Of a stretch of 64,000 nt of DNA, positions 1 to 64,000 are shown in pieces. The notes beneath the pieces are model-generated. The model was given only the letters and a program-made list of their open reading frames with translations. It was not told where the DNA came from and did no database searches. The translations under genes were made by a program, and so were the position numbers. Source of the DNA: an uncultured Pseudodesulfovibrio sp. Its GTDB lineage: Bacteria; Desulfobacterota; Desulfovibrionia; Desulfovibrionales; Desulfovibrionaceae. How positions within the stretch are numbered: the stretch's first letter is position 1; the number at the start of each line of letters is the position of its first letter. The stretch is from assembly GCF_963664965.1 (NCBI RefSeq), contig NZ_OY761823.1:1622001-1686000 (forward strand), read 5' to 3'.

Positions 1-934
1 GATCCTCGACGTTGGTGACTTCGGCCGGGACGCCGTTTTCCACGTTTTCGTCATGCACGCCCACATACATGGGGCGGATTCCGAGCTTGAGATTGCCGCC
101 TGCGGCTTTGGCTTTGTCCGCGGTAATCTGATCCAGCGGGACGATCGCGTCACCGATTTTAGCGGACGCACCGTCCACGGTACACTCAAAGAAGTTCATG
201 CCCGGGCTGCCTATGAAGTACCCTACAAAGGTGTGCTCGGGTTCCTCGAACAGCTCTTCGGGGGTGCCCATCTGGACGATCTCGCCTTCATACATGACCA
301 CAATCTTGTCGGCAAAGGTCATTGCCTCGACCTGATCGTGGGTGACGTAGATCATGGTGATCTTGAATTCTTTATGGATTTCCTTGAGCTTGCGCCGCAG
401 TTCCCACTTGAGGTGCGGGTCGATGACTGTCAGCGGTTCGTCAAAGAGAATCGCCGCGACATCGCTTCGCACCAGTCCGCGCCCGAGCGAGATTTTCTGC
501 TTGGCGTCGGCGGACAGGTTGGCCGCGCGTTTGCCCAGATCGTCGGTCAGGTCGAGGGCGTCCGCGATTTCGCGCACCCGGCTGTCCACATCCGTCTTGT
601 TGACACCCCGGTTCCTGAGCGGGAACGCGAGATTGTCGTAAACGGTCATGGTGTCGTACAGGACCGGGAACTGGAAGACCTGCGCGATGTTGCGTTCTTC
701 CGGCTGCATGTCGGAGACATCCACCCCGTCGTAATGGATGGAGCCGTGTGACGGCTTGAGCAGACCGGAGATGATGTTGAGCATCGTGGTCTTGCCGCAG
801 CCCGAGGGACCGAGGAGCGCGTACGCGCCGCCGTCTTCCCATACCGTGTGAATCCGTTTGAGGGCGAAGTCGTCCTCACTGGTCGGATTCGGCCGGTAGC
901 TGTGTTTGATTTCGTTCAGATCGATACGAGCCAT
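1..934 (-). CDS. glpT: Glycerol ABC transporter ATPase GlpT-like (3' end cut by window)
   Basis: ATP-hydrolysing subunit of a glycerol importer, acting at the inner face of the membrane. The reading frame opens at an ATG at 934 and stays open to the window edge, giving 311 visible residues. Walker A (GPSGCGKTT) is at residues 42-50 and Walker B (ILFDEP) near 162-167. The ABC signature is degenerate: LSADAKQ at 140-146 instead of LSGGQ. As far as I recall, rhizobial GlpT shares this deviation. A C-terminal TOBE-like regulatory domain follows. The start lies 12 bases after the stop of the partner ATPase at 947, so the two are surely co-transcribed; permease and binding-protein genes (glpPQV type) are expected beyond the left edge. 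A sugar ABC ATPase is the alternative, but the pairing with a GlpS-like partner and the glycerol catabolic genes beside it favour glycerol. Confidence 0.85.
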   Translation of the reverse strand, partial: MARIDLNEIKHSYRPNPTSEDDFALKRIHTVWEDGGAYALLGPSGCGKTTMLNIISGLLKPSHGSIHYDGVDVSDMQPEERNIAQVFQFPVLYDTMTVYDNLAFPLRNRGVNKTDVDSRVREIADALDLTDDLGKRAANLSADAKQKISLGRGLVRSDVAAILFDEPLTVIDPHLKWELRRKLKEIHKEFKITMIYVTHDQVEAMTFADKIVVMYEGEIVQMGTPEELFEEPEHTFVGYFIGSPGMNFFECTVDGASAKIGDAIVPLDQITADKAKAAGGNLKLGIRPMYVGVHDENVENGVPAEVTNVED

Positions 935-946
935 GGAAACTCCCGG

Positions 947-2026
947 CTAGTCAGTGGCGGGCGAAACGCAGAGTTCGCCCGTCGTGTTGAAAATGTAGAG
1001 GTTGTCCGGGTTGACGTACACGGATACCTGATTGCCGACCTCATGGCTGTGAACACCCTCGCGTTGAACGACAAGCGTCTGCTCGCCGAACGTGAAGTGG
1101 ATGAAGGTTTCGGAACCGTTGATTTCGGAGAGGGTGACCTCCCCGGTGATACAGGCGTGCTGCTCGGTGCGCTGGTGCAGGCGGAACTGGCTGGACCGCA
1201 CGCCGAATATGTATTCGCCGGACGTCAGCCCCTTCATGTGGTCCGTCACAGGGAAGGACAGTGCGTCGCCCAGATGGACTTTGCCGTCGGAAACCGAGCC
1301 TTCGATGAAGTTGATGGGCGGATCGCTGAACACTTCCGCAACTTTCATGTTCGCGGGCTTCAGGAAGACTTCGGCCGTGGGGCCGACCTGAAGGACGCGA
1401 CCTTCGTGCATGACAATGATGTTGCCGCCCAGCATGAGTGCTTCGGTCGGTTCCGTTGTCGTATACACGACGACGGAATCGCGTTCCTTGAAGATCTTTT
1501 GCAGTTCGTCCCGCAGTTCTTCGCGCAGCTTGTAGTCGAGGTTGACGAGTGGTTCGTCAAGCAGAAGCAGGTCCACGTCCTTGACCAGAGCGCGGGCAAT
1601 AGCCGTGCGCTGCTGCTGGCCGCCGGAAAGCTCGGCAGGCAGCCGGTCGAGCATGCCCTCGATGTGGAGCATTTTCGCCGCTTTCATAACCTTCTTGTCG
1701 ACTTCAGCCTTGGCTTCCCCTGCGATGATCAGGGGAGAGGCGATGTTTTCGTAAATAGTTTGGGATGGATAGTTGATGAATTGCTGGTACACCATGGCAA
1801 TGCTGCGTTTCCGAACAGAGACGCCGGTCACGTCCTGACCGTCCGCTTCCAGTGTGCCCGATGTGGGCCGGTCAAGACCGGCCATGACTCTGAGGAGTGA
1901 AGTTTTGCCCGCAAGGGTTCTTCCGAGAACCACGTAACGGGAGCCTGACTCGAACTCCAGGTTGATGTCTTTCAGGTGGACTTCCTGCCCGACCAGTTTG
2001 TCAATGTTTTTAAGCTTTAGACCCAT
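947..2026 (-). CDS. glpS: Glycerol ABC transporter ATPase GlpS-like
   Basis: The first of two non-identical ATPases of the glycerol importer (359 aa). Walker A is the unusual GRTLAGKTS at residues 35-43, as in rhizobial GlpS; the ABC signature LSGGQQQR at 133-140 is canonical, so the heterodimer probably has one normal and one degenerate signature. Walker B (LLLLDEP) and a TOBE-type C-terminal domain follow. I chose the ATG at 2026 rather than the upstream in-frame ATG at 2047 because GGGAG sits about eight bases before it. The gene lies between a DeoR repressor (140 bp upstream) and glpT (12 bp downstream). A GlpR-like palindrome at 2102-2117 in the upstream gap suggests glycerol-3-phosphate control of the transporter. 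Confidence 0.87.
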
Positions 2027-2101
2027 AAATGCACTCCCGGTGATCAATTCCGGTCAAAATTACCGCCAAAATGGAGCATTTGCAGTAACATGCCAGAGAT
2101 T

Positions 2102-2117
2102 TTTTCGCAAGCGAAAA
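2102..2117 (-). promoter_or_regulatory. GlpR-like operator upstream of glpS
   Basis: A perfect palindrome TTTTCGCAAGCGAAAA (7-bp arms, 2-base centre) in the 140-bp gap between the repressor gene and glpS. It shares the TTCG-N4-CGAA core with the site at 3034-3049 and resembles the Escherichia coli GlpR operator core TGTTCG-N4-CGAACA. The inference is that the neighbouring DeoR protein binds here. Confidence 0.6.
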
Positions 2118-2166
2118 TGGCTAAATACGGCTTGCCTCCGTCATTTTATGAGTGTTTGAACACATG

Positions 2167-2976
2167 TTATTCCGCCACATGGAGTTCGACCTCGTTGTGT
2201 TTCATTATTTCAACCAGTTCGAGTGGCGGCATCTTGTTGGTGAACATGGCGTCCACTTCTTCAATGTTGCCGAGGCGTACCATGGCGTTGCGTCCGAATT
2301 TGGTGTGGTCGGTGACCAGAAAGACGTTGCGGGAATTGTCCATGATCGAACGGGCGGCGGTCACCTCCCTGTAATCGAAGTCGAGCAGGGTGCCATCGCG
2401 GTCTACGCCGCTGATGCCGATGATGCCGAAATCCACCTTGAACTGGCGGATGAAGTCGATGGCTGCCTCGCCCACGATTCCGCAGTCTTTGTGGCGAACG
2501 AGCCCGCCTGTAACGATGACCTCTATTTCCTTGTTTCCACTAAGTATTTTTGCGACGTTCAGGCTGTTCGTGATGACGCGCAGGTGTGTGTGGTGGATGA
2601 GCGCCTTGGCGACTTCCTCGTTGGTCGTGCCGATGTTGATGAAAAGCGATGAGCGCGAAGGAATCATTTTTGCGACCAGGGTCGCAATGATCTGCTTCTC
2701 ATGCAGGCAGAGGATCTTGCGGTCCGTATAGTCCATGTTCTCAGTGCTGAAGACGGGGCCGGCCCCGCCGTGATGGCGTTGCAACTGGCCCTGTTTCGAC
2801 AGGATATTGATGTCGCGGCGGATGGTTTGCGGTGTTACTGAGAATTTGTCGGACAGTGCTCCTATGGATATGAAACCCTGTTCCCTGACAAGGGTGACGA
2901 TCTGTTCGTGTCGCGTTCGGACTGATGCGTGTTTGACGCCTGTGTCGTCTGGGGTGTGAAAGCCTTGCGTTGGCAT
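2167..2976 (-). CDS. glpR: DeoR-family repressor, GlpR-like
   Basis: Predicted cytoplasmic repressor of 269 aa, the usual DeoR length. A winged helix-turn-helix occupies roughly residues 22-75 (recognition helix around TPQTIRRDINIL). The rest is the DeoR sugar-phosphate sensor domain with the glycine-rich phosphate-binding stretch and GLV/GISG motifs. I start it at the ATG at 2976, preceded by AGGAAA, instead of the longer open frame to 3102, whose N-terminal extension is non-DeoR-like and overlaps a candidate operator. It sits between the transporter genes (same strand) and divergent glpA, the classic position for a regulator of both arms. By analogy with GlpR the inducer would be glycerol 3-phosphate. 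Confidence 0.85.
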   Translation of the reverse strand: MPTQGFHTPDDTGVKHASVRTRHEQIVTLVREQGFISIGALSDKFSVTPQTIRRDINILSKQGQLQRHHGGAGPVFSTENMDYTDRKILCLHEKQIIATLVAKMIPSRSSLFINIGTTNEEVAKALIHHTHLRVITNSLNVAKILSGNKEIEVIVTGGLVRHKDCGIVGEAAIDFIRQFKVDFGIIGISGVDRDGTLLDFDYREVTAARSIMDNSRNVFLVTDHTKFGRNAMVRLGNIEEVDAMFTNKMPPLELVEIMKHNEVELHVAE

Positions 2977-3033
2977 GGAATTTCCTAAAAGAGTCAAGAA
3001 GTTCAAAAGTGAAAAGAAAACACGCGTATTTTT

Positions 3034-3049
3034 TGTTCGGAAGCGAAAA
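3034..3049. promoter_or_regulatory. GlpR-like operator in the glpR-glpA divergent region
   Basis: TGTTCGGAAGCGAAAA has the same TTCG-N4-CGAA core as the palindrome at 2102-2117. It lies 58 bp upstream of the chosen glpR start and about 180 bp before glpA, so it could serve autoregulation and repression of glpA. Confidence 0.55.
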
Positions 3050-3093
3050 AAATAATGACGGAATTGTGTAACTTTGGTATAAATTCTGCGTCT

Positions 3094-3116
3094 GTTCGCC
3101 ATGAACGGGTTATAAT
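3094..3116 (+). promoter_or_regulatory. Possible glpA promoter -10 and second half-palindrome
   Basis: A TATAAT hexamer at 3111-3116 stands about 115 bp before glpA. Just upstream, GTTC-GCCAT-GAAC at 3094-3106 is a short palindrome resembling the GlpR half-sites (GTTC/GAAC). No convincing -35 box is seen, which would fit an activated or repressor-controlled promoter, but the call is tentative. Confidence 0.35.
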
Positions 3117-3189
3117 TGTGTTTTTTTGTTCATATCATTTTCACTTTTTTGCTACAAGGGAAAATAAAAAATATGTTTTTCAAAAAGGG

Positions 3190-3218
3190 CATGGGTCCTT
3201 TTTATTCAAATACCCATG
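3190..3218 (+). promoter_or_regulatory. Leader hairpin just before the glpA ribosome-binding site
   Basis: CATGGGT (3190-3196) and ACCCATG (3212-3218) can pair around a 15-base T-rich loop, ending 13 bases before the glpA ATG and touching the GGGGCGGGG-like ribosome-binding region. It could tune translation, but pairing of only 7 bp makes this uncertain. Confidence 0.3.
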
Positions 3219-3231
3219 AGGGGGCGGGGTC

Positions 3232-4821
3232 ATGAAAGTGATCCAGACGAAAGTGCTCGTGCTCGGCGGAGGAGCTACCGGAACCGGCATCGTTCGCGAT
3301 CTCGCGTTGCGTGGTGTGGATTGCCTGCTGGCCGAGCGGCGCGATATCAACGCCGGTGCGTCCGGCGGCAACCACGGCCTGCTGCATAGCGGTGCGCGGT
3401 ATGTCGCGTCCGACATGGAAGCGGCCGTGGAGTGTCGTGAAGAGGGGGACATTCTCAAGAAGCTCGCTCCCCAGTGTATCGAAGATACCGGCGGGCTGTT
3501 CGTGGCCGTGGAAGGTGACGACGAAGAGTATGTCGCGAATTTCGAATCCATGTGTGCGCGCAGCGCCATTCCTGCCCGCCAGCTTGATCTCGACGAGGCC
3601 CGTCGCATGGAGCCTGTACTGTCCGACAAGCTTATTTCAGCATGGGCGGTGGAGGACGGGGCGGTTGATCCGTTCATGCTTTCCCTCGACAATCTCGGCC
3701 ATGCGGTTTCACTCGGTGCCAAGTATGTGTGCAACGCCAAGGTCGATGAATTCATTCTCGATAATGGCCGCATTGCCCGTGCCGTGATGGTCAACGAATA
3801 TACCGGCGAGAAGTTCGCGATCGAGGCCGATATCGTGGTCAACGCCACGGGCGCATGGGCCGGGTTGGTCGCGGAAATGGCCGGGGCCAAAATCAATATT
3901 CTTTACTCGTCCGGCAGCCTGCTCGTCACGCAGGATCGCCTGACCAAGCGTGTGGTCAACCGTCTTCGCAAGGCTGCGGATGCGGATATTCTGGTACCCG
4001 GCGGTACGGTGTCCGTGCTCGGCACCACGTCCATCACCGTGGATCATCCGGACCATTGCCGTCCTACCGTGGCAGAGACCAATGCCATCATCGAGGATGC
4101 CAAGGCCATGATCCCGTGTCTTGAGACCACTCGCTACATCCGCGCTTACGCCGGTGTCCGCCCGCTGGTTCTGGCCGGCGATGGCGGCGACGCCCGCAGT
4201 GTGAGCCGGGGATTTTCCCTTATCGACCATGCCCGTGACGCGGTGGACAACTTCGTGACCATTACCGGCGGCAAGCTGACCACTTATCGTCTCATGGCGG
4301 AGCGGACCGTGGACATGGTCTGCGAAAAGATCGGCGTGACCGCACCGTGCCTGACCCGTACCGAACCCATGCCGTCCTCGTTCAAAGGAATGTGGACCGA
4401 GCCGGGACTCGGACCCCGCGCCTGGATTCAGAAGCGGGACGAGAACGACCTCATCCTGTGCGAGTGCGAAATGGTCTCGCGCAACGCCATTGATTTCATC
4501 ATCAAGAACATGGACGAGTCGCGTGGCAGTTCCATGCTTCAGGCCATCGGCCTGCGAAGCCGGGTCGGCAAAGGCCCGTGCCAGGGCGGATTCTGCGGCC
4601 TGCGTGTGACCGGTCATCTCTATGATCAGGGGCACGTGCAGGGCGAACAGGGGCTTGAGGAGCTGCGGACATTTACCGAACGCCGCTGGCGCGGTTTTTC
4701 CCCGATGCTCTGGGGACTGCCCATGGTGCAGGCCGATTTGCAGGAAGCCCTCTACTGCGGTGCGCTCGACATGGAGTTGCCCGACGACGATGAAGATATG
4801 ACCTGTGGAGAAGAATCATGA
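3232..4821 (+). CDS. glpA: Anaerobic glycerol-3-phosphate dehydrogenase subunit A
   Basis: Catalytic FAD subunit oxidising glycerol 3-phosphate to dihydroxyacetone phosphate (529 aa; E. coli GlpA is about 540). The FAD-binding GGGATGTG motif is at residues 12-19, followed by the DAO-type fold. The C-terminus carries a BFD-like [2Fe-2S] domain: CEC near residue 408 and CQGGFC near 449, as in anaerobic GlpA and unlike aerobic GlpD. The stop overlaps the glpB start by four bases (ATGA), so the two are translationally coupled. Expression is probably controlled by the divergent GlpR-like repressor. Confidence 0.95.
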   Translation: MKVIQTKVLVLGGGATGTGIVRDLALRGVDCLLAERRDINAGASGGNHGLLHSGARYVASDMEAAVECREEGDILKKLAPQCIEDTGGLFVAVEGDDEEYVANFESMCARSAIPARQLDLDEARRMEPVLSDKLISAWAVEDGAVDPFMLSLDNLGHAVSLGAKYVCNAKVDEFILDNGRIARAVMVNEYTGEKFAIEADIVVNATGAWAGLVAEMAGAKINILYSSGSLLVTQDRLTKRVVNRLRKAADADILVPGGTVSVLGTTSITVDHPDHCRPTVAETNAIIEDAKAMIPCLETTRYIRAYAGVRPLVLAGDGGDARSVSRGFSLIDHARDAVDNFVTITGGKLTTYRLMAERTVDMVCEKIGVTAPCLTRTEPMPSSFKGMWTEPGLGPRAWIQKRDENDLILCECEMVSRNAIDFIIKNMDESRGSSMLQAIGLRSRVGKGPCQGGFCGLRVTGHLYDQGHVQGEQGLEELRTFTERRWRGFSPMLWGLPMVQADLQEALYCGALDMELPDDDEDMTCGEES

Positions 4822-6083
4822 CCACGGATAATACGATATATGATGTAATGGTCATCGGTTCCGGCTTTGCGGGCATGGCGGCTGCGGCCTTTGCCGTGAA
4901 GGCAGGCCTGAACGTGGTCCAGACCGGAGCCACCGGCGGTATTGATTTCAGCACCGGCTTCATCGACCTGATGGGCGTTCATCCCATGAGCGAGGGAAAG
5001 CGGTGGAAAAATCCGTGGCAGGCCATCGAAGCCATGCTCAAGGATCATCCGAAGCATCCCTATGGGTATCTTTCCGCTGACGAAATTCGGGAGTCTCTTG
5101 ATGCGTTTACCGGCTTCTTGTCCGAAAGCGGGTTGGAGTATGTCGGGCACGATGACCGCAACCTCTGTGCATTGACGCCCGCCGGGACCGTGAAGCGGAC
5201 GTATCGTCTGCCCAAATCCGCATGGAAGGGGACCGAAGCGCTTGAAAGGAAAGCCCCGACCCTGATTGTCGATTTTCACGGCCTGAAAGGGTTCAGCGCG
5301 GCGCAGCTCGCCGAGAACCGGAAAAAGACATGGCCGTCCATTTGTTCGGCGCGTGTGGCATTCCCCGGCAGTTCCGGGGAGTTGTTCCCCGAGCATATGG
5401 CCTGGGCGCTGGCTGAACCGGCCAACCGCGAGAAGCTTGCCGAAGCGGTCATGGAGCATGCCGCTGACGTAGAATACATAGGGTTCCCGGCCGTACTCGG
5501 CGTGGACCCGAAACCGGTCATGGCCCACCTTGAGGAGCTGACCGGAAAACAGATTTTCGAGATCCCGACATTGCCGCCGTCCATCGCTGGACCGCGCCTT
5601 CGTGCCGCTTTTGATCGCGGACTCCCATCCCGGGGAGTGCGTACTCTCTCCCAGAAGATGGTTACGGGTGTGCGGATTGTGGACGGCGGCAAGTTTCAAT
5701 TCGATGTCGGAACGGGCGTGGCCCGGACGACCGTTACGGCCAAGGCCGCGATTCTCGCTACCGGACGTTTCTTCGGCAAGGGGCTTCAGGCCGATATGAA
5801 GACAATCACCGAGCCGGTATTCAATCTGCCGGTGACACAGCCTGAGAGCCGTGAGGCATGGCATCGGGAACAGTTCTTCGACGTTGCCGGACACCCCGTG
5901 AACACGGCTGGCATCGAGGTGGACGACCGTCTCAGGCCTTTGAACGAAGCCGGTGAAGTCGCACATGAAAACCTGTATGCGGCGGGTGCGATTTTGGCCC
6001 ATCATGACTGGACACGCATGAAATGCGGAGCCGGGATTGCCATTGCCACGGCGTTCAAGGCCGTCAGAGGACTGACCGAATAG
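4818..6083 (+). CDS. glpB: Anaerobic glycerol-3-phosphate dehydrogenase subunit B
   Basis: Second flavoprotein subunit of the GlpABC dehydrogenase (421 aa, family-normal length). A dinucleotide-binding GSGFAGMAAAAFA motif lies at residues 14-26, and the C-terminal flavin-binding stretch (NLYAAGAIL) is visible. In E. coli GlpB mediates FMN-dependent electron transfer from GlpA toward membrane-bound GlpC. Here it is coupled to glpA by a 4-base overlap and followed after 35 bases by an unusual membrane Fe-S protein, so it probably hands electrons to that protein rather than to a standard GlpC. Confidence 0.92.
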   Translation: MTTDNTIYDVMVIGSGFAGMAAAAFAVKAGLNVVQTGATGGIDFSTGFIDLMGVHPMSEGKRWKNPWQAIEAMLKDHPKHPYGYLSADEIRESLDAFTGFLSESGLEYVGHDDRNLCALTPAGTVKRTYRLPKSAWKGTEALERKAPTLIVDFHGLKGFSAAQLAENRKKTWPSICSARVAFPGSSGELFPEHMAWALAEPANREKLAEAVMEHAADVEYIGFPAVLGVDPKPVMAHLEELTGKQIFEIPTLPPSIAGPRLRAAFDRGLPSRGVRTLSQKMVTGVRIVDGGKFQFDVGTGVARTTVTAKAAILATGRFFGKGLQADMKTITEPVFNLPVTQPESREAWHREQFFDVAGHPVNTAGIEVDDRLRPLNEAGEVAHENLYAAGAILAHHDWTRMKCGAGIAIATAFKAVRGLTE

Positions 6084-6118
6084 GGAGCAGCGCAACTTCA
6101 GGCAGAAGGTAGGGAGGA

Positions 6119-7735
6119 ATGGAGTTTTACGACATTGGTTTGACTTTGGCCTTCATCGTCTTCGGGGCGGGCGTCATCCGGCGCGCGTCACACTGGTTCT
6201 GTCTCCGTTCTTCCGGTTCGTTTTCTTTTACATTTGCAGGGGCAGTACGTGCGCTGATCGCGGACGTGCTGCTCCTTTTTCGTACGTTGCGTACCAGCCC
6301 GCTGAGGTGGGCGGCGCATTGTCTCGTCTTTTTCGGTTTCATGGGACTGCTGCTCTTTCATGCCATGGACGATACCGTCACAGCGGCATTTTTTCCCAAC
6401 TACGAGCCGACTCTCGATCCATGGCAGTTCCTGCGAAATCTGTTCGGGGCCATGACACTTGTGGGGCTTGTTCTCATGGTGTTGCGGCGCGTGATGCAGG
6501 AAAAACTGCGCGCCCTGACCCGTTTTCAGGACTGGGCAGCCTTGCTGGTTGTCGGCTGCATCATTCTTTCCGGCTTCCTGCTCGAAGCGTCCAAGATCAT
6601 TTCGCCCGTCGTGTTTGACGACATGGTGTATGAGTATTTCGTTGCCGAAGAAGGGCGCGACCTGACAGCGCTCAAGGCGTATTGGACAAAGGAATACGGC
6701 GCGGTGTTTTCGGAAACCCTGCCTATGGATACGGATACGCTGGAGCATGGAAGGGAACTGGACGAGGAAAGTTGCGCCGACTGTCATTCCAACACGGCCT
6801 CCGCGTTTGTGTCCCGCCCGCTGTCCATGCTGCTGACTCCTCTTGCCCCGGCGCTGGATGTCAGCCGTGCCCACGAGGTGTTCTGGTATTTCCACGTCCT
6901 GTTCTGTTTCATCGCGCTGGCCGCACTGCCGTTCGGCAAGTTCTTTCATCCGATCTCAACGCCGCTCAACATGCTTGTCCGGCAGGGGCGTCGTGACGGC
7001 GGGCCAATGTCCGGCAGTGCCCGCAAAGTCGCGCTCGACGCCTGCACCCGGTGCGGGGAGTGCAGCCTGCATTGCAGTGTTGCTTCGGTCTTTTCCGTGA
7101 TGGGCAACGAGAATATCCTGCCGTCCGAAAAGCTGCTGTCCCTGCGGAAACATGCCGCTGGCGAACCGCTGTCCGATCATGCGCTCAAGGCGTTTGCCGA
7201 GGGCAGCCGCATCTGCACCGAGTGCATGCGCTGCACCGATATCTGTCCGTCCGGCATCAATCTTCAGGATTTGTGGCTGAGTTCCAAGGCCGAGCTGGCC
7301 GAGGCCGCACCGGAGCCGGACCGGGCGGTGCGTGGCATGTCGCCGGACAAGTGGACAAGCTGCCTTGTCGAGGCCGAGGGCGTGAAGGATATCCTGCCGC
7401 CTGTTTCCGGTCTGGCGGACAATGCCGAATCTTTTTGGGCGTGCGTGCAGTGCACCACCTGCACCAGCGTCTGTCCGGTGGTGGCGGTGAGCGAGGATTC
7501 GACCCGTGATCTCGACCTCGCGCCCCAGCAGATAATGAACCTGCTGCGTATGGGCCTGAAGGATCAGGCCATCGGCGCGCGCATGGTCTGGAGCTGCACC
7601 ACCTGCTACAAATGCCAGGAACACTGTCCCCAGAATATCCGTGTCGCCGACGTGCTGTATGAACTGCGGAACACGGCTGCGGCCCGCCTGAGGGCGGCGG
7701 ACAATCCGTGCGAAGACAAGGGAGACCTCTCGTGA
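6119..7735 (+). CDS. Membrane b-type cytochrome / four-cluster Fe-S protein replacing part of GlpC
   Basis: Predicted integral membrane electron-transfer subunit of 538 aa. The N-terminal half has about five hydrophobic helices (near residues 7-22, 65-85, 108-122, 140-158, 255-275) with histidines at 67, 81, 252 and 259 that could ligate b haems, like the NarI/DsrM/HmeC families. Between helices 4 and 5 an extramembrane loop contains a CxxCH haem c motif (CADCH, 219-223). The C-terminal half has four CxxCxxCxxxC motifs: 309-319, 366-376, 442-452 and 493-503, resembling two tandem HdrC modules. Its stop overlaps the GTG of the following HdrB-like gene. I infer it couples GlpAB to menaquinone and/or a periplasmic cytochrome c. 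No standard gene name fits. Confidence 0.8.
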   Translation: MEFYDIGLTLAFIVFGAGVIRRASHWFCLRSSGSFSFTFAGAVRALIADVLLLFRTLRTSPLRWAAHCLVFFGFMGLLLFHAMDDTVTAAFFPNYEPTLDPWQFLRNLFGAMTLVGLVLMVLRRVMQEKLRALTRFQDWAALLVVGCIILSGFLLEASKIISPVVFDDMVYEYFVAEEGRDLTALKAYWTKEYGAVFSETLPMDTDTLEHGRELDEESCADCHSNTASAFVSRPLSMLLTPLAPALDVSRAHEVFWYFHVLFCFIALAALPFGKFFHPISTPLNMLVRQGRRDGGPMSGSARKVALDACTRCGECSLHCSVASVFSVMGNENILPSEKLLSLRKHAAGEPLSDHALKAFAEGSRICTECMRCTDICPSGINLQDLWLSSKAELAEAAPEPDRAVRGMSPDKWTSCLVEAEGVKDILPPVSGLADNAESFWACVQCTTCTSVCPVVAVSEDSTRDLDLAPQQIMNLLRMGLKDQAIGARMVWSCTTCYKCQEHCPQNIRVADVLYELRNTAAARLRAADNPCEDKGDLS

Positions 7736-8589
7736 AGTACGCCTATTTCCCCGGCTGCAAGATTCCTCACCATCTGCCCGAATACGGTTCATCGGTCGAA
7801 GCCGTCTGCCATGCGGTCGGCATAGAGCTTACCAAGCCGGAGTTCAACTGCTGCGGCTATCCCGTGCGTCATGAAAACGAATTGGCTTCCATCTATTCCG
7901 CCATCCGGAATTTCGCCGTTGCGGAAGAGGCCGGGGTGCCCATCATGACGCCCTGCAAGTGTTGTTTCGGCAATCTGAAATACGCGCAGTCGCGTGTGGC
8001 CGAAGACGGTAAGCTGGCCGTTGTCGTGGCGACCTTGCTTGCACAGGATGGGCTGTCCATGCCCAAATCCATGCAGGTTTTTCATTTACTGAGTGTGTTA
8101 GACGAACAGGTCGGGGCCGAATTCCTCCGACGAAAGACCGCAACTCCTCTCTCGGGCGTGAAAGTGGCCTGCCATTACGGCTGTCACGCATTGCGTCCCG
8201 AGAGCGTCACCGGGTTTGACGACCCGTTGGCCCCGACCTTGTTCGAACGTGTCATCTCGGCCCTCGGTGCCGAGACAGTAGAGTGGGACCTGCGGCTCGA
8301 ATGCTGCGGCTATCCGTTGCGCGGACGTGACGACGTCATTTCCGAGGCGCTCATGCGAAAGAAACTCGAAAATGCAAAGGCGGCGGGCGCGGATATCGTG
8401 GCCACGGCCTGCACTTACTGCCAGCTCCAGTTCGACCGGGAGCGGGATGCGCTGGCGTTCAACGATCCGTTGCGAAAGGCGCCGCCTGCCGTGCTGTTTA
8501 CCCAGCTTATCGGCACGGCATTGGGGCTGGACGCGCAGGTCATGGGCATGGAGAAAAACCGGATTTCATGGCAGACAGCCAGTTTGTAG
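7732..8589 (+). CDS. HdrB-like CCG-domain protein (C-terminal half of GlpC function)
   Basis: A soluble 285-aa protein with two cysteine-rich CCG domains, the motif that holds the unusual [4Fe-4S] clusters of heterodisulfide reductase HdrB and the C-terminus of GlpC. Cysteines are at 9, 40-41, 75/78 (first domain) and 147, 191-192, 227/230 (second). I start it at GTG 7732, preceded by AAGGGAG and overlapping the previous stop (GTGA), rather than at GTG 7708. With the preceding membrane protein it appears to make a split, membrane-tethered GlpC equivalent. It is the last gene before a 267-bp repeat-rich gap and glpK. Confidence 0.82.
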   Translation: MKYAYFPGCKIPHHLPEYGSSVEAVCHAVGIELTKPEFNCCGYPVRHENELASIYSAIRNFAVAEEAGVPIMTPCKCCFGNLKYAQSRVAEDGKLAVVVATLLAQDGLSMPKSMQVFHLLSVLDEQVGAEFLRRKTATPLSGVKVACHYGCHALRPESVTGFDDPLAPTLFERVISALGAETVEWDLRLECCGYPLRGRDDVISEALMRKKLENAKAAGADIVATACTYCQLQFDRERDALAFNDPLRKAPPAVLFTQLIGTALGLDAQVMGMEKNRISWQTASL

Positions 8590-8661
8590 GCACGGCACTT
8601 TGTGCTATAGGTCTGAAAAAATAGGAGAGGATGCCGCTTCGCGGCGATGTCAGGTGATTTC

Positions 8662-8697
8662 GCCTCCGGCGGCTCAAGGCCGAGGGCCTTGAGAATC
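8662..8697 (-). repeat. Intergenic repeat family A, inverted copy
   Basis: Core GCCTCCGGCGGCTCAAG at 8662-8678 and CTTGAGAATC at 8688-8697, folding on a 9-bp stem CTCAAGGCC/GGCCTTGAG. This is the reverse complement of the element at 8762-8826, with a shorter hairpin middle. The 17-base stretch at 8662-8678 is perfectly complementary to 8810-8826, so a glpK leader transcript could form a long stem across both copies. Confidence 0.75.
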
Positions 8698-8761
8698 CCG
8701 TGTCGCCTTCGGCGAAAACTATTTTATTAGAAGAATTATCGCGCTCGCACACTCCCGCGAA

Positions 8762-8826
8762 GCGCACCAAAAAGCTTAGGAGATTCTCAAGAACCCTTCA
8801 CGAAGGGTTCTTGAGCCGCCGGAGGC
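8762..8826 (+). repeat. Intergenic repeat family A, direct copy before glpK
   Basis: A 65-bp element running from GCGCACCAAAAAG to CCGCCGGAGGC, with an internal hairpin CAAGAACCCTT/AAGGGTTCTTG. A second copy of the same length, differing at about ten positions, lies at 36040-36104, and a partial inverted copy at 8662-8697. It ends 30 bp before glpK and just before its ribosome-binding site, so it lies in the likely glpK leader. Confidence 0.8.
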
Positions 8827-8856
8827 AAGCCCCCCGCAGGGGATAAGGAGATCAAG

Positions 8857-10368
8857 ATGGCGAAATATGTCGGAGCGGTTGATTCGGGAACCACGAGCAG
8901 CCGGTTCATCATTTTTGATGAAAAGGGCCGCATCGTGGGCATGGACCAGAAGGAACACGAGCAGATTTACCCGAAACCGGGCTGGGTCGAGCATGATCCC
9001 ATGGAAATCTGGCGCAATACCGAGGAAGTCATTCGCGGTGCGCTGACCAAATCCGGCATCAAGGGGTCCGAGCTCGCCGCCATCGGCATCACCAATCAGC
9101 GTGAAACCACTGTGGTCTGGGACCGCAACACCGGCAAGCCGTTCTATAATGCGATTGTCTGGCAGTGCACCCGCACCCATGAAATCTGCAAGGAACTCAT
9201 TGCCGAGGGTGGGCAGGACCGTTTCCGTGAGAAGACCGGGCTGCCCATTGCCACGTATTTTTCCGGTCCCAAGATCAAGTGGATACTGGACAACGTGCCC
9301 GAGGCCCGTAGTGCCGCAGAGCGCGGCGACGCCATGTTCGGCACCATCGAGACATGGATCATCTGGTGGCTGACCGGCGGTCCGCGGGGCGGCGCGCACG
9401 TTACGGACGTGACCAACGCCAGCCGCACCATGCTCATGGACCTCCATTCACTCGAGTGGGATGAGGAAATCATGAAAATCATGGGCATTCCCGCGCAGGG
9501 ACTGCCCCGGATCGTGCCGTCCTCGGACGAGGATACGTGGGGGCCGACCTCGGAAGACGGTCCGCTCGGTGCGCGTGTGCCGGTCTGTGGCGCCGTGGGT
9601 GACCAGCAGGCCGCGCTTGTGGGCCAGACCTGTTTCGCACCCGGTCAGGCAAAGAATACCTACGGCACCGGCTGCTTCCTGCTCATGCATACCGGCCATG
9701 AACCCATCCAGTCCAAGCACGGGCTTATCACGACGTTGGCCTACCAGTTCAGCGGACGCAAACCGTCATACTGTCTGGAAGGTTCCATCGCCATTGCCGG
9801 GGCGCTCGTCCAGTGGCTGCGCGACAATTTGCAGATGTTCGAGTCCGCGCCGCAGATCGAGGACCTGGCCCGCAAGGTCGAGGATACCGGCGGCATGTAC
9901 ATCGTGCCCGCGTTTTCCGGCCTGTACGCCCCGTACTGGCGGCCCGATGCCCGCGGCGTCATGGTCGGCCTGACCCGCTACATCAACCGCAATCACATCG
10001 CTCGTGCCGTGCTTGAAGCCACGGCGTATCAGACCATGGACATCGTCGAGGCCATGAACAAGGATTCCGGCGTGGAACTCCAGACGCTCAAGGCGGACGG
10101 CGGCATGGTCTTCAACGAACTACTTATGCAGTTCCAGTCCGATATTCTCAATGTCCCGGTGGTCAGGCCGAAAGTGGCGGAAACCACCTGTCTCGGTGCG
10201 GCCTACGCAGCGGGAATCGCTGTTGGCTTCTGGTCCGGCCGCGAGGAGCTGTACAACAACTGGGAAGAGGACAAGACGTGGCAGCCCGACATGGCCGAGG
10301 AAGTTCGCGCGGCTGGCTACAAGGGCTGGAAAAAGGCCGTTGAGAGGACGTACGACTGGGTTGATTAA
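8857..10368 (+). CDS. glpK: Glycerol kinase
   Basis: Phosphorylates glycerol to glycerol 3-phosphate with ATP in the cytoplasm, supplying the substrate for GlpAB. It is 503 aa, essentially the E. coli length. FGGY-family signatures are visible: the N-terminal phosphate loop DSGTTSSR at residues 10-17, NQRET near 83, the [10 protein letters not shown] motif near 248, and the C-terminal [11 protein letters not shown] stretch near 413. AAGGAG precedes the ATG. It is separated from the dehydrogenase genes by 267 bp of inverted repeats and followed by a clear terminator. Confidence 0.97.
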
Positions 10369-10392
10369 GGTTTGTTTTTTGAATGAAAAAGC

Positions 10393-10428
10393 AGAGGCCC
10401 GAAGATTGTCTTTGGGCCTCTTTTTTTA
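10393..10428 (+). terminator. Rho-independent terminator of glpK
   Basis: AGAGGCCC (10393-10400) pairs with GGGCCTCT (10414-10421), followed by a T run. It closes the glycerol operon 24 bp after the glpK stop. Confidence 0.85.
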
Positions 10429-10461
10429 TGTTTAAAGGCAGAAAGGCGGAAAGGCAGAGAT

Positions 10462-10679
10462 CCAGTCGCTAATGCTCCTTCCGTGTCCTGCGCGGACGGC
10501 GGTACTTTTTGGCTGGGCCGCCCCAAAAAGTACCAAAAAACTCGGCTTTTGCTTGATTTTACCGCCTTGTATCTTCGGAGCCAAGAATCTGATCAAACCG
10601 GGCCGCTCCCGAGTCCAGTCGCCGAAGACGGCTCCGGGACTCGATAGAGCCGCGGCTTCACGTTTTGTCAGCTTCTAGG
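10462..10679 (+). repeat. Left arm of long imperfect inverted repeat (family B)
   Basis: About 218 bp beginning CCAGTCGCT and ending GTCAGCTTCTAGG. The reverse complement of 10836-11052 aligns with it along its whole length with scattered differences (for example shared TTTTTGGCTGGGCCGCCCC-like, CCAAGAATCTGATC and AGTCGCCGAAG blocks). Inside each arm a smaller hairpin GGTACTTTTTGG/CCAAAAAGTACC is present. Short open frames in it look incidental. Confidence 0.8.
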
Positions 10680-10835
10680 CTTCGAAGATAAGGGCTAAGT
10701 GTAGGCCTTCGTGTGGATGTAAGATATGAAAGGCAAGCAGGTGAAATAGCAGAATATTAACCTTACGCTACCGCACTTGCCTCCCAGGCAGCTTGGCAGC
10801 CGAAGGCGAGGACGAGCCAATCAGACCTCATCGGT
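10680..10835. other. Spacer between the inverted-repeat arms
   Basis: 156 bp without a credible gene, ribosome-binding site or transposase remnant. Part of it (AGGCAGCTTGGCAGCC) is locally self-complementary. Nothing else is recognised. Confidence 0.5.
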
Positions 10836-11052
10836 CCTAGAAGCTGACCAAACAAAGGCTGCGGCTTTTTCGAATCACGGAGCCGCTTCGGCGACTTGAT
10901 TCGGGAGCAGCTTGTTTGGATCAGATTCTTGGATCGGTGAGAGTCCGGCGGGTAAATTAAGCGAAAGCCGAGTTTCTTTGGTTCTTTTCTTGGGGCGGCT
11001 CAGCCAAGAAAGAACCCCGCCGGGAGGGCATGGAGGTCGCGAAAGCGACTGG
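10836..11052 (-). repeat. Right arm of long imperfect inverted repeat (family B)
   Basis: Begins CCTAGAAGC and ends GCGACTGG; it is the diverged reverse complement of 10462-10679. The nested hairpin here reads GGTTCTTTTCTTGG/CCAAGAAAGAACC, so hairpins in both arms keep pairing although the bases differ. That covariation suggests selection on structure or two separate insertions of one element. Confidence 0.8.
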
Positions 11053-11138
11053 CTTTCTGCCTTTCGTCTTATGCTTTTTTTGCCTTTTGCGCGATAAAAT
11101 CGCGCCTGCCTTTCAAGCGCCGCAGGCATCCCCATTAT

Positions 11139-12314
11139 TTACCCGACAACAAACTCCCTGATCTCCCGCACCCTCTTGATGTACGCTTCCTGATAAAGCG
11201 GCCCATTCGCCGTGAATCCCTTCGCCACTTCGCTGTGAACATCACACCACTCGGCCAGCGCGGGTGAGCGCCAGATGCGGCTGTAGACCTTAATCATGTG
11301 CAGCGTCATGTGGCAGACCGGCATTTGCTGGCGTGCCGCGACCAGAAGCGGGGTGTAGTCGCGCCCGAGGTCAAGGAAAAAGCCTGCCACGGCTTCCGCG
11401 CAGAGGTAGTTCGCCCCGGAGGTGAGTTTCTCCATCATCTCGGTTTCATCAAGGCCTACGGGCTGCCAGCCGTTATTCCATTCCTGCGGGATGATTTCGT
11501 TTGCATCATATGTAATGGTTCCAGTCTTGAGGAAGTCGGCGATTTTGTCGGCCAGACGTTCGGGCATGGGGCCGATGTGCTCGATGTCGCGCTGGGCATG
11601 CAGTCCGGTGATGCGGTCGTTTGTTTCTTCCAGCTTGATTTTGAGGAACGGGCAGTGGGATTCGATGCGCTTGTCGGACTCGGCCCAGATGCCGCCGAAA
11701 ACCCGGTTCATGTCGAGAATGTGAATGTCATCGAGCGCGTTTGTCCATGACTCGAAAACTTCCGGGGCATATTTGCCGAGCTCGCCCCAGCCGTCGAGAT
11801 AGGAGAACGGGTCCGGTCCAAAGGCCGGAAAGTGGGAGAGCCGTGACAGAATGAGAATGGGGACGCCGGGATTGTCGGCCCGCATCTGCGCGAGCATGTC
11901 GCCGTACCGCTTGAAATAGGTGCCCGGATTGGGCTGGAACATCTTGCAGCGGCCCTGTGTCCATTCCATCATCTCCGGCTTGTCGTTGAGCGCGCGCGGG
12001 TCCATGAAAAAGACATACTTTTCCTCGTCGTTGATAAAGAGCGGCTTGTTCTCGTGGTGCAGGCTCATGACGATGAGTTCGGGCGGGGTGTCGTCATGGT
12101 TGATCGGGCAGAACTGATTTACCAGTTCCCGGCCATGGAAATAATCTCCAAGGCCCATGGCTTTGTCCACGGCGGCCAGTGACGGCGGGATGCTGCCGGG
12201 ATGGCTCGGATATGTCATGGGCGAAGCCTGTACATGATACGCACAGTCGAAACCGCGTTCCTGCATGACGCGCCTGACGAAATCAGCCTGACAGTTTCCC
12301 AGAAAATTCAGCAT
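11139..12314 (-). CDS. GNCQ-motif protein, WcbI/SGNH-like, function unknown
   Basis: A 391-aa cytoplasmic-looking protein with no signal peptide or membrane helix. The N-terminus FLGNCQ (residues 3-8) matches the opening motif of WcbI-type polysaccharide-biosynthesis enzymes and related SGNH-like folds, but I cannot identify the rest with certainty. Further on are LILSRLSHFPAFGPD (near 150-165) and a C-terminal helical region. The ATG at 12314 is preceded by AAGGGAG, better than the ATG at 12335. It stands alone, leftward, between the long inverted repeat and the divergent pst operon. Acyltransferase or esterase activity on a glycan is possible but unproven. Confidence 0.6.
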   Translation of the reverse strand: MLNFLGNCQADFVRRVMQERGFDCAYHVQASPMTYPSHPGSIPPSLAAVDKAMGLGDYFHGRELVNQFCPINHDDTPPELIVMSLHHENKPLFINDEEKYVFFMDPRALNDKPEMMEWTQGRCKMFQPNPGTYFKRYGDMLAQMRADNPGVPILILSRLSHFPAFGPDPFSYLDGWGELGKYAPEVFESWTNALDDIHILDMNRVFGGIWAESDKRIESHCPFLKIKLEETNDRITGLHAQRDIEHIGPMPERLADKIADFLKTGTITYDANEIIPQEWNNGWQPVGLDETEMMEKLTSGANYLCAEAVAGFFLDLGRDYTPLLVAARQQMPVCHMTLHMIKVYSRIWRSPALAEWCDVHSEVAKGFTANGPLYQEAYIKRVREIREFVVG

Positions 12315-12447
12315 GTTTCTCCCTTGTCGTGACAATCCGTTTTTCCCTGTTTTTTCTTATCGGCGAGTGTTGCGGAAAACCTGAGGGAAAACAAGCGGTT
12401 TACTCTTCGAAGTTCGCAGAAATCCTCTCTGGTCAGAAAAATCTACA

Positions 12448-12487
12448 TGTAACACAAGCGTAACAGACGCCTCATCGTGCTGTAACA
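12448..12487 (+). promoter_or_regulatory. PhoB-type box upstream of pstS
   Basis: TGTAACA (12448-12454), CGTAACA (12459-12465) and TGTAACA (12481-12487) are 7-bp direct repeats spaced 11 and 22 bp apart, the helical phasing of Pho boxes. A TATCTA hexamer at 12493-12498 could be the -10 element. It strongly suggests phosphate-starvation activation of pstSCA. Confidence 0.7.
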
Positions 12488-12561
12488 GCCCTTATCTAGT
12501 GTCTCCGCATCACAACTTGGTCATCTTACATTTTCATAAACCCTTTTGAGGAGATTTTTCG

Positions 12562-13605
12562 ATGCCTAAATTCATGAAACTGCTCGTCGCCGCAGCCGCT
12601 ATCATTGCGCTTGGTTCCGGCATGGCCCAGGCCCGCGATCAGGTCAAGATCGTTGGTTCCTCTACCGTGTATCCGTTTTCCAGTTACGTAGCCGAAGAGC
12701 TGGGCGCTACCACCAAGTTCAAGTCTCCGGTCGTTGAATCCACCGGTTCCGGCGGCGGTCACAAGCTTTTCGGCAACGGCGTCGGGCTCGACACCCCTGA
12801 CATCACCAACTCTTCCCGCCGCATGAAGGTGAGCGAATTCGAAAAGGACCAGAAGGTCGGTATCACCGAGATCACTGAAGCCCTGATCGGCTATGACGGT
12901 ATCGCCATTGCCCAGAACGCAGCCAACGCACCGTTCGCCGTGACCAAGGCCGAGCTTGCTCTGGCTGTCATGGAAATGGTCCCGGTGGGCGGCAAGCTCG
13001 TCAAGAACCCTTACAAGACGTGGAATCAGATCAACCCCAAGCTGCCCAATCGCAAAATCCTTTTCTACGGTCCGCCGACTTCTTCCGGTACCCGCGACGC
13101 CTTTGCCGAAATGGTCATCGGCAAGTTTGCCAAGAAGCACAAGGATCTCTACGCCCCGATTTCTCCCAAGGGCAAGGCCAAGAAATACGAGTCTGTCCGT
13201 CAGGACGGCGTGTACGTGCCCGCCGGTGAAAACGACAACCTCATCGTCCAGAAGCTGACCAAGGACAAGGCCGCATTTGGCATCTTCGGTTACTCCTTCC
13301 TTGAAGAGAACTCTGACCGTATCTCCGGAGCCAAGGTGGACGGCGTTTCTCCGACCCCGGATACCATCGCGGCCGGCGAATACCCGATCTCCCGCTCCCT
13401 GTACTTCTACATCAAGAAGGCACATCTCGATAAGGTTCCCGGCATGAAGGAATACGTCGAGCTGTTCATGAGCGAAAAGATGATCGGCCCCCGCGGTCTG
13501 CTGAAGCGTATCGGTCTGGTGCCGCTTGCCAACGACCTGCGTAAACAGGTTCAGAAGGACGTGCTGTCCTACAAGAACCTGACTCTGGAAGACCTGAAGC
13601 ACTAA
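12562..13605 (+). CDS. pstS: Phosphate ABC transporter substrate-binding protein
   Basis: Periplasmic phosphate receptor of 347 aa. An N-terminal signal peptide of about 24 residues (hydrophobic LLVAAAAIIALG, cleavage likely after AQA) is followed by the PstS fold: VGSSTVYPF near 30-38, ESTGSGGGH near 55-63 and GTRDAF near 176-181, the phosphate-contacting loops of the family. A strong ribosome site (GAGGAG) precedes the ATG, and a Pho box lies about 75-115 bp upstream. A strong intercistronic hairpin follows the stop, which fits high expression of the receptor relative to the permeases. Confidence 0.92.
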   Translation: MPKFMKLLVAAAAIIALGSGMAQARDQVKIVGSSTVYPFSSYVAEELGATTKFKSPVVESTGSGGGHKLFGNGVGLDTPDITNSSRRMKVSEFEKDQKVGITEITEALIGYDGIAIAQNAANAPFAVTKAELALAVMEMVPVGGKLVKNPYKTWNQINPKLPNRKILFYGPPTSSGTRDAFAEMVIGKFAKKHKDLYAPISPKGKAKKYESVRQDGVYVPAGENDNLIVQKLTKDKAAFGIFGYSFLEENSDRISGAKVDGVSPTPDTIAAGEYPISRSLYFYIKKAHLDKVPGMKEYVELFMSEKMIGPRGLLKRIGLVPLANDLRKQVQKDVLSYKNLTLEDLKH

Positions 13606-13616
13606 ACATGTTCAAC

Positions 13617-13655
13617 GCGAAGAGACCGGACTCCATCGAGGTCCGGTCTCTTCGC
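13617..13655 (+). terminator. Intercistronic hairpin after pstS
   Basis: A 15-bp perfect stem (13617-13631 with 13641-13655, core GAAGAGACCGGAC) with a 9-base loop and no T run. It probably stabilises the pstS message or partly reduces readthrough to pstC. Confidence 0.65.
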
Positions 13656-13677
13656 CGTTGTCAGACGGGGAACACCT

Positions 13678-14901
13678 GTGGAAAGCAGCAAGATATTTTT
13701 CTACCTTTTTTGCGGATTGATACCGCTCGCCGTGGTCGCCTATTTTCTGGCTACGAAGAAGACCTATTCGGTCAAGTTCGAGGGCGAAACATTTCAGTCC
13801 ACACCGGGCAGCTACGGATGGTATGCCATTGTCTGTACACTGTTCCCGGCTTTGCTCGCGTCGTTTCTCGCGGCCATCCTGCAACTGGCAGGAATCGTCG
13901 AGGTGCCGGGAACGGCGCTGATCGCCACTGCCATCGCCATTGCCGCGGGCGGGTTGTGGGTCGCACTGATGACGATCAAGCCGAGCCTGCGCGCCCGTGC
14001 CATCGTGGAGCAGCTTATCGTGAAGCTGCTTTTTGTCGCGTCATTGGTCTCCATCCTGACCACGGTGGGCATCGTCCTTTCCGTGACATTCGAGGCCATC
14101 AAGTTTTTTGACATGGTCAGCCTGTGGGATTTCCTCACCGGTACGACGTGGAACCCGGATGAGGCGGTCGCGGGCAAGGATACGCAGGGCGTGTTCGGTT
14201 CCATCCCGCTGTTTGCCGGTACGTTCATGATTACAGGCATCGCCATGTTGGTGGCGGTTCCCATCGGGTTGTTTTCCGCCATCTGCATGGCCGAGTATGC
14301 GTCCCCGACATTTCGCAAGGTAGCCAAACCCGCTCTGGAGATTCTCGCGGGTATTCCTACGGTCGTGTACGGCTTCTTTGCTGCCATCACGGTCAGCCCC
14401 ATGGTCGTGAGTGCGGCTGAGTTCTTCGGTGTCCAAGCGGATTTTACCAATGCGCTCGCACCGGGACTGGTCATGGGCGTCATGATCATTCCGCTGATTT
14501 CCTCGCTTTCGGACGACGTCATTACCTCGGTTCCGGGGTCCCTGCGGGAAGGCTCTCTGGCCATGGGGGCCTATCGTTCCGAGACCATCAAGACCGTGGT
14601 GCTACCAGCGGCCCTGCCCGGTATCGTTTCCGCATTCCTGCTCGCGGTTTCCCGCGCGGTCGGTGAAACCATGATTGTGGTCATGGCTGCCGGACTGCGC
14701 GCCAATCTCACATGGAACCCGCTGGAAGGCATGACCACCGTGACCGTGCGTATCGTGGACGCGTTCACCGGCGATCAGGCGTTTGACAGCCCGGAAACCC
14801 TGTCGGCCTTCGGGCTGGGGCTGGTCCTTCTGGTGGTCACCCTGATTCTCAATGTAATATCGCTGGTGGTCATCCGCCGGTTCAGACAGCAGTACGAATA
14901 A
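13678..14901 (+). CDS. pstC: Phosphate ABC transporter permease PstC
   Basis: Inner-membrane permease subunit of the phosphate importer (407 aa, longer than E. coli PstC at 319). Two or three helices in the first 120 residues precede the core BPD_transp_1 domain. The core contains the EAA-type loop (GAYRSETIKTVVLPAALPGI near 298-317) that contacts the ATPase. The start is a GTG at 13678 with weak ribosome-binding signal after the hairpin. It is followed by pstA after 15 bases. Confidence 0.9.
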   Translation: MESSKIFFYLFCGLIPLAVVAYFLATKKTYSVKFEGETFQSTPGSYGWYAIVCTLFPALLASFLAAILQLAGIVEVPGTALIATAIAIAAGGLWVALMTIKPSLRARAIVEQLIVKLLFVASLVSILTTVGIVLSVTFEAIKFFDMVSLWDFLTGTTWNPDEAVAGKDTQGVFGSIPLFAGTFMITGIAMLVAVPIGLFSAICMAEYASPTFRKVAKPALEILAGIPTVVYGFFAAITVSPMVVSAAEFFGVQADFTNALAPGLVMGVMIIPLISSLSDDVITSVPGSLREGSLAMGAYRSETIKTVVLPAALPGIVSAFLLAVSRAVGETMIVVMAAGLRANLTWNPLEGMTTVTVRIVDAFTGDQAFDSPETLSAFGLGLVLLVVTLILNVISLVVIRRFRQQYE

Positions 14902-14916
14902 GAGGCAGGTCATATC

Positions 14917-16077
14917 ATGCAGATTTCCATTGATCCCAAAAAACTGAAAAGGCGCGAACGCAAGGACAGGATGTTCGTATGCTATTCATACGCAGCCATC
15001 TTTCTGGCCGGGGCGTTTCTGGTCTTCTTTTTCGCCGACATCGTACGGACCGCATGGTCCGCCTTTGAACAGGCCGAACTGCGCGTCGAGCTGCATTACA
15101 ATGAAGAGGCCAAGGAGATGGGCGATTATGCCCTGAGCGAGGAAATGAGTTATCTCGTCAGCCGTGGCGTGACGCGCCTCATCCCGAACCAGATGCGCGA
15201 AGACCGTTCCCTGCTTGGTACGACCCAGGAAAAGTGGGTGCTGGCGGATGCCGAGGTGGACCAGTATCTCAAGGGCAAACCCAACCGCTTGAAGAAGAAG
15301 GAACGCCAGCTTGTGGACCGGCTGCGTGCCGAAGGCCGTGCGCGCCTTGCATTCAATATCGGATTCTTTGAAAACGGCGACTCCAAGCTGCCGGAAATGG
15401 CTGGCATCTGGGCCGCTGCGGTCGGGTCCATGTACGTGCTCGTCATCACGTTCCTGTTCAGCTTTCCACTCGGGGTGGCAACGGCGATCTATCTGGAAGA
15501 GTTTGCGCCGGACAATCGGTTCATGCAGATCATCGAGGTCAACATCAACAACCTCGCAGCGATCCCGTCGATCCTGTTCGGTTTGCTCGGCCTGTCCATC
15601 TTCATCAACTTCATGGGCGTGCCGCGCTCGTCCGCATTGGCGGGCGGCCTGACGCTTTCGCTTATGACCCTGCCGGTCATCATTATCTCCACCCGTGCCT
15701 CCATTCTCGCCATTCCCGATTCCATTCGTGAAGGTGCGCTGGCTCTGGGCGCGACTCGCTGGCAGATGGTCCTGACCAATATCCTGCCGCTGTCGCTGCC
15801 CGGTATCCTGACCGGTACGATCATCGGTCTGGCCCGCGCCATCGGTGAAACGGCCCCGCTCATGATTGTCGGCATGATGGCCTATATCCCGGAAGCGCCG
15901 GACGGATTCACCAGTGCCGCCACGGTCCTGCCCGCACAGATTTATACGTGGTCGTCCGACTCCTTGCGGGCCTTCACCGAGCGTACTTCCGCAGGCATCA
16001 TCGTCCTGCTCGCGGTCATGCTGCTCATGAACGGTGCGGCTATTTACCTGCGTAACAAGTATGAAACCAAATGGTAG
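14917..16077 (+). CDS. pstA: Phosphate ABC transporter permease PstA
   Basis: Second permease subunit (386 aa). After a first helix near residues 22-45, an insertion of about 110 mostly charged residues precedes the core domain, the arrangement known as DUF3333 in many proteobacterial PstA proteins. The EAA loop (GALALGATRWQMVLTNILP near 270-288) is present. The operon ends right after it at a bidirectional terminator: there is no pstB ATPase or phoU gene, so the ATPase must be encoded elsewhere. Confidence 0.92.
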   Translation: MQISIDPKKLKRRERKDRMFVCYSYAAIFLAGAFLVFFFADIVRTAWSAFEQAELRVELHYNEEAKEMGDYALSEEMSYLVSRGVTRLIPNQMREDRSLLGTTQEKWVLADAEVDQYLKGKPNRLKKKERQLVDRLRAEGRARLAFNIGFFENGDSKLPEMAGIWAAAVGSMYVLVITFLFSFPLGVATAIYLEEFAPDNRFMQIIEVNINNLAAIPSILFGLLGLSIFINFMGVPRSSALAGGLTLSLMTLPVIIISTRASILAIPDSIREGALALGATRWQMVLTNILPLSLPGILTGTIIGLARAIGETAPLMIVGMMAYIPEAPDGFTSAATVLPAQIYTWSSDSLRAFTERTSAGIIVLLAVMLLMNGAAIYLRNKYETKW

Positions 16078-16104
16078 ACTTTCATCATACCTCACCTCCC
16101 AACG

Positions 16105-16141
16105 AAAAAGGCCCGAAGGCAGATTGCCTTCGGGCCTTTTT
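16105..16141. terminator. Bidirectional terminator between pstA and gltA
   Basis: AAAAAGGCCCGAAGGC pairs perfectly with GCCTTCGGGCCTTTTT around a 5-base loop. T runs on both sides allow it to end the rightward pst and leftward gltA transcripts. Confidence 0.92.
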
Positions 16142-16161
16142 CAATGCGTGAATTCGGAACG

Positions 16162-17469
16162 CTACAGCCGGGTGTCGATGGGGATGTAGGAGCGTTCCTC
16201 GTTGCCGGTGTATATCTGGCGTGGTCGGTGGATTCTGACGATGCCGTCGGTATTGGCCTCGTTCCAGTGGGCGATCCAACCGGGCATGCGGCCGATGGCG
16301 AACATGACCGGGAACATGTTCACCGGAATGCCGAGGGCGCGCAGGATGATGCCGGAGTAGAAGTCCACGTTCGGGTAGAGTTTGCGTTCGGTGAAGTATT
16401 CGTCGTTCATGGCTACTTCGGCCAGCTCCAGTGCGATGTCGAGGAGCGGGTCGTCGTTGCCCGTGGATTCGAGCATGTCGTGGGCGGCCTTGCGTAGAAT
16501 CCGGGCGCGCGGATCAAAGCTCTTGTAGATGCGGTGGCCGAAGCCCATCAGACGGCATTCCTTGCGTTTCACCTTTTCGATGTACTGGGGAATGGAGGTG
16601 CCGCCTTCGTGGATTTCCTCAAGCATGCTGACAACGCCCGCGTTGGCCCCGCCGTGCAGGCGGCCCCAGAGGGCGCAGATGCCTGCCGAGACCGAGGCGA
16701 ACATGTTGGCTTCGGTGGACTGCACCATGCGTACGGTGGAGCAGGAGCAGTTCTGTTCGTGGTCCGCATGCAGCAGGAAGAACAGGGTCAGTGCCCGGAC
16801 CTGCGCGTCTGTCGGTTCGAATTGCTGATACGGAATGGAGTGCATCATGTGCAGGAAATTGCGGCAGTAGGACAGATTCGGGTCCGGATAGATGAACGGC
16901 AGTCCGTGCGCCTTGCGGTAGGACCACGCAGCAATGGTGCGGACCTTGGAAATGATTTTGGCTGCGGCACGGAGGAATTCGCCCTTGCTGGTGATTTCCA
17001 GCAGGTCGGGATGGTAGCAGCCCAGCGCGTTGATGACGGCTGACAGGATGGCCATGGGGTGTCCGTTGGACGGAAAGCCTTCGAAATGATGGCGCAGGTC
17101 TTCGTGCAGCAGTTCCTGTTCACTGAGGTAGTCGCGGAATTTTTCGCGCTGGCTGCGGGTGGGCAGTTCGCCGAAGATGAGCAGGTAGGCTGTTTCGATG
17201 AATGTGCCGTGTTCCGCCAGTTGCTCGATCGGGTAGCCGCGATAACGCAGGATGCCGTTCTCTCCGTCCACAAAGGTGATGTTGCTGGAACAGGCTCCCG
17301 TGTTGCCGAAGCCGGGGTCGTACGTGATGTGTCCGGTGTCGTTTCGCAGTGAACTGATGTCAATGGCGTGTTCGTTTTCCGTACCTACGATGATGGGCAG
17401 TTCATAGGTCTGACCGTCCAGAATAAGTTTGGCGGTCTTGCCGGTGGTCTTTTCGTTTTCTTTCAGCAT
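16162..17469 (-). CDS. gltA: Citrate synthase (type II)
   Basis: Condenses oxaloacetate and acetyl-CoA to citrate in the cytoplasm (435 aa, the hexameric Gram-negative type length). Recognisable stretches include ADHEQNCSCSTVRMV near 244-258 (active-site His), GRLHGGANAG near 273-282 and GFGHRIYK near 318-325. The ATG at 17469 has AGGAAAGG just upstream and is preferred over 17490. A candidate promoter at 17651-17678 implies a leader of about 175 nt. Confidence 0.95.
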   Translation of the reverse strand: MLKENEKTTGKTAKLILDGQTYELPIIVGTENEHAIDISSLRNDTGHITYDPGFGNTGACSSNITFVDGENGILRYRGYPIEQLAEHGTFIETAYLLIFGELPTRSQREKFRDYLSEQELLHEDLRHHFEGFPSNGHPMAILSAVINALGCYHPDLLEITSKGEFLRAAAKIISKVRTIAAWSYRKAHGLPFIYPDPNLSYCRNFLHMMHSIPYQQFEPTDAQVRALTLFFLLHADHEQNCSCSTVRMVQSTEANMFASVSAGICALWGRLHGGANAGVVSMLEEIHEGGTSIPQYIEKVKRKECRLMGFGHRIYKSFDPRARILRKAAHDMLESTGNDDPLLDIALELAEVAMNDEYFTERKLYPNVDFYSGIILRALGIPVNMFPVMFAIGRMPGWIAHWNEANTDGIVRIHRPRQIYTGNEERSYIPIDTRL

Positions 17470-17650
17470 GTCCTTTCCTTTCAAACTCATATCAAAGCCG
17501 TGTCGTATTCATCGAGAAAGCCCCCCTGACAAAGTCGGGCGCAGAAGAATATTCGTGAATCAGGCGAACACCGATTGGTTCATTCGGCTCGGTACCGATG
17601 ATTTCGACAGATATGAAATGCGGTGTGTCTTTTGCGTCTAATCATTGGAG

Positions 17651-17678
17651 AGCCTACCAAAAACGGGGGTTTTGTCAA
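17651..17678 (-). promoter_or_regulatory. Sigma70-like promoter for gltA
   Basis: On the minus strand TTGACA (17678-17673), a 16-base spacer and TAGGCT (17656-17651). This puts the gltA start of transcription near 17645 and gives a long untranslated leader, in which I see no recognisable riboswitch. Confidence 0.55.
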
Positions 17679-17784
17679 ATTTTGTGCATGTCCTTTTCCC
17701 GGAGAGATATCCTTTACTGTCTTTTTCAGAGGAAAACGTGTTATGAAATAAGTAGTTTTTTTTCTATCGCTCCAGTCGTACGGC

Positions 17785-17816
17785 TTGACAATGAAAATTA
17801 TACCCCTATAGGGTAT
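17785..17816 (+). promoter_or_regulatory. Promoter with overlapping CsoR/CstR-like palindrome
   Basis: TTGACA (17785-17790), a 16-base spacer and TATAGG (17807-17812). The -10 is embedded in ATACCC-CTATA-GGGTAT (17800-17816), an inverted repeat resembling operators bound by CsoR/CstR/FrmR-family (DUF156) copper, persulfide or formaldehyde sensors. Overlap with the -10 suits repression. No such regulator is encoded in the window. Confidence 0.55.
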
Positions 17817-17865
17817 GTTGATCAAGACTGTTACTGTTTGAAGCGGAACAGAGGAAGGAAATGAA

Positions 17866-18876
17866 ATGAAGAAAAAAACGAATACAGGATTTTCCCGCCG
17901 CAGGTTTCTCAAAACGCTTGGTATTGGGTCTGCTGCTGCGCTTGTTCCGGGCGGTGCCGTTGCCGCGCAGGAACGGGTGCCCAAGCCGTCCGGCGGTGAG
18001 CTTGCCACCTTGCTAGATCTGTCCAAATGTATTGGCTGCGGTGAGTGCGTGAGCGCATGCCGCGAGTCCAATGCGGGTAAATTCCCCGAACCGGAAAAGC
18101 CGTTTCCGCCGATGCTTCCGTCCCGGCGGGCCAAGCCAGAGGATTGGTCGGACAAGCGTGACGTTGAGGACCGGCTCACTCCGTACAACTGGCTGACTCT
18201 CCAGACTGCCGAAGTGGAGTACAACGGTACGGGATACGAGATTCACATCCCGCGTCGTTGCATGCATTGTCAGAATCCGCCGTGTGCGAACATGTGCCCT
18301 TTTGGCGCGGCCAACAAGCAGCGCAACGGCCTGACACGCATTTCCGATTCATTGTGCATGGGCGGGGCCAAATGCAGGGCTGTCTGTCCATGGCATATCC
18401 CGCAGCGGCAGTCCGGCGTCGGGCTGTATCTCGACCTCATGCCCAGACTGGCGGGCAACGGAGTCATGTATAAATGCGACCGCTGTTACCAGTTGCTCGA
18501 CAAGGGGGAACTGCCTGCTTGCATTTCCGCCTGTCCCGAGGATGTCCAGACTATAGGTCCGCGCCATGAAATCGTGACGCAGGCAAAGGCTCTGGCCCGT
18601 GAGATGAACGGGTTCATTTACGGGCTTGACGAAAACGGTGGAACCAATACGATTTATGTTTCACCGGTCCCGTTTGAGCTGCTCGACAGGGCGGTTGAAA
18701 AGGGCAAGGGCAAACCGCATCTGAAAAAGGTCAAGGACGTCATGGCTGACGAAACGAATCTTGCCGCTGCGGCTCTTGTCGCGCCGATCGCCGGTGTGAC
18801 TGCCGGACTGCTCGGACTTGGATCAAAGCTCTTGAAAACCGATTCCGGCGATACGGGAGGCGACCATGAAAGCTAG
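17866..18876 (+). CDS. Tat-exported polyferredoxin, FdnH/DsrO-like electron-transfer subunit
   Basis: A 336-aa exported Fe-S protein. The Tat signal SRRRFLKTLG spans residues 10-19. Four cysteine groups follow: 55/58/61/65, 132/135/140/144, 164/170/174 and 204/207/219/223, arranged as in the beta subunits of formate dehydrogenase-N, DsrO and related oxidoreductases. The third group shows only three cysteines in the C-x5-C-x3-C stretch. A hydrophobic helix near 288-308 could anchor the C-terminus as in FdnH. It overlaps by 11 bp with a small cytochrome b gene. No catalytic molybdenum subunit is adjacent, so the partner is unknown. Confidence 0.8.
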   Translation: MKKKTNTGFSRRRFLKTLGIGSAAALVPGGAVAAQERVPKPSGGELATLLDLSKCIGCGECVSACRESNAGKFPEPEKPFPPMLPSRRAKPEDWSDKRDVEDRLTPYNWLTLQTAEVEYNGTGYEIHIPRRCMHCQNPPCANMCPFGAANKQRNGLTRISDSLCMGGAKCRAVCPWHIPQRQSGVGLYLDLMPRLAGNGVMYKCDRCYQLLDKGELPACISACPEDVQTIGPRHEIVTQAKALAREMNGFIYGLDENGGTNTIYVSPVPFELLDRAVEKGKGKPHLKKVKDVMADETNLAAAALVAPIAGVTAGLLGLGSKLLKTDSGDTGGDHES

Positions 18877-19327
18877 ACCATATCCCCGCTGGATATCGCG
18901 GGCCTTCATTTTCGCCACGACCATGCTCGCCTTTACCGGCCTGCTACAGATGCCTTTGGCGAAACGGTATTACCTGACCGAACTGCCCGGTATGGCGTGG
19001 ACCGGGGACTTCTTTTTTGTCCACAAGCTGCATTACATGCTAGCGGCCCTGCTGTTGTTCGTCACTGCGCTTGTTGTCATCCATTGGGTGATCGATTGGC
19101 ATGATTCCCTGCGGCTGACGACGCTTGGCAGAGTCCGGGCCGGCGTTCTCGCAGGGGTGGTCATCAGCGGAGGATTGCGTGTTTACCGCAACATGCCGGA
19201 CATCACCCTCGATCCCATGCTTATCGTCACGATCGAGTGGGTTCACATGACGCTGGCAGTAGCTCTGGGAGTCCTTGCGCTGATCGCGCTTGTTCGGAAA
19301 TCATCGGCCTATGCCGTGAGAAAATAG
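18866..19327 (+). CDS. Cytochrome b561/FdnI-like membrane subunit
   Basis: A 153-aa protein with about four transmembrane helices (near 12-30, 52-75, 92-108, 122-142). Histidines in helix 2 (HKLHYM, and HWVIDWH at its end) and helix 4 (EWVHMTL) are suitable b-haem ligands. Length and layout resemble the gamma subunits of formate dehydrogenases or thiosulfate reductases. It overlaps the preceding Fe-S gene and ends just before a strong terminator, so the pair forms a two-gene operon that could link a periplasmic donor or acceptor to the quinone pool. Confidence 0.75.
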   Translation: MKARPYPRWISRAFIFATTMLAFTGLLQMPLAKRYYLTELPGMAWTGDFFFVHKLHYMLAALLLFVTALVVIHWVIDWHDSLRLTTLGRVRAGVLAGVVISGGLRVYRNMPDITLDPMLIVTIEWVHMTLAVALGVLALIALVRKSSAYAVRK

Positions 19328-19348
19328 CTTCATAGTATCACCTTTGAA

Positions 19349-19392
19349 GACAGGAGAACCGTTCAACGAGCGGTTCTCCTGTCTTTGTTTTT
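19349..19392 (+). terminator. Terminator of the Fe-S/cytochrome b operon
   Basis: GACAGGAGAACCG (19349-19361) pairs perfectly with CGGTTCTCCTGTC (19371-19383), followed by TTTGTTTTT. Confidence 0.92.
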
Positions 19393-19485
19393 GGAGTAGT
19401 GGTGCTTTACCTTGTTCTCTGCTCAGTGTAGAAAAGGAACCGAACCATCACGCTTTCCAAGCGAAATACCTTTACGGAAATCATC

Positions 19486-20253
19486 ATGAAGATCGAAAAA
19501 ATAGCCTGCGTCGCCTCGAAATCATCCAAAGCCGAGGAAGGGCTTGCCTTGCTGTCAAAGCGGTATCCGCTTGTCTCGGCGGAAGAGGCGGATATTATTA
19601 TCGCTCTTGGTGGTGACGGCTTCCTGCTCCAGACCATGCACGCGCATCTGGAAACCGGGACGCCCATTTACGGCATGAATCGCGGCACTGTGGGGTTTCT
19701 GCTGAATGAATACACCGTGGACGGCCTCATGGACCGCCTTGCCGCGGCCCAGAGCCACACCCTGTATCCATTGAAAATGAAAGCCGAGACACTGACGGGC
19801 GAAGAGCATGAGGCGCTGGCTTTCAACGAGGTCGCCCTGCATCGCTATTCCCAGCAGTCCGCGCATATCCGGGTATCCATCAACGGACGGCAGCGGCTGG
19901 AGAATCTGGTCTGTGACGGCATCATGGTCGCCACGCCAGCCGGAAGCACGGCATACAATCTTTCCGCCCGCGGGCCGATCATTCCCCTCGGCTCCAACGT
20001 GCTTGCGCTGACACCGGTCAGCCCGTTCCGCCCCCGGCGCTGGAACGGCGCATTGCTGCCGCATACCGCAGTCGTGGAGTTCGAAATCCTCAACCCGGAA
20101 AAGCGTCCGGTCGGAGCATCCGCCGATTCCGTGGAAGTGCGTGACGTGGTCCGGGTGACCGTGACCGAAGATACGAGCCGCCACGCCTGTATCCTGTTCG
20201 ACCCTGACCACTCCCTCGAGGAACGCATCTTCAGCGAGCAGTTCGTCCATTAG
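19486..20253 (+). CDS. nadK: NAD kinase
   Basis: Phosphorylates NAD to NADP (255 aa, the short form of the family). The diagnostic GGDG motif is at residues 42-45, NRGTVGFL near 64-71 contributes to the NAD site, and the TPAGSTAYN stretch near 148-156 is the second conserved NAD-kinase motif. It is monocistronic: a terminator lies upstream at 19349-19392 and another downstream at 20299-20332. Confidence 0.93.
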
Positions 20254-20298
20254 CATCCGGCCCCGGGCCTTCCTTTGGGGATGCCTTTTGCTTTTTTG

Positions 20299-20332
20299 AA
20301 AAGTCCTCCGATTCGGTTCGGAGGACTTTTTT
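20299..20332 (+). terminator. Terminator of nadK
   Basis: AAAAGTCCTCCGA (20299-20311) pairs with TCGGAGGACTTTT (20318-20330), followed by further T. Confidence 0.9.
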
Positions 20333-20353
20333 GTGCTATTGCTTTAAATTTAT

Positions 20354-20384
20354 TTGACAAAGTTAAAAATATAATCTTTTATAC
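20354..20384 (+). promoter_or_regulatory. Possible promoter for the diguanylate cyclase gene
   Basis: TTGACA at 20354-20359 with TTTATA (20378-20383, 18-base spacer) in an A+T-rich stretch directly upstream of the GGDEF gene. Confidence 0.45.
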
Positions 20385-20414
20385 TACTGTGGTAAAATGC
20401 TTTTTCAGGGAGAG

Positions 20415-22016
20415 ATGGTGAATAGGTTGTTGAAAAACAAAGCACTGATTCTTGTTTCGACATTTATAGTCCTGTCCGACCTGCTGTTTATTCTGATAAA
20501 CTATTATTCGGCGCTTAATGCTATTAATGTTGATACCAGAAGGTGGGCTGACGAAGCGGAGCATGTTTTTGCCCTTGCAATGGATGCTAAATCAACAAGC
20601 ATGCAGCAACTGGCTTCTTTTGTCGCAAACATGCCGCAGGTTCAGAAACTTTTTCAGCAGGCAAAGAGCGTTTATGATGTTCCTCCCGTGGAAAGGGACG
20701 AGACCCGGTTGTCTTCCATTCGGTCGCAGCTTTTCGATTACGTAGAACCCAGTTGGAACAGGCTGACGTCATCGCATGACGTGCGTCAGTTGCACTTTCA
20801 TTTCGGACCCGGATCAACGTCATTTCTCAGGGTGCATCGCCCGGATAAGTATGGGGATAATATGGATCAGGTCCGGTATACCGTAGCGGATGTCAACAGA
20901 ATGCATGCGCCGGTCAAAGGGTTTGAAACCGGCAGGGTGTATTCCGGCATTCGTGGCGTTGTCCCCGTCAAGATCCGTGATTCAAAAGAGCGTGCTGTTC
21001 ATCTTGGTGCACTGGAAGCCGGGACATCATTTACCGGGATGCTGAAGGTCCTTTCCACGGAACTGGACAGCAATATAGTGGTCCTTTTGCACAAATCGCA
21101 TGTTCAGCGAAATATGTGGCCGGACTTTGTACGGAACCATTTCAAGAAAAACAGTATTGTCGGGAATTATTATATCGAAGGGAGCACATCCCCTTCCGCC
21201 TGGAATTTTCTGTCGCAGCAAGAGGTCGCTGACCTCGTTGAATCCGGTGAGGACTCAGCTTTCATGAACAGCGACAAACCGGTACAGGTCGCCGTGTTTC
21301 CGTTACGGGATTACAGGGGGATGCGCGACTGGAGCCTTCCTTCTGTCGGGGAAATCGTCATCTGGAGGGACGCAACTGAAAAATGGGAAGTCCTGCGCTC
21401 CAGTTTGATGAACAATATTTTTTATTCCTTTTTTGCTCTGATTGTCATTGAAATAATACTTATCCTCGGGTGGCGGTTTTCCCAGCGTCATCTCAAGATG
21501 GTTATAAAAAGGCAAACCAGAAAGCTGAGAAAACTGGCACGTCAGGATGGTTTGACGGGCCTGTACAATCGAAGGACGATAGAAGAGTTCCTCAAGGGGG
21601 AGACCTCCAGGGCCTCTCGCCATGGTTCCGTGTTTTCGGTCATCATGTTCGACATCGATTTTTTCAAGAACATCAACGATACATATGGGCATAATGCCGG
21701 GGATGAGGTCCTGAAAGGAGTCAGCTCATGCGCGGCGCGGCTCGTCCGGGTCACTGACAGGGTTGGTCGCTGGGGCGGTGAGGAGTTTCTGGTCGTCGTT
21801 CCCGAAACTTCCCTTGAAGAAGCTGTCGTTCTTGCTGAGCGTATAAGAAACGAAGTGGCCGCCCAGCAGTATAGGAACGCCGCGTCGGTAACCGTTAGTC
21901 TGGGAGTCGCGCAATACCAATCTGATGACTCCTATGACTTGCTTGTTCAACGAGCGGACGGGGCCCTGTATGAAGCAAAGGAGGGTGGTCGGAACAGGGT
22001 GGTTACTGCCGGTTAA
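20415..22016 (+). CDS. Membrane diguanylate cyclase with periplasmic Cache sensor
   Basis: Makes cyclic di-GMP from two GTP. The 533-aa protein has a first helix (ALILVSTFIVLSDLLFILI, near 8-27), a periplasmic region of about 300 residues with features of a dCache_3 sensor (FHFGPGSTSFLRVHRPDK), a second helix near 335-355, and a C-terminal GGDEF domain. The active site reads GGEEF near 453-457 and the inhibitory I-site RxxD (RVTD) stands five residues before it, so the enzyme should be active and product-inhibited. I start at ATG 20415 behind AGGGAG, not at 20397. The ligand is unknown. Confidence 0.85.
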   Translation: MVNRLLKNKALILVSTFIVLSDLLFILINYYSALNAINVDTRRWADEAEHVFALAMDAKSTSMQQLASFVANMPQVQKLFQQAKSVYDVPPVERDETRLSSIRSQLFDYVEPSWNRLTSSHDVRQLHFHFGPGSTSFLRVHRPDKYGDNMDQVRYTVADVNRMHAPVKGFETGRVYSGIRGVVPVKIRDSKERAVHLGALEAGTSFTGMLKVLSTELDSNIVVLLHKSHVQRNMWPDFVRNHFKKNSIVGNYYIEGSTSPSAWNFLSQQEVADLVESGEDSAFMNSDKPVQVAVFPLRDYRGMRDWSLPSVGEIVIWRDATEKWEVLRSSLMNNIFYSFFALIVIEIILILGWRFSQRHLKMVIKRQTRKLRKLARQDGLTGLYNRRTIEEFLKGETSRASRHGSVFSVIMFDIDFFKNINDTYGHNAGDEVLKGVSSCAARLVRVTDRVGRWGGEEFLVVVPETSLEEAVVLAERIRNEVAAQQYRNAASVTVSLGVAQYQSDDSYDLLVQRADGALYEAKEGGRNRVVTAG

Positions 22017-22090
22017 TTCTCCTGTGGAGCACCTTTGTCCTGTCCTCTACGGCATGGTATATGACCGGGATTTGAAATAGACTCGAACTG

Positions 22091-24505
22091 TTATCCCTGC
22101 ATCGTGCTGATGGTTTGGCGCAGGCTGTCGGCCAGTGCATTGAGCGCCTCGATGGCGACGGTGGATTCCTGCATGGACTGCGCGGTCTTGCCTGCGATGT
22201 CATTGACGCTTTCCGAGGCTTGATGAATCTGCTCGGTGCTGGCGGCCTGTTCTTCGGCGGCGGTGGCGATGCTCTGGACCTGCATGGTCGCTTCGCCCAC
22301 CTTGGTGACGATGTCCTGTAGTGATGAACCCGACTGCTCGGCCATTTGGCGGCATTCTTCCAGAGCCGTTTCGGTTTGTTCCGTGCCTTTGATATTGCTG
22401 TGCGCGCTTTGCTGGATGGCCTTGATATAGTCGCCGACTTCGTGGGTGGCGGACATGGTCTTTTCCGCGAGTTTGCGAACCTCGTCGGCTACCACGGCGA
22501 ATCCGCGTCCTGCCTCGCCCGCGCGGGCGGCTTCAATGGCGGCGTTGAGCGCGAGCAAGTTGGTCTGGTCCGCGATGTCCGTGATCACGCCCATGATCGC
22601 TCCGATGCCCTTGGCGTGTTCTCCAAGCTCATCCATCCGGGCGCGCAGCCCTTGGGATTGCTCATGAACCTCACGCATCATATTGACGGATTGGTCGACC
22701 ACCTTTTGCCCGGAGCGGGCGAGTTCCAGTGTCTCTTCGGTCCGCTGGGAAGTGGTGGTGGCGTTGCGGGCGACTTCGTTGACCGTGTTCCGCATCTGGT
22801 CCATGGCGGTTGATGCTTCCATGGCGCGGTCTCGTTGTTCCAGTGCTCCTTGATTTGCCGAGGATATCGTATCGGCAAGGCGGAGTGCCGCACCGGAGAC
22901 TTTTTCTGCAATGTCAACGGCTTCTGACGCTGCCTGTTCAATGAGTGTGTTCTTGGATTCCACGGCCTTTTTCTGGACGCGTTCTTCGGTGAGGTCCACC
23001 CAGATGGTGATGGCCCCGATGAGCTTGCGGTCCAGATCATAGATGGGGGTCGCGACCACATGCAGGATGACGGTTGTATCGTCGAGGTCCCGTGTCAGTT
23101 CTATTTCCCAGTCGGTCTGCGTGCGTTTGTCCATGGCGATTTGTGTCAGCGTCTTGCGCTTGGCATCGTGATAAACCACCTCGTTGAGCGTCAGGCCGAG
23201 ATACTTTTCCGGGACCTTGCGTTTGCCGAGAATATTGACGGCGGAATCGTTGATGTGCGTGACCTTGTTGTCGAGATCCACCACCGCGCAGGGAATGGTC
23301 ACGCCGTCGAGAACGCCCCGGCTGAATCCGAGCTGTTGTTTCATTTCACGTACCATGTACTGTACCGATTTCATGGTCCGGCCTATGGCGTCGTTGGCGG
23401 GATAATCGAACGAGCAGTCGAAATGGCCTTTGCATACGTCGTCGGCAATGGACGCAAGCCGGTTGATGGGGCGCAGGAGCTGTCGGCTCATGAGCCAGAT
23501 GATGACGATTGAGAGCAATACCGGCAGTGCGCCGCTGATAAAGGCGCTTTTGATGATGCGCTCGTCCACGCCTGCGAGAATGTCGTTGGTGCTGACAGTG
23601 GTGGCGATGTAGGCGTCCCAGGGTGCGAAGTAGGCCACGCGCGACTGGTACGTGCCGGTTGGTGACTTGGTGGTGAACGTTTGGGGCGATTTTTTCAGTT
23701 CCGTGTTCGTGAGTGCGGCGGAAACAACGGCCTGTGCTGCCTGTTCCTCGACCGGCGGAGTGGAGAATTTGCCGTTCGCATCGAATACGTAGGAATACCC
23801 CTTGCCGCCGATATTGACTCTGCCGATGAGTCCGGCCAGCTCGTTTGAGATGAGCGGACGCACCACTTCCATGGCACCCATGACGTTTTCATCGAAATCG
23901 CGGATGGCCTCGTAGGCCGCCAGAAATTTCCTGCCGTCGATTGTCACCACGCCGTCAAAACGCTTTCCGGCAAGCAGGTTTTTGCTGATCTGGGAGTTTT
24001 CCGGGATATACAGTCCCTGAACCGGTTTGCCGTCCCTGTCGGTGACAGTGGTTGAGATGCGGATGAACCGCTTGTTGTCGAGTTGGAGAATTGAGGTGCG
24101 GACACCGGCTGTCTGGGCCATGCCGTCAACAAGGGCCGTGGTTTCATGCAGGTACTTCGATCCGAGCTTGAAGGCGGGGATGGTGACCACCCCGGTTTTT
24201 CCGGTGGTCTGGTCAATGATGTCCATATCCACGTCATAGAGCCTTTCGAGCATGGGAAGCCCGCTGATTCCCATGATGGAACCGAATATGTTCAGGTCGG
24301 AAAGGATTTTTCTGCGGGCGAGGCGGTCCTGCATTGCCACGGTTTCGAGGAGTGTGCCGGATACGTTTTCCAGAGCGGTCAATCCGCTTTCGAAGTATTC
24401 GTTGCGGGACTGGATGGAATTGACAGCCGCCATGCTGACAATGGTGATGACGACCATGGAGATGGACGCGAGATAGAGTTTGCTTCTGAAACCGAGACTG
24501 GGCAT
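22091..24505 (-). CDS. Methyl-accepting chemotaxis protein with Cache, HAMP and PAS domains
   Basis: An 804-aa chemoreceptor. Helix 1 at about 10-28, a large periplasmic Cache-type ligand-binding region (about 35-320), helix 2 near 327-345, HAMP to about 400, a PAS domain near 405-515 ([14 protein letters not shown]) and a long signalling coiled coil. The conserved hairpin tip ([19 protein letters not shown]) is near residues 645-665 and methylation-region glutamate/glutamine pairs flank it. It sits next to a diguanylate cyclase but on the other strand. The cytoplasmic PAS could bind haem or FAD for redox sensing; that is inference. Confidence 0.92.
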
Positions 24506-24548
24506 CAGGTGCCTCCCGAATTGTTTGTTATGCGCGTGCAGTAAACGT

Positions 24549-24578
24549 CACATGCCCGCCTGGAATAGCGGGCATGTG
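24549..24578. terminator. Hairpin between ygiQ-type gene and chemoreceptor gene
   Basis: CACATGCCCGC (24549-24559) pairs with GCGGGCATGTG (24568-24578). There is little T run on either side; it probably ends the leftward ygiQ transcript. Confidence 0.5.
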
Positions 24579-24659
24579 TTACAATTCGGTAGAGAATCTA
24601 TGTTCTTTCTGTGAATAAAAACGGGACGATGGCAAAAGAGTGCCGTCTGTCAGCGCTCA

Positions 24660-26591
24660 TCAGCGCCTGTTTCGCCGCTTCTTTTTGGGCGGGCGGGAGT
24701 CGTTGTCGCGTCGGTCGTGCGCCGGTTTACCATGGCGTTTCTTCGGCTTGCCGCTGGACCTCCCTTCGGAGTTGTTGTTCGGCCTGCCTTCCGGTTTTCC
24801 GCCCTGTTTTCCCCGTTTGGTCGGACGGCCTCTGGTGGGCATGAGAATGCCGTGCTGACGCAGACGGGCGGCGTCGCTCTTGGCAACATAAATGGGATTG
24901 CCGTTGAGGTCGGTTTCGGCATGGAACATGGCGGCTGCGGCGGTTCCGGGCAGGGGGATGAAGCATTGCACCTGCTCCGGTTTCCATCCCTGACTGCGGA
25001 GCCAGTCGCCGAGGTCCCGCATGTCGTCGTCCGTGCAGCCGGGAAAGGCGCTCATGAGATAGGGGATGACGTACTGGCGTTTCCCGGCTTTTTTCGATTC
25101 TTTGTCAAACAGGTCGAGAAACTTTTCAAATGCCGCGAATTTGGGTTTACGCATTCCCTTGAGTACATGGTCGCTGCGGTGTTCCGGGGCGACTTTTGCC
25201 TGTCCGCCCACGAATTCACGGATGAGACAAGCCAGCGACGGCATGTCCGTGAGTGCGAGATCAATGCGCCAGCCGCTCGCCACGCGGACGTGCTTGACCG
25301 ACTGAACGTCCGAGACGTTCCTGAGCAGGTTGACGAAATCCTTTTGCGTCACCTTGAAGTGCTTGCAGACCGACGGGGTCATGCAGCTTGCGCGTTTGCA
25401 GGTGGACTGGTCGCCCGCGCAGTGTGCGCCCCACATGTTCGCGCTCGGTCCGCCCACGTCGCTGATGCTGCCCTTCCATCCCTTCACTTCCGTGATCTGT
25501 TCCACTTCGTCGAGAATGGAGCCTTTGCTGCGTGACCTGATCTGCCGTCCCTGGTGCAGGGCCAGTGTACAGAACGAGCAGCCGCCCGCGCATCCGCGAT
25601 GGGTGGTGACGCTTGTCTGGATCATGTCTGCCGCGGGAATGCGTTCCGTGTATGACGGGTGCGGCAGTCGTGAAAAGGGCAGTCCCGCCAGTTCGTCGAG
25701 ACCGGCAGTATCAAGCAGGGGACCGGGCGGGGTGACCATGACGAGACGTCCGCCAGTGGACTGTATGGCAATGTCCCGGTTGTGATGAACCTGCTGTTCA
25801 AGGAGTGTGGTCGCCTTGATGAGCGCCTGCGGGTCTTCGAGAATTTCCTCGTGGGATGGCAGCTCCACGGTGGATGCGCCTTCGGGAATATCCTTTTGCG
25901 CTCCGGCGACGGCCAGTCCGGGAATGTTGACGAGGATGGGGCGAAGGCCCTTTATGGTGCGGTCTTCTGCCGCATCGATGGCTTCGGCAAGGGCCACGAT
26001 GGAGTTTTCCGCCATGCCGTAAGTGATGGCCGTGGCCTTGCTGTCGAGCAGGATGGAGCGGCGGACCGCGTCGGTCCAGAAATCATAGTGTGACACGCGG
26101 CGGAGCGAGGCCTCAATGCCGCCGAGAATGACCGGCAGGCCCGGAAAGGCGCGCTGCACGATGTTGGTATACGGAATGCTTGCCCGGTTCGGACGGCTGC
26201 CCGCCATACCGCCGGGAGTGTAGGCATCATCACTGCGTTTCTTCCGGAACGCGGTGTAGTGCGCGAGCATGGAGTCGAGTGACCCTGCGGCCACGCCAGC
26301 AAAAAGTCGGGGACGGCCCATGCGCTCCACGTCATCGGTCCGGTCCCATCGGGGCTGTGCCGCGATGCCAGTGCGGTATCCGTGATGCACGAGCCAGCGT
26401 CCGAGCAGAGGCGCACCGAAAGACGGGTGGTCTACATATGCGTCGCCCGTGACAAGAAGGATATCGAGTTCGTCCCAGCCGAGACGGTCCATTTCCTTTC
26501 GGGACATGGGCAGGACGGTGGGTTGCTGAAGCGGCGTGCGTGTTGAATGCGTCATGAGTGAATGATGACCTTCGGTCGTTGTTTGGTCCAT
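24660..26591 (-). CDS. YgiQ-family radical SAM protein
   Basis: A 643-aa radical SAM protein of the YgiQ family, whose biochemical role is unknown. The radical SAM cysteine motif is visible as CAGGCSFCTLALHQG (CxxxCxxC) near residues 334-348, preceded by the family's B12-binding-like N-terminal region (DILLVTGDAYVDHPSFG). The C-terminus is an unusually basic, Gly/Lys/Arg-rich tail of about 60 residues. Starts at 26591 or 26555 are both possible; neither has a strong ribosome site. It is the last gene of a leftward group with the glycosyltransferase-like gene (6-bp gap) and a DEAD-box helicase. Confidence 0.85.
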   Translation of the reverse strand: MDQTTTEGHHSLMTHSTRTPLQQPTVLPMSRKEMDRLGWDELDILLVTGDAYVDHPSFGAPLLGRWLVHHGYRTGIAAQPRWDRTDDVERMGRPRLFAGVAAGSLDSMLAHYTAFRKKRSDDAYTPGGMAGSRPNRASIPYTNIVQRAFPGLPVILGGIEASLRRVSHYDFWTDAVRRSILLDSKATAITYGMAENSIVALAEAIDAAEDRTIKGLRPILVNIPGLAVAGAQKDIPEGASTVELPSHEEILEDPQALIKATTLLEQQVHHNRDIAIQSTGGRLVMVTPPGPLLDTAGLDELAGLPFSRLPHPSYTERIPAADMIQTSVTTHRGCAGGCSFCTLALHQGRQIRSRSKGSILDEVEQITEVKGWKGSISDVGGPSANMWGAHCAGDQSTCKRASCMTPSVCKHFKVTQKDFVNLLRNVSDVQSVKHVRVASGWRIDLALTDMPSLACLIREFVGGQAKVAPEHRSDHVLKGMRKPKFAAFEKFLDLFDKESKKAGKRQYVIPYLMSAFPGCTDDDMRDLGDWLRSQGWKPEQVQCFIPLPGTAAAAMFHAETDLNGNPIYVAKSDAARLRQHGILMPTRGRPTKRGKQGGKPEGRPNNNSEGRSSGKPKKRHGKPAHDRRDNDSRPPKKKRRNRR

Positions 26592-26597
26592 TAAAAT

Positions 26598-27383
26598 TTA
26601 TGCGTACCGCTGTCGGATCATCTTGAACAGGTCCGGCTTGCGGTCGTATTGGTGCACCATGTGTGCCCGTTTTCCGTTGTCGTTGAGCACGAAGCCCGCC
26701 TCATCCGTGTCCGGCTCGCCTTTGGTGGAGGCAAGGGTGAGGATGGGGCCGCAGTTGTCGTGCAGGGTCAGGCACGGAAGCGCCCCGTCATGCAGCAGGA
26801 CATTGTGCACGCCCTGATCGTAACCGGCCATGCGTTCGCCTGGGGTGTACGGAACGAGCCGGTCCGTCATCGTTTTGAGGTAGTGCAGCATCCCGGCATG
26901 GTCGGCCACGGTCGTGCCGGAGCAGGATATTCTTTTCCCGGCCACCTCGGCCAGTGTCTCTTTGCCCTGATGTCCTTGAATCCAGTGGCTGTTGTATGGA
27001 CAGCCGCCGAGGGTCGCGCTTGCATCTTCCAGCGTGCAGTTGATGCCGTCCGGCCATGCATGGGCGAACGGATCGTCCTGAAAGATCACGTCCCGCACAT
27101 CCGTGATGAGAATGCGTTCAAACTCGGTTTCCGCACTGTACAGGTAGTCGAGATACAGGAAATAGCGCAATGCGTTGTACGGCAGGTGCGCGATTCCTTC
27201 CGGCTTGGCAAGCGGGGTGATGGTCACGGCATGCTCGGCCATGCGGTCGAGGTCGCGGGTGGTGTCGGAAACGAACAGTACGCATCGGCCCGTGAACCCG
27301 CTTCGTTCCAGTGAACTAAGAAACGGGCGCACGTCACCGTAGTGATAGCCTGCCGCCAGACCGAGAATCAGATGATCGGACAC
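26598..27383 (-). CDS. Glycosyltransferase-like protein, function unknown
   Basis: A 261-aa soluble protein that looks like a nucleotide-diphospho-sugar transferase fold. It opens with a beta strand (LILGLAAGYHYGDV), has RILITDVRDVIFQDDPF near residues 90-106, where DVRD and DD resemble the DxD metal/sugar-nucleotide site, and a late AGYDQGVHN stretch typical of family 8-like or related transferases. I cannot name the substrate. It lies 12 bp downstream of the DEAD-box helicase gene and 6 bp before ygiQ, and is probably co-transcribed with them. Confidence 0.6.
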   Translation of the reverse strand: MSDHLILGLAAGYHYGDVRPFLSSLERSGFTGRCVLFVSDTTRDLDRMAEHAVTITPLAKPEGIAHLPYNALRYFLYLDYLYSAETEFERILITDVRDVIFQDDPFAHAWPDGINCTLEDASATLGGCPYNSHWIQGHQGKETLAEVAGKRISCSGTTVADHAGMLHYLKTMTDRLVPYTPGERMAGYDQGVHNVLLHDGALPCLTLHDNCGPILTLASTKGEPDTDEAGFVLNDNGKRAHMVHQYDRKPDLFKMIRQRYA

Positions 27384-27395
27384 GGTCTGTTCAGG

Positions 27396-29156
27396 TTAAC
27401 TGCGGCGTCTGCGGGGCCTGCGGCGGCGACGCGGACGTTTCTTTTCGCCGGTGCTTTCCTTTTGCGGTTCGGACTGCGGTGCCGCCTGCTTAGGCTGCTC
27501 TTGCTTCGGAGCCTGCTGCGTGCGCTCGGGCTTGGGCTGTTCCTGCTTTTTGGGTCGACGCGGACGCCCCTTGTCCTTGCTCTCGCTGCGTTCCTTGGGC
27601 TGGCCCCGGTCTTCGCGTTCCCTGCGTCCGCCACGCTCGTCCCGTCTGCCGTGTTCGCCTCGGTCATCACGGCCGCCTCGGCCACCGTTGCCGGATTTGC
27701 GGCCTGCGGGACGTTTCTTTTTCGGTTTGGCCTGACGCGGCTGTTCCGGTCGTGCTTCCGGTTCTGCCGGTTTGCCGTGCAGGGTGTTCTGGTAGATTTC
27801 GTCGAGCAGCATGGCGATCAACCCCATGGAGTCCTCTTCCTCAGCGAATTTTTTCACCAGAGGCAGGAACCGGGCCGCGCGTTCGCGCTGGAGATTGGTC
27901 AGCTTGCGGAATTTCTTTTCGAGCAGGGCGGTCAACCGTTCGTCGATGATGTTTGCCACATCTTCGTCGGTGGGGTCCTTGATCTCCTCGAACTTGATCT
28001 TGAAGCGGGAGGCGATGCGTTCCAGCTCCATCCTCTGAATGACGTCCACCATGGTGATCGCCACGCCGGATGCGCCTGCACGGCCTGTGCGGCCTGCACG
28101 GTGGACATAGGATTCCGGGTCTTCCGGCGGCTCCATCATGAAGACGTGGGAGAGTTCGGGAATGTCGATGCCGCGTGCTGCCACGTCCGTTGCCACGAGA
28201 AAGCGGAGTTTGCCTTCCTTGATGCGCGCCATGAGCTTTTCGCGCTTGTTCTGCGTGAGGTCCGAGGTCAGCCCTTCGGCGTCGAAGCCGAACTGGGAGA
28301 GCAGGGCCGCGATGAATTCAACGTTGCGTTTGGTGTTCGAGAAAATGATGGCGGACGAGGGATTTTCCAGCTCGATCAGCTTGATGAGCTTGCGTTCCTT
28401 GCCCATGGCCTGCACTTCGACAAACTGGTGGGCAATGGCCGAAACATCGGCTTCGGCGCTGGACAGGCTGAGAAATTCCGGTTTGTACATGAACTCTTCG
28501 GCCAGACGCAGAACAGACTGCGGGAATGTGGCCGAGAACATGTAGCTGCCGTCGATGCGGCGGGGCAGATAGCGTTTCACTTCCACCATGTCCGGGTAGA
28601 ATCCGACGGAGAGCATTCGGTCGGCTTCGTCGAAGATGAGCACCTTGAGGTTGTCGAGGCTCAGGTTGCGGCGGACCAGATGGTCGAGGATGCGGCCCGG
28701 TGTGCCGACAACCAATTGTGCGCCGTCGCGGAATGCGTCGAGCTGCTGCTGATAGCCTACGCCGCCGTAGACCGGGACAACGTTGATGCCGTTGTCCCCG
28801 GCGAGCATGGAAGCTTCCTGAGCCACCTGCTGTGCCAGTTCGCGGGTCGGGACCATCACGAGTGCCTGACAGTGTTTTTTCTCCGGATCGAGCTTGGCGA
28901 GCAGGGGCAGCACGAAAGCGCCGGTCTTGCCGGAGCCTGTGCGCGCCTGCACCATGACGTCGCGGTCATCGAGCAGGAGCGGCAGTGCCTTTTCCTGTAC
29001 GGGCATGAGCTTGTCCCAGCCTGCGCGGTCGCACGCGTCCCTGAGAGCGTCGGGGAGTTCCTCGAAAGTGAGGGTGGGCGTCGTTTCTTCGACGGTTTCT
29101 TCTGTCTGTTCCGTGGTGTTTTCGTTCACGGTTTCAGGTGTGTTTTCGTTTTCCAT
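27396..29156 (-). CDS. DEAD-box RNA helicase with long basic tail
   Basis: ATP-dependent RNA remodelling enzyme (586 aa). It has an acidic N-terminal extension rich in Glu/Thr, then the RecA-like cores with ARTGSGKT (Walker A, near 70), PTRELA, DEAD (within FDEADRML, near 175), SAT (MFSATFP) and HRAGRTGRAG (motif VI, near 345). A C-terminal RNA-binding region is followed by about 110 residues of Lys/Arg/Gly/Gln-rich low complexity, as in CsdA/RhlE-type helicases. The downstream gene is only 12 bp away. A second, shorter DEAD-box protein is encoded at 59486-60745. Confidence 0.93.
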   Translation of the reverse strand: MENENTPETVNENTTEQTEETVEETTPTLTFEELPDALRDACDRAGWDKLMPVQEKALPLLLDDRDVMVQARTGSGKTGAFVLPLLAKLDPEKKHCQALVMVPTRELAQQVAQEASMLAGDNGINVVPVYGGVGYQQQLDAFRDGAQLVVGTPGRILDHLVRRNLSLDNLKVLIFDEADRMLSVGFYPDMVEVKRYLPRRIDGSYMFSATFPQSVLRLAEEFMYKPEFLSLSSAEADVSAIAHQFVEVQAMGKERKLIKLIELENPSSAIIFSNTKRNVEFIAALLSQFGFDAEGLTSDLTQNKREKLMARIKEGKLRFLVATDVAARGIDIPELSHVFMMEPPEDPESYVHRAGRTGRAGASGVAITMVDVIQRMELERIASRFKIKFEEIKDPTDEDVANIIDERLTALLEKKFRKLTNLQRERAARFLPLVKKFAEEEDSMGLIAMLLDEIYQNTLHGKPAEPEARPEQPRQAKPKKKRPAGRKSGNGGRGGRDDRGEHGRRDERGGRREREDRGQPKERSESKDKGRPRRPKKQEQPKPERTQQAPKQEQPKQAAPQSEPQKESTGEKKRPRRRRRPRRRRS

Positions 29157-29324
29157 GATAAACCTGCAATGTATGATGTGAGTCCGGGCGGTTGTGCGTA
29201 GAATGATAAGGGCCCGAACATGAAATTCGTATTAAGGCCGTGGCACAGTATACCTTTCCTTCTGATTTGTACAATAGCCGATAGGTGACGGGAAAAAACG
29301 AAAGGCGGGGAGAGGGAAATGAAA

Positions 29325-29364
29325 AACTCCCACAGTCATTTTTTTCAGTTTGACCGTGGGAGTT
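29325..29364 (-). terminator. Terminator for the cysteine hydrolase gene
   Basis: AACTCCCAC (29325-29333) pairs with GTGGGAGTT (29356-29364), extended by AGTCA/TGAC. On the minus strand it is followed by TTTT, 22 bp after the stop at 29387. Confidence 0.7.
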
Positions 29365-29386
29365 CTGAATGTCGGAATTTTTGCCG

Positions 29387-29920
29387 CTAAAAGGTAATGT
29401 CGCTGGCCGGGACAACCTTGCAGAAACGGCGGTTAAGTGTCTGATTGTGGTGGGCGATGATGTCTTTTGCCGAAAGCACGCCGTTGTCATAGGTGCTGTG
29501 CCCGTCTTCGGCCAGCGTGCTCGTGTAGCCGTGGGCAAGGGCACTGCGTATGGTCGTGTCCACGCAGACTTCCGTCTGCAATCCGCAGAAAACAAGGTCG
29601 GTCGCCCCGATACCTGTCAGCTTTTCATGCAGTTGCGTGTTGCAGAAAGCGTCATAGGTGTACTTGAGCGAGATCGTGTCGCCATCCTGTGGCGCGATGT
29701 CTTCGGCGATCAACCAGCCGTGCGAGTCCTTTTCGAATTCGCTTCCCGCGCCTTCGGTCGTGTGCTGAATGTACACGACCGGGACGTCGTTTTTGCGGGC
29801 CGAGGCAATGAGTCCGGCAATGGTTTGAAGGACGCGCCGGCCCTCATGAAGAACTTCTCCGGGCGTCTCGAACATGACGCGCTGCACGTCGACGACCACA
29901 AGTGCTGTTTTCCTGGACAT
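29387..29920 (-). CDS. Isochorismatase-family cysteine hydrolase
   Basis: A 177-aa hydrolase of the isochorismatase/nicotinamidase superfamily. The expected catalytic triad is visible: Asp11 (VVVDVQ), Lys86 (SLKYTYD) and Cys119 (LQTEVCVDTT). The substrate cannot be read from sequence; members hydrolyse nicotinamide, ureidoglycolate-type amides or isochorismate. It starts 6 bp after the stop of the MoeA-like gene and is probably co-transcribed with it. A terminator follows. Confidence 0.85.
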   Translation of the reverse strand: MSRKTALVVVDVQRVMFETPGEVLHEGRRVLQTIAGLIASARKNDVPVVYIQHTTEGAGSEFEKDSHGWLIAEDIAPQDGDTISLKYTYDAFCNTQLHEKLTGIGATDLVFCGLQTEVCVDTTIRSALAHGYTSTLAEDGHSTYDNGVLSAKDIIAHHNQTLNRRFCKVVPASDITF

Positions 29921-29926
29921 GCGTGT

Positions 29927-31882
29927 TTATCCCAAGCCCATTCCGGGTTTCATGGTTTCGCCGGTGAGGTCGACTTCATAGCCGCCGAGCGCTTTGATTT
30001 TTTCTTTTGTGCCGTCCATGCAGATGGTGTTGAGCAGCGTCATGATGCGCGGGTCTTCCATGTGCGCCGTGGGGATGACGAGGTCGTACCGTTCGTGGGC
30101 GAGCGGCACGAAATCGAGATCGAGAGCCTTGGCTGCGGCATAGATGCCCAGACCGCAGGAGGCGGCGTTGGTGAGCACGTTGACGGCCACGGCCATGTGC
30201 GTGAATTCCTCGTTTTCATACCCCTGCACATCGTTCGGGTTGATGCCTGCGACCTTGAGGTGATGGTCGAGCAGGATGCGTGTGCCCGCGCCGCGCTGGC
30301 GGTTGATGAAGGTCACGTCTTCGCGGGAGAGATCGCTGACCCCGGTGATGCCGAGCGGGTTGCCCTTGGCGACGATAAGTCCCTGATGCCGGATGGCGAG
30401 ATTGATTACCGTGACGTCCATTCCGTCGAGGTATCTTTCGATGAAGGGGAAGTTGAAATCGCCGGAATCCGGGTCAAAGAGGTGTGCTCCTGCGAACATG
30501 GCGGAACCTGCCTTGAGAGCGGTCAGGCCGCCCATGCTTCCGGCGTGGCTGGAGACGAGGCGAAGGGGAGCGGACAGTCCCATGAGTTCGTTGGCGAGCA
30601 GGTCGATGGTGTTGTCGTGACTGCCGACATGCATGATGACACGGTCGAGTTCTGCTCTGGGAACGAGCAGTTCTGCCTTGAGCGTTTCGCCCTGTTCTGC
30701 GCCTTCCACGTCCTTGTCGATGTAGGCCACGGCCTGTGCCTTGGTCATGGTGGTGATCATGCCTGCACCGCGAGCCAGCGGGGCCGCGATGATTTTGTCG
30801 CCGATCCGTCCCGCGGCCAGTCGGATGGCCTCGCGCATACCGGGGCGCGACGGCGTCTTGCGGGCGAGGACGACTTCGGTTTCCTGCCGTTCCGGGGCGG
30901 GAGCGCCCATGAGCCATGATACGAGCGGAGCCAGTATTTTCTCATGGCAGACGACTGCGCTGACCGGATAACCGGGTGCGCCTATCAGGAGCCGGCCCGG
31001 ATGGCCGCTGCGTTCATCGGTGACGGCAACGAGCGTCGGCTTACCCGGCATGACCGAGATGCCGTGAACCAGCACTGTGCCGATGGATTCGAAGACCCGC
31101 TTGGAGTAGTCCTTGCTGCCTGCGCTGGAACCGGCTCCGACGATAACCGCATGGTTGCCGTCCTCAAGCCCTTTCAGCACCGCGGCGCGCAGTGCGTCTT
31201 CGTTGTCCGGGATCGGTGCGGACCATGTGGCGTCAATGCCCCATGAGTCGGCGTAGGCCTTGAAAACCTGCGAATTGGATTCGATAACCTGTCCGGCCTG
31301 CGGTTCAGGCCTGTCGAGAAAATTGAGCACCTCGTCGCCGGTGGGCAGGAACACGGCCTGCACCTTTTCCTTTACTTCTATGTCATAGATGCCGGCCGAG
31401 AGCAGTGCGCCGATGTCGCACGGTTCGAGCTTGCGGTTTTGCGGAATGAGCAGTTCGGTTGCCACGATGTCTTCACCGATGCGGCGGACATGCTGCCACG
31501 GGAAGGCCGGTGCGTCGATGAGTACGGTGACTTCGTCCTTCTGGTTGATGTTTTCGATCATGATGACCGCGTTCATGCCTTCGGGGAGCGGGTTGCCGGT
31601 GTTCACGAACAGGAAATCGTCACCGTGGGCAAGGGCTGTGGGGGCGTCCTCGCGGGCCATGAACGTGGATTCGGCGCGCACGGCGATGCCGTCCATGGCT
31701 GCGGCGTGAAAAGTGGGCGAGGAATAGCGGGCAAAGATCGGGGCTGCGGTCACATGACCGGCAGCTTCATGGGTGGGAATGGTTTTCGATCCGATCAGTT
31801 TGTTGCGTTTGAGAGAGGCTTTGGCCCGTCGGACTGCTTCTTCCGGTGCTACGGTTTCAAGATATATATTTCGTTTTGTCAT
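29927..31882 (-). CDS. MoeA-like molybdopterin molybdenumtransferase fused to a PBP-like domain
   Basis: A 651-aa fusion. The N-terminal 400 residues or so are MoeA, which inserts molybdenum (or tungsten) into molybdopterin: EAAGHVTAAPIFA near 40, the central VGAGSSAGSKDYS near 249-261 (usual GGVSVGDYD loop) and GAPGYPVSA near 302-310. The C-terminal 220 residues (LDRVIMHVGSHD, then ITGVSDLSREDVTFINRQRGAGTRILLDHHL) form a periplasmic-binding-protein-like domain related to ModE/molybdate-binding or LysR sensor folds. Such fusions are known in archaea and sulfate reducers. The ATG at 31882 follows GAGGAAAC. A metal-selectivity role for the extra domain is inference. Confidence 0.88.
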   Translation of the reverse strand: MTKRNIYLETVAPEEAVRRAKASLKRNKLIGSKTIPTHEAAGHVTAAPIFARYSSPTFHAAAMDGIAVRAESTFMAREDAPTALAHGDDFLFVNTGNPLPEGMNAVIMIENINQKDEVTVLIDAPAFPWQHVRRIGEDIVATELLIPQNRKLEPCDIGALLSAGIYDIEVKEKVQAVFLPTGDEVLNFLDRPEPQAGQVIESNSQVFKAYADSWGIDATWSAPIPDNEDALRAAVLKGLEDGNHAVIVGAGSSAGSKDYSKRVFESIGTVLVHGISVMPGKPTLVAVTDERSGHPGRLLIGAPGYPVSAVVCHEKILAPLVSWLMGAPAPERQETEVVLARKTPSRPGMREAIRLAAGRIGDKIIAAPLARGAGMITTMTKAQAVAYIDKDVEGAEQGETLKAELLVPRAELDRVIMHVGSHDNTIDLLANELMGLSAPLRLVSSHAGSMGGLTALKAGSAMFAGAHLFDPDSGDFNFPFIERYLDGMDVTVINLAIRHQGLIVAKGNPLGITGVSDLSREDVTFINRQRGAGTRILLDHHLKVAGINPNDVQGYENEEFTHMAVAVNVLTNAASCGLGIYAAAKALDLDFVPLAHERYDLVIPTAHMEDPRIMTLLNTICMDGTKEKIKALGGYEVDLTGETMKPGMGLG

Positions 31883-32000
31883 GATTCGTTTCCTCGAAAA
31901 ATATTACTGCTGCGTCCCCGTTTCTGTGAACATTCTCGGTGCCGCTGCCGCCATTGCAAAGCGTGCTTCGAAATTGGGAAAAGGGATGTTGCGGGGGGAG

Positions 32001-32027
32001 GGAAGTGAAAGGATTGCCTTCACTTCC
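32001..32027 (-). terminator. Hairpin after the M29 aminopeptidase gene
   Basis: GGAAGTGAA (32001-32009) pairs with TTCACTTCC (32019-32027), 22 bp past the stop on the minus strand, without a T run. A palindrome CCTCCGGAGG at 32034-32043 lies beside it. Probably a 3' end signal. Confidence 0.45.
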
Positions 32028-32048
32028 CCCGACCTCCGGAGGCAATTC

Positions 32049-33251
32049 CTATTCGTACTGGAATTCGCCGTTCTTGTAGATGACCACTTCTTCGCCGCCC
32101 TTGAGGGTTGCTGTGACGGTTTTCTGCTCGGTATTGACCAGATCCCAGTGCAACGCGGAATCGTTGAAGCCGAGTGCCTCTTTCTTGGCTGCATCAAGGG
32201 TGGATTGATCTCCCGCGTAGGTGTCGGAGTAGGACGCACCCACTGCGACATGGCAGTTGCCCTGTTCCCCGCCGAAGTTTTCGTCGAACAGGGTGTTCGC
32301 CATGAAGGCGCTGATCTTGGAGAAACGGCGGTCGGTAAGGGAAAATTCACCGAGACGGTTTGCGCCTTCATCAAGAGTCAGTTGTTTGGCCACGAATTCG
32401 TCACCGACCTTGGCTTCGGTCTTGACGGCGATGCCCTTTTCAAAGGTCAGCTTCACGCCCTCGACATAGTTGCCGGAGCGGAATGACGGCTGGTCGGCGT
32501 AATAGACGCCTTCGGTCCCGCGCCAGTCGGGCGAGAGGAATATCTCGAAACTCGGGATGTTGTGGCCGGAAACGCCGAGCCAGCGGCGGTCTTTGCCGGG
32601 AACCACGATAAGGTCGGTGTTTTCGGACTGCACGCGGCAATGTTCGATGTCGAGACCGTTGAGCCACGCCTTGACCTTTTCGGCTTCGTCGAAAATTTCA
32701 GCCCACTGTGCGGGCGGGTTGTCGTGGTCGAGGAAGCACGCCTTGACGATCTGTTCCTTGAACTGCTCCATGGAAAGATTCGCGGACTTGGCCAGTTCGG
32801 CAGTCGGGTAGACGCACAGGGTCCAGCCGAACTCGCCGGTCTGCTCGCGTTTTTCCATGATGTCGCGCATGAATTTGCGGGCAACGGCGGATGTGCCGAT
32901 TTTTTTCGGATCAACGTTCTGAAGATGGGTCAGCGAGGCCGGTGCAATGAGTGAAATCAAACCATTCAGGCCGTTTATGAATTCCTTGTCTCCTGCCGGG
33001 ATGGACGTGAGCTGGGATTCGCTTCCCTTGCCGTAGAAGGACAGTTCCATGCTTGAGGTCATGTTCTGTCTCGGAATCGGGTTCATGCCTTTTTCAATGA
33101 GCAAGTCGAACATGACTTCCGCCAGCGGCAGGGCGTCGGTGTCAAAGCGGAGCAGGATGAAATCGCCGGGTTCATAAGGCTTGGTGCGGGCTGTGGACAG
33201 TCCCCACCACAGGGTTTCTGCGTATCTTTTGAGCTCTTCGGTGGTAAACAT
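32049..33251 (-). CDS. M29-family metalloaminopeptidase
   Basis: A cytoplasmic aminopeptidase of 400 aa, the usual M29 (AmpS/thermophilic aminopeptidase) length. Family features include the N-terminal YAETLWWGLSTARTKPYEPGD-like region split over residues 9-30, the metal-ligand stretch with LGEFSLTD near 320-327, FDENFGGEQGNCHVAVG near 340-356 and HWDLVN near 382. The ATG at 33251, preceded by AAGGATAG, is clearly better than the upstream open frame to 33392, whose extension is Cys-rich and implausible. It probably degrades peptides for nitrogen or carbon recycling. Confidence 0.9.
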   Translation of the reverse strand: MFTTEELKRYAETLWWGLSTARTKPYEPGDFILLRFDTDALPLAEVMFDLLIEKGMNPIPRQNMTSSMELSFYGKGSESQLTSIPAGDKEFINGLNGLISLIAPASLTHLQNVDPKKIGTSAVARKFMRDIMEKREQTGEFGWTLCVYPTAELAKSANLSMEQFKEQIVKACFLDHDNPPAQWAEIFDEAEKVKAWLNGLDIEHCRVQSENTDLIVVPGKDRRWLGVSGHNIPSFEIFLSPDWRGTEGVYYADQPSFRSGNYVEGVKLTFEKGIAVKTEAKVGDEFVAKQLTLDEGANRLGEFSLTDRRFSKISAFMANTLFDENFGGEQGNCHVAVGASYSDTYAGDQSTLDAAKKEALGFNDSALHWDLVNTEQKTVTATLKGGEEVVIYKNGEFQYE

Positions 33252-33374
33252 GTATCTATCCTTATATAGGTTGGTTCGTGTTGAGACGAGGCAGGATAAA
33301 CAACAAACGCACGTATCACAACCGTCTCGTTTCTTTCCTCCGGTTTTGCAAAAGCTGAAAGTGGCTCTCACGTC

Positions 33375-33403
33375 TTGACACGGCGCAGGCATGTATATAT
33401 TTG
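33375..33403 (+). promoter_or_regulatory. Promoter for the ferredoxin gene
   Basis: TTGACA (33375-33380) with TATATT (33396-33401, 15-base spacer) or TATTTG (33398-33403, 17-base spacer). It gives an untranslated leader of about 130 nt, with a small GCCCG/CGGGC hairpin close to the ribosome site. Confidence 0.55.
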
Positions 33404-33540
33404 CAACTCGTGTCCGCGTTCAAAAAAAGAGCGGATCTGTACAACATTCTGTTGCACTGATGTTTTGTCGATGATAAGGCAACTGTGCAAATGAAACAGC
33501 CCGATCTGCGGGCATCCCAAATCACTTTTTGGAGGAAAAA

Positions 33541-33729
33541 ATGGGCTACGCTATTACTATCGACACTGACAAGTGTACTGGCGACGGCGAATGTGTTGAT
33601 GTCTGTCCCGTGGAAGTCTACGAACTTCAGGACGGCAAAGCTGTTGCAGTGAACGAAGAAGAGTGTCTCGGTTGTGAGTCCTGCGTTGAGGTTTGCGAAT
33701 CCGACGCTATCACCATCGAAGAGAACTAG
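33541..33729 (+). CDS. 7Fe ferredoxin of the Desulfovibrio africanus FdIII type
   Basis: A 62-aa electron carrier. After removal of Met1 the first cluster motif is Cys11-TG-Asp14-GE-Cys17-VDV-Cys21-P, in which Asp replaces the usual fourth-iron cysteine. This is the hallmark of D. africanus ferredoxin III, which holds an interconvertible [3Fe-4S]/[4Fe-4S] (or hetero-metal) cluster. The second motif CLGCESCVEVC is a normal [4Fe-4S] site. The sequence matches FdIII closely from memory. I start at 33541 after GGAGGAAAAA, not at the in-frame ATG 33529 that lies in the ribosome site. It is monocistronic with its own promoter. Confidence 0.95.
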   Translation: MGYAITIDTDKCTGDGECVDVCPVEVYELQDGKAVAVNEEECLGCESCVEVCESDAITIEEN

Positions 33730-33751
33730 TCTCGACTGTTCAATATGGTTT

Positions 33752-33781
33752 CGGGAGCAACGGGGTATCCCGCTGCTCCCG
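33752..33781 (+). terminator. First hairpin after the ferredoxin gene
   Basis: CGGGAGCA (33752-33759) pairs with TGCTCCCG (33774-33781), with inner pairing of CGGGG/CCCG-type bases, followed by TTCCACTTT. Confidence 0.7.
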
Positions 33782-33790
33782 TTCCACTTT

Positions 33791-33852
33791 CTGGCTGTCC
33801 CGGACGGCTCAAGTGCGTAGGTCAACGCGGTTGAGCCGCCCGGAACAGCCAG
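33791..33852. repeat. Long inverted repeat downstream of ferredoxin
   Basis: A 22-bp stem (33791-33812 with 33831-33852, from CTGGCTGT to ACAGCCAG) with two mismatches and an 18-base loop. It follows the first hairpin by 9 bases. It may be a second terminator or an RNA-processing structure. Confidence 0.65.
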
Positions 33853-33920
33853 TTTCATAATGACTGTCAGTCAGGTGCCGGAAAGGTCGGGGTTTTTCCT
33901 TTCTATTTTCTGCCATGCGG

Positions 33921-33948
33921 TTGACGGCACTGATTTCGGACTTATCTA
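33921..33948 (+). promoter_or_regulatory. Promoter for the YkgJ/hypothetical/TPR operon
   Basis: TTGACG (33921-33926), a 16-base spacer and TATCTA (33943-33948), about 63 bp before the YkgJ-like start. Confidence 0.5.
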
Positions 33949-34010
33949 ACTGAGCACAATACCGCCACGGTTTGCGGGCGAGTATCGCGAACCTGACGAG
34001 GAGATATATA

Positions 34011-34841
34011 ATGGCGCTTGATTTTACAGAGTATTTTGAGAGGTATGAAGCCGTCGTCGCAGACGTCGACGCTGTCTTCAGGAAGTTCGAGAAAGATACG
34101 CCTGAACTGGTCAAATGCGGCAAGGGATGCAGTGATTGCTGTCATGCCCTGTTCGACATTACGCTGGTTGAGGCCATGTACGTCAATAAGATGTTCAACG
34201 AGAAGTTCTCAGGCATGGAGCGCAGTGAAATCCTGCAACGGGCCGACAAGGCCGACAGGCAGATTCACAAGCTTAAGCGCAAGGTCTACAAGGCCAGCCA
34301 GGAAGGACGGCCTGCTTCGGAAATCCTGATGGAGGTGTCCAAGGCCCGCGTTCGATGTCCCCTGCTGGGAGACGACGATCTCTGTGCCCTGTACGAGCAT
34401 CGTCCCATTACCTGCCGTCTCTACGGCGTGCCCACTTCCATCGGAGGTGAGGCTCATACCTGCAACAAGGCCGGCTTTGAAGGGGGCGTGAAGTACCCCA
34501 CCGTCAACATGGATATCGTGCTCGACAAGCTGCTCGGTATCGGCAAAGACCTTCAAAAGGGTATCGGCAGCCGGTTCAGGGAGCTGGGCGACATGCTTCT
34601 GCCTCTGTCCATGGCTTTGGTCACTTCCTATGACGAGGCGTATCTCGGCGTGAAGACCGACAAGGACAAGAAGAAAACGGTCGAGGTCGAGAAAGAAGCT
34701 GCCCCGGTAGAGCTCAAGGCTCCCGGTGCACAGCCGAATCCCGAGTCTGAGGCTTGTGCCTCTTGTACAGAGAGCAAGTCCGCCTGCGCTACTTGCGACA
34801 GCAGCAAGACCATCGTGCTTGGCGGTACGGACGAGGACTAG
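34011..34841 (+). CDS. YkgJ-family cysteine-cluster protein with Cys-rich tail
   Basis: A 276-aa protein of the YkgJ (zinc- or iron-chelate binding) family, whose function is unknown. The core has CGKGCSDCC (Cys36/40/43/44), then RCPLLGDDDLCALYEHRPITCRLYG with Cys116/125/135 and Cys151. A charged coiled-coil stretch lies near 70-110. Beyond residue 240, an added tail holds two CxxC pairs (249/252 and 259/262), which the core family does not need. The ATG at 34011 follows AGGAG; the open frame back to 33972 lacks a site. It is followed by two genes at 3 and 17 bp, a likely operon. Confidence 0.82.
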   Translation: MALDFTEYFERYEAVVADVDAVFRKFEKDTPELVKCGKGCSDCCHALFDITLVEAMYVNKMFNEKFSGMERSEILQRADKADRQIHKLKRKVYKASQEGRPASEILMEVSKARVRCPLLGDDDLCALYEHRPITCRLYGVPTSIGGEAHTCNKAGFEGGVKYPTVNMDIVLDKLLGIGKDLQKGIGSRFRELGDMLLPLSMALVTSYDEAYLGVKTDKDKKKTVEVEKEAAPVELKAPGAQPNPESEACASCTESKSACATCDSSKTIVLGGTDED

Positions 34842-34844
34842 TCC

Positions 34845-35213
34845 ATGACTGATAATATTAATTACGAAGGCCTCTCCGACGAGGATATCGAGTCTCGCAA
34901 GAAGTACATGTACGAAAAAATGTCCAAGCGGCGGCGCAAGTTCGTTGACCGCATGGGCTATGAAAACTGGGACCCGTTCGCAGCTCCGTTCGATCCTATT
35001 GATATCCGCAAGGATATGAGTGGGTATACCTCGGATCAGCTGTCTCAGATTTTTGTGCGACAGACTGGCAAGCACAAGAATCAGGAATATATCGACGCGG
35101 TCAACGAGTTCAACGTCATGCTGGTGATGAACTTCGAAAAAGTTCGTCCGGTATTTGAGTATTGCCTCTGGTACTCGGAACATTTGAAAAAACACGGCAT
35201 CGACAAGCCGTAG
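34845..35213 (+). CDS. Conserved hypothetical protein in YkgJ/TPR operon
   Basis: A 122-aa hydrophilic protein with no cysteines except one near the C-terminus, no signal peptide and no membrane helix. It begins with an acidic helix, then a basic segment KMSKRRRKFVDRMGYENWDPFAAPFDPID (positions about 25-53, quoted in part only: KRRRKFVDRMGYENWDPFAA), and ends helical. I do not recognise a family. Start and stop lie 3 bp after the YkgJ-like gene and 17 bp before the TPR gene, so it acts with them. Confidence 0.7.
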   Translation: MTDNINYEGLSDEDIESRKKYMYEKMSKRRRKFVDRMGYENWDPFAAPFDPIDIRKDMSGYTSDQLSQIFVRQTGKHKNQEYIDAVNEFNVMLVMNFEKVRPVFEYCLWYSEHLKKHGIDKP

Positions 35214-35230
35214 AACAAGGATAGGACGCC

Positions 35231-35851
35231 ATGGAACATTTTGATAATCTCGACGACTATATCGCCGACCTCAAGAGCAAGTTGCAGGACAATCCCCAGT
35301 GCGGCAACTCCCACTACAATCTGGGTGTGGCCTACCTGTCCCGCCGTGATTTCGTGGAAGCCGAACAGGAATTCCTCGAAGCGGTTGCCAACTCTCCGAA
35401 GATGGCGGAAGCCTATGTTCAGCTTGGCGGTATCGCCATGCAGAGCGGTGATCTGGAGAGCTGCCTGAACTACAATATTCAGGCTACTCAGCAGCGTCCG
35501 TTTTTCGCTGTGCCGTGGGGCAATATCGGTTTCATCAAGTTGCAGCAGGGCGACACCGACAAGGCCGAGCAGGCACTCAAGAAAGCTCTCAAGTATGATC
35601 CCGAGTTCCTTCAGGCCAAGGCAACCATGTCCAGCCTTCGCATCACCACCGGTGACTATGAGGAAGCGGACAAACTGCTCAAGGATATTCTCGACAAGGC
35701 TCCGAACTTCGGTCCCGCATGGAACAACAAGGCCATCATCGACGCACACAACGAGCAGTGGGCCGACGCAAAGGTCTGCATCGAGAAGGCCAAAGAGTTC
35801 GGCTTTGACGTTCAGGAAGAGCTGGAAAAGGAAATTCTCGAAAATAACTAG
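35231..35851 (+). CDS. Tetratricopeptide-repeat protein
   Basis: A 206-aa cytoplasmic protein made of about four to five TPR units: NSHYNLGVAYLSRRDFVEAE (near 28-47), AYVQLGGIAMQSGDLESC (near 64), PWGNIGFIKLQQGDTDKAE (near 98) and a further pair toward the C-terminus. TPR arrays bind peptides or partner proteins. No other domain is present. It closes the three-gene operon and a terminator follows at 35894-35924. A scaffold role for the two upstream proteins is inference. Confidence 0.85.
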   Translation: MEHFDNLDDYIADLKSKLQDNPQCGNSHYNLGVAYLSRRDFVEAEQEFLEAVANSPKMAEAYVQLGGIAMQSGDLESCLNYNIQATQQRPFFAVPWGNIGFIKLQQGDTDKAEQALKKALKYDPEFLQAKATMSSLRITTGDYEEADKLLKDILDKAPNFGPAWNNKAIIDAHNEQWADAKVCIEKAKEFGFDVQEELEKEILENN

Positions 35852-35893
35852 GAATTATTCCTATTGCCTTTGAGGCAGACATGATTATTATGA

Positions 35894-35924
35894 AGGGGAC
35901 CGCCTGTGAGGTGGTCCCCTTTTT
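35894..35924 (+). terminator. Terminator of the YkgJ/TPR operon
   Basis: AGGGGACCGCCT (35894-35905) pairs with AGGTGGTCCCCT (35909-35920) with one mismatch, followed by TTTT. Confidence 0.9.
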
Positions 35925-36039
35925 CGTTTTTTGAAAATCAGGATTTGATTACGGTTTTTGGCGGTACTGGCTTTGAGTAGCTTCTTTGCAAGTCTTTATG
36001 CTCAAGCCGTCCTGACGCGAACGCAGATACTCGCCGAAG

Positions 36040-36104
36040 GCGCACCAAAAAGTTTAGGAGATTCTCAAGAACCCTTTCAAAAGGGGGCTTGAGCCGCCGG
36101 AGGC
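36040..36104 (+). repeat. Intergenic repeat family A, third copy
   Basis: 65 bp from GCGCACCAAAAAG to CCGCCGGAGGC, the same length as the element at 8762-8826. The flanks are nearly identical while the hairpin middle (CCCTTTCAAAAGGGGG) differs. It sits in the 314-bp gap between the TPR gene's terminator and the next gene; the remaining gap sequence shows nothing else recognisable. Confidence 0.8.
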
Positions 36105-36165
36105 AACCTCCCTGCCGGGGCTGTCGAAGGCTCTAGCAAGCACAACATCGACCACTGGAGTTCAT

Positions 36166-36855
36166 ATGTCTCGATTTCGTCGTGTAAAGAAGGATGTCCG
36201 TGCCATATTGTCTGCCCCTGACTGGCAGTCTCGTCTGTCCGAACTGGAAGCGTGGCCTCCGGGCGAGGTGGTGCCTCCGTTGTTTTCCCTGCGCCTGGAC
36301 AGGGATGAGAATGTGCGTTGGCGTTCTGTCACCGCCTTTGGGCTGACCGCCGGACGCATGGCCGCCGCATCCATGGAAAAGGCCCGCGTACTTATGCGTA
36401 CATGCATGTGGCACATGAACGAGGAGTCCGGAAACCTTGGCTGGGGAATTCCGCATTTCATGGCCGAGGCCATGGTCAATGACGAGCGAATTGCCAAGGA
36501 GTTCCACAAGATTCTTGCTTCCTATATTTTTTGCGATGAGGCGTGTGACGGCAACTTCCTCGATCATGTGGAGTTGCGCCGGGATGTGTTCTGGGGATTG
36601 GCGCGTCTGGCTGAGAGCCGCCCGGAACTGGTAGCGCATGGCGAACGATTTCTCATTGTCGCGCTGGATGAGGAGGACCCGTACAATCGCGCCTATGCCG
36701 CACGTACGCTCGGCCTGATCGATGCTGTCGAGGCTCGGGAGAAGATCGAGTCCATTCAAGACGACGCCACGGAAATCCGCACCTTCAGGGACGGAGATGT
36801 TGTTGATGTCACGGTAGGGCAGTTGGCTGGCGAGGCGCTCGCGGCCCTTGGTTGA
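36166..36855 (+). CDS. HEAT-like helical-repeat protein (DVU0298-like)
   Basis: A 229-aa all-helical soluble protein resembling the conserved Desulfovibrio family typified by DVU0298, of unknown function. Several helix pairs of HEAT/ARM type are visible: VRWRSVTAFGLTAGRMA near 45-61, DHVELRRDVFWGLARLAE near 127-144 and NRAYAARTLGLID near 172-184. It has no signal peptide. GGAG lies ahead of the ATG. It stands alone after the repeat element and before tRNA-Val. HEAT proteins are often scaffolds or lyase-type maturation factors, so function is open. Confidence 0.7.
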   Translation: MSRFRRVKKDVRAILSAPDWQSRLSELEAWPPGEVVPPLFSLRLDRDENVRWRSVTAFGLTAGRMAAASMEKARVLMRTCMWHMNEESGNLGWGIPHFMAEAMVNDERIAKEFHKILASYIFCDEACDGNFLDHVELRRDVFWGLARLAESRPELVAHGERFLIVALDEEDPYNRAYAARTLGLIDAVEAREKIESIQDDATEIRTFRDGDVVDVTVGQLAGEALAALG

Positions 36856-37118
36856 TTGCCGGATGAAACACGACAGGTTCGTTTTGCAATGCGTGACAGA
36901 GGCGATCTTTGGTGGGAATGAATATTATTATTCAAACTATTTCGGGCGGTTCAATGTTAAGCGGTGGTTTTTGAAGCAATGCTTTTGTGTGGCCCAATCA
37001 GTAGGCATTTGTCGAGAAAATGGCTTTCTGGCGGGCTTTGTCGGCTGGTCGGAGCCTCTGCGCTCATGCGCGGAGATTGTTTGGCAGCAAAAAAAGTGAA
37101 AAAAAATGAAAAAAGTCG
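36856..37118. other. Gap without recognised content
   Basis: 263 bp, A+T-richer than the neighbours, between the HEAT-like gene and the tRNA promoter. I see no gene, terminator or repeat; an 83-codon open frame here has no ribosome site. Confidence 0.6.
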
Positions 37119-37147
37119 TTGACAGGAAAGGGGGTCATCGCTAGGTT
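37119..37147 (+). promoter_or_regulatory. Promoter of tRNA-Val (and possibly thrS operon)
   Basis: TTGACA (37119-37124), an exact 17-base spacer and TAGGTT (37142-37147), 19 bp before the tRNA. Confidence 0.75.
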
Positions 37148-37166
37148 GCATCTCGCTTCAACGAGA

Positions 37167-37241
37167 AGGCGCGTAGCTCAGGGGGAGAGCATTTGCTTGA
37201 CGTGCAAAGGGTCGTGGGTTCAAATCCCTCCGCGCCTACCA
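37167..37241 (+). tRNA. tRNA-Val (GAC)
   Basis: A complete cloverleaf: acceptor AGGCGCG/CGCGCCT, D arm GCTC/GAGC, anticodon stem TTTGC/GCAAA with loop TTGACGT (anticodon GAC), T loop TTCAAAT and an encoded CCA end. The T stem GTGGG/CCCTC has one U-U mismatch. It lies directly upstream of thrS, with its own promoter and a terminator after it. Confidence 0.95.
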
Positions 37242-37254
37242 GAAATCCCCGGAA

Positions 37255-37288
37255 GGGAGGCCACAAGTGGTCTCCCTTTCATTTTTTT
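37255..37288 (+). terminator. Terminator or attenuator between tRNA-Val and thrS
   Basis: GGGAGGCCAC (37255-37264) pairs with GTGGTCTCCC (37267-37276; one G-U), followed by TTTC and eight T. Readthrough would carry tRNA transcription into thrS. A small CCCGG/CCGGG hairpin at 37294-37308 just before the thrS ribosome site could be a translational control element. Confidence 0.8.
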
Positions 37289-37323
37289 TATACCCCGGTG
37301 GTTCCGGGAAAGGAGCTGAGAGA

Positions 37324-39261
37324 GTGCAGATTGAAGTCTCCGGCAAGCAGGTTGAATTGGCCGACGGCGCTTTGTGTGCCGATGCCCTGAAGGAGGGCCT
37401 GTCCAAGAAACAGTTCAAGAAGGTTGTCACTGCCAAGTGCGGCGAGACTATGCTTGATCTTACTGCCGCTGTTCCGCAGACCTGTACCACTCTCGAGCCC
37501 GTCTTCGCTGATAGCGAAGAGGGGCTGGACGTTATCCGTCACTCCACTGCTCACCTCATGGCCGAGGCTGTGAAAAAGCTGTTCCCTACCGCCAAGGTCA
37601 CCATCGGTCCTTCCATCAAGGACGGGTTCTACTACGATTTCGACTACGAGCGTCCCTTTACCCCGGAAGACCTTGAGGCCATCGAAAAGGAAATGCTTTC
37701 CTCTGTCGGTGCCAACAAGGAGTTCTCCTGTCGCACCGTGAGTGCTGACGAGGCCCGGAAGTTCTTTGCCGACATGGGCGAGGGCTACAAGGGTGAGCTG
37801 ATCGACGATCTCGGAGCGGACGAATACTCCATTTACACGCATGGCGATTTCGCTGACTTGTGCCGTGGCCCGCATGTGGCCCGCACCGGCATGCTCAAGG
37901 CCTTCAAGCTGCTCTCCGTTGCAGGTGCCTACTGGCGCGGCGACGAGAAGAACAAGCAGCTTCAGCGCATCTACGGGACCGCATGGCAGGATCCCAAGGC
38001 TTTGAAGAAGCACCTGAATCGTCTGGAAGAGGCCAAGAAGCGCGATCACCGCAAGCTCGGTACGCAGCTTGACCTGTTCTCCACTCACGAAGATGTGGGC
38101 GGCGGCATGATTCTCTGGCATCCCAAGGGCGGGCTGGTTCGGGCCATCCTCGAAGACTGGGAACGCAAGGAACACCTCAAGCGCGGCTACCAGATCGTGC
38201 AGGGTCCGCTTATCCTCAAGCGTGAACTGTGGGAGAAGTCCGGCCACTACGACAACTACCGTGAAAACATGTACTTCACGGAGATCGATGAGCAGGCATA
38301 CGGCATCAAGCCCATGAACTGCCTGTCGCATATGCTGATCTACAAGCGCAAGATCATGAGCTACCGTGAACTGCCGCAGCGCTATTTCGAGCTGGGCGTG
38401 GTTCACCGTCATGAAAAGTCTGGCGTGCTGCACGGGCTGATGCGTGTGCGTTCCTTCACCCAGGATGATGCACACCTTATCTGCCGCAAGGATCAGTTGC
38501 AGGACGAAATCGTCGGTGTCTTCAATTTCGTCAAGGACATCATGGATATGTTCGGCTTCGAGTTCGATGCTGAAATCTCCACCCGTCCCGAGAAATCCGT
38601 GGGTACCGATGAGGACTGGGAGCTTGCCACTGCCGCGCTGACCGAGGCGCTGGAATCCACCGGCAAGGAATACACCATTAACGAGGGGGACGGCGCTTTT
38701 TACGGTCCCAAGATCGACATTATTCTCAAGGATTCCCTGGAACGCCGTTGGCAGTGCGCCACGATCCAGTGCGATTTTACCTTGCCAGAGCGCTTTGACT
38801 TGGTATATGTGGGCGAGGACGGTGAACGCCATCGCCCGGTCATGCTGCATCGGGTCATCCTCGGTTCCATCGAGAGATTCATTGGTGTACTCATCGAACA
38901 TTTCGCCGGGGCTTTGCCTGTTTGGCTGGCTCCGGTTCAGGCGCGTCTGTTGAATGTGACGGATGCACAACTTGATTTTATGAAGGAGGCCGAGTCCTTC
39001 CTCGCGAGCAAGGGAATCCGTGTTGAGGCGGATGTTCGCAATGAAAAGCTCGGCTACAAGGTGCGGGAAGCTCAAGTCGAGAAGGTCCCGTACATGCTGG
39101 TAATCGGTGATAAAGAGGTTGAGGCCGGGTGCGTCAATATTCGTTCTCGTGACGGAGAAGACCCTGGCTTGATGACACTGGAGGAGGCTGCGCAGCTCAT
39201 TTTGGATGCTGCTCAAGAGCCTTTCAAACGCGGAGGAATGAGCTATAGCTTTTCGGGGTAA
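37324..39261 (+). CDS. thrS: Threonyl-tRNA synthetase
   Basis: Charges tRNA-Thr with threonine (645 aa, normal length). An N-terminal TGS domain (about 1-62), the editing domain with [12 protein letters not shown] near 72-83 and [12 protein letters not shown] near 174-185, the class II catalytic core with motif 2 ([21 protein letters not shown] split near 360-380) and an anticodon-binding C-terminus are all visible. I start it at GTG 37324, nine bases after AAAGGAG, because the ATG at 37267 lies inside the upstream terminator. It opens the thrS-infC-rpmI-rplT-pheST cluster. Confidence 0.97.
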
Positions 39262-39793
39262 ATATCGTCGCGACCAGAGGAAGGAAGACCTGGTCAGGCG
39301 TAACGAACGGATTCGCATCCCCAAGGTGCGTGTGGTTGATGAGGACGGCGAACAGCTGGGCGTTCTTGACACTCGCGATGCGCTTGAGCGCGCTCGTGAA
39401 AAAGGACTTGACCTCGTCGAGGTCGCACCGAATGCCGATCCGCCGGTCTGTAAGATCATGGATTACGGAAAGTTCAAGTTCCAGCAGAAGAAAAAATTGC
39501 AGGAAGCCAAGAAGAAACAGACCGTCATCAAGATCAAGGAAGTCAAATTCCGGCCGAAGACCGATGAGCACGATTACCAGACGAAGCTCAAGAAAATTAT
39601 CAAGTTCCTCGGTGGAGGCGATCGCTGCAAAGTGACCGTGTTCTTCCGCGGACGCGAAATCGTCCACAAGGACCGCGGGCTGATGATGCTCGAACGTGTC
39701 GTGGAGGATACGCAGGATCTCGCTAAAGTTGAGAGCAGGCCCATGTCAGAGGGACGGACGATGACAATGATGCTTGCTCCCGTTAAAAAATAG
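39245..39793 (+). CDS. infC: Translation initiation factor IF-3, with a rare ATA start
   Basis: Binds the 30S subunit and checks start codons (182 aa). The frame is closed by TGA at 39239-39241; the only plausible start with a ribosome site is ATA at 39245, eight bases after GGAGG (39232-39236), which overlaps the 3' end of thrS by 17 bp. The next candidate, GTG 39326, would delete the conserved N-terminal [18 protein letters not shown] region. IF-3 genes often use AUU, AUC or AUA to permit autoregulation by the factor itself. The C-terminal domain ([16 protein letters not shown], then [12 protein letters not shown]) is intact. Confidence 0.9.
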
Positions 39794-39837
39794 TCAATAC
39801 TCTTTTGGGGCTCGATCCCCATATTAAGGAGGCTACT

Positions 39838-40035
39838 ATGCCGAAGATCAAAACTCGTCGCGCAGCTGCCAAGCGGTTCTCCAAGACCGCATCCGGCAAG
39901 TTCAAGCGCCGTAGAAAGAACCTCAGGCACATCCTGACCAAGAAGAACGCCAAGCGCAAACGTCGCCTGGGCCAGTCCACCACCGTGGACAGCACCAATA
40001 TGAAGGCCGTTCGTCGTCAGCTGCCCAACGGCTAA
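39838..40035 (+). CDS. rpmI: Ribosomal protein L35
   Basis: A 65-aa very basic large-subunit protein beginning [14 protein letters not shown] and ending in the conserved [11 protein letters not shown]-like stretch. AAGGAGG precedes the ATG at 39838; the open frame back to 39805 is not used. It follows infC by 44 bp, the usual bacterial order infC-rpmI-rplT. Confidence 0.97.
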
Positions 40036-40215
40036 TACCTCCGTTCTACAGGCCTGCTGGCTGCGTCCAAGGCGAAATCGGATGGTCCGGTTTCACACGT
40101 TACGCCAGCCTCGCCTCGGATTGGAAGTTCGTCGTTACTACATTAACCTATAGAATCTTGCCTCGCTGGGGGAATCCGTCCGGCCCGGGAGGTAATTAAA
40201 GATGGAGGTTTTACC
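40036..40215 (+). other. Unusually long rpmI-rplT spacer
   Basis: 180 bp, where most bacteria have a few bases to tens of bases. It contains a possible stem GCTGGC/GCCAGC (near 40056 and 40110) and may hold a ribosomal-protein leader or an internal promoter for rplT-pheST. No known motif is recognised with confidence. Confidence 0.4.
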
Positions 40216-40569
40216 ATGAGAGTAAAACGTGGAGTCGCCGCCAAGAGGCGTCACAAAAAGTATCTGAAAATGGCCAAGGGTTACCGCGGAGCCGGTAGCC
40301 GCCTGTACCGCACCGCTCGTGAGCGCGTCGAGAAGGCTCTTTGCAATGCCTACCGCGACCGCAAGAAGAAGAAACGCGAGTTCAGGAAACTGTGGATCAT
40401 GCGTATCAACGCCGCTGCCCGCATCAATGGTCTCTCTTATAGCCGCCTGATGAATGGCCTCAAGCTGGCCGGCATCGAGCTGAACCGCAAAGTCCTCGCC
40501 GACATGGCCGTACGCAACCCCGAAGTGTTCGCCAAGGTCGCCGAGGCCGCGAAAGCCAAGTTGAGCTAA
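40216..40569 (+). CDS. rplT: Ribosomal protein L20
   Basis: A 117-aa basic protein with the full L20 pattern: N-terminal [18 protein letters not shown], the [13 protein letters not shown] stretch near 55-67 and [12 protein letters not shown] near 76-87. L20 is an early assembly factor of the 50S subunit and in many bacteria represses its own operon by binding the leader. GATGGAGG lies upstream. It is followed by pheS after five bases. Confidence 0.97.
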
Positions 40570-40574
40570 CTATC

Positions 40575-41627
40575 GTGAGTAATGAACTCAAGTCCTTCTT
40601 GGAAGGACTCGACGGCCTGGCCCAGGATTGCGAATCTCGCAAGGGCCAGGCCTGTTCGTTGAAGGAACTGGACGATCTTCGTATCGAATTTCTCGGTCGC
40701 AAGGGCAAACTCGCGCAGGCCATGGGCCAGCTCGGCAAGCTCGACAAGACCGACAAGCCCGAAGGCGGGAAGAAGGCCAACGAGATCAAGCAGCGTATCA
40801 CCGCGCTGATTGATTCCTGGGAAGCCGATCTGAACGCTGCCGAGGCAAGCAAGGCCATGAGCCAGTTCGATCCGTCCATGCCGGGGCGCAAGCCTTGGGC
40901 CGGTTCTCTGCATCCTGTGACACTGGTCATGGACGAAGTCTGTAACGTGCTCACCGGACTCGGTTTCGAGCACGCATCCGGACCCGAAGTGGAGAACGAT
41001 TGGCACAACTTCGAAGCCCTTAATATTCCGCCCGAGCATCCGGCCCGCGACATGCAGGACACCCTGTACGTCTCGGACAACATCGTGCTGCGTACCCATA
41101 CTTCGGGTATGCAGATTCGATCCATGCTCAAGCAGGAGCCTCCGGTGGCTGTCATTTGTCCCGGTAAGGTGTACCGCCGTGATTCCGACTTGACCCACAC
41201 CCCCATGTTCCACCAGATCGAGGGGCTGTTGGTCGACAAGAACGTATCCATGGCTGACCTGCGCGGAACCCTGACCGTGTTCGTGCGGCAGATTTTCGGT
41301 GCCAAGACCGATGTCCGTTTCCGCCCGAGCTTCTTTCCCTTTACCGAGCCGAGCGCAGAGGTCGATATCTCCTGCGTCATGTGCGGCGGCAAGGGCGAGA
41401 CCGGCGGCAAGACCTGCCGTGTCTGCAAAGGCACCGGCTGGGTCGAGATTCTGGGTTGCGGCATGGTTGATCCCAACGTTTTCAAATCCGTTGGCTACGA
41501 TCCCGAAGTCTACACCGGCTTCGCTTTCGGCCTCGGTATCGAGCGCATCGCCATGCTCAAGTACAACATCGGCGACCTGCGTATGTTCTTTGAAAACGAC
41601 GTCCGCTTTCTCGAACAGTTTGCATAG
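40575..41627 (+). CDS. pheS: Phenylalanyl-tRNA synthetase alpha subunit
   Basis: Catalytic alpha subunit (350 aa). After an N-terminal coiled coil (about 1-90), the class II core shows motif 2 ([17 protein letters not shown] near 196-212) and motif 3 ([14 protein letters not shown] near 316-329). A CxxCxGxG zinc-ribbon-like loop ([17 protein letters not shown] near 269-292) is found in many bacterial PheS proteins. The start is GTG at 40575; ribosome-binding signal is weak and translation is probably coupled to rplT. Confidence 0.97.
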
Positions 41628-41709
41628 ATAGAGTGCGGTCCGGAGTCTCCTGTATCAGGGGATTTCGCGGCCGCTTTTTTCATAACTTTTCATCGCTTAC
41701 GGTAGTGCA

Positions 41710-44109
41710 ATGTTAGTCAGCTTAAATTGGTTGCGTGAGTTTGTTCCCTACGAGGGCGACATTCAGGTGCTTGGTGACAAGCTCACCATGCTCGGCCTTG
41801 AACTCGAAGGCATCGATGATCCTTTCGAAAATATCAAGGACATCGTTGTCGGTCATGTCGTGGAGTGCGAAAAGCACCCTGAAGCCGAAAAACTTTCGGT
41901 CTGCACCGTTGACGTGGGCGGTCCCGAGACCCTGACCATCGTCTGCGGCGCTCCGAATGTGGGCAAGGGCCAGAAGGTTCCTGTCGCCACGGTCGGCACC
42001 GTCATGCCCGAGGGCATGAAAATCAAGAAGGCCAAGCTGCGCGGCATCAAGTCGTTCGGCATGATCTGTTCTGAACGTGAACTCGGTTTTTCCGAAGATC
42101 ATGACGGCATCTGGGTCCTTGATGATTCCTTCAAGGTCGGTGACAAGCTCGTCGACGCATTGAATCTGGAACGCACCGTATTTGATTTCGACATCACGCC
42201 CAACCGCGCTGACTGTCTGTCCATCCTCGGTTTCGCACGCGAGACCGCGCTGGCATTCGACCTGCCGTTGACCATGCCGAAGCTGGACCTCGTCGAAGCG
42301 GGCGGCAACGTCAACGATGAAATCAAAATTCTTATCGACGACCCGGAGCTCTGTCCGTTGTACAACGGCCGCGTTCTGCACGGCGTCGAGACCCGCAAGG
42401 CTCCGGACTGGATGCGCTTCAAGCTCCTGTCCCTGGGCCAGCGTCCCATCAGCAACATCGTCGACTGCACCAACTACATCATGTTCGAGCTTGGTCAGCC
42501 GCTGCATGCCTTTGACCTCGGCAAGATCGAGGAGGCCACCATCCGCGTGGCCCCGGCGACAGACGGCATGAAGTTCACTACGCTTGACGATGTCGAGCGG
42601 ACCCTGACCGCCAATGACCTGCTCATCTGGGACGGCAAGAAGCCGGTGGCGCTTGCTGGCGTCATGGGCGGAGCCAACTCCGAGATGGGTGACGGTTCTT
42701 CCAGCGTCCTCCTTGAGGCCGCTGTTTTCCGTCCGGGCACCATCCGCAAGACCGCCCGCCGTCTGGCGCTGCCGTCCGATGCGTCCTACCGTTTCGAACG
42801 CGGTGTCGATCAGGTCATGAACCGGTTCGCCATGGATCGCGCTGCACAGCTCATGGCCGAGACATCCGGTGGAACCGTGGTGTCCGGTGTGGCTTCCAAC
42901 GAGCCCAAGCCGTGGCAGGACCGTGAACACGGTTACCGCCATGCTCGCTGCATGAGCCTGCTCGGCCTTGATTTGGAGCCGGAATTCGCCAAGAAGGTTT
43001 TCGAGGGCGAAGGCTGCACGGTCGACGATTCCGATGCCGCCAACTGGAAAGTTTCCTCCCCGTCCCACCGCCTCGATCTGGAGCGCGAAGTGGACCTCTA
43101 CGAAGAAGTAGGCCGTGTGTACGGCCTTGACCGCATCCCGGCTGTGCTGCCCAAGGTCGCCAAGTCCTTGGAAACCGTGGCAGGCGGAACCGAATATGCC
43201 TTTATCAAGCGCATCAAGACATGGGGTGCAGGTGCAGGCCTGAACGAGGCGGTCAACTACAGCTTTGTCGGTGACGACGATCTTGATCGTCTGAATCTGC
43301 CCGCCGAGGGACGTGTGCATATCGCCAACCCCTTGAGCGCCGACCAGAACACCATGCGTACCGATATCGCACCCGGTCTTCTGAATACGCTCAAGAACAA
43401 CCTTGCTCAGGGCAACAACCATATCCGTATTTTCGAGGTCGCCAAGCGGTTCGAGGCTGATGCCGAGTCCGAGACCGAGACTCGCGAGCATGTCCGTCTC
43501 GGCGTTCTGCTCTACGGCCCGCGCCATGCGACCGAATGGCCGTGGCAGGACGGTGAAGCCGATTACCTCGATATCAAGGGACATGTTGAGCATGTCATTG
43601 AGGATCACCTGAAACTCGCCGAGCCGGAGTTCGCTCTGGTGGAAGGGCACAGCTATCTTGAGCCGTGTGTCGAGGTGAAGCTTGAAGACAAGGTCGTGGG
43701 CTTCATGGGCAAGGTCAAGTCTGATATTGCCGACTTCTACCACGCAAAGAAGGAAGCATGGCTGGCTGATCTGGATCTGGACCTCCTGCGGGAGATCGTG
43801 GATTCTCACAAGATCACCTTTGCACCGCTGCCCGTCTTCCCGCCGAGCCGTCGTGACGTGACCGTCATCGGTCCCTCGACACTCCCGGCAAGCGCCATCC
43901 GTCAGGCTATTGAAAATGCTGGCGTTTCCATTCTTGAATCCGTCGAACTGGTCGCCGAGTTCGTGCCGGAAGGGCAGGAAGAGGAAAGAAATCTTTCCTT
44001 CCGTCTCACCTACCGTCACCCGAGCAAGACCCTCAAGGACAAGCAGGTGGATAAGGAGCACAAGAAGGTGCTCGCCGCGCTTGAGAAGGATCTGCCGATT
44101 CGTTTCTAG
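41710..44109 (+). CDS. pheT: Phenylalanyl-tRNA synthetase beta subunit
   Basis: Beta subunit of the (alpha-beta)2 enzyme, 799 aa. It shows the tRNA-binding EMAP domain (about 40-150; VVGHVVECEKHPEAEKL), the B3/B4 editing domain, the B5 domain and a C-terminal anticodon-recognition domain (FDX-ACB, PPSRRDVTVI near 713-722). It follows pheS by 82 bp, a gap containing an imperfect GCGG/CCGC stem with T run (41633-41681) that may be an attenuator. A strong terminator follows it. Confidence 0.97.
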   Translation: MLVSLNWLREFVPYEGDIQVLGDKLTMLGLELEGIDDPFENIKDIVVGHVVECEKHPEAEKLSVCTVDVGGPETLTIVCGAPNVGKGQKVPVATVGTVMPEGMKIKKAKLRGIKSFGMICSERELGFSEDHDGIWVLDDSFKVGDKLVDALNLERTVFDFDITPNRADCLSILGFARETALAFDLPLTMPKLDLVEAGGNVNDEIKILIDDPELCPLYNGRVLHGVETRKAPDWMRFKLLSLGQRPISNIVDCTNYIMFELGQPLHAFDLGKIEEATIRVAPATDGMKFTTLDDVERTLTANDLLIWDGKKPVALAGVMGGANSEMGDGSSSVLLEAAVFRPGTIRKTARRLALPSDASYRFERGVDQVMNRFAMDRAAQLMAETSGGTVVSGVASNEPKPWQDREHGYRHARCMSLLGLDLEPEFAKKVFEGEGCTVDDSDAANWKVSSPSHRLDLEREVDLYEEVGRVYGLDRIPAVLPKVAKSLETVAGGTEYAFIKRIKTWGAGAGLNEAVNYSFVGDDDLDRLNLPAEGRVHIANPLSADQNTMRTDIAPGLLNTLKNNLAQGNNHIRIFEVAKRFEADAESETETREHVRLGVLLYGPRHATEWPWQDGEADYLDIKGHVEHVIEDHLKLAEPEFALVEGHSYLEPCVEVKLEDKVVGFMGKVKSDIADFYHAKKEAWLADLDLDLLREIVDSHKITFAPLPVFPPSRRDVTVIGPSTLPASAIRQAIENAGVSILESVELVAEFVPEGQEEERNLSFRLTYRHPSKTLKDKQVDKEHKKVLAALEKDLPIRF

Positions 44110-44130
44110 CCGGACACAACTGAAAACACG

Positions 44131-44162
44131 ACCCCGTTCCTTTCAAGGAGCGGGGTTTTTTT
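44131..44162 (+). terminator. Terminator of the translation cluster
   Basis: ACCCCGTTCCTT (44131-44142) pairs with AAGGAGCGGGGT (44145-44156; one mismatch) and is followed by seven T. Confidence 0.9.
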
Positions 44163-44227
44163 GTGCATTCAGAAACCGATTGTGCAAATCCATTGAAGGG
44201 ACTCAGTGTATTTGCTAAACAAAGCGG

Positions 44228-44536
44228 ATGGAAGATTTGCAGGAGTTCAAGCGATATAAGATTGGTCAGGCCGCCAAGGCGATCGGCGTCAAGACGTACG
44301 TTCTCCGGTTCTGGGAAGGGGAGTTTGATGAAATCGATCCCATTCGAACCGAGAGCGGCCAGCGTTTGTACACTGAGGAGCATCTGGAGATCATTCGCGA
44401 AATAAAGCGCCTGCTGTATGATGAAGGCCTGACCATCGACGGTGCCAAGAAAAAACTTCATAGCCGTGAACATTCCGATATTCTGCATGAAGTGCATGAC
44501 GAACTGCTTCAAATAAAGAAACTGCTTCAGCGATAA
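44228..44536 (+). CDS. MerR-family transcriptional regulator (short)
   Basis: A 102-aa protein of MerR type. The winged helix-turn-helix (RYKIGQAAKAIGVKTYVLRFWE near 9-30, then RTESGQRLYTEEHLEII) matches the family core, and the rest is a short coiled coil without any effector-binding cysteines. The conserved position downstream of pheST is common in proteobacteria and deltaproteobacteria. The ATG has no strong ribosome site. It could regulate the AsmA-like gene 34 bp downstream; that is inference. Confidence 0.85.
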   Translation: MEDLQEFKRYKIGQAAKAIGVKTYVLRFWEGEFDEIDPIRTESGQRLYTEEHLEIIREIKRLLYDEGLTIDGAKKKLHSREHSDILHEVHDELLQIKKLLQR

Positions 44537-44570
44537 AATCTGTTGTCTGGCCCGAATAGAGGGGTAACCA

Positions 44571-46676
44571 ATGAACAAAGCGGTAAAATTCAGCATGATT
44601 GGACTCGGCGCCGCCGCGGCGCTTTTTGTTGCGGCCCTGATTTTTTTTGCCTTCACTTTTGATCTGAATGACTACAAGGCCCGCATTTCCGAGGTGGTTC
44701 AGGATGAAACCGGGCGGACGCTCAAGTTTGACGGTGATCTCTCGCTGTCGTTTTTCCCCAAAATCGGGGTTGAGCTTGGCGCGCTCAGTCTGAGCAATGC
44801 CGAGGGATTTGGCAAGAAGCCCATGGTGCAGACGGTTTCCGCCCATGTCTCGGTTCGGGTCCTGCCGCTTTTGTCCGGGCAGATTCAGTTTGACGTGCTT
44901 GAGCTGGACGGCCTGACCTTGAATCTGAGCCGTGATAAGCACGGCAAGAGCAACTGGGACGATCTGGTCGGGCACAAGGATACCGGCAAGGCGGAAGCGG
45001 GCGAGGATGACGGCGGTTTCTCTCTGGATGTTGACGGCGTGAAACTGACCAACGCCAGGCTTTTCTGGGATGACCGGAAAACGGATACCAAATTTATCCT
45101 GCGCGGCATGAATCTCGTTACCGGCTATAGCGCAGAGGGCACTCCTTTCCCCGTTGACATAAATCTCGATTTCGAATGCTCAAAGCCCGAGGCCACGGGC
45201 ACCTTGACTCTGACAGGCCAGTCTTCCCTTGATTTGGCGCGTCGTCAGTACGGGCATATGGAAACGAAAATCGCTCTTGCAGCCAAGGGAGCAGATATCC
45301 CCGGCGGAGACGTGGACGCCAGTCTCGACTTGCAGTCCATGCTGCTGGATTTCAATACGGAACGCGCAAAGATCACCGGCCTGACGGTTTCGGCCTATGG
45401 CGCGACAGTCAATATGGACGGCACGCTTGAGGGGATCACGGACGGTTTGAAAAAGCTGGCCGCCAAGGTCGATGTCCCTTCCTTTGATGCGCGTGAGGCA
45501 TTGCGACAGATGGGCGTTACCGCAACAGAGACCGCCGATCCCAAGGTTCTGACAAAGGTCGGCGGCACGGCGGACCTGATCTATACTCCGGGCCAGTTGC
45601 ATGTGAAGGCTCTTGATGCAGCTCTCGATGATACAACGATTTCAGGCCGGGGGCGGATGAAGAACAATCACGGAAGTCAGTTCTATTTTGCCCGCCTTGC
45701 TCTTGGTGCCATTGATCTTGACCGTTACCTGCCGCCGGATCATGAAGCCAAGACCGGGGAGGCTGAAAAGAACGGGACAGATGAGAATGTCCGCATCATT
45801 GATTCCGAGTTGCTGCGTCAACTTGATCTGGATGTCGAGACCACGGCCGAAGCGGTTCGCATCGACGGTGTCTGGTTGAAGAATGTCAAGGCTGTTTCCA
45901 AGGCCCGACATGGGCTTGTCCGCCTCAGCCCCGTATCGGCTGACCTGTATGGCGGAAAGCTGTCCACTGGGATTACGGTCAATGCCATGACCAAGTATCC
46001 GAAGACCGACGTCATTGTCGGAATCGACAAAGTGGATGTGGGCGCTCTTTCGCAGGACGCGCTCGGTGACCGTTCCTATGAAGGGCTTCTCAATTTCAAT
46101 GGTGCCATCAGTTGTGAAGGCGAGCGGCTGCCTGTCATGCTCCGAAGCATGAACGGCAAACTTTCCTTCCATCTTGCCAATGGCGTATTCCCCGGTGTGG
46201 ACCTCTTTTCCATGGCCAAGAAGACGCACGAGAGCAAGGGCAAAGAGGGCACGGTTGAATCCTCAAAGACGGATTCCACCAAGTTCGGTTCTATTTCCGG
46301 CACCGGTGTCATCACCGCTGGCATCCTGCGTAACCGCGATCTGGCGGTCAAGGCTCCCGGTCTGCGCGCCGACGGCAACGGCTCGGTTGCGTTGCCGACC
46401 CGCAAGCTCGACTACCTGCTCAAGGTCAAGCTCGTCCCGACATCCGAAGGGCAGGGCGGCAAGGATTCTGACGAGATGTTCGGCGTCATGGTGCCCATCC
46501 GGGTCGCGGGAACCATTGAAAATCCCCGTTACTGGGTCAGCATCACCGAATACGTCAAGGCTCTGGGCGGAGCCGTCATCGGAACCGCAGGGAGCGTGAT
46601 CAAAGGTGTCACCGGAGCCATCTTCGGCATCGGAAAGGCGCTCGACAAGAGTTCAGGCAATAAAACGAAAGAGTAG
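44571..46676 (+). CDS. AsmA-family membrane-anchored protein
   Basis: A 701-aa protein with one N-terminal helix (residues 9-30, LGAAAALFVAALIFFAFTF) and a large periplasmic part of beta-strand repeats. AsmA domains are seen at both ends: DYKARISEVVQDETGR-like start near 35-50, and the C-terminal AsmA_2 region near 480-640. AsmA-like proteins are thought to move phospholipids between membranes. It follows the MerR-type gene closely. A GAGGGG ribosome site precedes the ATG. Confidence 0.88.
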   Translation: MNKAVKFSMIGLGAAAALFVAALIFFAFTFDLNDYKARISEVVQDETGRTLKFDGDLSLSFFPKIGVELGALSLSNAEGFGKKPMVQTVSAHVSVRVLPLLSGQIQFDVLELDGLTLNLSRDKHGKSNWDDLVGHKDTGKAEAGEDDGGFSLDVDGVKLTNARLFWDDRKTDTKFILRGMNLVTGYSAEGTPFPVDINLDFECSKPEATGTLTLTGQSSLDLARRQYGHMETKIALAAKGADIPGGDVDASLDLQSMLLDFNTERAKITGLTVSAYGATVNMDGTLEGITDGLKKLAAKVDVPSFDAREALRQMGVTATETADPKVLTKVGGTADLIYTPGQLHVKALDAALDDTTISGRGRMKNNHGSQFYFARLALGAIDLDRYLPPDHEAKTGEAEKNGTDENVRIIDSELLRQLDLDVETTAEAVRIDGVWLKNVKAVSKARHGLVRLSPVSADLYGGKLSTGITVNAMTKYPKTDVIVGIDKVDVGALSQDALGDRSYEGLLNFNGAISCEGERLPVMLRSMNGKLSFHLANGVFPGVDLFSMAKKTHESKGKEGTVESSKTDSTKFGSISGTGVITAGILRNRDLAVKAPGLRADGNGSVALPTRKLDYLLKVKLVPTSEGQGGKDSDEMFGVMVPIRVAGTIENPRYWVSITEYVKALGGAVIGTAGSVIKGVTGAIFGIGKALDKSSGNKTKE

Positions 46677-46759
46677 CCTATCCCGGTTTTCGGAAAAGGC
46701 TACTCGTTGGTTTTCGATAAGTTGGAATGCTGAAAGACGAGTGCGTCTTCCGTTGCCCG

Positions 46760-47917
46760 TTATCTTGAATATTTCTCGAATGCGTTCATGGTGCTGATTG
46801 CCGTGAGCAACGCCTGCTTCACCATGCAGTCGGCGAGCATGTATTCGTCGGGGGTGTGGTACTTGGCGCCGGACGGCCCCATGCCGTCGAGCACCGGGAT
46901 GCCGGCCTGCGAGACCGTGTTGGCGTCCGAGCCTCCGCCGCGGAACACGGGGCGCACTTCCATGCCGATCTGTTCGGCGGCCTTTTCCACTTCCGCATAG
47001 AGGCCGAGAATGGTGTCATTGGTCTCCATGGGCGGGCGGCTGGTAACGACTTCGACCGAACCGCTGGTGCCGTCGAGTGTGGATTCTGTCGCGATTTTGT
47101 TGATGGCTTCCCATATGGCTTTTTCGTCGTCCCTGTTGACGAACCGGGTTTCGCACCGGGCCGTGGCCTTGGCCGCCACTGTGTTGGGGCCGACGCCGCC
47201 TTCGATGAGGCCTATGTTGAGGGATGTGCCGATTTCCGGATTGTTGAGTGCCTCAAGCGCGGTGATCTTGTGGGCGATTTCAACGATGGCACTCGGTTTG
47301 GGGAATTCGCTGTGTCCGGCGTGGCAGGGCTGGCCGTTGACAGTCAGGTCGAATACGATGCGTCCCTTGCGGCCGGTGACGACTTCGCCGCCCATGCCGG
47401 AGCCTTCCATGACAAAACAGAAATCGCTTTTTCGGGCTTCTTCCACGATGAGTTCGCGGGAATGCGGTGAACCGATTTCCTCGTCCGCATTGAAGAAAAA
47501 TGCCATGGGCATGTCCTCTTTGCCCGCAGCCATGAGCGCCTTGACCGCGTAGAGTCCGATGACCAGACCGCCTTTCATGTCCGTGACGCCGGGGCCGAAA
47601 ATCGTGTCGCCCTCATGCCTGAACGTGTCAAAGCCCATTTCCGGGGGAAAGACCGTGTCCATGTGGCCGACAAAGAGTGGGCCGCCGCCGTTGGCGATGC
47701 GGGCCTTATTTTCGGCGACGAGATGGTCTCCCGTTACATCGCCTGAGAGGCGGCGTGTGGAGAAACCCATATCCCGCATGACGGATTCGAGGACGTCCAC
47801 AACCTTGTTCACGCCGTCCGGGTTGGCGGAATAACTGTTGATGTTGACCACTCTTTCCAACAGGCTGAACATTGAAGATTCATGTTCTTTTAAATAGGCA
47901 ATTATGGTATCGGTCAT
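46760..47917 (-). CDS. M20-family carboxypeptidase (CPG2-like)
   Basis: A 385-aa zinc peptidase of the glutamate carboxypeptidase/ArgE-DapE family. Metal and catalytic motifs are visible: GHMDTVFP near 83-90, GPGVTDMKGG near 111-120, the DEEIG pair near 148-152 and a final His near the C-terminus (KYHTPDEYM). The start is the ATG at 47917 behind AAGGAAAG; the upstream frame to 47974 has no site. It is divergent from a peptide ABC transporter, which suggests peptide or N-acyl amino acid use. A palindrome at 47947-47969 lies in the shared upstream region. Confidence 0.9.
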   Translation of the reverse strand: MTDTIIAYLKEHESSMFSLLERVVNINSYSANPDGVNKVVDVLESVMRDMGFSTRRLSGDVTGDHLVAENKARIANGGGPLFVGHMDTVFPPEMGFDTFRHEGDTIFGPGVTDMKGGLVIGLYAVKALMAAGKEDMPMAFFFNADEEIGSPHSRELIVEEARKSDFCFVMEGSGMGGEVVTGRKGRIVFDLTVNGQPCHAGHSEFPKPSAIVEIAHKITALEALNNPEIGTSLNIGLIEGGVGPNTVAAKATARCETRFVNRDDEKAIWEAINKIATESTLDGTSGSVEVVTSRPPMETNDTILGLYAEVEKAAEQIGMEVRPVFRGGGSDANTVSQAGIPVLDGMGPSGAKYHTPDEYMLADCMVKQALLTAISTMNAFEKYSR

Positions 47918-47946
47918 ATGTCTTTCCTTATAGCTCTGCTGTGAAT

Positions 47947-47969
47947 CTGTTTGCAATTGCCGCAAACAG
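47947..47969. promoter_or_regulatory. Operator-like palindrome between M20 gene and peptide transporter
   Basis: CTGTTTGC-AATTGCC-GCAAACAG: 8-bp perfect arms with a 7-base centre, 30 bp upstream of the M20 start and about 127 bp before the substrate-binding gene. It could bind a dimeric regulator controlling both directions. Confidence 0.45.
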
Positions 47970-48095
47970 GCCAAATGGCAAAAAATCGTTTCAAAAAATC
48001 ACGATTTGGCGATTAAAACGCAAAAAATTTGATCTTGAAGCGGTTTTATGACAGTTTAGTGCGCCTTTTTTGGGAAAACAACAAGGAGATATTTG

Positions 48096-49661
48096 ATGAG
48101 AAAATTGCTGATCAGCTTCGTCGTCCTGATGAGTCTGGTGCTTGGCGCATCCTTTGCGATGGCCAAGGATTTGACCCTCGGCCTGAAGGGCGAACCGACC
48201 TCTCTCGACCCGCACTTTCATAATGTCACCAGTAACAACCAGATGGCTATCTATGTTTTCGACAAGCTCATCCGTCAGGACGAGCGCCAGAAAATGCAGC
48301 CCGGTCTTGCCGTTTCCTGGAAACCGGTTGCCGATACTGTCTGGGAATTCAAGCTGCGTGAAGGCGTCAAATTCCATGACGGCTCTCCCTTCACCGCCGA
48401 GGACGTGAAATACACTATCGAGCGTATTCCCACCGTTCCCAACAGCCCGTCTTCATTCACTTTCGCTGTCAGTGCCATCACGGAAGTGGAGATCGTCGAT
48501 CCCCTGACTGTCCGTGTGCACACCGAGAAGCCTTCTCCGCTCATGCCGCGTAACTTCGCAGCTTTCAACATCGTTTCCAAGAAAGCCGCCGAAGGCAAGA
48601 CCACCGAAGACTTCAACTCCGGCGCAGCCGCCATCGGCACCGGCCCCTACAAACTGGCCGAATGGGCCCGTGGCGACAAGATCGTCTACGAACGCAACGA
48701 CGAGTACTGGGGCGGCAAGATGCCTTTCGAGCGTATCATCGTTCGTCCCATCACCAATGACGGTACCCGCGTCGCCGCGCTCAAGTCCGGTGATGTTGAC
48801 CTGATCAACTTCGTTCCCCCGGCAGACGTGAAACATCTTGAAAAGACTGCTGGCGTGGAACTGTTCAAGTCGCCTTCCACTCGCCTGATCTACCTGCACC
48901 TCGACTCCAACCGTGAGGACACCCCCATGGTTACCGACAACGCAGGCAACAAGATCAAGAACCCCATGCTCGACGTCCGCGTCCGCAAGGCCATTTCCAA
49001 GGCCATCAACCGTCCCGCCATCGTGGCCCGCATCATGGAAGGTCTGGCAGTACCCGCCAGCCAGATGGTTCCCGACGGCTATGAGGGCACCAGCACCAAG
49101 CTGAAGCCCGAAGCCTATGATCCCAAGGGTGCCAAGGCTCTCCTCGCCGAAGCCGGTTATCCCGAAGGGTTCAAGATTACCATCCACGGTCCCAATGACC
49201 GTTACGTCAACGACGGTGACATCACACAGGCCATCGCGCAGATGCTGACCAAGATCGGCATCAAGACTGAAGTCAACACCATGCCCAAGGCCGTATACTT
49301 CGGTAAGGCCTCCGCACTGGAATTCAGCCTGATGCTCGTCGGTTGGGCCACTGACACCGGTGAACAGTCCAACTGCATCGCCTCCCTGCTGCATACCTAT
49401 GATAAGGAAAAGGGCTTCGGCGCTTCCAACCGCGGCCGTTTCTCCAACCCCATCGTTGACCAGAAGCTGGAAGAAGCTCTTGTCACCGTTGACCCGGAAA
49501 AGCACAACCAGTTGATCATCGAGTCCACGGAAGAGGGCATCGGTCAGGTCGGCATCGTGCCCATCCACTATCAGGTGAACGTCTGGGCAGCCAAGAAGGG
49601 GCTCGAATACAACGGCCGTACCGACGGCTACACCCTGCCTCGCGAAATCAGCGTGAAGTAG
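48096..49661 (+). CDS. Peptide ABC transporter substrate-binding protein (family 5)
   Basis: Periplasmic receptor of 521 aa. A Sec signal peptide (LLISFVVLMSLVLGASFAMA, cleavage near 23) precedes the DppA/OppA fold with LKGEPTSLDPHFHN near 29-42, the FHDGSPFTAEDV stretch near 91-102 and GTGPYKL near 184-190. I start at the ATG 48096, seven bases after AAGGAG, instead of the TTG at 48093. It opens a complete dpp-type operon. Substrate might be a dipeptide, oligopeptide, or nickel/haem; the M20 neighbour suggests peptides. Confidence 0.9.
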   Translation: MRKLLISFVVLMSLVLGASFAMAKDLTLGLKGEPTSLDPHFHNVTSNNQMAIYVFDKLIRQDERQKMQPGLAVSWKPVADTVWEFKLREGVKFHDGSPFTAEDVKYTIERIPTVPNSPSSFTFAVSAITEVEIVDPLTVRVHTEKPSPLMPRNFAAFNIVSKKAAEGKTTEDFNSGAAAIGTGPYKLAEWARGDKIVYERNDEYWGGKMPFERIIVRPITNDGTRVAALKSGDVDLINFVPPADVKHLEKTAGVELFKSPSTRLIYLHLDSNREDTPMVTDNAGNKIKNPMLDVRVRKAISKAINRPAIVARIMEGLAVPASQMVPDGYEGTSTKLKPEAYDPKGAKALLAEAGYPEGFKITIHGPNDRYVNDGDITQAIAQMLTKIGIKTEVNTMPKAVYFGKASALEFSLMLVGWATDTGEQSNCIASLLHTYDKEKGFGASNRGRFSNPIVDQKLEEALVTVDPEKHNQLIIESTEEGIGQVGIVPIHYQVNVWAAKKGLEYNGRTDGYTLPREISVK

Positions 49662-49680
49662 AGGTTCTCTTATCAATGGC

Positions 49681-49713
49681 AATGAGGGGGCGTGCTGGGC
49701 GCGTCCCCTCATT
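49681..49713 (+). terminator. Intercistronic hairpin after the substrate-binding gene
   Basis: AATGAGGGG (49681-49689) pairs with CCCCTCATT (49705-49713) and is followed by TTACTC. It may reduce readthrough so that the receptor is made in excess of the permease. Confidence 0.7.
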
Positions 49714-49737
49714 TTACTCTAAAAAATCAGGTAATAC

Positions 49738-50712
49738 ATGCTCGCGTTTCTTATTCGTCGCATAACGCAAAGCGCTGTCGTGCTTCTTGTCATGTCGGTA
49801 TTGGTTTTCGTCGGTGTCTTTTACATCGGCAATCCCATCGACATCCTGATCGCGCCAGACGCTTCTCCCGCAGAGTACGCCCGCGCCGTCAGGGATCTGG
49901 GGCTCGACAAGCCGCTGTGGGAACAATATTTCATCTTTCTGAAGGGTGCCCTGCACGGGAACTTCGGCAACTCGTTCGTTTACAACGAGCCTGCCCTGAA
50001 GATTATCCTCAACCGGCTTCCGGCTACCCTTGAGCTGGCCTTTACCGCCATGATCATGGCCGTGTTTCTCGGCATTCCGCTCGGCATGGTGGCAGGCATC
50101 CAGCATGACAACTGGATCGGCCGCAACATCATGCGGTTTTCCATCCTCGGATTCTCCCTGCCCACGTTCTGGGTCGGGCTGATGATGATCATCATCTTTT
50201 CCGTGCATCTCGGCTGGCTGCCTTCGGGCGGACGAGGGCCGACCACGGAATTCCTCGGCATGCAGGTCAGTTTCCTGTCGTGGGAAGGTCTGACCTACCT
50301 GATTCTTCCGGCAACCAACCTCGCACTTTTCAAGACGTCGCTGGCAATCCGCCTGAGCCGTGCCGGAGTGCAGGAAAACCTGCAAATGGATTACGTCAAG
50401 TTCGCACGGGCCAAGGGACTGTCCAACACCCGCATCATCGGCCTGCACGTCATGAAGAACATCATGATTCCGGTCATTACGGTGCTCGGCATGGAACTCG
50501 GCAACCTGATCGCCTTTGCCGTTGTTACGGAAACGATTTTCGCGTGGCCCGGTATGGGCAAGCTGGTCATTGATTCCATCGGCGTTCTGGATCGGCCCAT
50601 TATCGTGGCTTACCTGCTGATTACGGTGACCATGTTCATTATCATCAACCTGATCGTGGACGTCCTGTACTCGATCCTTGATCCCCGGGTTCGCCTGGGC
50701 GACGAACGCTAG
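49738..50712 (+). CDS. Peptide ABC transporter permease (DppB-like)
   Basis: A 324-aa inner-membrane permease with about six helices, starting FLIRRITQSAVVLLVMSVLVF. The DppB/OppB pattern DLGLDKPLWEQYFIFLKGAL is near 50-70 and the EAA loop (YVKFARAKGLSNTRIIGLHV near 220-239) contacts the ATPases. It follows the receptor by 76 bp with a weak ribosome site and precedes the second permease by 8 bp. Confidence 0.93.
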   Translation: MLAFLIRRITQSAVVLLVMSVLVFVGVFYIGNPIDILIAPDASPAEYARAVRDLGLDKPLWEQYFIFLKGALHGNFGNSFVYNEPALKIILNRLPATLELAFTAMIMAVFLGIPLGMVAGIQHDNWIGRNIMRFSILGFSLPTFWVGLMMIIIFSVHLGWLPSGGRGPTTEFLGMQVSFLSWEGLTYLILPATNLALFKTSLAIRLSRAGVQENLQMDYVKFARAKGLSNTRIIGLHVMKNIMIPVITVLGMELGNLIAFAVVTETIFAWPGMGKLVIDSIGVLDRPIIVAYLLITVTMFIIINLIVDVLYSILDPRVRLGDER

Positions 50713-50720
50713 GAGGGGGC

Positions 50721-51608
50721 ATGGCAGTACAAAACGAATCCCTGCTCTGGCAGGCCGTCAAGGAATACTTCGAGTCACGGGTCGCGACCATCGGTCTGAT
50801 CCTGCTGGCCGTCATCATTTCGGTGGCGCTTCTCGCACCGTATATCTCACCGCAGAATCCTTATGACTTGATGTCCATCGACATCATGGATTCCAAGCTG
50901 GCCCCGGGCTCCAAGTCCATGGACGAATCCGTGACCTACGTGCTCGGCACAGACAGTCAGGGCCGCGACATGCTCAGCTCCATCCTGTACGGGTTGCGAA
51001 TCAGTCTCGGTGTCGGTGTGGTTTCCACCATTATCGCGTTGATACTCGGCTCGATCATCGGGCTGTGGGCGGCCTACCGGGGCGGGAAAACCGATGCCTT
51101 CATCATGCGGACGGTTGACCTGCAACTGAGTTTCCCGGCCATTCTCGTGGCGCTCATTCTGCTCGCCATCCTCGGCAAGGGGATCGACAAGATTATCCTC
51201 GCCCTGGTCATCGTGCAGTGGGCCTACTATGCCCGCGCCATCCGCAGTAACGTGCTGGTGGAGCGCAACAAGGAATATGTCGAGGCGGCCAAGTGTCTGG
51301 CCTTGCCCCAGCGGCGCATCATGTTCGGACACGTACTGCCCAACTGTACGCCCGAACTGATCGTCATATCCACCGTCAAGGTGGCCGGTGCCATCGCGCT
51401 GGAAGCGACCCTGTCCTTCCTCGGGCTGGGCATGCCCATCACCAAGCCGTCGCTGGGCCTGCTCATCGCCAACGGCTTCAAGTATTTGCAGAGCGGCTAC
51501 TACTGGATCAGTGTGTATCCCGGTGTGGCCCTTCTGATCCTGATCGTCTGCATCAATCTGGTGGGCGACAGGTTGCGTGACGTTTTGAATCCGAGGTTGA
51601 AGCGATGA
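50721..51608 (+). CDS. Peptide ABC transporter permease (DppC-like)
   Basis: A 295-aa permease. An N-terminal helix (VATIGLILLAVIISVALLAP near 19-38), the LGTDSQGRDMLSS motif near 75-87 that typifies OppC/DppC, and the EAA loop (YVEAAKCLALPQRRIMFGHV near 184-203) are visible. GGAGGGGG precedes the ATG. Its stop overlaps the next gene's ATG by four bases. Confidence 0.93.
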   Translation: MAVQNESLLWQAVKEYFESRVATIGLILLAVIISVALLAPYISPQNPYDLMSIDIMDSKLAPGSKSMDESVTYVLGTDSQGRDMLSSILYGLRISLGVGVVSTIIALILGSIIGLWAAYRGGKTDAFIMRTVDLQLSFPAILVALILLAILGKGIDKIILALVIVQWAYYARAIRSNVLVERNKEYVEAAKCLALPQRRIMFGHVLPNCTPELIVISTVKVAGAIALEATLSFLGLGMPITKPSLGLLIANGFKYLQSGYYWISVYPGVALLILIVCINLVGDRLRDVLNPRLKR

Positions 51609-52576
51609 CTACCCCTCTTCTCGACATACAGAATCTGAAAACCTACTTCTACACCCGCGCCGGTGTGGTCAAGGCTGTCAACGGCATATCCCTGACCATC
51701 AACAAGGGTGAGGTCATCGGCATCGTGGGCGAGTCCGGTTCCGGCAAATCTGTCACCGGTTTCTCCATTATGGGGCTGGTCGATCCTCCGGGCAAGATCG
51801 CGGGCGGTTCCATCAAGTTCAAGGGGAGGGAGTTGGTCGGTCAGTCCGAATCCCAGTGGCGTCATTTTCGTGGCAACGAGGTTGCCATGATCTTTCAGGA
51901 CCCCATGATGACCCTGAATCCGGTGCTGCGGATCGACACCCAGATGATCGAAGCCATCCGTACCCATGAAAAGGTGAGCAAGAGCGAGGCCCGTCGTCGC
52001 TGCGTCGAGGCGCTGGCCATGGTCGGCATTCCCTCGCCCGAGGAGCGCATCAAGGCGTATCCGCACCAGTTCTCCGGCGGCATGCGTCAGCGAGTCGCCA
52101 TTGCCACCGGACTGCTCAACAATCCGGACCTGATTATTGCGGATGAGCCGACCACGGCACTGGACGTCACCATTCAGGCGCAGATTCTTTCCGAAATGCA
52201 GAAGCTCTGCCGCAAGACGGACATGGCGCTCATGTGGATCACGCACGACCTGACTGTTATCGCCGGTTTGGCTCACCGTGTCGCCGTCATGTACGCCGGG
52301 ACCATCATTGAGGAAGGGCCGGTGCAGGCGGTGCTCGACGCGCCGCTGCACCCATACACCGAAGGCCTTATCGGATCGGTTCCCAGCCGCAACAAGCGCG
52401 GTGAACCGTTGTATCAGATTCCCGGCATGACGCCGTCCCTTATTAACCTGCCGGAAGGGTGTCCGTTCCGCATGCGCTGCCAGCGCAGCTCGGATGCCTG
52501 TCTTGAAGTGCCGCCGGTCACCGTCATGGACGATGGCCGCAAGGTGTGCTGCTTCCATCCCGGCAAACAATCGTAA
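51605..52576 (+). CDS. Peptide ABC transporter ATPase (DppD-like)
   Basis: A 323-aa ATPase with Walker A GESGSGKS near 38-45, signature FSGGMRQR near 157-164, Walker B (LIIADEPTT near 175-183) and the C-terminal oligopeptide-ATPase motif with cysteines (CPFRMRC near 288-294, then C299-type and CCFHPG), which in the DppD/OppD family may bind an Fe-S cluster. Start overlaps dppC-like stop (ATGA). Confidence 0.94.
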   Translation: MTTPLLDIQNLKTYFYTRAGVVKAVNGISLTINKGEVIGIVGESGSGKSVTGFSIMGLVDPPGKIAGGSIKFKGRELVGQSESQWRHFRGNEVAMIFQDPMMTLNPVLRIDTQMIEAIRTHEKVSKSEARRRCVEALAMVGIPSPEERIKAYPHQFSGGMRQRVAIATGLLNNPDLIIADEPTTALDVTIQAQILSEMQKLCRKTDMALMWITHDLTVIAGLAHRVAVMYAGTIIEEGPVQAVLDAPLHPYTEGLIGSVPSRNKRGEPLYQIPGMTPSLINLPEGCPFRMRCQRSSDACLEVPPVTVMDDGRKVCCFHPGKQS

Positions 52577-52595
52577 GAGAGGGCGGAGAGATATT

Positions 52596-53597
52596 ATGAG
52601 TGATCAGACACCTTTCATCCGCTGCGAAAACGTCAGCCGGATATTCGAGAAAAAGCTGGATTTCGCCTCCAAGGCCGCCCGTGCCTTGGGCGCGAACATC
52701 TCCGAGGAGCGCGTTCAAGCCGTGGATGACGTGAACCTGCATGTCATGCCCGGTGAAGTGGTCGGGCTGGTCGGGGAATCCGGCTGCGGCAAGTCGACCC
52801 TCGGACGCATGATCTGTGACATCCTGCCGCAGTCCAGCGGAAAGATATTCTACAAGGGGCAGGACGTCGCCTTCATGAACGACGCCGAAAAGCTCGACTA
52901 CGCCATCAACGTCCAGATGATCTTTCAGGACCCTTTCGCGTCGCTCAATCCGCGCAAGCGGGTCAAGAACATCATCGGTGAAGCCCCGTTGTATCATGGG
53001 CTGACCACGAATGGAGAGCTGGACGGCTACCTGACCGACGTCATGGAGCAGTGCGGTCTGGACCCGTCCTACAAGAACCGCTATCCGCACCAGTTCTCCG
53101 GGGGACAGCGCCAGCGCATCGGCATTGCCCGCGCCATGGCGGTGAAGCCGGAATGTCTGGTGTGCGACGAGTCCGTTGCCGCGCTCGATGTCTCCATTCA
53201 GGCGCAGATTCTGAATCTGTTCATGGACATTCGCGAGAAGCACAACCTGACCTGCCTGTTCATTTCGCATGACCTCGGCGTGGTGGAGCATATCTCCGAC
53301 AGGATATCGGTCATGTATCTGGGCCGCATCGTGGAGACCGCGCCGGTCGACGAGTTGTTTGACTCGCCGTTCCATCCCTACACGCAGGCGCTTCTCAACG
53401 AGGTGCCGAGGTTGGACAAGCGTGACGTGAACTTCTCCCCGCTCAAGGGTGAGATTCCTTCCCCGCTGGACCCGCCGAGCGGCTGCCATTTCCACCCCCG
53501 CTGTGCCCATGCCATGGATATCTGCAAACAGGTCGCCCCGGAGCGGCGGGAGATAGCCCCGGGCCGTTTCGCCTGCTGTCACCTTGATTCGAATTGA
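52596..53597 (+). CDS. Peptide ABC transporter ATPase (DppF-like)
   Basis: The second ATPase, 333 aa. Walker A GESGCGKS near 64-71, Walker B (CLVCDESV near 187-194), signature FSGGQRQR near 167-174, and the C-terminal CHFHPRC motif near 299-305. I start at ATG 52596 behind GGCGGAGAG, 19 bp after the preceding stop. A terminator follows, so the operon is receptor-B-C-D-F. Confidence 0.94.
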
Positions 53598-53647
53598 CGC
53601 GATGAACTGACGGGCGTGATGCCCTGTTCCGTAAAGTGATAATGGAG

Positions 53648-53685
53648 AAAATCCCCGTAGCGAAGTGGTCGCTGCGGGGATTTTT
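53648..53685 (+). terminator. Terminator of the peptide transporter operon
   Basis: AAAATCCCCGTAGCGA (53648-53663) pairs with TCGCTGCGGGGATTTT (53669-53684; one mismatch) and is followed by T. On the minus strand it could also end the hydE transcript. Confidence 0.9.
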
Positions 53686-53728
53686 ACAGGCAGGTTCGAT
53701 GATGGCTGTTTTCGGATTCGTGGCCGGG

Positions 53729-54808
53729 TTACTCAGCGACGGCTTGTCCGCGTTCCACCTCCCGGCGAACGCAAGGTTCAACCGTATCTTGCGTGGTGCG
53801 TTCATGGGCATGGGGGCTTCTTTTCGAAGGCCCTTTGGAGGACGAGGGTGTCAGGCCCAATGAACGAATCATATCCCTGGCAATATCCAGCGAGTGTCCT
53901 GAAGTCGGGATGACCGCGTTTTTACCGGGGTAAATGTTGTAGTCCCTGCGGTGTTCCTCCGGTGTCATGGAAGGCATCAGGACGTTGCATCCTCTGGTCA
54001 GGGCCAGTTGCCGTTCCTTGGGACTCCCGGCTCCCAGAGCCGATGTGGATGGAATGTTGGCATGGGGATTGAGGATGCGTAGAAGGGCGGTCACCCTGTG
54101 GGACAGCGTAATACTGCCCGGACGCGCGTTGCCCAGCGGCGTGTGTGGGTGCGGAATGAACGGGCCGATGGCGATCATGTCGAGGTCCAGCTGGGTGAGG
54201 AACAGGATGTCGCGAAGGGTGGCAATCATGTCGGAGTCGGGCTGATCGACTATCACGCCGGAACCGATTTCGTAGCCCATGTCGCGTATGCCTTGAACCC
54301 GGTGGAGACGTGCCGAGAAATCTTCGCCGCCCCTGATTCGTTTGTACAGGCGGGGATTGGTCGTTTCGAGCTTGAGCAGGCAGCGGTCCGCGCCGCAGTC
54401 ACGCCAGAATTCGTATTCGTCCAGTCCCCGGTCTCCCAATGACAGGGTGACTGCCACGTCATGGCGTTCCTTTATGTCTCGGACAAGTTCCCCAATGATC
54501 TGAGTCGAATACCCGAAGTCGTCACCGGACTGGAGAACGATTGTCCCGGCTCCTGCCTCTGCTGCCACGGCTGCCGCGTCTCGGATGGCCTGAACGTCCA
54601 TGCGGTAGCGGGAAATCGTGCTGTTGGGAGCGCGCAGGCCGCAATAGTGGCATTTCTTGTCGCAGATGTTCGAGAATTCGATGATGGCTCGGAGGTATAC
54701 CTCGTTGCCGAAAATTTCCTGTTTAGTGGCTTCGGCCCGGGCGAACAGTTCATTGTCGTCTGCTCCGACCAGATAGGCGAGGATTTCTTGTTCAGTCAGG
54801 GTGTTCAT
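53729..54808 (-). CDS. hydE: [FeFe] hydrogenase H-cluster maturase HydE
   Basis: A radical SAM enzyme acting in assembly of the diiron subcluster of [FeFe] hydrogenase (359 aa). The CxxxCxxC triad is Cys49/53/56 (NICDKKCHYCGL). The barrel shows QSGDDFGY near 92-99, KLETTNP near 147-153 and DQPDSDMI near 189-196. I see no second auxiliary-cluster triad, which is also absent in many HydE. The C-terminus has a polar tail of about 40 residues. The ATG at 54808 overlaps the previous gene's stop (ATGA). HydF is not in this window. Confidence 0.93.
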   Translation of the reverse strand: MNTLTEQEILAYLVGADDNELFARAEATKQEIFGNEVYLRAIIEFSNICDKKCHYCGLRAPNSTISRYRMDVQAIRDAAAVAAEAGAGTIVLQSGDDFGYSTQIIGELVRDIKERHDVAVTLSLGDRGLDEYEFWRDCGADRCLLKLETTNPRLYKRIRGGEDFSARLHRVQGIRDMGYEIGSGVIVDQPDSDMIATLRDILFLTQLDLDMIAIGPFIPHPHTPLGNARPGSITLSHRVTALLRILNPHANIPSTSALGAGSPKERQLALTRGCNVLMPSMTPEEHRRDYNIYPGKNAVIPTSGHSLDIARDMIRSLGLTPSSSKGPSKRSPHAHERTTQDTVEPCVRREVERGQAVAE

Positions 54809-55389
54809 GGTTGTGATTCGTTTTGGTTGGTGTTCATTGCGCGGACGCATTCGTTGACCAGCCGGAAGGCTGCGAGGTCTTCATTGTTCGCTTCTGCCGG
54901 TGTCTTGCCGGTTTCGGCCCATTGCAGCAGCCGCTCCACATCGGTTTCCACCATGCCCCAGAACCCTTGCGGCGCATGTTCTTCCGCATGGGCATATTGA
55001 CCGAAGACAATGGTGTCGTCGGCAACGACTATCGGCAGGCACGGCAGCCTGCGGACGGGGTGCAGGTGAATCTTGTCCGGGTATCGGGTCTGCATTTCGG
55101 TCATGTATCGATGTGACGATTCTATCTCGTCCCTGATGCCCTGAATGGAAATGCCGAACCGGAGCGCTCCGAGAAAGGAATGTATCCATTTCGCATCGTG
55201 TCCCGGTTCCACGACGATGACGTCGAGCCGCTTGAAGTCGGGCTTTCCAAGCGTCGTCTCCAGACTGCTGCGGTGCGGGGGCGATTTTGCAAACGCCCCA
55301 TACACCGCAGCATGGAGAATGATTCTTCTGCGGGCGGCCCTGAAAAGGGCCGGCATATCCAGCGCTTCTATTCCCGCGGTAAGTCTCAT
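54805..55389 (-). CDS. Unrecognised protein between hydG and hydE
   Basis: A 194-aa soluble protein I cannot assign. It is basic, His-rich in two segments (AHAEEHAPQGFW, and HLHPVRRLPCLPIVVADD near 112-129), and shows strands LDVIVVEP near 55-62 and IVVADDTIVFG near 123-133 that recall a phospholipase-D-like fold, but no HKD catalytic pair is present. AGGTGG lies before the ATG. It starts 11 bases after the hydG stop and its stop overlaps the hydE start by four bases, so it is made with the two maturases. A role in H-cluster assembly or hydrogenase export is inference. Confidence 0.75.
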   Translation of the reverse strand: MRLTAGIEALDMPALFRAARRRIILHAAVYGAFAKSPPHRSSLETTLGKPDFKRLDVIVVEPGHDAKWIHSFLGALRFGISIQGIRDEIESSHRYMTEMQTRYPDKIHLHPVRRLPCLPIVVADDTIVFGQYAHAEEHAPQGFWGMVETDVERLLQWAETGKTPAEANNEDLAAFRLVNECVRAMNTNQNESQP

Positions 55390-55400
55390 TCGTGTCCCAC

Positions 55401-56825
55401 CTAGATGTAGAGATCCCGTTCGCCTGCTTCCATGCGGGCCATTCGGTCCGTGAGCAGTTTTTTGCGTTCGGGGTCGGCATAGTTTTCAAGTTCCTTGCGG
55501 ATGAGTTCTTCACCCACTCTCTTTGTTTCCTCGGATGCGTAGTCTTCAAGGTATTCCTTGAAAGTCAGCAATCCGTTGGGCAGGCAGAATTTCTGGATGA
55601 AGCCTGTCTTGGCCAGCTCCATGAAGTGTTCACCCGTGCGGCCCAGCCTGTAACAGGCGGTACACCATGACGGTACGTATCCGTGTTCGCCCACGATGGA
55701 TTGAATGACATCGTCAAGGCTGCGGTTGTCGCCGACACAGAACTGCTGCACGTCGGGCCTGTCGTATTCCGGGTCGCTGTATGCGCCGGGATATGTCCGT
55801 GAGCCGCCCGAGAGCTGGGATACGCCTACTTCCAGCAGCTCCTTGCGGAATTCGGCATTTTCGCGAGTGGTCAGAATCAGTCCCGTGTACGGCACTGCCA
55901 GACGCAGAACCGATACGATCTTCTTGAATTCGTGGTCCGTGGTCGGGTACGGCGGGTTGTAGGCGATGTCCGCGTTCAGTGCCGGTTCCAGTCGGGGGAA
56001 GGAAATGGTGTGCGGTCCCACGCCCCAGTCCCGTTCCAACTGCCGTGCGTGGTGAAGCAGGCCGAGAACTTCGTATACCGGGTCGTATAGTCCGAACAGG
56101 GCACCCATCCCCACATCGTCGATGCCTGCCTCCTGAGCGCGGTGCATGGCGTGCAGACGCCACAGGAAATCCTTCTTGGGGCCTGCCTTGTGCAGTTTTT
56201 CATAGGTGGGACGGTGATAGCTTTCCTGAAAACACTGGTAGGTGCCGATGCCCACTTCGTGCAGTTTGCGGAATCCTTCCACGTCCAGCGGGGCACAGTT
56301 GATGTTGACGCGTCGTATTTCGCCGCTCTTGGCCGAGATTACCGAGTACACGTCCTTGACGGTTTCGGCGATCCAGTCCGCGCCCAGAGTGGGGTGCTCG
56401 CCGTAGACCAGCAGCAGCCGTTTGTGACCGATGTTTTCAAGGACTTCGACTTCACTCTTGATTTCCTCGGGGGAAAGGGTGCGCCGGTCCAGTTCCTTGT
56501 TGGCTGCCTTGAATCCACAGTACTGACACTGATTGGAGCATTCGTTGGTGATGTAGAGCGGGGCGAAGACTACCAGCCGATTGCCGTAGATGGCTTTCTT
56601 GATGTTGATGGCGGTCTCGAAGATGGCCTCGTCCAGTTCGCGGTCGGTGTTGCGGAGCAGGGCTGCGGCTTCGTCCGGGTCCAGTCCCTGTTTTTCCTCG
56701 GCCTTGAGAAGGATTTCCTTGATGAGTCCGGGGCTGGGGTTTTCGCTTTTGGCCATCTCGGCCCGGATGGTTTCCTCATCGATGAAATTTTGCAGTTTGC
56801 CGTCTAATGTGCTGTCCTGTTTCAT
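55401..56825 (-). CDS. hydG: [FeFe] hydrogenase H-cluster maturase HydG
   Basis: A radical SAM tyrosine lyase that makes the CO and cyanide ligands of the H-cluster (474 aa, family-normal). The N-terminal CxxxCxxC is Cys96/100/103 (NECSNQCQYCGF). The C-terminal auxiliary cluster motif CTACYRLGRTG, followed about 22 residues later by a third cysteine (IQKFC), is near 387-413. It is preceded by the TM1266-type gene (16-bp gap) and followed by the unknown gene, then hydE. Confidence 0.96.
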   Translation of the reverse strand: MKQDSTLDGKLQNFIDEETIRAEMAKSENPSPGLIKEILLKAEEKQGLDPDEAAALLRNTDRELDEAIFETAINIKKAIYGNRLVVFAPLYITNECSNQCQYCGFKAANKELDRRTLSPEEIKSEVEVLENIGHKRLLLVYGEHPTLGADWIAETVKDVYSVISAKSGEIRRVNINCAPLDVEGFRKLHEVGIGTYQCFQESYHRPTYEKLHKAGPKKDFLWRLHAMHRAQEAGIDDVGMGALFGLYDPVYEVLGLLHHARQLERDWGVGPHTISFPRLEPALNADIAYNPPYPTTDHEFKKIVSVLRLAVPYTGLILTTRENAEFRKELLEVGVSQLSGGSRTYPGAYSDPEYDRPDVQQFCVGDNRSLDDVIQSIVGEHGYVPSWCTACYRLGRTGEHFMELAKTGFIQKFCLPNGLLTFKEYLEDYASEETKRVGEELIRKELENYADPERKKLLTDRMARMEAGERDLYI

Positions 56826-56841
56826 GAGTTTGCTCCCTGTT

Positions 56842-57084
56842 TTAGACCAGAAGTGATTTGACTCGTACGCCTTCCAGCATGCCGAGTTTGCCTGTCAACG
56901 CTCCAACTTCGTCGGTAGTCGCTTCAACGATCAGATCAATGATGTTCACGCCCCTGTCTTTGAAAGGCAGTCCCATGCGTCCAACCACGATTGAACCATA
57001 CTCGCAGAGAATCTCATTGACTTCCGGAGCCGTTTTGAATCTGTCCGTGATGATTATGCCGATGATGCCGAGCCGTTTTTCCAT
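56842..57084 (-). CDS. TM1266-type iron-only hydrogenase system regulator
   Basis: An 80-aa small alpha-beta protein of the ACT/NikR-like C-terminal fold, matching the TM1266 family of putative regulators found with [FeFe] hydrogenases. It begins MEKRLGIIGIIITDR and contains the family stretch GRMGLPFKDRGVNIIDLIVEA (here quoted in part: GLPFKDRGVNIIDLI near 38-52). It has no DNA-binding domain, so it may sense a metabolite or metal and act through a partner. I start at ATG 57084, eight bases after AAAGGA; the long frame to 57186 is not used. It is the first gene behind a structured leader. Confidence 0.88.
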   Translation of the reverse strand: MEKRLGIIGIIITDRFKTAPEVNEILCEYGSIVVGRMGLPFKDRGVNIIDLIVEATTDEVGALTGKLGMLEGVRVKSLLV

Positions 57085-57125
57085 GTGATGATCCTTTCTT
57101 TTGTTGCTTTCCCGCAAAGGAGAAA

Positions 57126-57145
57126 GCCCGGTTTTCAGTCCGGGC
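57126..57145 (-). terminator. Terminator-like hairpin in the TM1266/hydG leader
   Basis: On the minus strand GCCCGG (57145-57140), an 8-base loop ACTGAAAA, CCGGGC (57131-57126), then TTTCTCCTTT. It lies 42 bp before the TM1266-type ATG and after a structured leader, the arrangement of a transcription attenuator. Confidence 0.6.
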
Positions 57146-57148
57146 AAT

Positions 57149-57290
57149 CTGCATGCGGTAAAGGAGGGAGCTTCAGGATCACACAACTGCGTTACGGTAA
57201 GGGCAGAAATCCAGAAGGCTCCACCCTGAGGTTCAGGCTAACCCTTGCCGCAGGCAGATTTTCTCCGGTCGGAGGTGTTCTTGGGGAAAT
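57149..57290 (-). ncRNA. Candidate structured leader RNA of the maturase operon
   Basis: On the minus strand, about 140 nt just downstream of the promoter at 57290-57318. Visible helices are CTCC-GACC-GGAG, CTGCGG paired with CCGTAACGCAG, CAAGGG-type with CCCTT, and CCTGA-ACC-TCAGG, forming a multibranch fold before the terminator-like hairpin. The layout is riboswitch-like. I compared it mentally with TPP, cobalamin, SAM, c-di-GMP and molybdenum-cofactor classes and could not match any. Confidence 0.5.
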
Positions 57291-57318
57291 TCATAAGCAA
57301 AAGAATAATACTAATCAA
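57290..57318 (-). promoter_or_regulatory. Promoter for TM1266-hydG-unknown-hydE
   Basis: Minus strand TTGATT (57318-57313), an exact 17-base spacer and TATGAA (57295-57290). Transcription would begin near 57283, right at the structured leader, so the maturase operon has its own start apart from hydAB. Confidence 0.6.
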
Positions 57319-57368
57319 GAAAAAATTACATTAAATGTATAACTTTTTAAAAAAAGTGACACCTGAGA

Positions 57369-57384
57369 CAGGCAAGACTGCCTG
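57369..57384 (-). terminator. Possible weak terminator after hydB
   Basis: CAGGCA-AGAC-TGCCTG hairpin; on the minus strand a T run occurs only about 12 bases further, so it is a weak candidate for ending the hydAB message. The rest of 57346-57506 shows nothing recognisable. Confidence 0.35.
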
Positions 57385-57506
57385 CGAAGGGCGGACGGAA
57401 TGATGCTGTACGGGCAGGGGAGAAATGAAATGGAGTGAAAGAAAGGGAAGCGTTTGGCCCTTGGGTCAGAGGATTCCTCGCCGCAGGACAACGCTGTTTG
57501 ACGGTG

Positions 57507-57845
57507 TTAGAAGTTCAGCTTGAAGCCTTTGTCCTTGAGAGCCTTCACACGGGCGCTGCGGTCGATATAATGCGTGTGCAGCAGGTGATGGGACATATGT
57601 CCGCAGGGGCCTTCATGCAGGAAACCCGTTTTGTGGTCATAAATCTTCTTGACCATGGGATTGTCCTGAGACTTTCTGAGCTTGTAGATCTTGGGATTGG
57701 CGTCAGCATCGTATACGGATTTCTGGCGCAGCCCCACAAACTCCATGGTGCTGGCAATGGCAACCTTTGTCATGTTGACGCTGAGGACTGCATAGCCGGT
57801 CATGATGCCGCAGGCCTTGATGAAACCACGTCTATTCATTTTCAT
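57507..57845 (-). CDS. hydB: Periplasmic [FeFe] hydrogenase small subunit
   Basis: The small subunit of the Desulfovibrio-type periplasmic [FeFe] hydrogenase (112 aa; D. vulgaris HydB about 123). It carries the Tat signal NRRGFIKACG near residues 4-13, which exports both subunits, followed by helices that wrap the large subunit: ASQDN-like KLRKSQDNPMVKKIYD near 55-70 and GHMSHHLLHTHYIDRS near 82-97. ATG at 57845 or 57839 (two codons later) both fit the AAGGAGG site. It lies 14 bp after hydA. Confidence 0.93.
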   Translation of the reverse strand: MKMNRRGFIKACGIMTGYAVLSVNMTKVAIASTMEFVGLRQKSVYDADANPKIYKLRKSQDNPMVKKIYDHKTGFLHEGPCGHMSHHLLHTHYIDRSARVKALKDKGFKLNF

Positions 57846-57859
57846 ATCTTCATTCCTCC

Positions 57860-59119
57860 TTATGCGGTGACCTTGCGTGCCCGGAAGCGCTGGTTGATCT
57901 TGGCGACCGTGCTTCTGAACAGGGACGCGGTGACCTCCGGATCGAGAGGCTGGCCTGCGCCGTTCACGCAACCGCCGGGGCAGCTCATGATTTCAATGAA
58001 GTGGTACGGAGATTTTCCGGCCCGCACTTCATCGCACAGCTTGGCAGCATTCTTGAGGCCACTGGCCACGGCGACTTTGACAGTGCCGAATCCGGGCACC
58101 TTAACGTCAGCAGTATTGATGCCTTCGTGGGTGCGGACGACCTTGATATCCGGGTTGTTCAGCTTCTTGCCGGACAGGACTTCGTAAGCGAGCCTGAGGG
58201 CCGCTTCCATGACGCCGCCGCTGTTGCCGAAGATGGTGGCGGCACCGGTGGAGTCGCCCAGAGCCGGGTCGGGCTTCTGTTCAGGCAGGCTGTTGAAGTT
58301 GATGCCCGCTGTCTTGATCATTGCCGCCAGTTCGCGGGTATTGATCGTTGCATCGATGTCACGGAAACCGCTGTCTGCCAGTTCAGGCCTGAGGCCTTCG
58401 TACTTCTTGGCGATACAGGGCATGATGGAAACCGTGTAGATTTTCTTGGCTTCGGTGTGCGTCTCATGCGCTCCGTACGTCTTGGCCAGAGGTCCGAGCA
58501 TGCCGATGGGCGATTTGCAGCTGGACAGGTTGGGCAGCAGGTCCGGGTAGAAGGTCTCGGCGAACTTGACCCAGCCCGGGCAGCAGGAAGTGAACTGCGG
58601 CAGGGGACGGGCGTCTTTCTTGCCCTGTTCCTGAACGCGCTGGATGAGTTCGGTGCCTTCTTCCATGATGGTGACGTCGGCAGTGAACTCGTTGTCCCAG
58701 ATGTAGTCGAAGCCGAGCTGGCGCAGTGCTGCATGCATCTGGCCACCGACATACGTGCCGGTTGCAGCGCCGAAGCATTCGCCAAGCCCGTAGCGAACTG
58801 CCGGAGCGGGCATGGACACGACCACGGTATCCGGGTCTTTGAGTTTTTCGAATATCTCGTCAACATACGAGACGCCTTCGTAAATAGCGCCGTAAGGACA
58901 GTTGGACAGGCATTGTCCGCAGTTCATACAGGCTGCAGGGTCAATGACCTGACGAATACCATCTTCGTTGATGGCCTGAATTGCGCCGGTCCCGCATACT
59001 TCTTCGCATGAACCACAGGCTTCACACTTGGTGGCGTCTACCTGGACAAAAAAGATGCTGTCCGGATCGACTCCCTTCGGTGCGTTGGATTGGTACATGA
59101 CGCCTTCAATCTTTTTCAT
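57860..59119 (-). CDS. hydA: Periplasmic [FeFe] hydrogenase large subunit
   Basis: Catalytic subunit (419 aa; D. vulgaris HydA 421). Two [4Fe-4S] ferredoxin motifs are at Cys32/35/38/42 and Cys64/67/70/74. H-cluster motifs are L1 TSCCPGW (177-183, with Cys179 for proton transfer and Cys180 as ligand), L2 MPCIAKK (Cys235) and L3 CPGGC (380-384). It interconverts H2 and protons in the periplasm, feeding the cytochrome c3 network. I start at ATG 59119 behind GGAGGGAACA; a second in-frame ATG at 59200, also behind AAAGGAGG, would add 27 residues. It is exported with HydB by Tat. Confidence 0.97.
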   Translation of the reverse strand: MKKIEGVMYQSNAPKGVDPDSIFFVQVDATKCEACGSCEEVCGTGAIQAINEDGIRQVIDPAACMNCGQCLSNCPYGAIYEGVSYVDEIFEKLKDPDTVVVSMPAPAVRYGLGECFGAATGTYVGGQMHAALRQLGFDYIWDNEFTADVTIMEEGTELIQRVQEQGKKDARPLPQFTSCCPGWVKFAETFYPDLLPNLSSCKSPIGMLGPLAKTYGAHETHTEAKKIYTVSIMPCIAKKYEGLRPELADSGFRDIDATINTRELAAMIKTAGINFNSLPEQKPDPALGDSTGAATIFGNSGGVMEAALRLAYEVLSGKKLNNPDIKVVRTHEGINTADVKVPGFGTVKVAVASGLKNAAKLCDEVRAGKSPYHFIEIMSCPGGCVNGAGQPLDPEVTASLFRSTVAKINQRFRARKVTA

Positions 59120-59418
59120 TGTTCCCTCCTTGTTGGGGTGGATTGAAGACAAGTCGACCGGTGTGACGACCGGTGCTGACTTTGGCGTGCATCCTGACAT
59201 AGGATAGCCTCCTTTGCTCCCGTTGAGCTTGACGTGTATCTTATAGTGAACACGAAATTAAAAAAAATAACACAATAGAGGTATTATTTGCAAAACAGTA
59301 GTCATGTCAAGGGGGGTAATGATTCTACATCGATTGTTTTTCAGGAAAGTGTAATGCAGTGGGCGGATGTTCGAAGGTTCGGGAATGGTTATCAACTTTG
59401 GATCACTGTACGAGAAAA
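59120..59418. other. Upstream region of hydA
   Basis: About 300 bp between the hydA start and the helicase terminator. It holds the alternative hydA start at 59200, a TATAAG hexamer on the minus strand near 59240 as possible -10, and an A+T-rich stretch. No regulator site is recognised with confidence. Confidence 0.4.
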
Positions 59419-59448
59419 GCCCCGCAACGATGAGAATCGTTGCGGGGC
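59419..59448 (-). terminator. Terminator of the second DEAD-box helicase gene
   Basis: GCCCCGCAACGAT (59419-59431) pairs perfectly with ATCGTTGCGGGGC (59436-59448), with TTTT following on the minus strand. Confidence 0.88.
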
Positions 59449-59485
59449 CTTGGTATTTCGTGGAACCTGAAGTCGGAGGCGAGCG

Positions 59486-60745
59486 TTATGCAGCCGCTCT
59501 TCGTCTCCGGCTGGGCCGACGTTTTCTGGAATTGGACTTGGAATTGGAGTTCGAATTGGAATTGAAGCGGCGTTTTTCCGAAGCCTGTGGCCGTGCGGCG
59601 TGCTTTTGGCGAGGGGCTTCGTCTGTTTGCTCGAAGCCTTCCAAGGTGCATTGCTCCATCTTGATTCGCATGACCCGTTCGACAGAGCTGATGTGCATCT
59701 TGTCATCCCGACTCACCAGACTCACCGCGTTGCCGGTACGTCCGGCCCGGCCGGTTCGGCCAATGCGGTGGGTGTAGGTTTCGACGGTGTCGGGCATGTC
59801 AAAGTTGATGACGTGCGTGATCCGGTCACAGTCGATGCCGCGTGCGGCAATGTCGGTCGCCACCATGATGTTGAACGTACCGTCGCGGAAACCGTTCAAC
59901 GCACGTTGCCGTTGGCTCTGGCTCATGTTTCCTTGCAGGAATGTGCTGTCATATCCGCTGTTGCTCAGCTTTCGTGACAGGTTCTTTGCCTTGTGCTTGG
60001 TGCGGGTGAAGATGAGCACGCTTTCATGTTCGGACTTGGCGAGAAGTTTCTCCAGCAGGCCGACTTTCTTGTCGGTTTGTGTCTTGTAAAATTTGTGTGA
60101 CACACTTTCCACAGGGGCGATTCTGGCCACCTGAACTGTCTTGGGGTTGACGAGAATCTTGTCCGCAAGTTTCCGGATGTCACTCGGCATGGTGGCGGAG
60201 AAAAGCAGATTCTGCCGTTCTTTCGGCAGTTGGGCGATGATGCGCTTGATGTCGGGCATGAATCCCATGTCGAGCATCCGGTCCGCTTCGTCGAGGACCA
60301 GCGTGCTGATGGCATTCAGGCGGACAGCCCCTCGGTTGATAAGGCGGACCAGTCGGCCCGGACATGCCACGATGATTCGGGAGCGGCTGAAAGCCTTGAT
60401 CTGCGGGTTCATGCCGACGCCGCCGATGACGACGGAGCTGGTCATGCCGGTCCGCTTGCCGAGGGCCTTGAAGTTGTCATTGATCTGCAATGCCAGTTCG
60501 CGGGTCGGTGCCAGAATCAGGACGCTCGGTGCATTTTGAGTGGGCCGGGAACCCAGAAGACGTTGCAGGATCGGCAGCGCAAAGGCTGCGGTCTTGCCGG
60601 TGCCTGTCTGGGCCAGTCCCATGACGTCATGCCCCGCAAGTACCTGCGGGATGGCCTGAGTCTGAATCGGGGTGGGGGTTTCATAGTTGCATGCTTTGAT
60701 TCCGTCGACAATGCGGCGGTCAAAGGAGAAGGATGTAAAAGTCAT
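59486..60745 (-). CDS. DEAD-box RNA helicase (RhlE-like)
   Basis: A 419-aa RNA helicase. It shows the Q motif (NYETPTPIQ near 20-28), AQTGTGKT (near 46-53), DEAD (VLDEADRML near 154), LFSATMP near 182 and HRIGRTGRAGRTG near 328-340. The C-terminus is a basic low-complexity tail with an Asn-Ser repeat (NSNSNSNSKSNS) then Arg-rich residues. I start at ATG 60745 behind AGGAAG; the frame back to 60910 is not used. The message may have a leader of 100-200 nt, as cold-induced helicases do. Confidence 0.93.
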   Translation of the reverse strand: MTFTSFSFDRRIVDGIKACNYETPTPIQTQAIPQVLAGHDVMGLAQTGTGKTAAFALPILQRLLGSRPTQNAPSVLILAPTRELALQINDNFKALGKRTGMTSSVVIGGVGMNPQIKAFSRSRIIVACPGRLVRLINRGAVRLNAISTLVLDEADRMLDMGFMPDIKRIIAQLPKERQNLLFSATMPSDIRKLADKILVNPKTVQVARIAPVESVSHKFYKTQTDKKVGLLEKLLAKSEHESVLIFTRTKHKAKNLSRKLSNSGYDSTFLQGNMSQSQRQRALNGFRDGTFNIMVATDIAARGIDCDRITHVINFDMPDTVETYTHRIGRTGRAGRTGNAVSLVSRDDKMHISSVERVMRIKMEQCTLEGFEQTDEAPRQKHAARPQASEKRRFNSNSNSNSKSNSRKRRPSRRRRAAA

Positions 60746-61041
60746 GTACTTCCTGGATAAAAAAGAGATGTAATCGACTGCGCGTGAAAGCGGTCGAGTC
60801 CGGTAGTCCGGATAAAATAGGTGTGGCTCTGGTACGAGGAGTAAATCTTGTTTCGAGGTATGTGGAACGTCAAGTGCCCAAAAGGGGCTAAGAAGTATTC
60901 GTGCGTCCATTCACGCTGAGTTGGTGAATATATGCTACACTTTTACAAGAAAGTAAAGCGTGGTGATAAGTAGAGTGTTCTCAGGTTGTTACACTGGGAG
61001 GCTGTGGTTGGTTTTTCCCCATTGCTCACGTTGCAAAGAAA
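60746..61041. other. Leader/gap upstream of the helicase gene
   Basis: About 300 bp without a gene. On the minus strand a TTGACG at about 60870 and an A+T-rich stretch near 60930-60955 are the only promoter-like signals. No known RNA motif is seen. Confidence 0.4.
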
Positions 61042-61075
61042 AAGGCTTGGAAGATACCCTTCCAAGCCTTTGTTT
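61042..61075. terminator. Terminator of tpx
   Basis: AAGGCTTGGAAG (61042-61053) pairs perfectly with CTTCCAAGCCTT (61059-61070). T runs occur on both strands; the leftward tpx gene ends 24 bp away. Confidence 0.88.
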
Positions 61076-61098
61076 TTTATTGTGGCAACCGATGTGCG

Positions 61099-61617
61099 TT
61101 ACCCGACGAGTTTTCGGGCTGCTTCGAGGGCGGCCTCGTAGTTCGGTTCTTCGGTGATTTCCTTGAGGTACTCGACGTATCCTACTTTTCCGTCCTTGCC
61201 GATCACGAAGACCGCGCGGGTCAGGAGGCGGAGCTCCTTGATGAGCGTTCCCCAGTTTTCGCCGAAAGAGGCTCCGGCATGGTCGGACAGGGTCTGCACG
61301 GCCTCGATTCCGGCAGCGCCGCACCAGCGGGCCTGTGCAAAGGGCAGGTCCATGCTCACGGTCAGGATTTTCACGTCATCCCCAAGGGAGGCTGCCTCGG
61401 TGTTGAAGCGCCGGGTTTCCATGTCGCATACCGGCGTATCCAGCGAGGGCACGGCGGCGATGATGAGCACCTTCCCGGCAAAATCAGCCAGCGTGGCCGG
61501 GGACAGGTCGTTGGCGGCAACGGCAAAGTCCGGGGCGGTGTCACCCACTTTGATTTCCGGGCCGACCAAGGTCAGCGGATTTCCCTGAAATGTGATGATT
61601 CCTGTTCGTTCAGTCAT
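61099..61617 (-). CDS. tpx: Thiol peroxidase
   Basis: A 172-aa 2-Cys peroxiredoxin of the Tpx class, reducing peroxides with thioredoxin. The peroxidatic Cys64 lies in PSLDTPVCDMETRRF and the resolving Cys99 in ARWCGAAG, at Tpx spacing (35 residues). ATG 61617 follows GGAGAT-type sequence. It is a stand-alone oxidative-stress gene, a common need in sulfate reducers exposed to air. Confidence 0.94.
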   Translation of the reverse strand: MTERTGIITFQGNPLTLVGPEIKVGDTAPDFAVAANDLSPATLADFAGKVLIIAAVPSLDTPVCDMETRRFNTEAASLGDDVKILTVSMDLPFAQARWCGAAGIEAVQTLSDHAGASFGENWGTLIKELRLLTRAVFVIGKDGKVGYVEYLKEITEEPNYEAALEAARKLVG

Positions 61618-61746
61618 TGTATCTCCTTTTCTTCGATACATTTCGTTCAGTCAGATAGGTTTCATTATCACATAGTATTCACGATCGGCTGGCATTGCGT
61701 CAACCAAAAAGAAGAAGGACCGCCGGATGAGCCTTGAAGTGGATGG

Positions 61747-62268
61747 CTACTTTGCTGCCAGTTCGATGATGGCTCGGCAGAACGCGGGCAGGTCGTCCGG
61801 CTTGCGGGAAGAGACCTGATTCCGGTCCACGACGACTTCCTCGTTGACCCATGTGGCCCCTGCGTTTGTCAGGTCGTCCTTGATTCCGGGGGTGGAGGTG
61901 CAGGTGAAGCCGTTCATGATTCCGGCGGAAATCGGAATCCATCCGCCGTGGCAGATGTGGGCGACGACCTTTCCGGCCTCGTGTATCTCGCGGGTGAGTT
62001 CCAGCACTTTGGGATCGCGCCTGAGCTGGTCCGGGGCGAAACCGCCTGCAATTACGAGAAGATCGAAATCTGCTGCCTGCTGATCCGCGATGGCGGCCGT
62101 AGACCGGAAGGGGTAACCGTGTTTCCCTTTGTATACGGTCTTTTTCCTGGGACCGGCCACCACGACTTCCGCGCCTTCTTCGATCAGGCGGTAGTACGGG
62201 TACATCAGTTCCATATCTTCAAAGATATTATCCACAAACATCAGGACGCGCTGGCCTTTCATTTTCAT
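61747..62268 (-). CDS. DJ-1/PfpI-family protein
   Basis: A 173-aa protein of the DJ-1/PfpI superfamily (PfpI/YhbO branch). The nucleophile elbow reads AHICHGGW with Cys106 and His107, and the acidic partner is in NIFEDMEL near residue 17. Members act as glyoxalases, deglycases or proteases; the exact activity is not decided by sequence. ATG 62268 is behind GGAG. It is monocistronic. Confidence 0.88.
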   Translation of the reverse strand: MKMKGQRVLMFVDNIFEDMELMYPYYRLIEEGAEVVVAGPRKKTVYKGKHGYPFRSTAAIADQQAADFDLLVIAGGFAPDQLRRDPKVLELTREIHEAGKVVAHICHGGWIPISAGIMNGFTCTSTPGIKDDLTNAGATWVNEEVVVDRNQVSSRKPDDLPAFCRAIIELAAK

Positions 62269-62410
62269 TGGAATCTCCATTTTTCATGGTCCGGTTTTCT
62301 GACTGTAGTATTGAACACGGCGCTCGGATTGGCAATACGCCTTTGATTCGGCGTAGGAAAAAATAACCTGAGGTCGGGGCAATGCGGCCATTGTTGGCAG
62401 TCGTGTGCCT

Positions 62411-62980
62411 CTAGATTGCGATGGCTCCGTGTTCCCAGAGTATTTTCAGGCCGATGGCGATGAGCACGGTCCCGCCGAGGATTTCGGAGTATTTGCCGAG
62501 CCGTTCCGCCTTGACCGCTGTCTTGCCGAGGTGCAGGCCCGCTGCGGTGAAGAGCAGGGCCACGATGCCGATGATTAGGGAGGGCCACCAGACCGAGATA
62601 CCCAGCATGGAGAGGCTCAGGCCCACGGCAAGGGCGTCGATGCTCGTGGCGATTGAGAGGATGACGAGCGTCATTCCTTTTGTGGGATCGCCCTGTGTTT
62701 CCTCTTCATCCGCAAAGGCTTCGCGGATCATGTTGTAGCCGATATAACCGAGCAGGCCGAAGGCGATCCAGTGGTCGTAGGTTTCGATGTAGGAGCGCAC
62801 CGTTCCCCCCAGATACCAGCCGAGGACGGGCATCAGTGCCTGAAACAGCCCGAAATGCCACGCGAGACGGAATGTCTGGCGGGGGCTGACCGATTTGAGG
62901 GTCACGCCGGTTGCGATGGAGACGGCGAATGCGTCCATGGCAAGGGCGATGGCGATGGTGATGAGTTCAATGCTTCCCAT
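62411..62980 (-). CDS. mntP: Manganese efflux pump MntP
   Basis: A 189-aa inner-membrane exporter with six helices, the normal MntP (YebN) length. Paired conserved motifs AMDAFAVSIATG near 15-26 and SIDALAVGLSLSM near 114-126 supply the aspartates of the transport path. ATG 62980 is behind AAGGAAC. I looked for a yybP-ykoY manganese riboswitch upstream and did not find its conserved pieces. Confidence 0.93.
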   Translation of the reverse strand: MGSIELITIAIALAMDAFAVSIATGVTLKSVSPRQTFRLAWHFGLFQALMPVLGWYLGGTVRSYIETYDHWIAFGLLGYIGYNMIREAFADEEETQGDPTKGMTLVILSIATSIDALAVGLSLSMLGISVWWPSLIIGIVALLFTAAGLHLGKTAVKAERLGKYSEILGGTVLIAIGLKILWEHGAIAI

Positions 62981-63263
62981 GTACGTTCCTTGTTGGAAAA
63001 GGCGGTTATCCCGTTCTGCGATGGAGTGCAAGTTTCGCGTGGTCCGTCACCCCGGTTACAAACTTCCAGATGCATGAACAGGGCCGAAAGGTGGCGGGAG
63101 ATAGGGTGATAATGGTGGCGTACGGCGGCACTTTGCGTATGCGGTTTTGATTAATGATACTTATTTAAAACAGTAGGTTGTGAATTGTTTTCACGTTGAT
63201 TCACGTGACTATTCTTTGACTTCCGGAAGGTTTCTGCATTGAGTGTTCAATGTGATCATTCAT
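62981..63263. other. Divergent gap between mntP and the autotransporter-like gene
   Basis: About 280 bp. A 7-bp direct repeat TTCACGT occurs at 63190 and 63200 (10-bp period) and a CTTCCGGAAG palindrome lies near 63220. Otherwise A+T-rich with no gene seen. Confidence 0.4.
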
Positions 63264-63269
63264 TATAAT
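63264..63269 (+). promoter_or_regulatory. Possible -10 element of the autotransporter-like gene
   Basis: A perfect TATAAT 27 bp before the start codon. The -35 region is poor (GAGTGT at 17-base spacing), so activation by a regulator is possible. Confidence 0.4.
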
Positions 63270-63295
63270 AAATACAGCCTGCGAGTTTTTCACCA

Positions 63296-64000
63296 ATGCT
63301 GCATCTGCGCTTTTGCCTGACGCGTTTATCTTCAAGCCTTTTGTCCTTCATGGCGGCCTGCCTTATTGCCTTGGCTATGCCTGCGGGCGTGCTTGCTGAT
63401 GATTATATGGTGACCACCACCAATGATTCCGGGGCGGGGTCGCTCCGGGAGGCGCTTGCCAGTGCGGGCGACGGGGACAGGATCGTTGTCGCGCCGGATG
63501 TGTCCGGCACCATCACGCTGGAGTCGGTGCTGCCCACGCTCAACTCAATCGAGTTCGTCAACGCGCAGGGACTGAGCCTGTACATGCCCAACGGTGACGG
63601 CACCACGCATCCTTTAGTCGTTGGGAGCAGAAAAACCATCAGCGGCCTGCTGCCCGGTTCCATTACCACACGGGGCATAGACCAGCCGTCCGCCATATAC
63701 GGGAAGGGCGCTTTGACGTTTGCCGATGAAATGTCGGCCGCGCTTTCGGCGACCTCGGGCGACGATGCCACGCCGACCGTGATTGCCATGGGTGACATCA
63801 CTTTTGAAAAGGATGTATCCGGCTCCATTTTTGCGCAATCGGATGCGTCGACTTATGGGTTGTACACAGGGGGAGTTCTTTCGCTGAAAAGCCTGTCCGG
63901 TTCGATTGAGTCGAGAGGGTCGACTGGCGGAGGAATGGAAGGGGATTCCGTAACCATTCTCGGGGACCTTTCAGGATCAATTGTTTCCGTCATGAGCCGC
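63296..64000 (+). CDS. Secreted autotransporter/adhesin-like protein (cut by right edge)
   Basis: The frame runs from ATG 63296 open to the window end, 235 residues visible. A signal peptide (hydrophobic FMAACLIALAMPAGVLA, cleavage near residue 34) is followed by VTTTNDSGAGSLREAL near 39-54, the opening often seen in beta-helix autotransporter passengers and CSLREA-type surface proteins. Short repeats DVSGSI, SLSGSI, DLSGSI recur about every 25-40 residues, fitting a parallel beta-helix. No strong ribosome site lies before the ATG. The C-terminal beta-barrel, if present, is beyond the edge. Confidence 0.65.
   Translation, partial: MLHLRFCLTRLSSSLLSFMAACLIALAMPAGVLADDYMVTTTNDSGAGSLREALASAGDGDRIVVAPDVSGTITLESVLPTLNSIEFVNAQGLSLYMPNGDGTTHPLVVGSRKTISGLLPGSITTRGIDQPSAIYGKGALTFADEMSAALSATSGDDATPTVIAMGDITFEKDVSGSIFAQSDASTYGLYTGGVLSLKSLSGSIESRGSTGGGMEGDSVTILGDLSGSIVSVMSR

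Follow-up and report, generated by a model that had tools for sequence, protein, structure and literature searches.

The window analysed here is a stretch of 64,000 nucleotides from an uncultured Pseudodesulfovibrio sp. (contig NZ_OY761823.1), and towards its end the minus strand carries a [FeFe]-hydrogenase locus in which the structural genes are followed by an RNA leader and by genes of the maturation pathway. Listed in the direction of reading, its features are:

57507..59200, minus strand: [FeFe]-hydrogenase large and small subunits, upstream of the leader (large, ORF 57860-59200; small, ORF 57507-57971)
57509-57507, minus strand: hydB stop codon, read from the sequence
57449..57495, minus strand: motif copy A, P1 AGCGTT (57495-57490) / AACGCT (57454-57449), core CCTGCGGCGAGGAATCCTCTGACCCAAGGG (57487-57458)
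57350..57374, minus strand: hairpin plus T run resembling a terminator, located past copy A and ahead of the leader promoter, from the terminator scan
57318-57290, minus strand: promoter-like TTGATT-N17-TATGAA of the TM1266 operon (TTGATT 57318-57313, TATGAA 57295-57290)
57263..57274, minus strand: 5′ hairpin CTCC-GACC-GGAG, its four pairs kept without variation in 13 of 13 aligned same-genus leaders
57148..57258, minus strand: three-way junction closed by P1 TCTGC (57258-57254) / GCAGA (57152-57148), from the RNAalifold consensus
57224..57254, minus strand: motif copy B, core hairpin CCTGCGGCAAGGGTTAGCCTGAACCTCAGGG (match to model R1 at 57218-57258, 65.3 bits)
57163..57225, minus strand: P3/P4, GG-GGAGC...CTGG / CCTG...GCTCC-CC, from folds and the same-genus consensus
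57116..57145, minus strand: intrinsic terminator GCCCGG-N8-CCGGGC with pyrimidine/T tract, from the terminator scan
56842..57084, minus strand: TM1266-family protein (TIGR03959, PF21699), first gene past the leader, ATG at 57084
55401..56825, minus strand: hydG (TIGR03955), by family profile match
54805..55389, minus strand: ORF of 194 aa, located between hydG and hydE and matched by no family of Pfam or NCBIfam
53729..54850, minus strand: hydE (TIGR03956), by family profile match

A sequence-only reading had already placed a promoter, hairpins, a terminator and this gene order here, and its coordinates proved right when checked on the sequence; the terminator hairpin that it set before TM1266 is likewise found by the terminator scan. 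The terminator stem (GCCCGG/CCGGGC, 57145-57126) is followed by TTTCTCCTTT, 5′ of TM1266, and is identical in 13 aligned same-genus leaders, departing in L004 and L035 (two unaligned leaders, of 15). The proposed promoter holds in part: both hexamers and the spacer are present, and among the 13 same-genus loci with upstream DNA compared, 12 have TTGATT at a similar distance (L002 being the exception), but the sequence has 8 of 12 consensus bases and was not called by the promoter scan, the threshold of which was 9 of 12. Relatives of the ORF between hydG and hydE are present in a number of related hyd loci. BLAST of the leader also revealed a second, paralogous hydAB-TM1266-hydG locus in the same genome (L126, C1:2159500-2167500), with its own pair of motif copies in the same places as at the window locus.

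The leader (57284-57085, minus strand) is strongly foldable, as had been proposed, with a predicted energy of -72.6 kcal/mol against -56.9 ± 4.3 kcal/mol in 200 dinucleotide shuffles (z -3.68), none of which was as good as the native sequence. The helices named earlier fared unevenly: the 5′ hairpin CTCC-GACC-GGAG stands, CTGCGG/CGCAG belongs to a competing minimum-energy fold and not to the conserved core, and CCTGA-ACC-TCAGG gives way to a core with the pairs CCT/AGG, GG/CC and AGG/CCT (57254-57224). This core defines a motif of 31 nt, CCTGCGG-NA-AGG-loop-YCTGA-CC-AGGG, closed by helix P1. In the RNAalifold consensus of 13 chosen same-genus leaders (those with copy B followed by TGGAG, minus L004 and L035), P1, the motif and P3/P4 form a three-way junction beside the terminator stem. 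Because some G residues of the motif's AGGG also lie in the 5′ strand of P3, formation of the core can meet competition from an extended P3. Folding of the unbound window leader is predicted to favour the competing fold by 9 kcal/mol, the terminator stem being present in both; this predicted preference would fit a motif that needs something to hold it, and it makes a stable free motif less likely in the window leader. The terminator loop begins with AGTGCT in 11 of the 13 aligned same-genus leaders, the window species and L011 being the two that differ, and the idea of a repeat related to this loop (AGTGCTAA) was dropped after 0 matches within the window.

Another copy of the motif, absent from the sequence-only reading, starts 12 bases past the hydB stop codon. 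Copy A is weak by score (R1 match 57452-57487, 16.2 bits, E 0.16), so the case for it is made by position, by P1 and by relatives: most of those within the genus have a copy at this site too, and the minimum-energy fold of copy A is the motif plus P1. R1 matches are often paired, about 100-235 nt apart, with copy A just past the hydB stop and copy B as the leader core; judged by eye, P1 of copy A is often followed by pyrimidine-rich DNA. The 65.3 bits of copy B are not an independent score, since R1 was built in part from that copy.

The motif recurs well beyond the genus, and mostly beside the same genes. When the leader was compared by BLAST with 199 family genomes, 25 gave matches at E ≤ 0.01, the own genome and some chance matches included. 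R1, a covariance model of 22 cores, was run on 288 family, 297 class and 345 phylum genomes (overlapping sets), and its strong matches, where loci were retrieved, adjoin hyd genes, with L061 and L102 as exceptions above 30 bits. A DNA pattern for the core, scanned over about 85,000 genomes of GTDB r220, returned 32 stretches, 27 of which have a same-strand homologue of HydA, HydB, TM1266, HydE or HydG within 1 kb; the other five (L138, L143, L146, L147, L157) have a hyd gene on neither strand. Of the 27, 24 have TM1266 at most 1 kb downstream, the others being L135, L153 and L158. The hyd-linked stretches include Moorella thermoacetica, M. sulfitireducens and other Bacillota MAGs, a Lentisphaerae MAG, a Desulfofervidaceae MAG, Desulfonauticus, Solidesulfovibrio and Pseudodesulfovibrio. 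A second model of 84 cores, R2, was run on the 16 whole genomes behind hyd-linked loci, every one of which has one or two matches, and it also gave matches in 8 of 219 genomes of Moorella's phylum and 6 of 155 genomes of the phylum of the Lentisphaerae MAG (query centres included in both); eight of ten further R2 loci (L180-L189) adjoin TM1266, hydE or hydG. Matches without an adjoining hyd gene (L061, L062, L064-L070, L102, L108, L109, L121 and, likewise, L138, L143, L146, L147, L157, L185, L188) look like coding sequence or chance and were set aside. Other placements beside hyd genes also occur: the motif stands 5′ of hydG without an adjacent TM1266 in L158, and five g25 loci (L115-L119) have a copy past hydB with no TM1266 nearby, an SbmA/BacA-like ABC transporter coming next in the one compared with Pfam.

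Terminators accompany the motif far more often than expected by chance: 35 of 57 motif leaders have a hairpin resembling a terminator no more than 200 nt 3′ of the motif, compared with 2, 3, 3, 0 and 1 of 57 in shuffled sets; this set contains the near-duplicates L131/L154/L180, L182/L221, L228/L259 and L284/L286, and its L002 row is placed on copy A and not on copy B. No terminator was found by the rule used in the remaining 22, including 10 of the 11 Desulfovibrionales leaders outside the genus of the window. At L134, L140, L144 and L131, the AGGG strand of the motif starts a helix of 7-9 bp that reaches the 5′ arm of the terminator (GGGCTGGA/TCCAGCCC in L134, GGGCTAATG/CATTAGCCC in L140 and L144, and GGGTTGA/TCAACCC, p 0.16, in L131). 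Among 28 leaders (L002, L154, L180, L182, L259, L286 and L097 left out), such a competing helix beats shuffles in 5, overlaps the terminator in 12 and does both in 3 (L134, L140, L144). Across these 28 leaders, the predicted helices are suggestive of an antiterminator layout that excludes both motif and terminator, a layout which predicts that a stabilised motif means termination.

Covariation among homologues, proposed earlier as a check, is found in two parts of the structure, P1 and the central helix. P1 varies in sequence among species, and its strands are complementary beyond chance over 90 copies (93 regex matches minus the false ones L006, L052 and L098), with a mean helix of 4.36 against 3.01 ± 0.13 when the 3′ strands were permuted (0 of 1000 permutations; relatedness among copies not corrected). 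Within the genus, the core pairs hardly vary, with two-sided change in 3 of 34 pairs and a slightly unfavourable covariation term; these counts exclude alignments A3-A5, because the core has 30- and 31-nt forms that MAFFT fails to align correctly. More variation is seen at a distance. When the 30 best-scoring TM1266 loci of each group were examined, R2 matches of at least 26 bits lay close to 27 in the window's class but to only 2 in Moorella's phylum, these 60 loci being the best-scoring and not a random sample. The misses in Moorella's phylum perhaps reflect a degenerate, tandem form of the motif: many TM1266 leaders there contain one hairpin of the plan CCT-GA-x-(A)AGG...YCTGA-x′-(A)AGG, or two in tandem, and complementarity between x and x′ is kept although both change in sequence.

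This degenerate form was assessed in two ways. A relaxed anchor that makes no demand on pairing occurs in 17 of 68 TM1266 upstream regions (61 from Moorella's phylum and 7 from the window's class, L211 and L298 left out), whereas 50 rounds of shuffled sequence gave 0.32 on average and never more than 2; all 17 are among the 61 regions of Moorella's phylum, with 0 of 7 in the window's class. They give 20 matches, some overlapping or near-identical, in which x/x′ pairing is 2.55 against 1.81 ± 0.14 permuted (0 of 2000). Sixteen hand-picked units, which were chosen after some of their pairing was known and are more biased than the 68 regions, have 88.8% of cells paired against 73.8 ± 2.1% shuffled and a covariation score of 0.405 against 0.129 shuffled (0 of 500). 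Three central pairs of these units show 4-5 pair types each and a fourth cannot form in 7 of 16 units. Of five measures, two fall short of a clear excess over shuffles (two-sided change, 371/500; further pair types, 55/500). From these patterns of substitution, we conclude that the structure is selected as RNA and roughly two-fold symmetric. A g25 TM1266 leader (L297, 371-438, minus strand) appears, by eye, to contain three degenerate repeats and a T6 terminator; the relaxed anchor gives no such site in L297, and R2 gives none in five related g25 TM1266 loci.

The leader matches no Rfam family, in agreement with the sequence-only reading, which recognised no riboswitch class in it. Of the two outcomes that this reading had named as refuting it, an Rfam hit or a lack of covariation among homologues, neither was obtained. 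A search with all families of Rfam 15, riboswitches included, gave a single match above the gathering threshold in the window, a tRNA gene at 37167-37238, and 0 families matched at 14 related loci. With E raised to 10, the leader gave weak matches to two snoRNAs and BjrC68, taken as chance. The RNA families of a 2017 survey are reportedly in Rfam. Among the papers listed by literature searches, no description was found of RNA control for hydG/hydE, TM1266 or [FeFe]-hydrogenase maturation, and the main text of four RNA discovery or review papers (PMC2864571, PMC11109978, PMC8632094, PMC7266159) mentions neither hydrogenase nor hydG; Rex, a regulator that binds DNA, is reported to control hydG in Caldicellulosiruptor bescii.

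Several known systems share parts of this arrangement. The element resembles terminator-platform riboswitches, tandem ones included, in its conserved core, closing helix and tandem copies, as well as in the nearby terminators and, in some lineages, the competing helix; unlike the known ones, it is not in Rfam 15 and any ligand for it is putative. As a leader RNA for cofactor-biosynthesis genes it also recalls the Moco/Tuco RNA (a riboswitch candidate of a metal-cofactor pathway), but the leader gives no match to Moco/Tuco even at E 10. PyrR comes to mind because the RNA site is symmetric, a regulon has several such sites and the regulator gene leads; the pyr operon, too, opens with the gene of its own regulator. 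PMC7430163 describes the PyrR sites, in the leader and between cistrons, as several short hairpins with a purine-rich internal bulge, the bound form acting as an anti-antiterminator. In contrast to PyrR, TM1266 is NikR-C/ACT-like and not a phosphoribosyltransferase, its RNA binding is putative, and the RNA family of the PyrR-type binding loop has no match in the window, the leader or the 14 related loci. Overall, we regard the element as a new RNA family, although regulators of this kind are already known.

TM1266 itself is a candidate for the effector. Its structural model best matches T. maritima TM1266 (2nzc), then NikR C-terminal and ACT domains, with weaker fold matches to NusE/S10 and S6. 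By structure comparison it has the fold of the metal-sensing C-terminal domain of NikR, but it differs from NikR in consisting of that domain alone, with no DNA-binding part. It is encoded in 12 of 14 motif genomes tested, including 10 of 10 that are at least 90% complete, and is also encoded in genomes where the motif lies elsewhere, past hydB (g25), before hydG (L158) and at L101/L104/L112. The two misses (G669, G670) are MAGs without stated completeness; the motif of G669 lies past hydB, and that of G670 may be a chance match. Among 67 TM1266-positive genomes of the class, R1 reaches at least 28 bits in 31 and stays below 28 bits in 36, and four TM1266-negative genomes of the window's genus (G116, G178, G281, G282) have no R1 match above 21 bits. 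A comparison of 17 TM1266 proteins with a detected motif and 32 without revealed no difference in residues, conserved basic ones included.

Taken together, these observations make it very probable that the leader is a cis-acting attenuator RNA. In the mechanism that we propose, the core would be a short pseudo-symmetric hairpin (CCT-GA-x..-AAGG twice) with a variable central helix that can occur in tandem. In the unbound state, its 3′ strand (AGGG...) would be free to pair downstream, in several lineages with the 5′ arm of the terminator, and this pairing would act as an antiterminator. An effector that holds the core hairpin would abolish the antiterminator pairing, so that the terminator could form and less maturase would be made, amounting to negative feedback; this direction of control, like the effector, is something we infer. 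TM1266 might serve as a PyrR-like effector, one protein acting on attenuators 3′ of hydB, 5′ of TM1266-hydG and 5′ of a hydE-linked locus. Copy A would presumably work in the same way, but it lies in a 3′ UTR, from which it is hard to see how the next operon would be attenuated, and this speaks against our main reading. We tentatively put forward TM1266 as the putative effector, and hold with middling confidence the reading as a whole, an attenuator of the H-cluster maturation operon with TM1266 as effector and an RNA family outside Rfam.

The main competitor is a riboswitch in the strict sense, in which the RNA would itself bind SAM, tyrosine, Fe2+ or a cofactor intermediate and attenuate the maturase operon, and we consider this a serious, if somewhat doubtful, possibility. 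In the window's genus, the terminator immediately follows a three-way junction whose purine-rich internal loops hardly vary, which would suit an aptamer, as would a core kept across phyla, tied to one pathway and found in tandem, and the motif 5′ of hydG in L158, where TM1266 is not adjacent. However, so small a core, pseudo-symmetric and with a spacer helix that varies, is in our judgement unusual for an aptamer, and both the copies 3′ of hydB and the presence of TM1266 in all ten tested motif genomes that are at least 90% complete argue against a riboswitch. The gene neighbourhood singles out no particular small ligand. We lean slightly towards TM1266 over a directly ligand-sensing riboswitch, which is nearly as likely.

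Two further explanations would do without any sensing. An effector-free element of mRNA processing or stability, or a plain terminator, could set the ratio of structural to maturation transcripts, as copy A at the end of hydAB, the pyrimidine-rich DNA that often follows its P1 and the g25 loci that keep a copy past hydB without TM1266 nearby might suggest; yet a specific internal-loop sequence conserved across phyla, together with separate terminators, would seem to exceed what stability needs, and we regard this explanation as improbable. A feature of the DNA, whether operator, mobile repeat or chance conservation, would agree with the two similarly spaced copies at many loci, but we give it hardly any credence, given that the motif lies on the hyd-gene strand in 27 of 27 hyd-linked stretches, shows compensatory changes in P1 and the central helix, and occurs in one or two copies per genome.

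Returning to the attenuator with TM1266 as its putative effector, the conservation of one element in sulfate reducers as well as acetogens suggests that demand for the H-cluster is signalled in a common way. The TM1266 protein, for which there was no explanation, would thereby acquire a role open to experiment, and hydrogenase expression might be steered through the element in biotechnology. We think it rather probable that either these pseudo-symmetric, often tandem hairpins of Desulfobacterota, Bacillota and a Lentisphaerae MAG are a new riboswitch class that directly senses an assembly intermediate or product of the H-cluster, or TM1266 founds a new family of sensor-domain proteins whose regulation works through RNA and not DNA.

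Nickel-related genes appear beside the motif at a few loci. At L135 (1398-2494, minus strand), the motif past hydB overlaps or precedes a gene of PF01969, a nickel-insertion family. In L101 (4135-5826), L104 (4135-5793) and L112 (minus strand), the motif lies just 5′ of a homologue of the [NiFe]-hydrogenase large subunit (PF00374 in L101 and L104, by eye in L112), with a HydE homologue next. The protein reads LCNDGH where the first CxxC motif would be expected, and keeps DPCNxC; judged from these residues and neighbours, it appears to be an odd HydE-linked NiFe-like enzyme.
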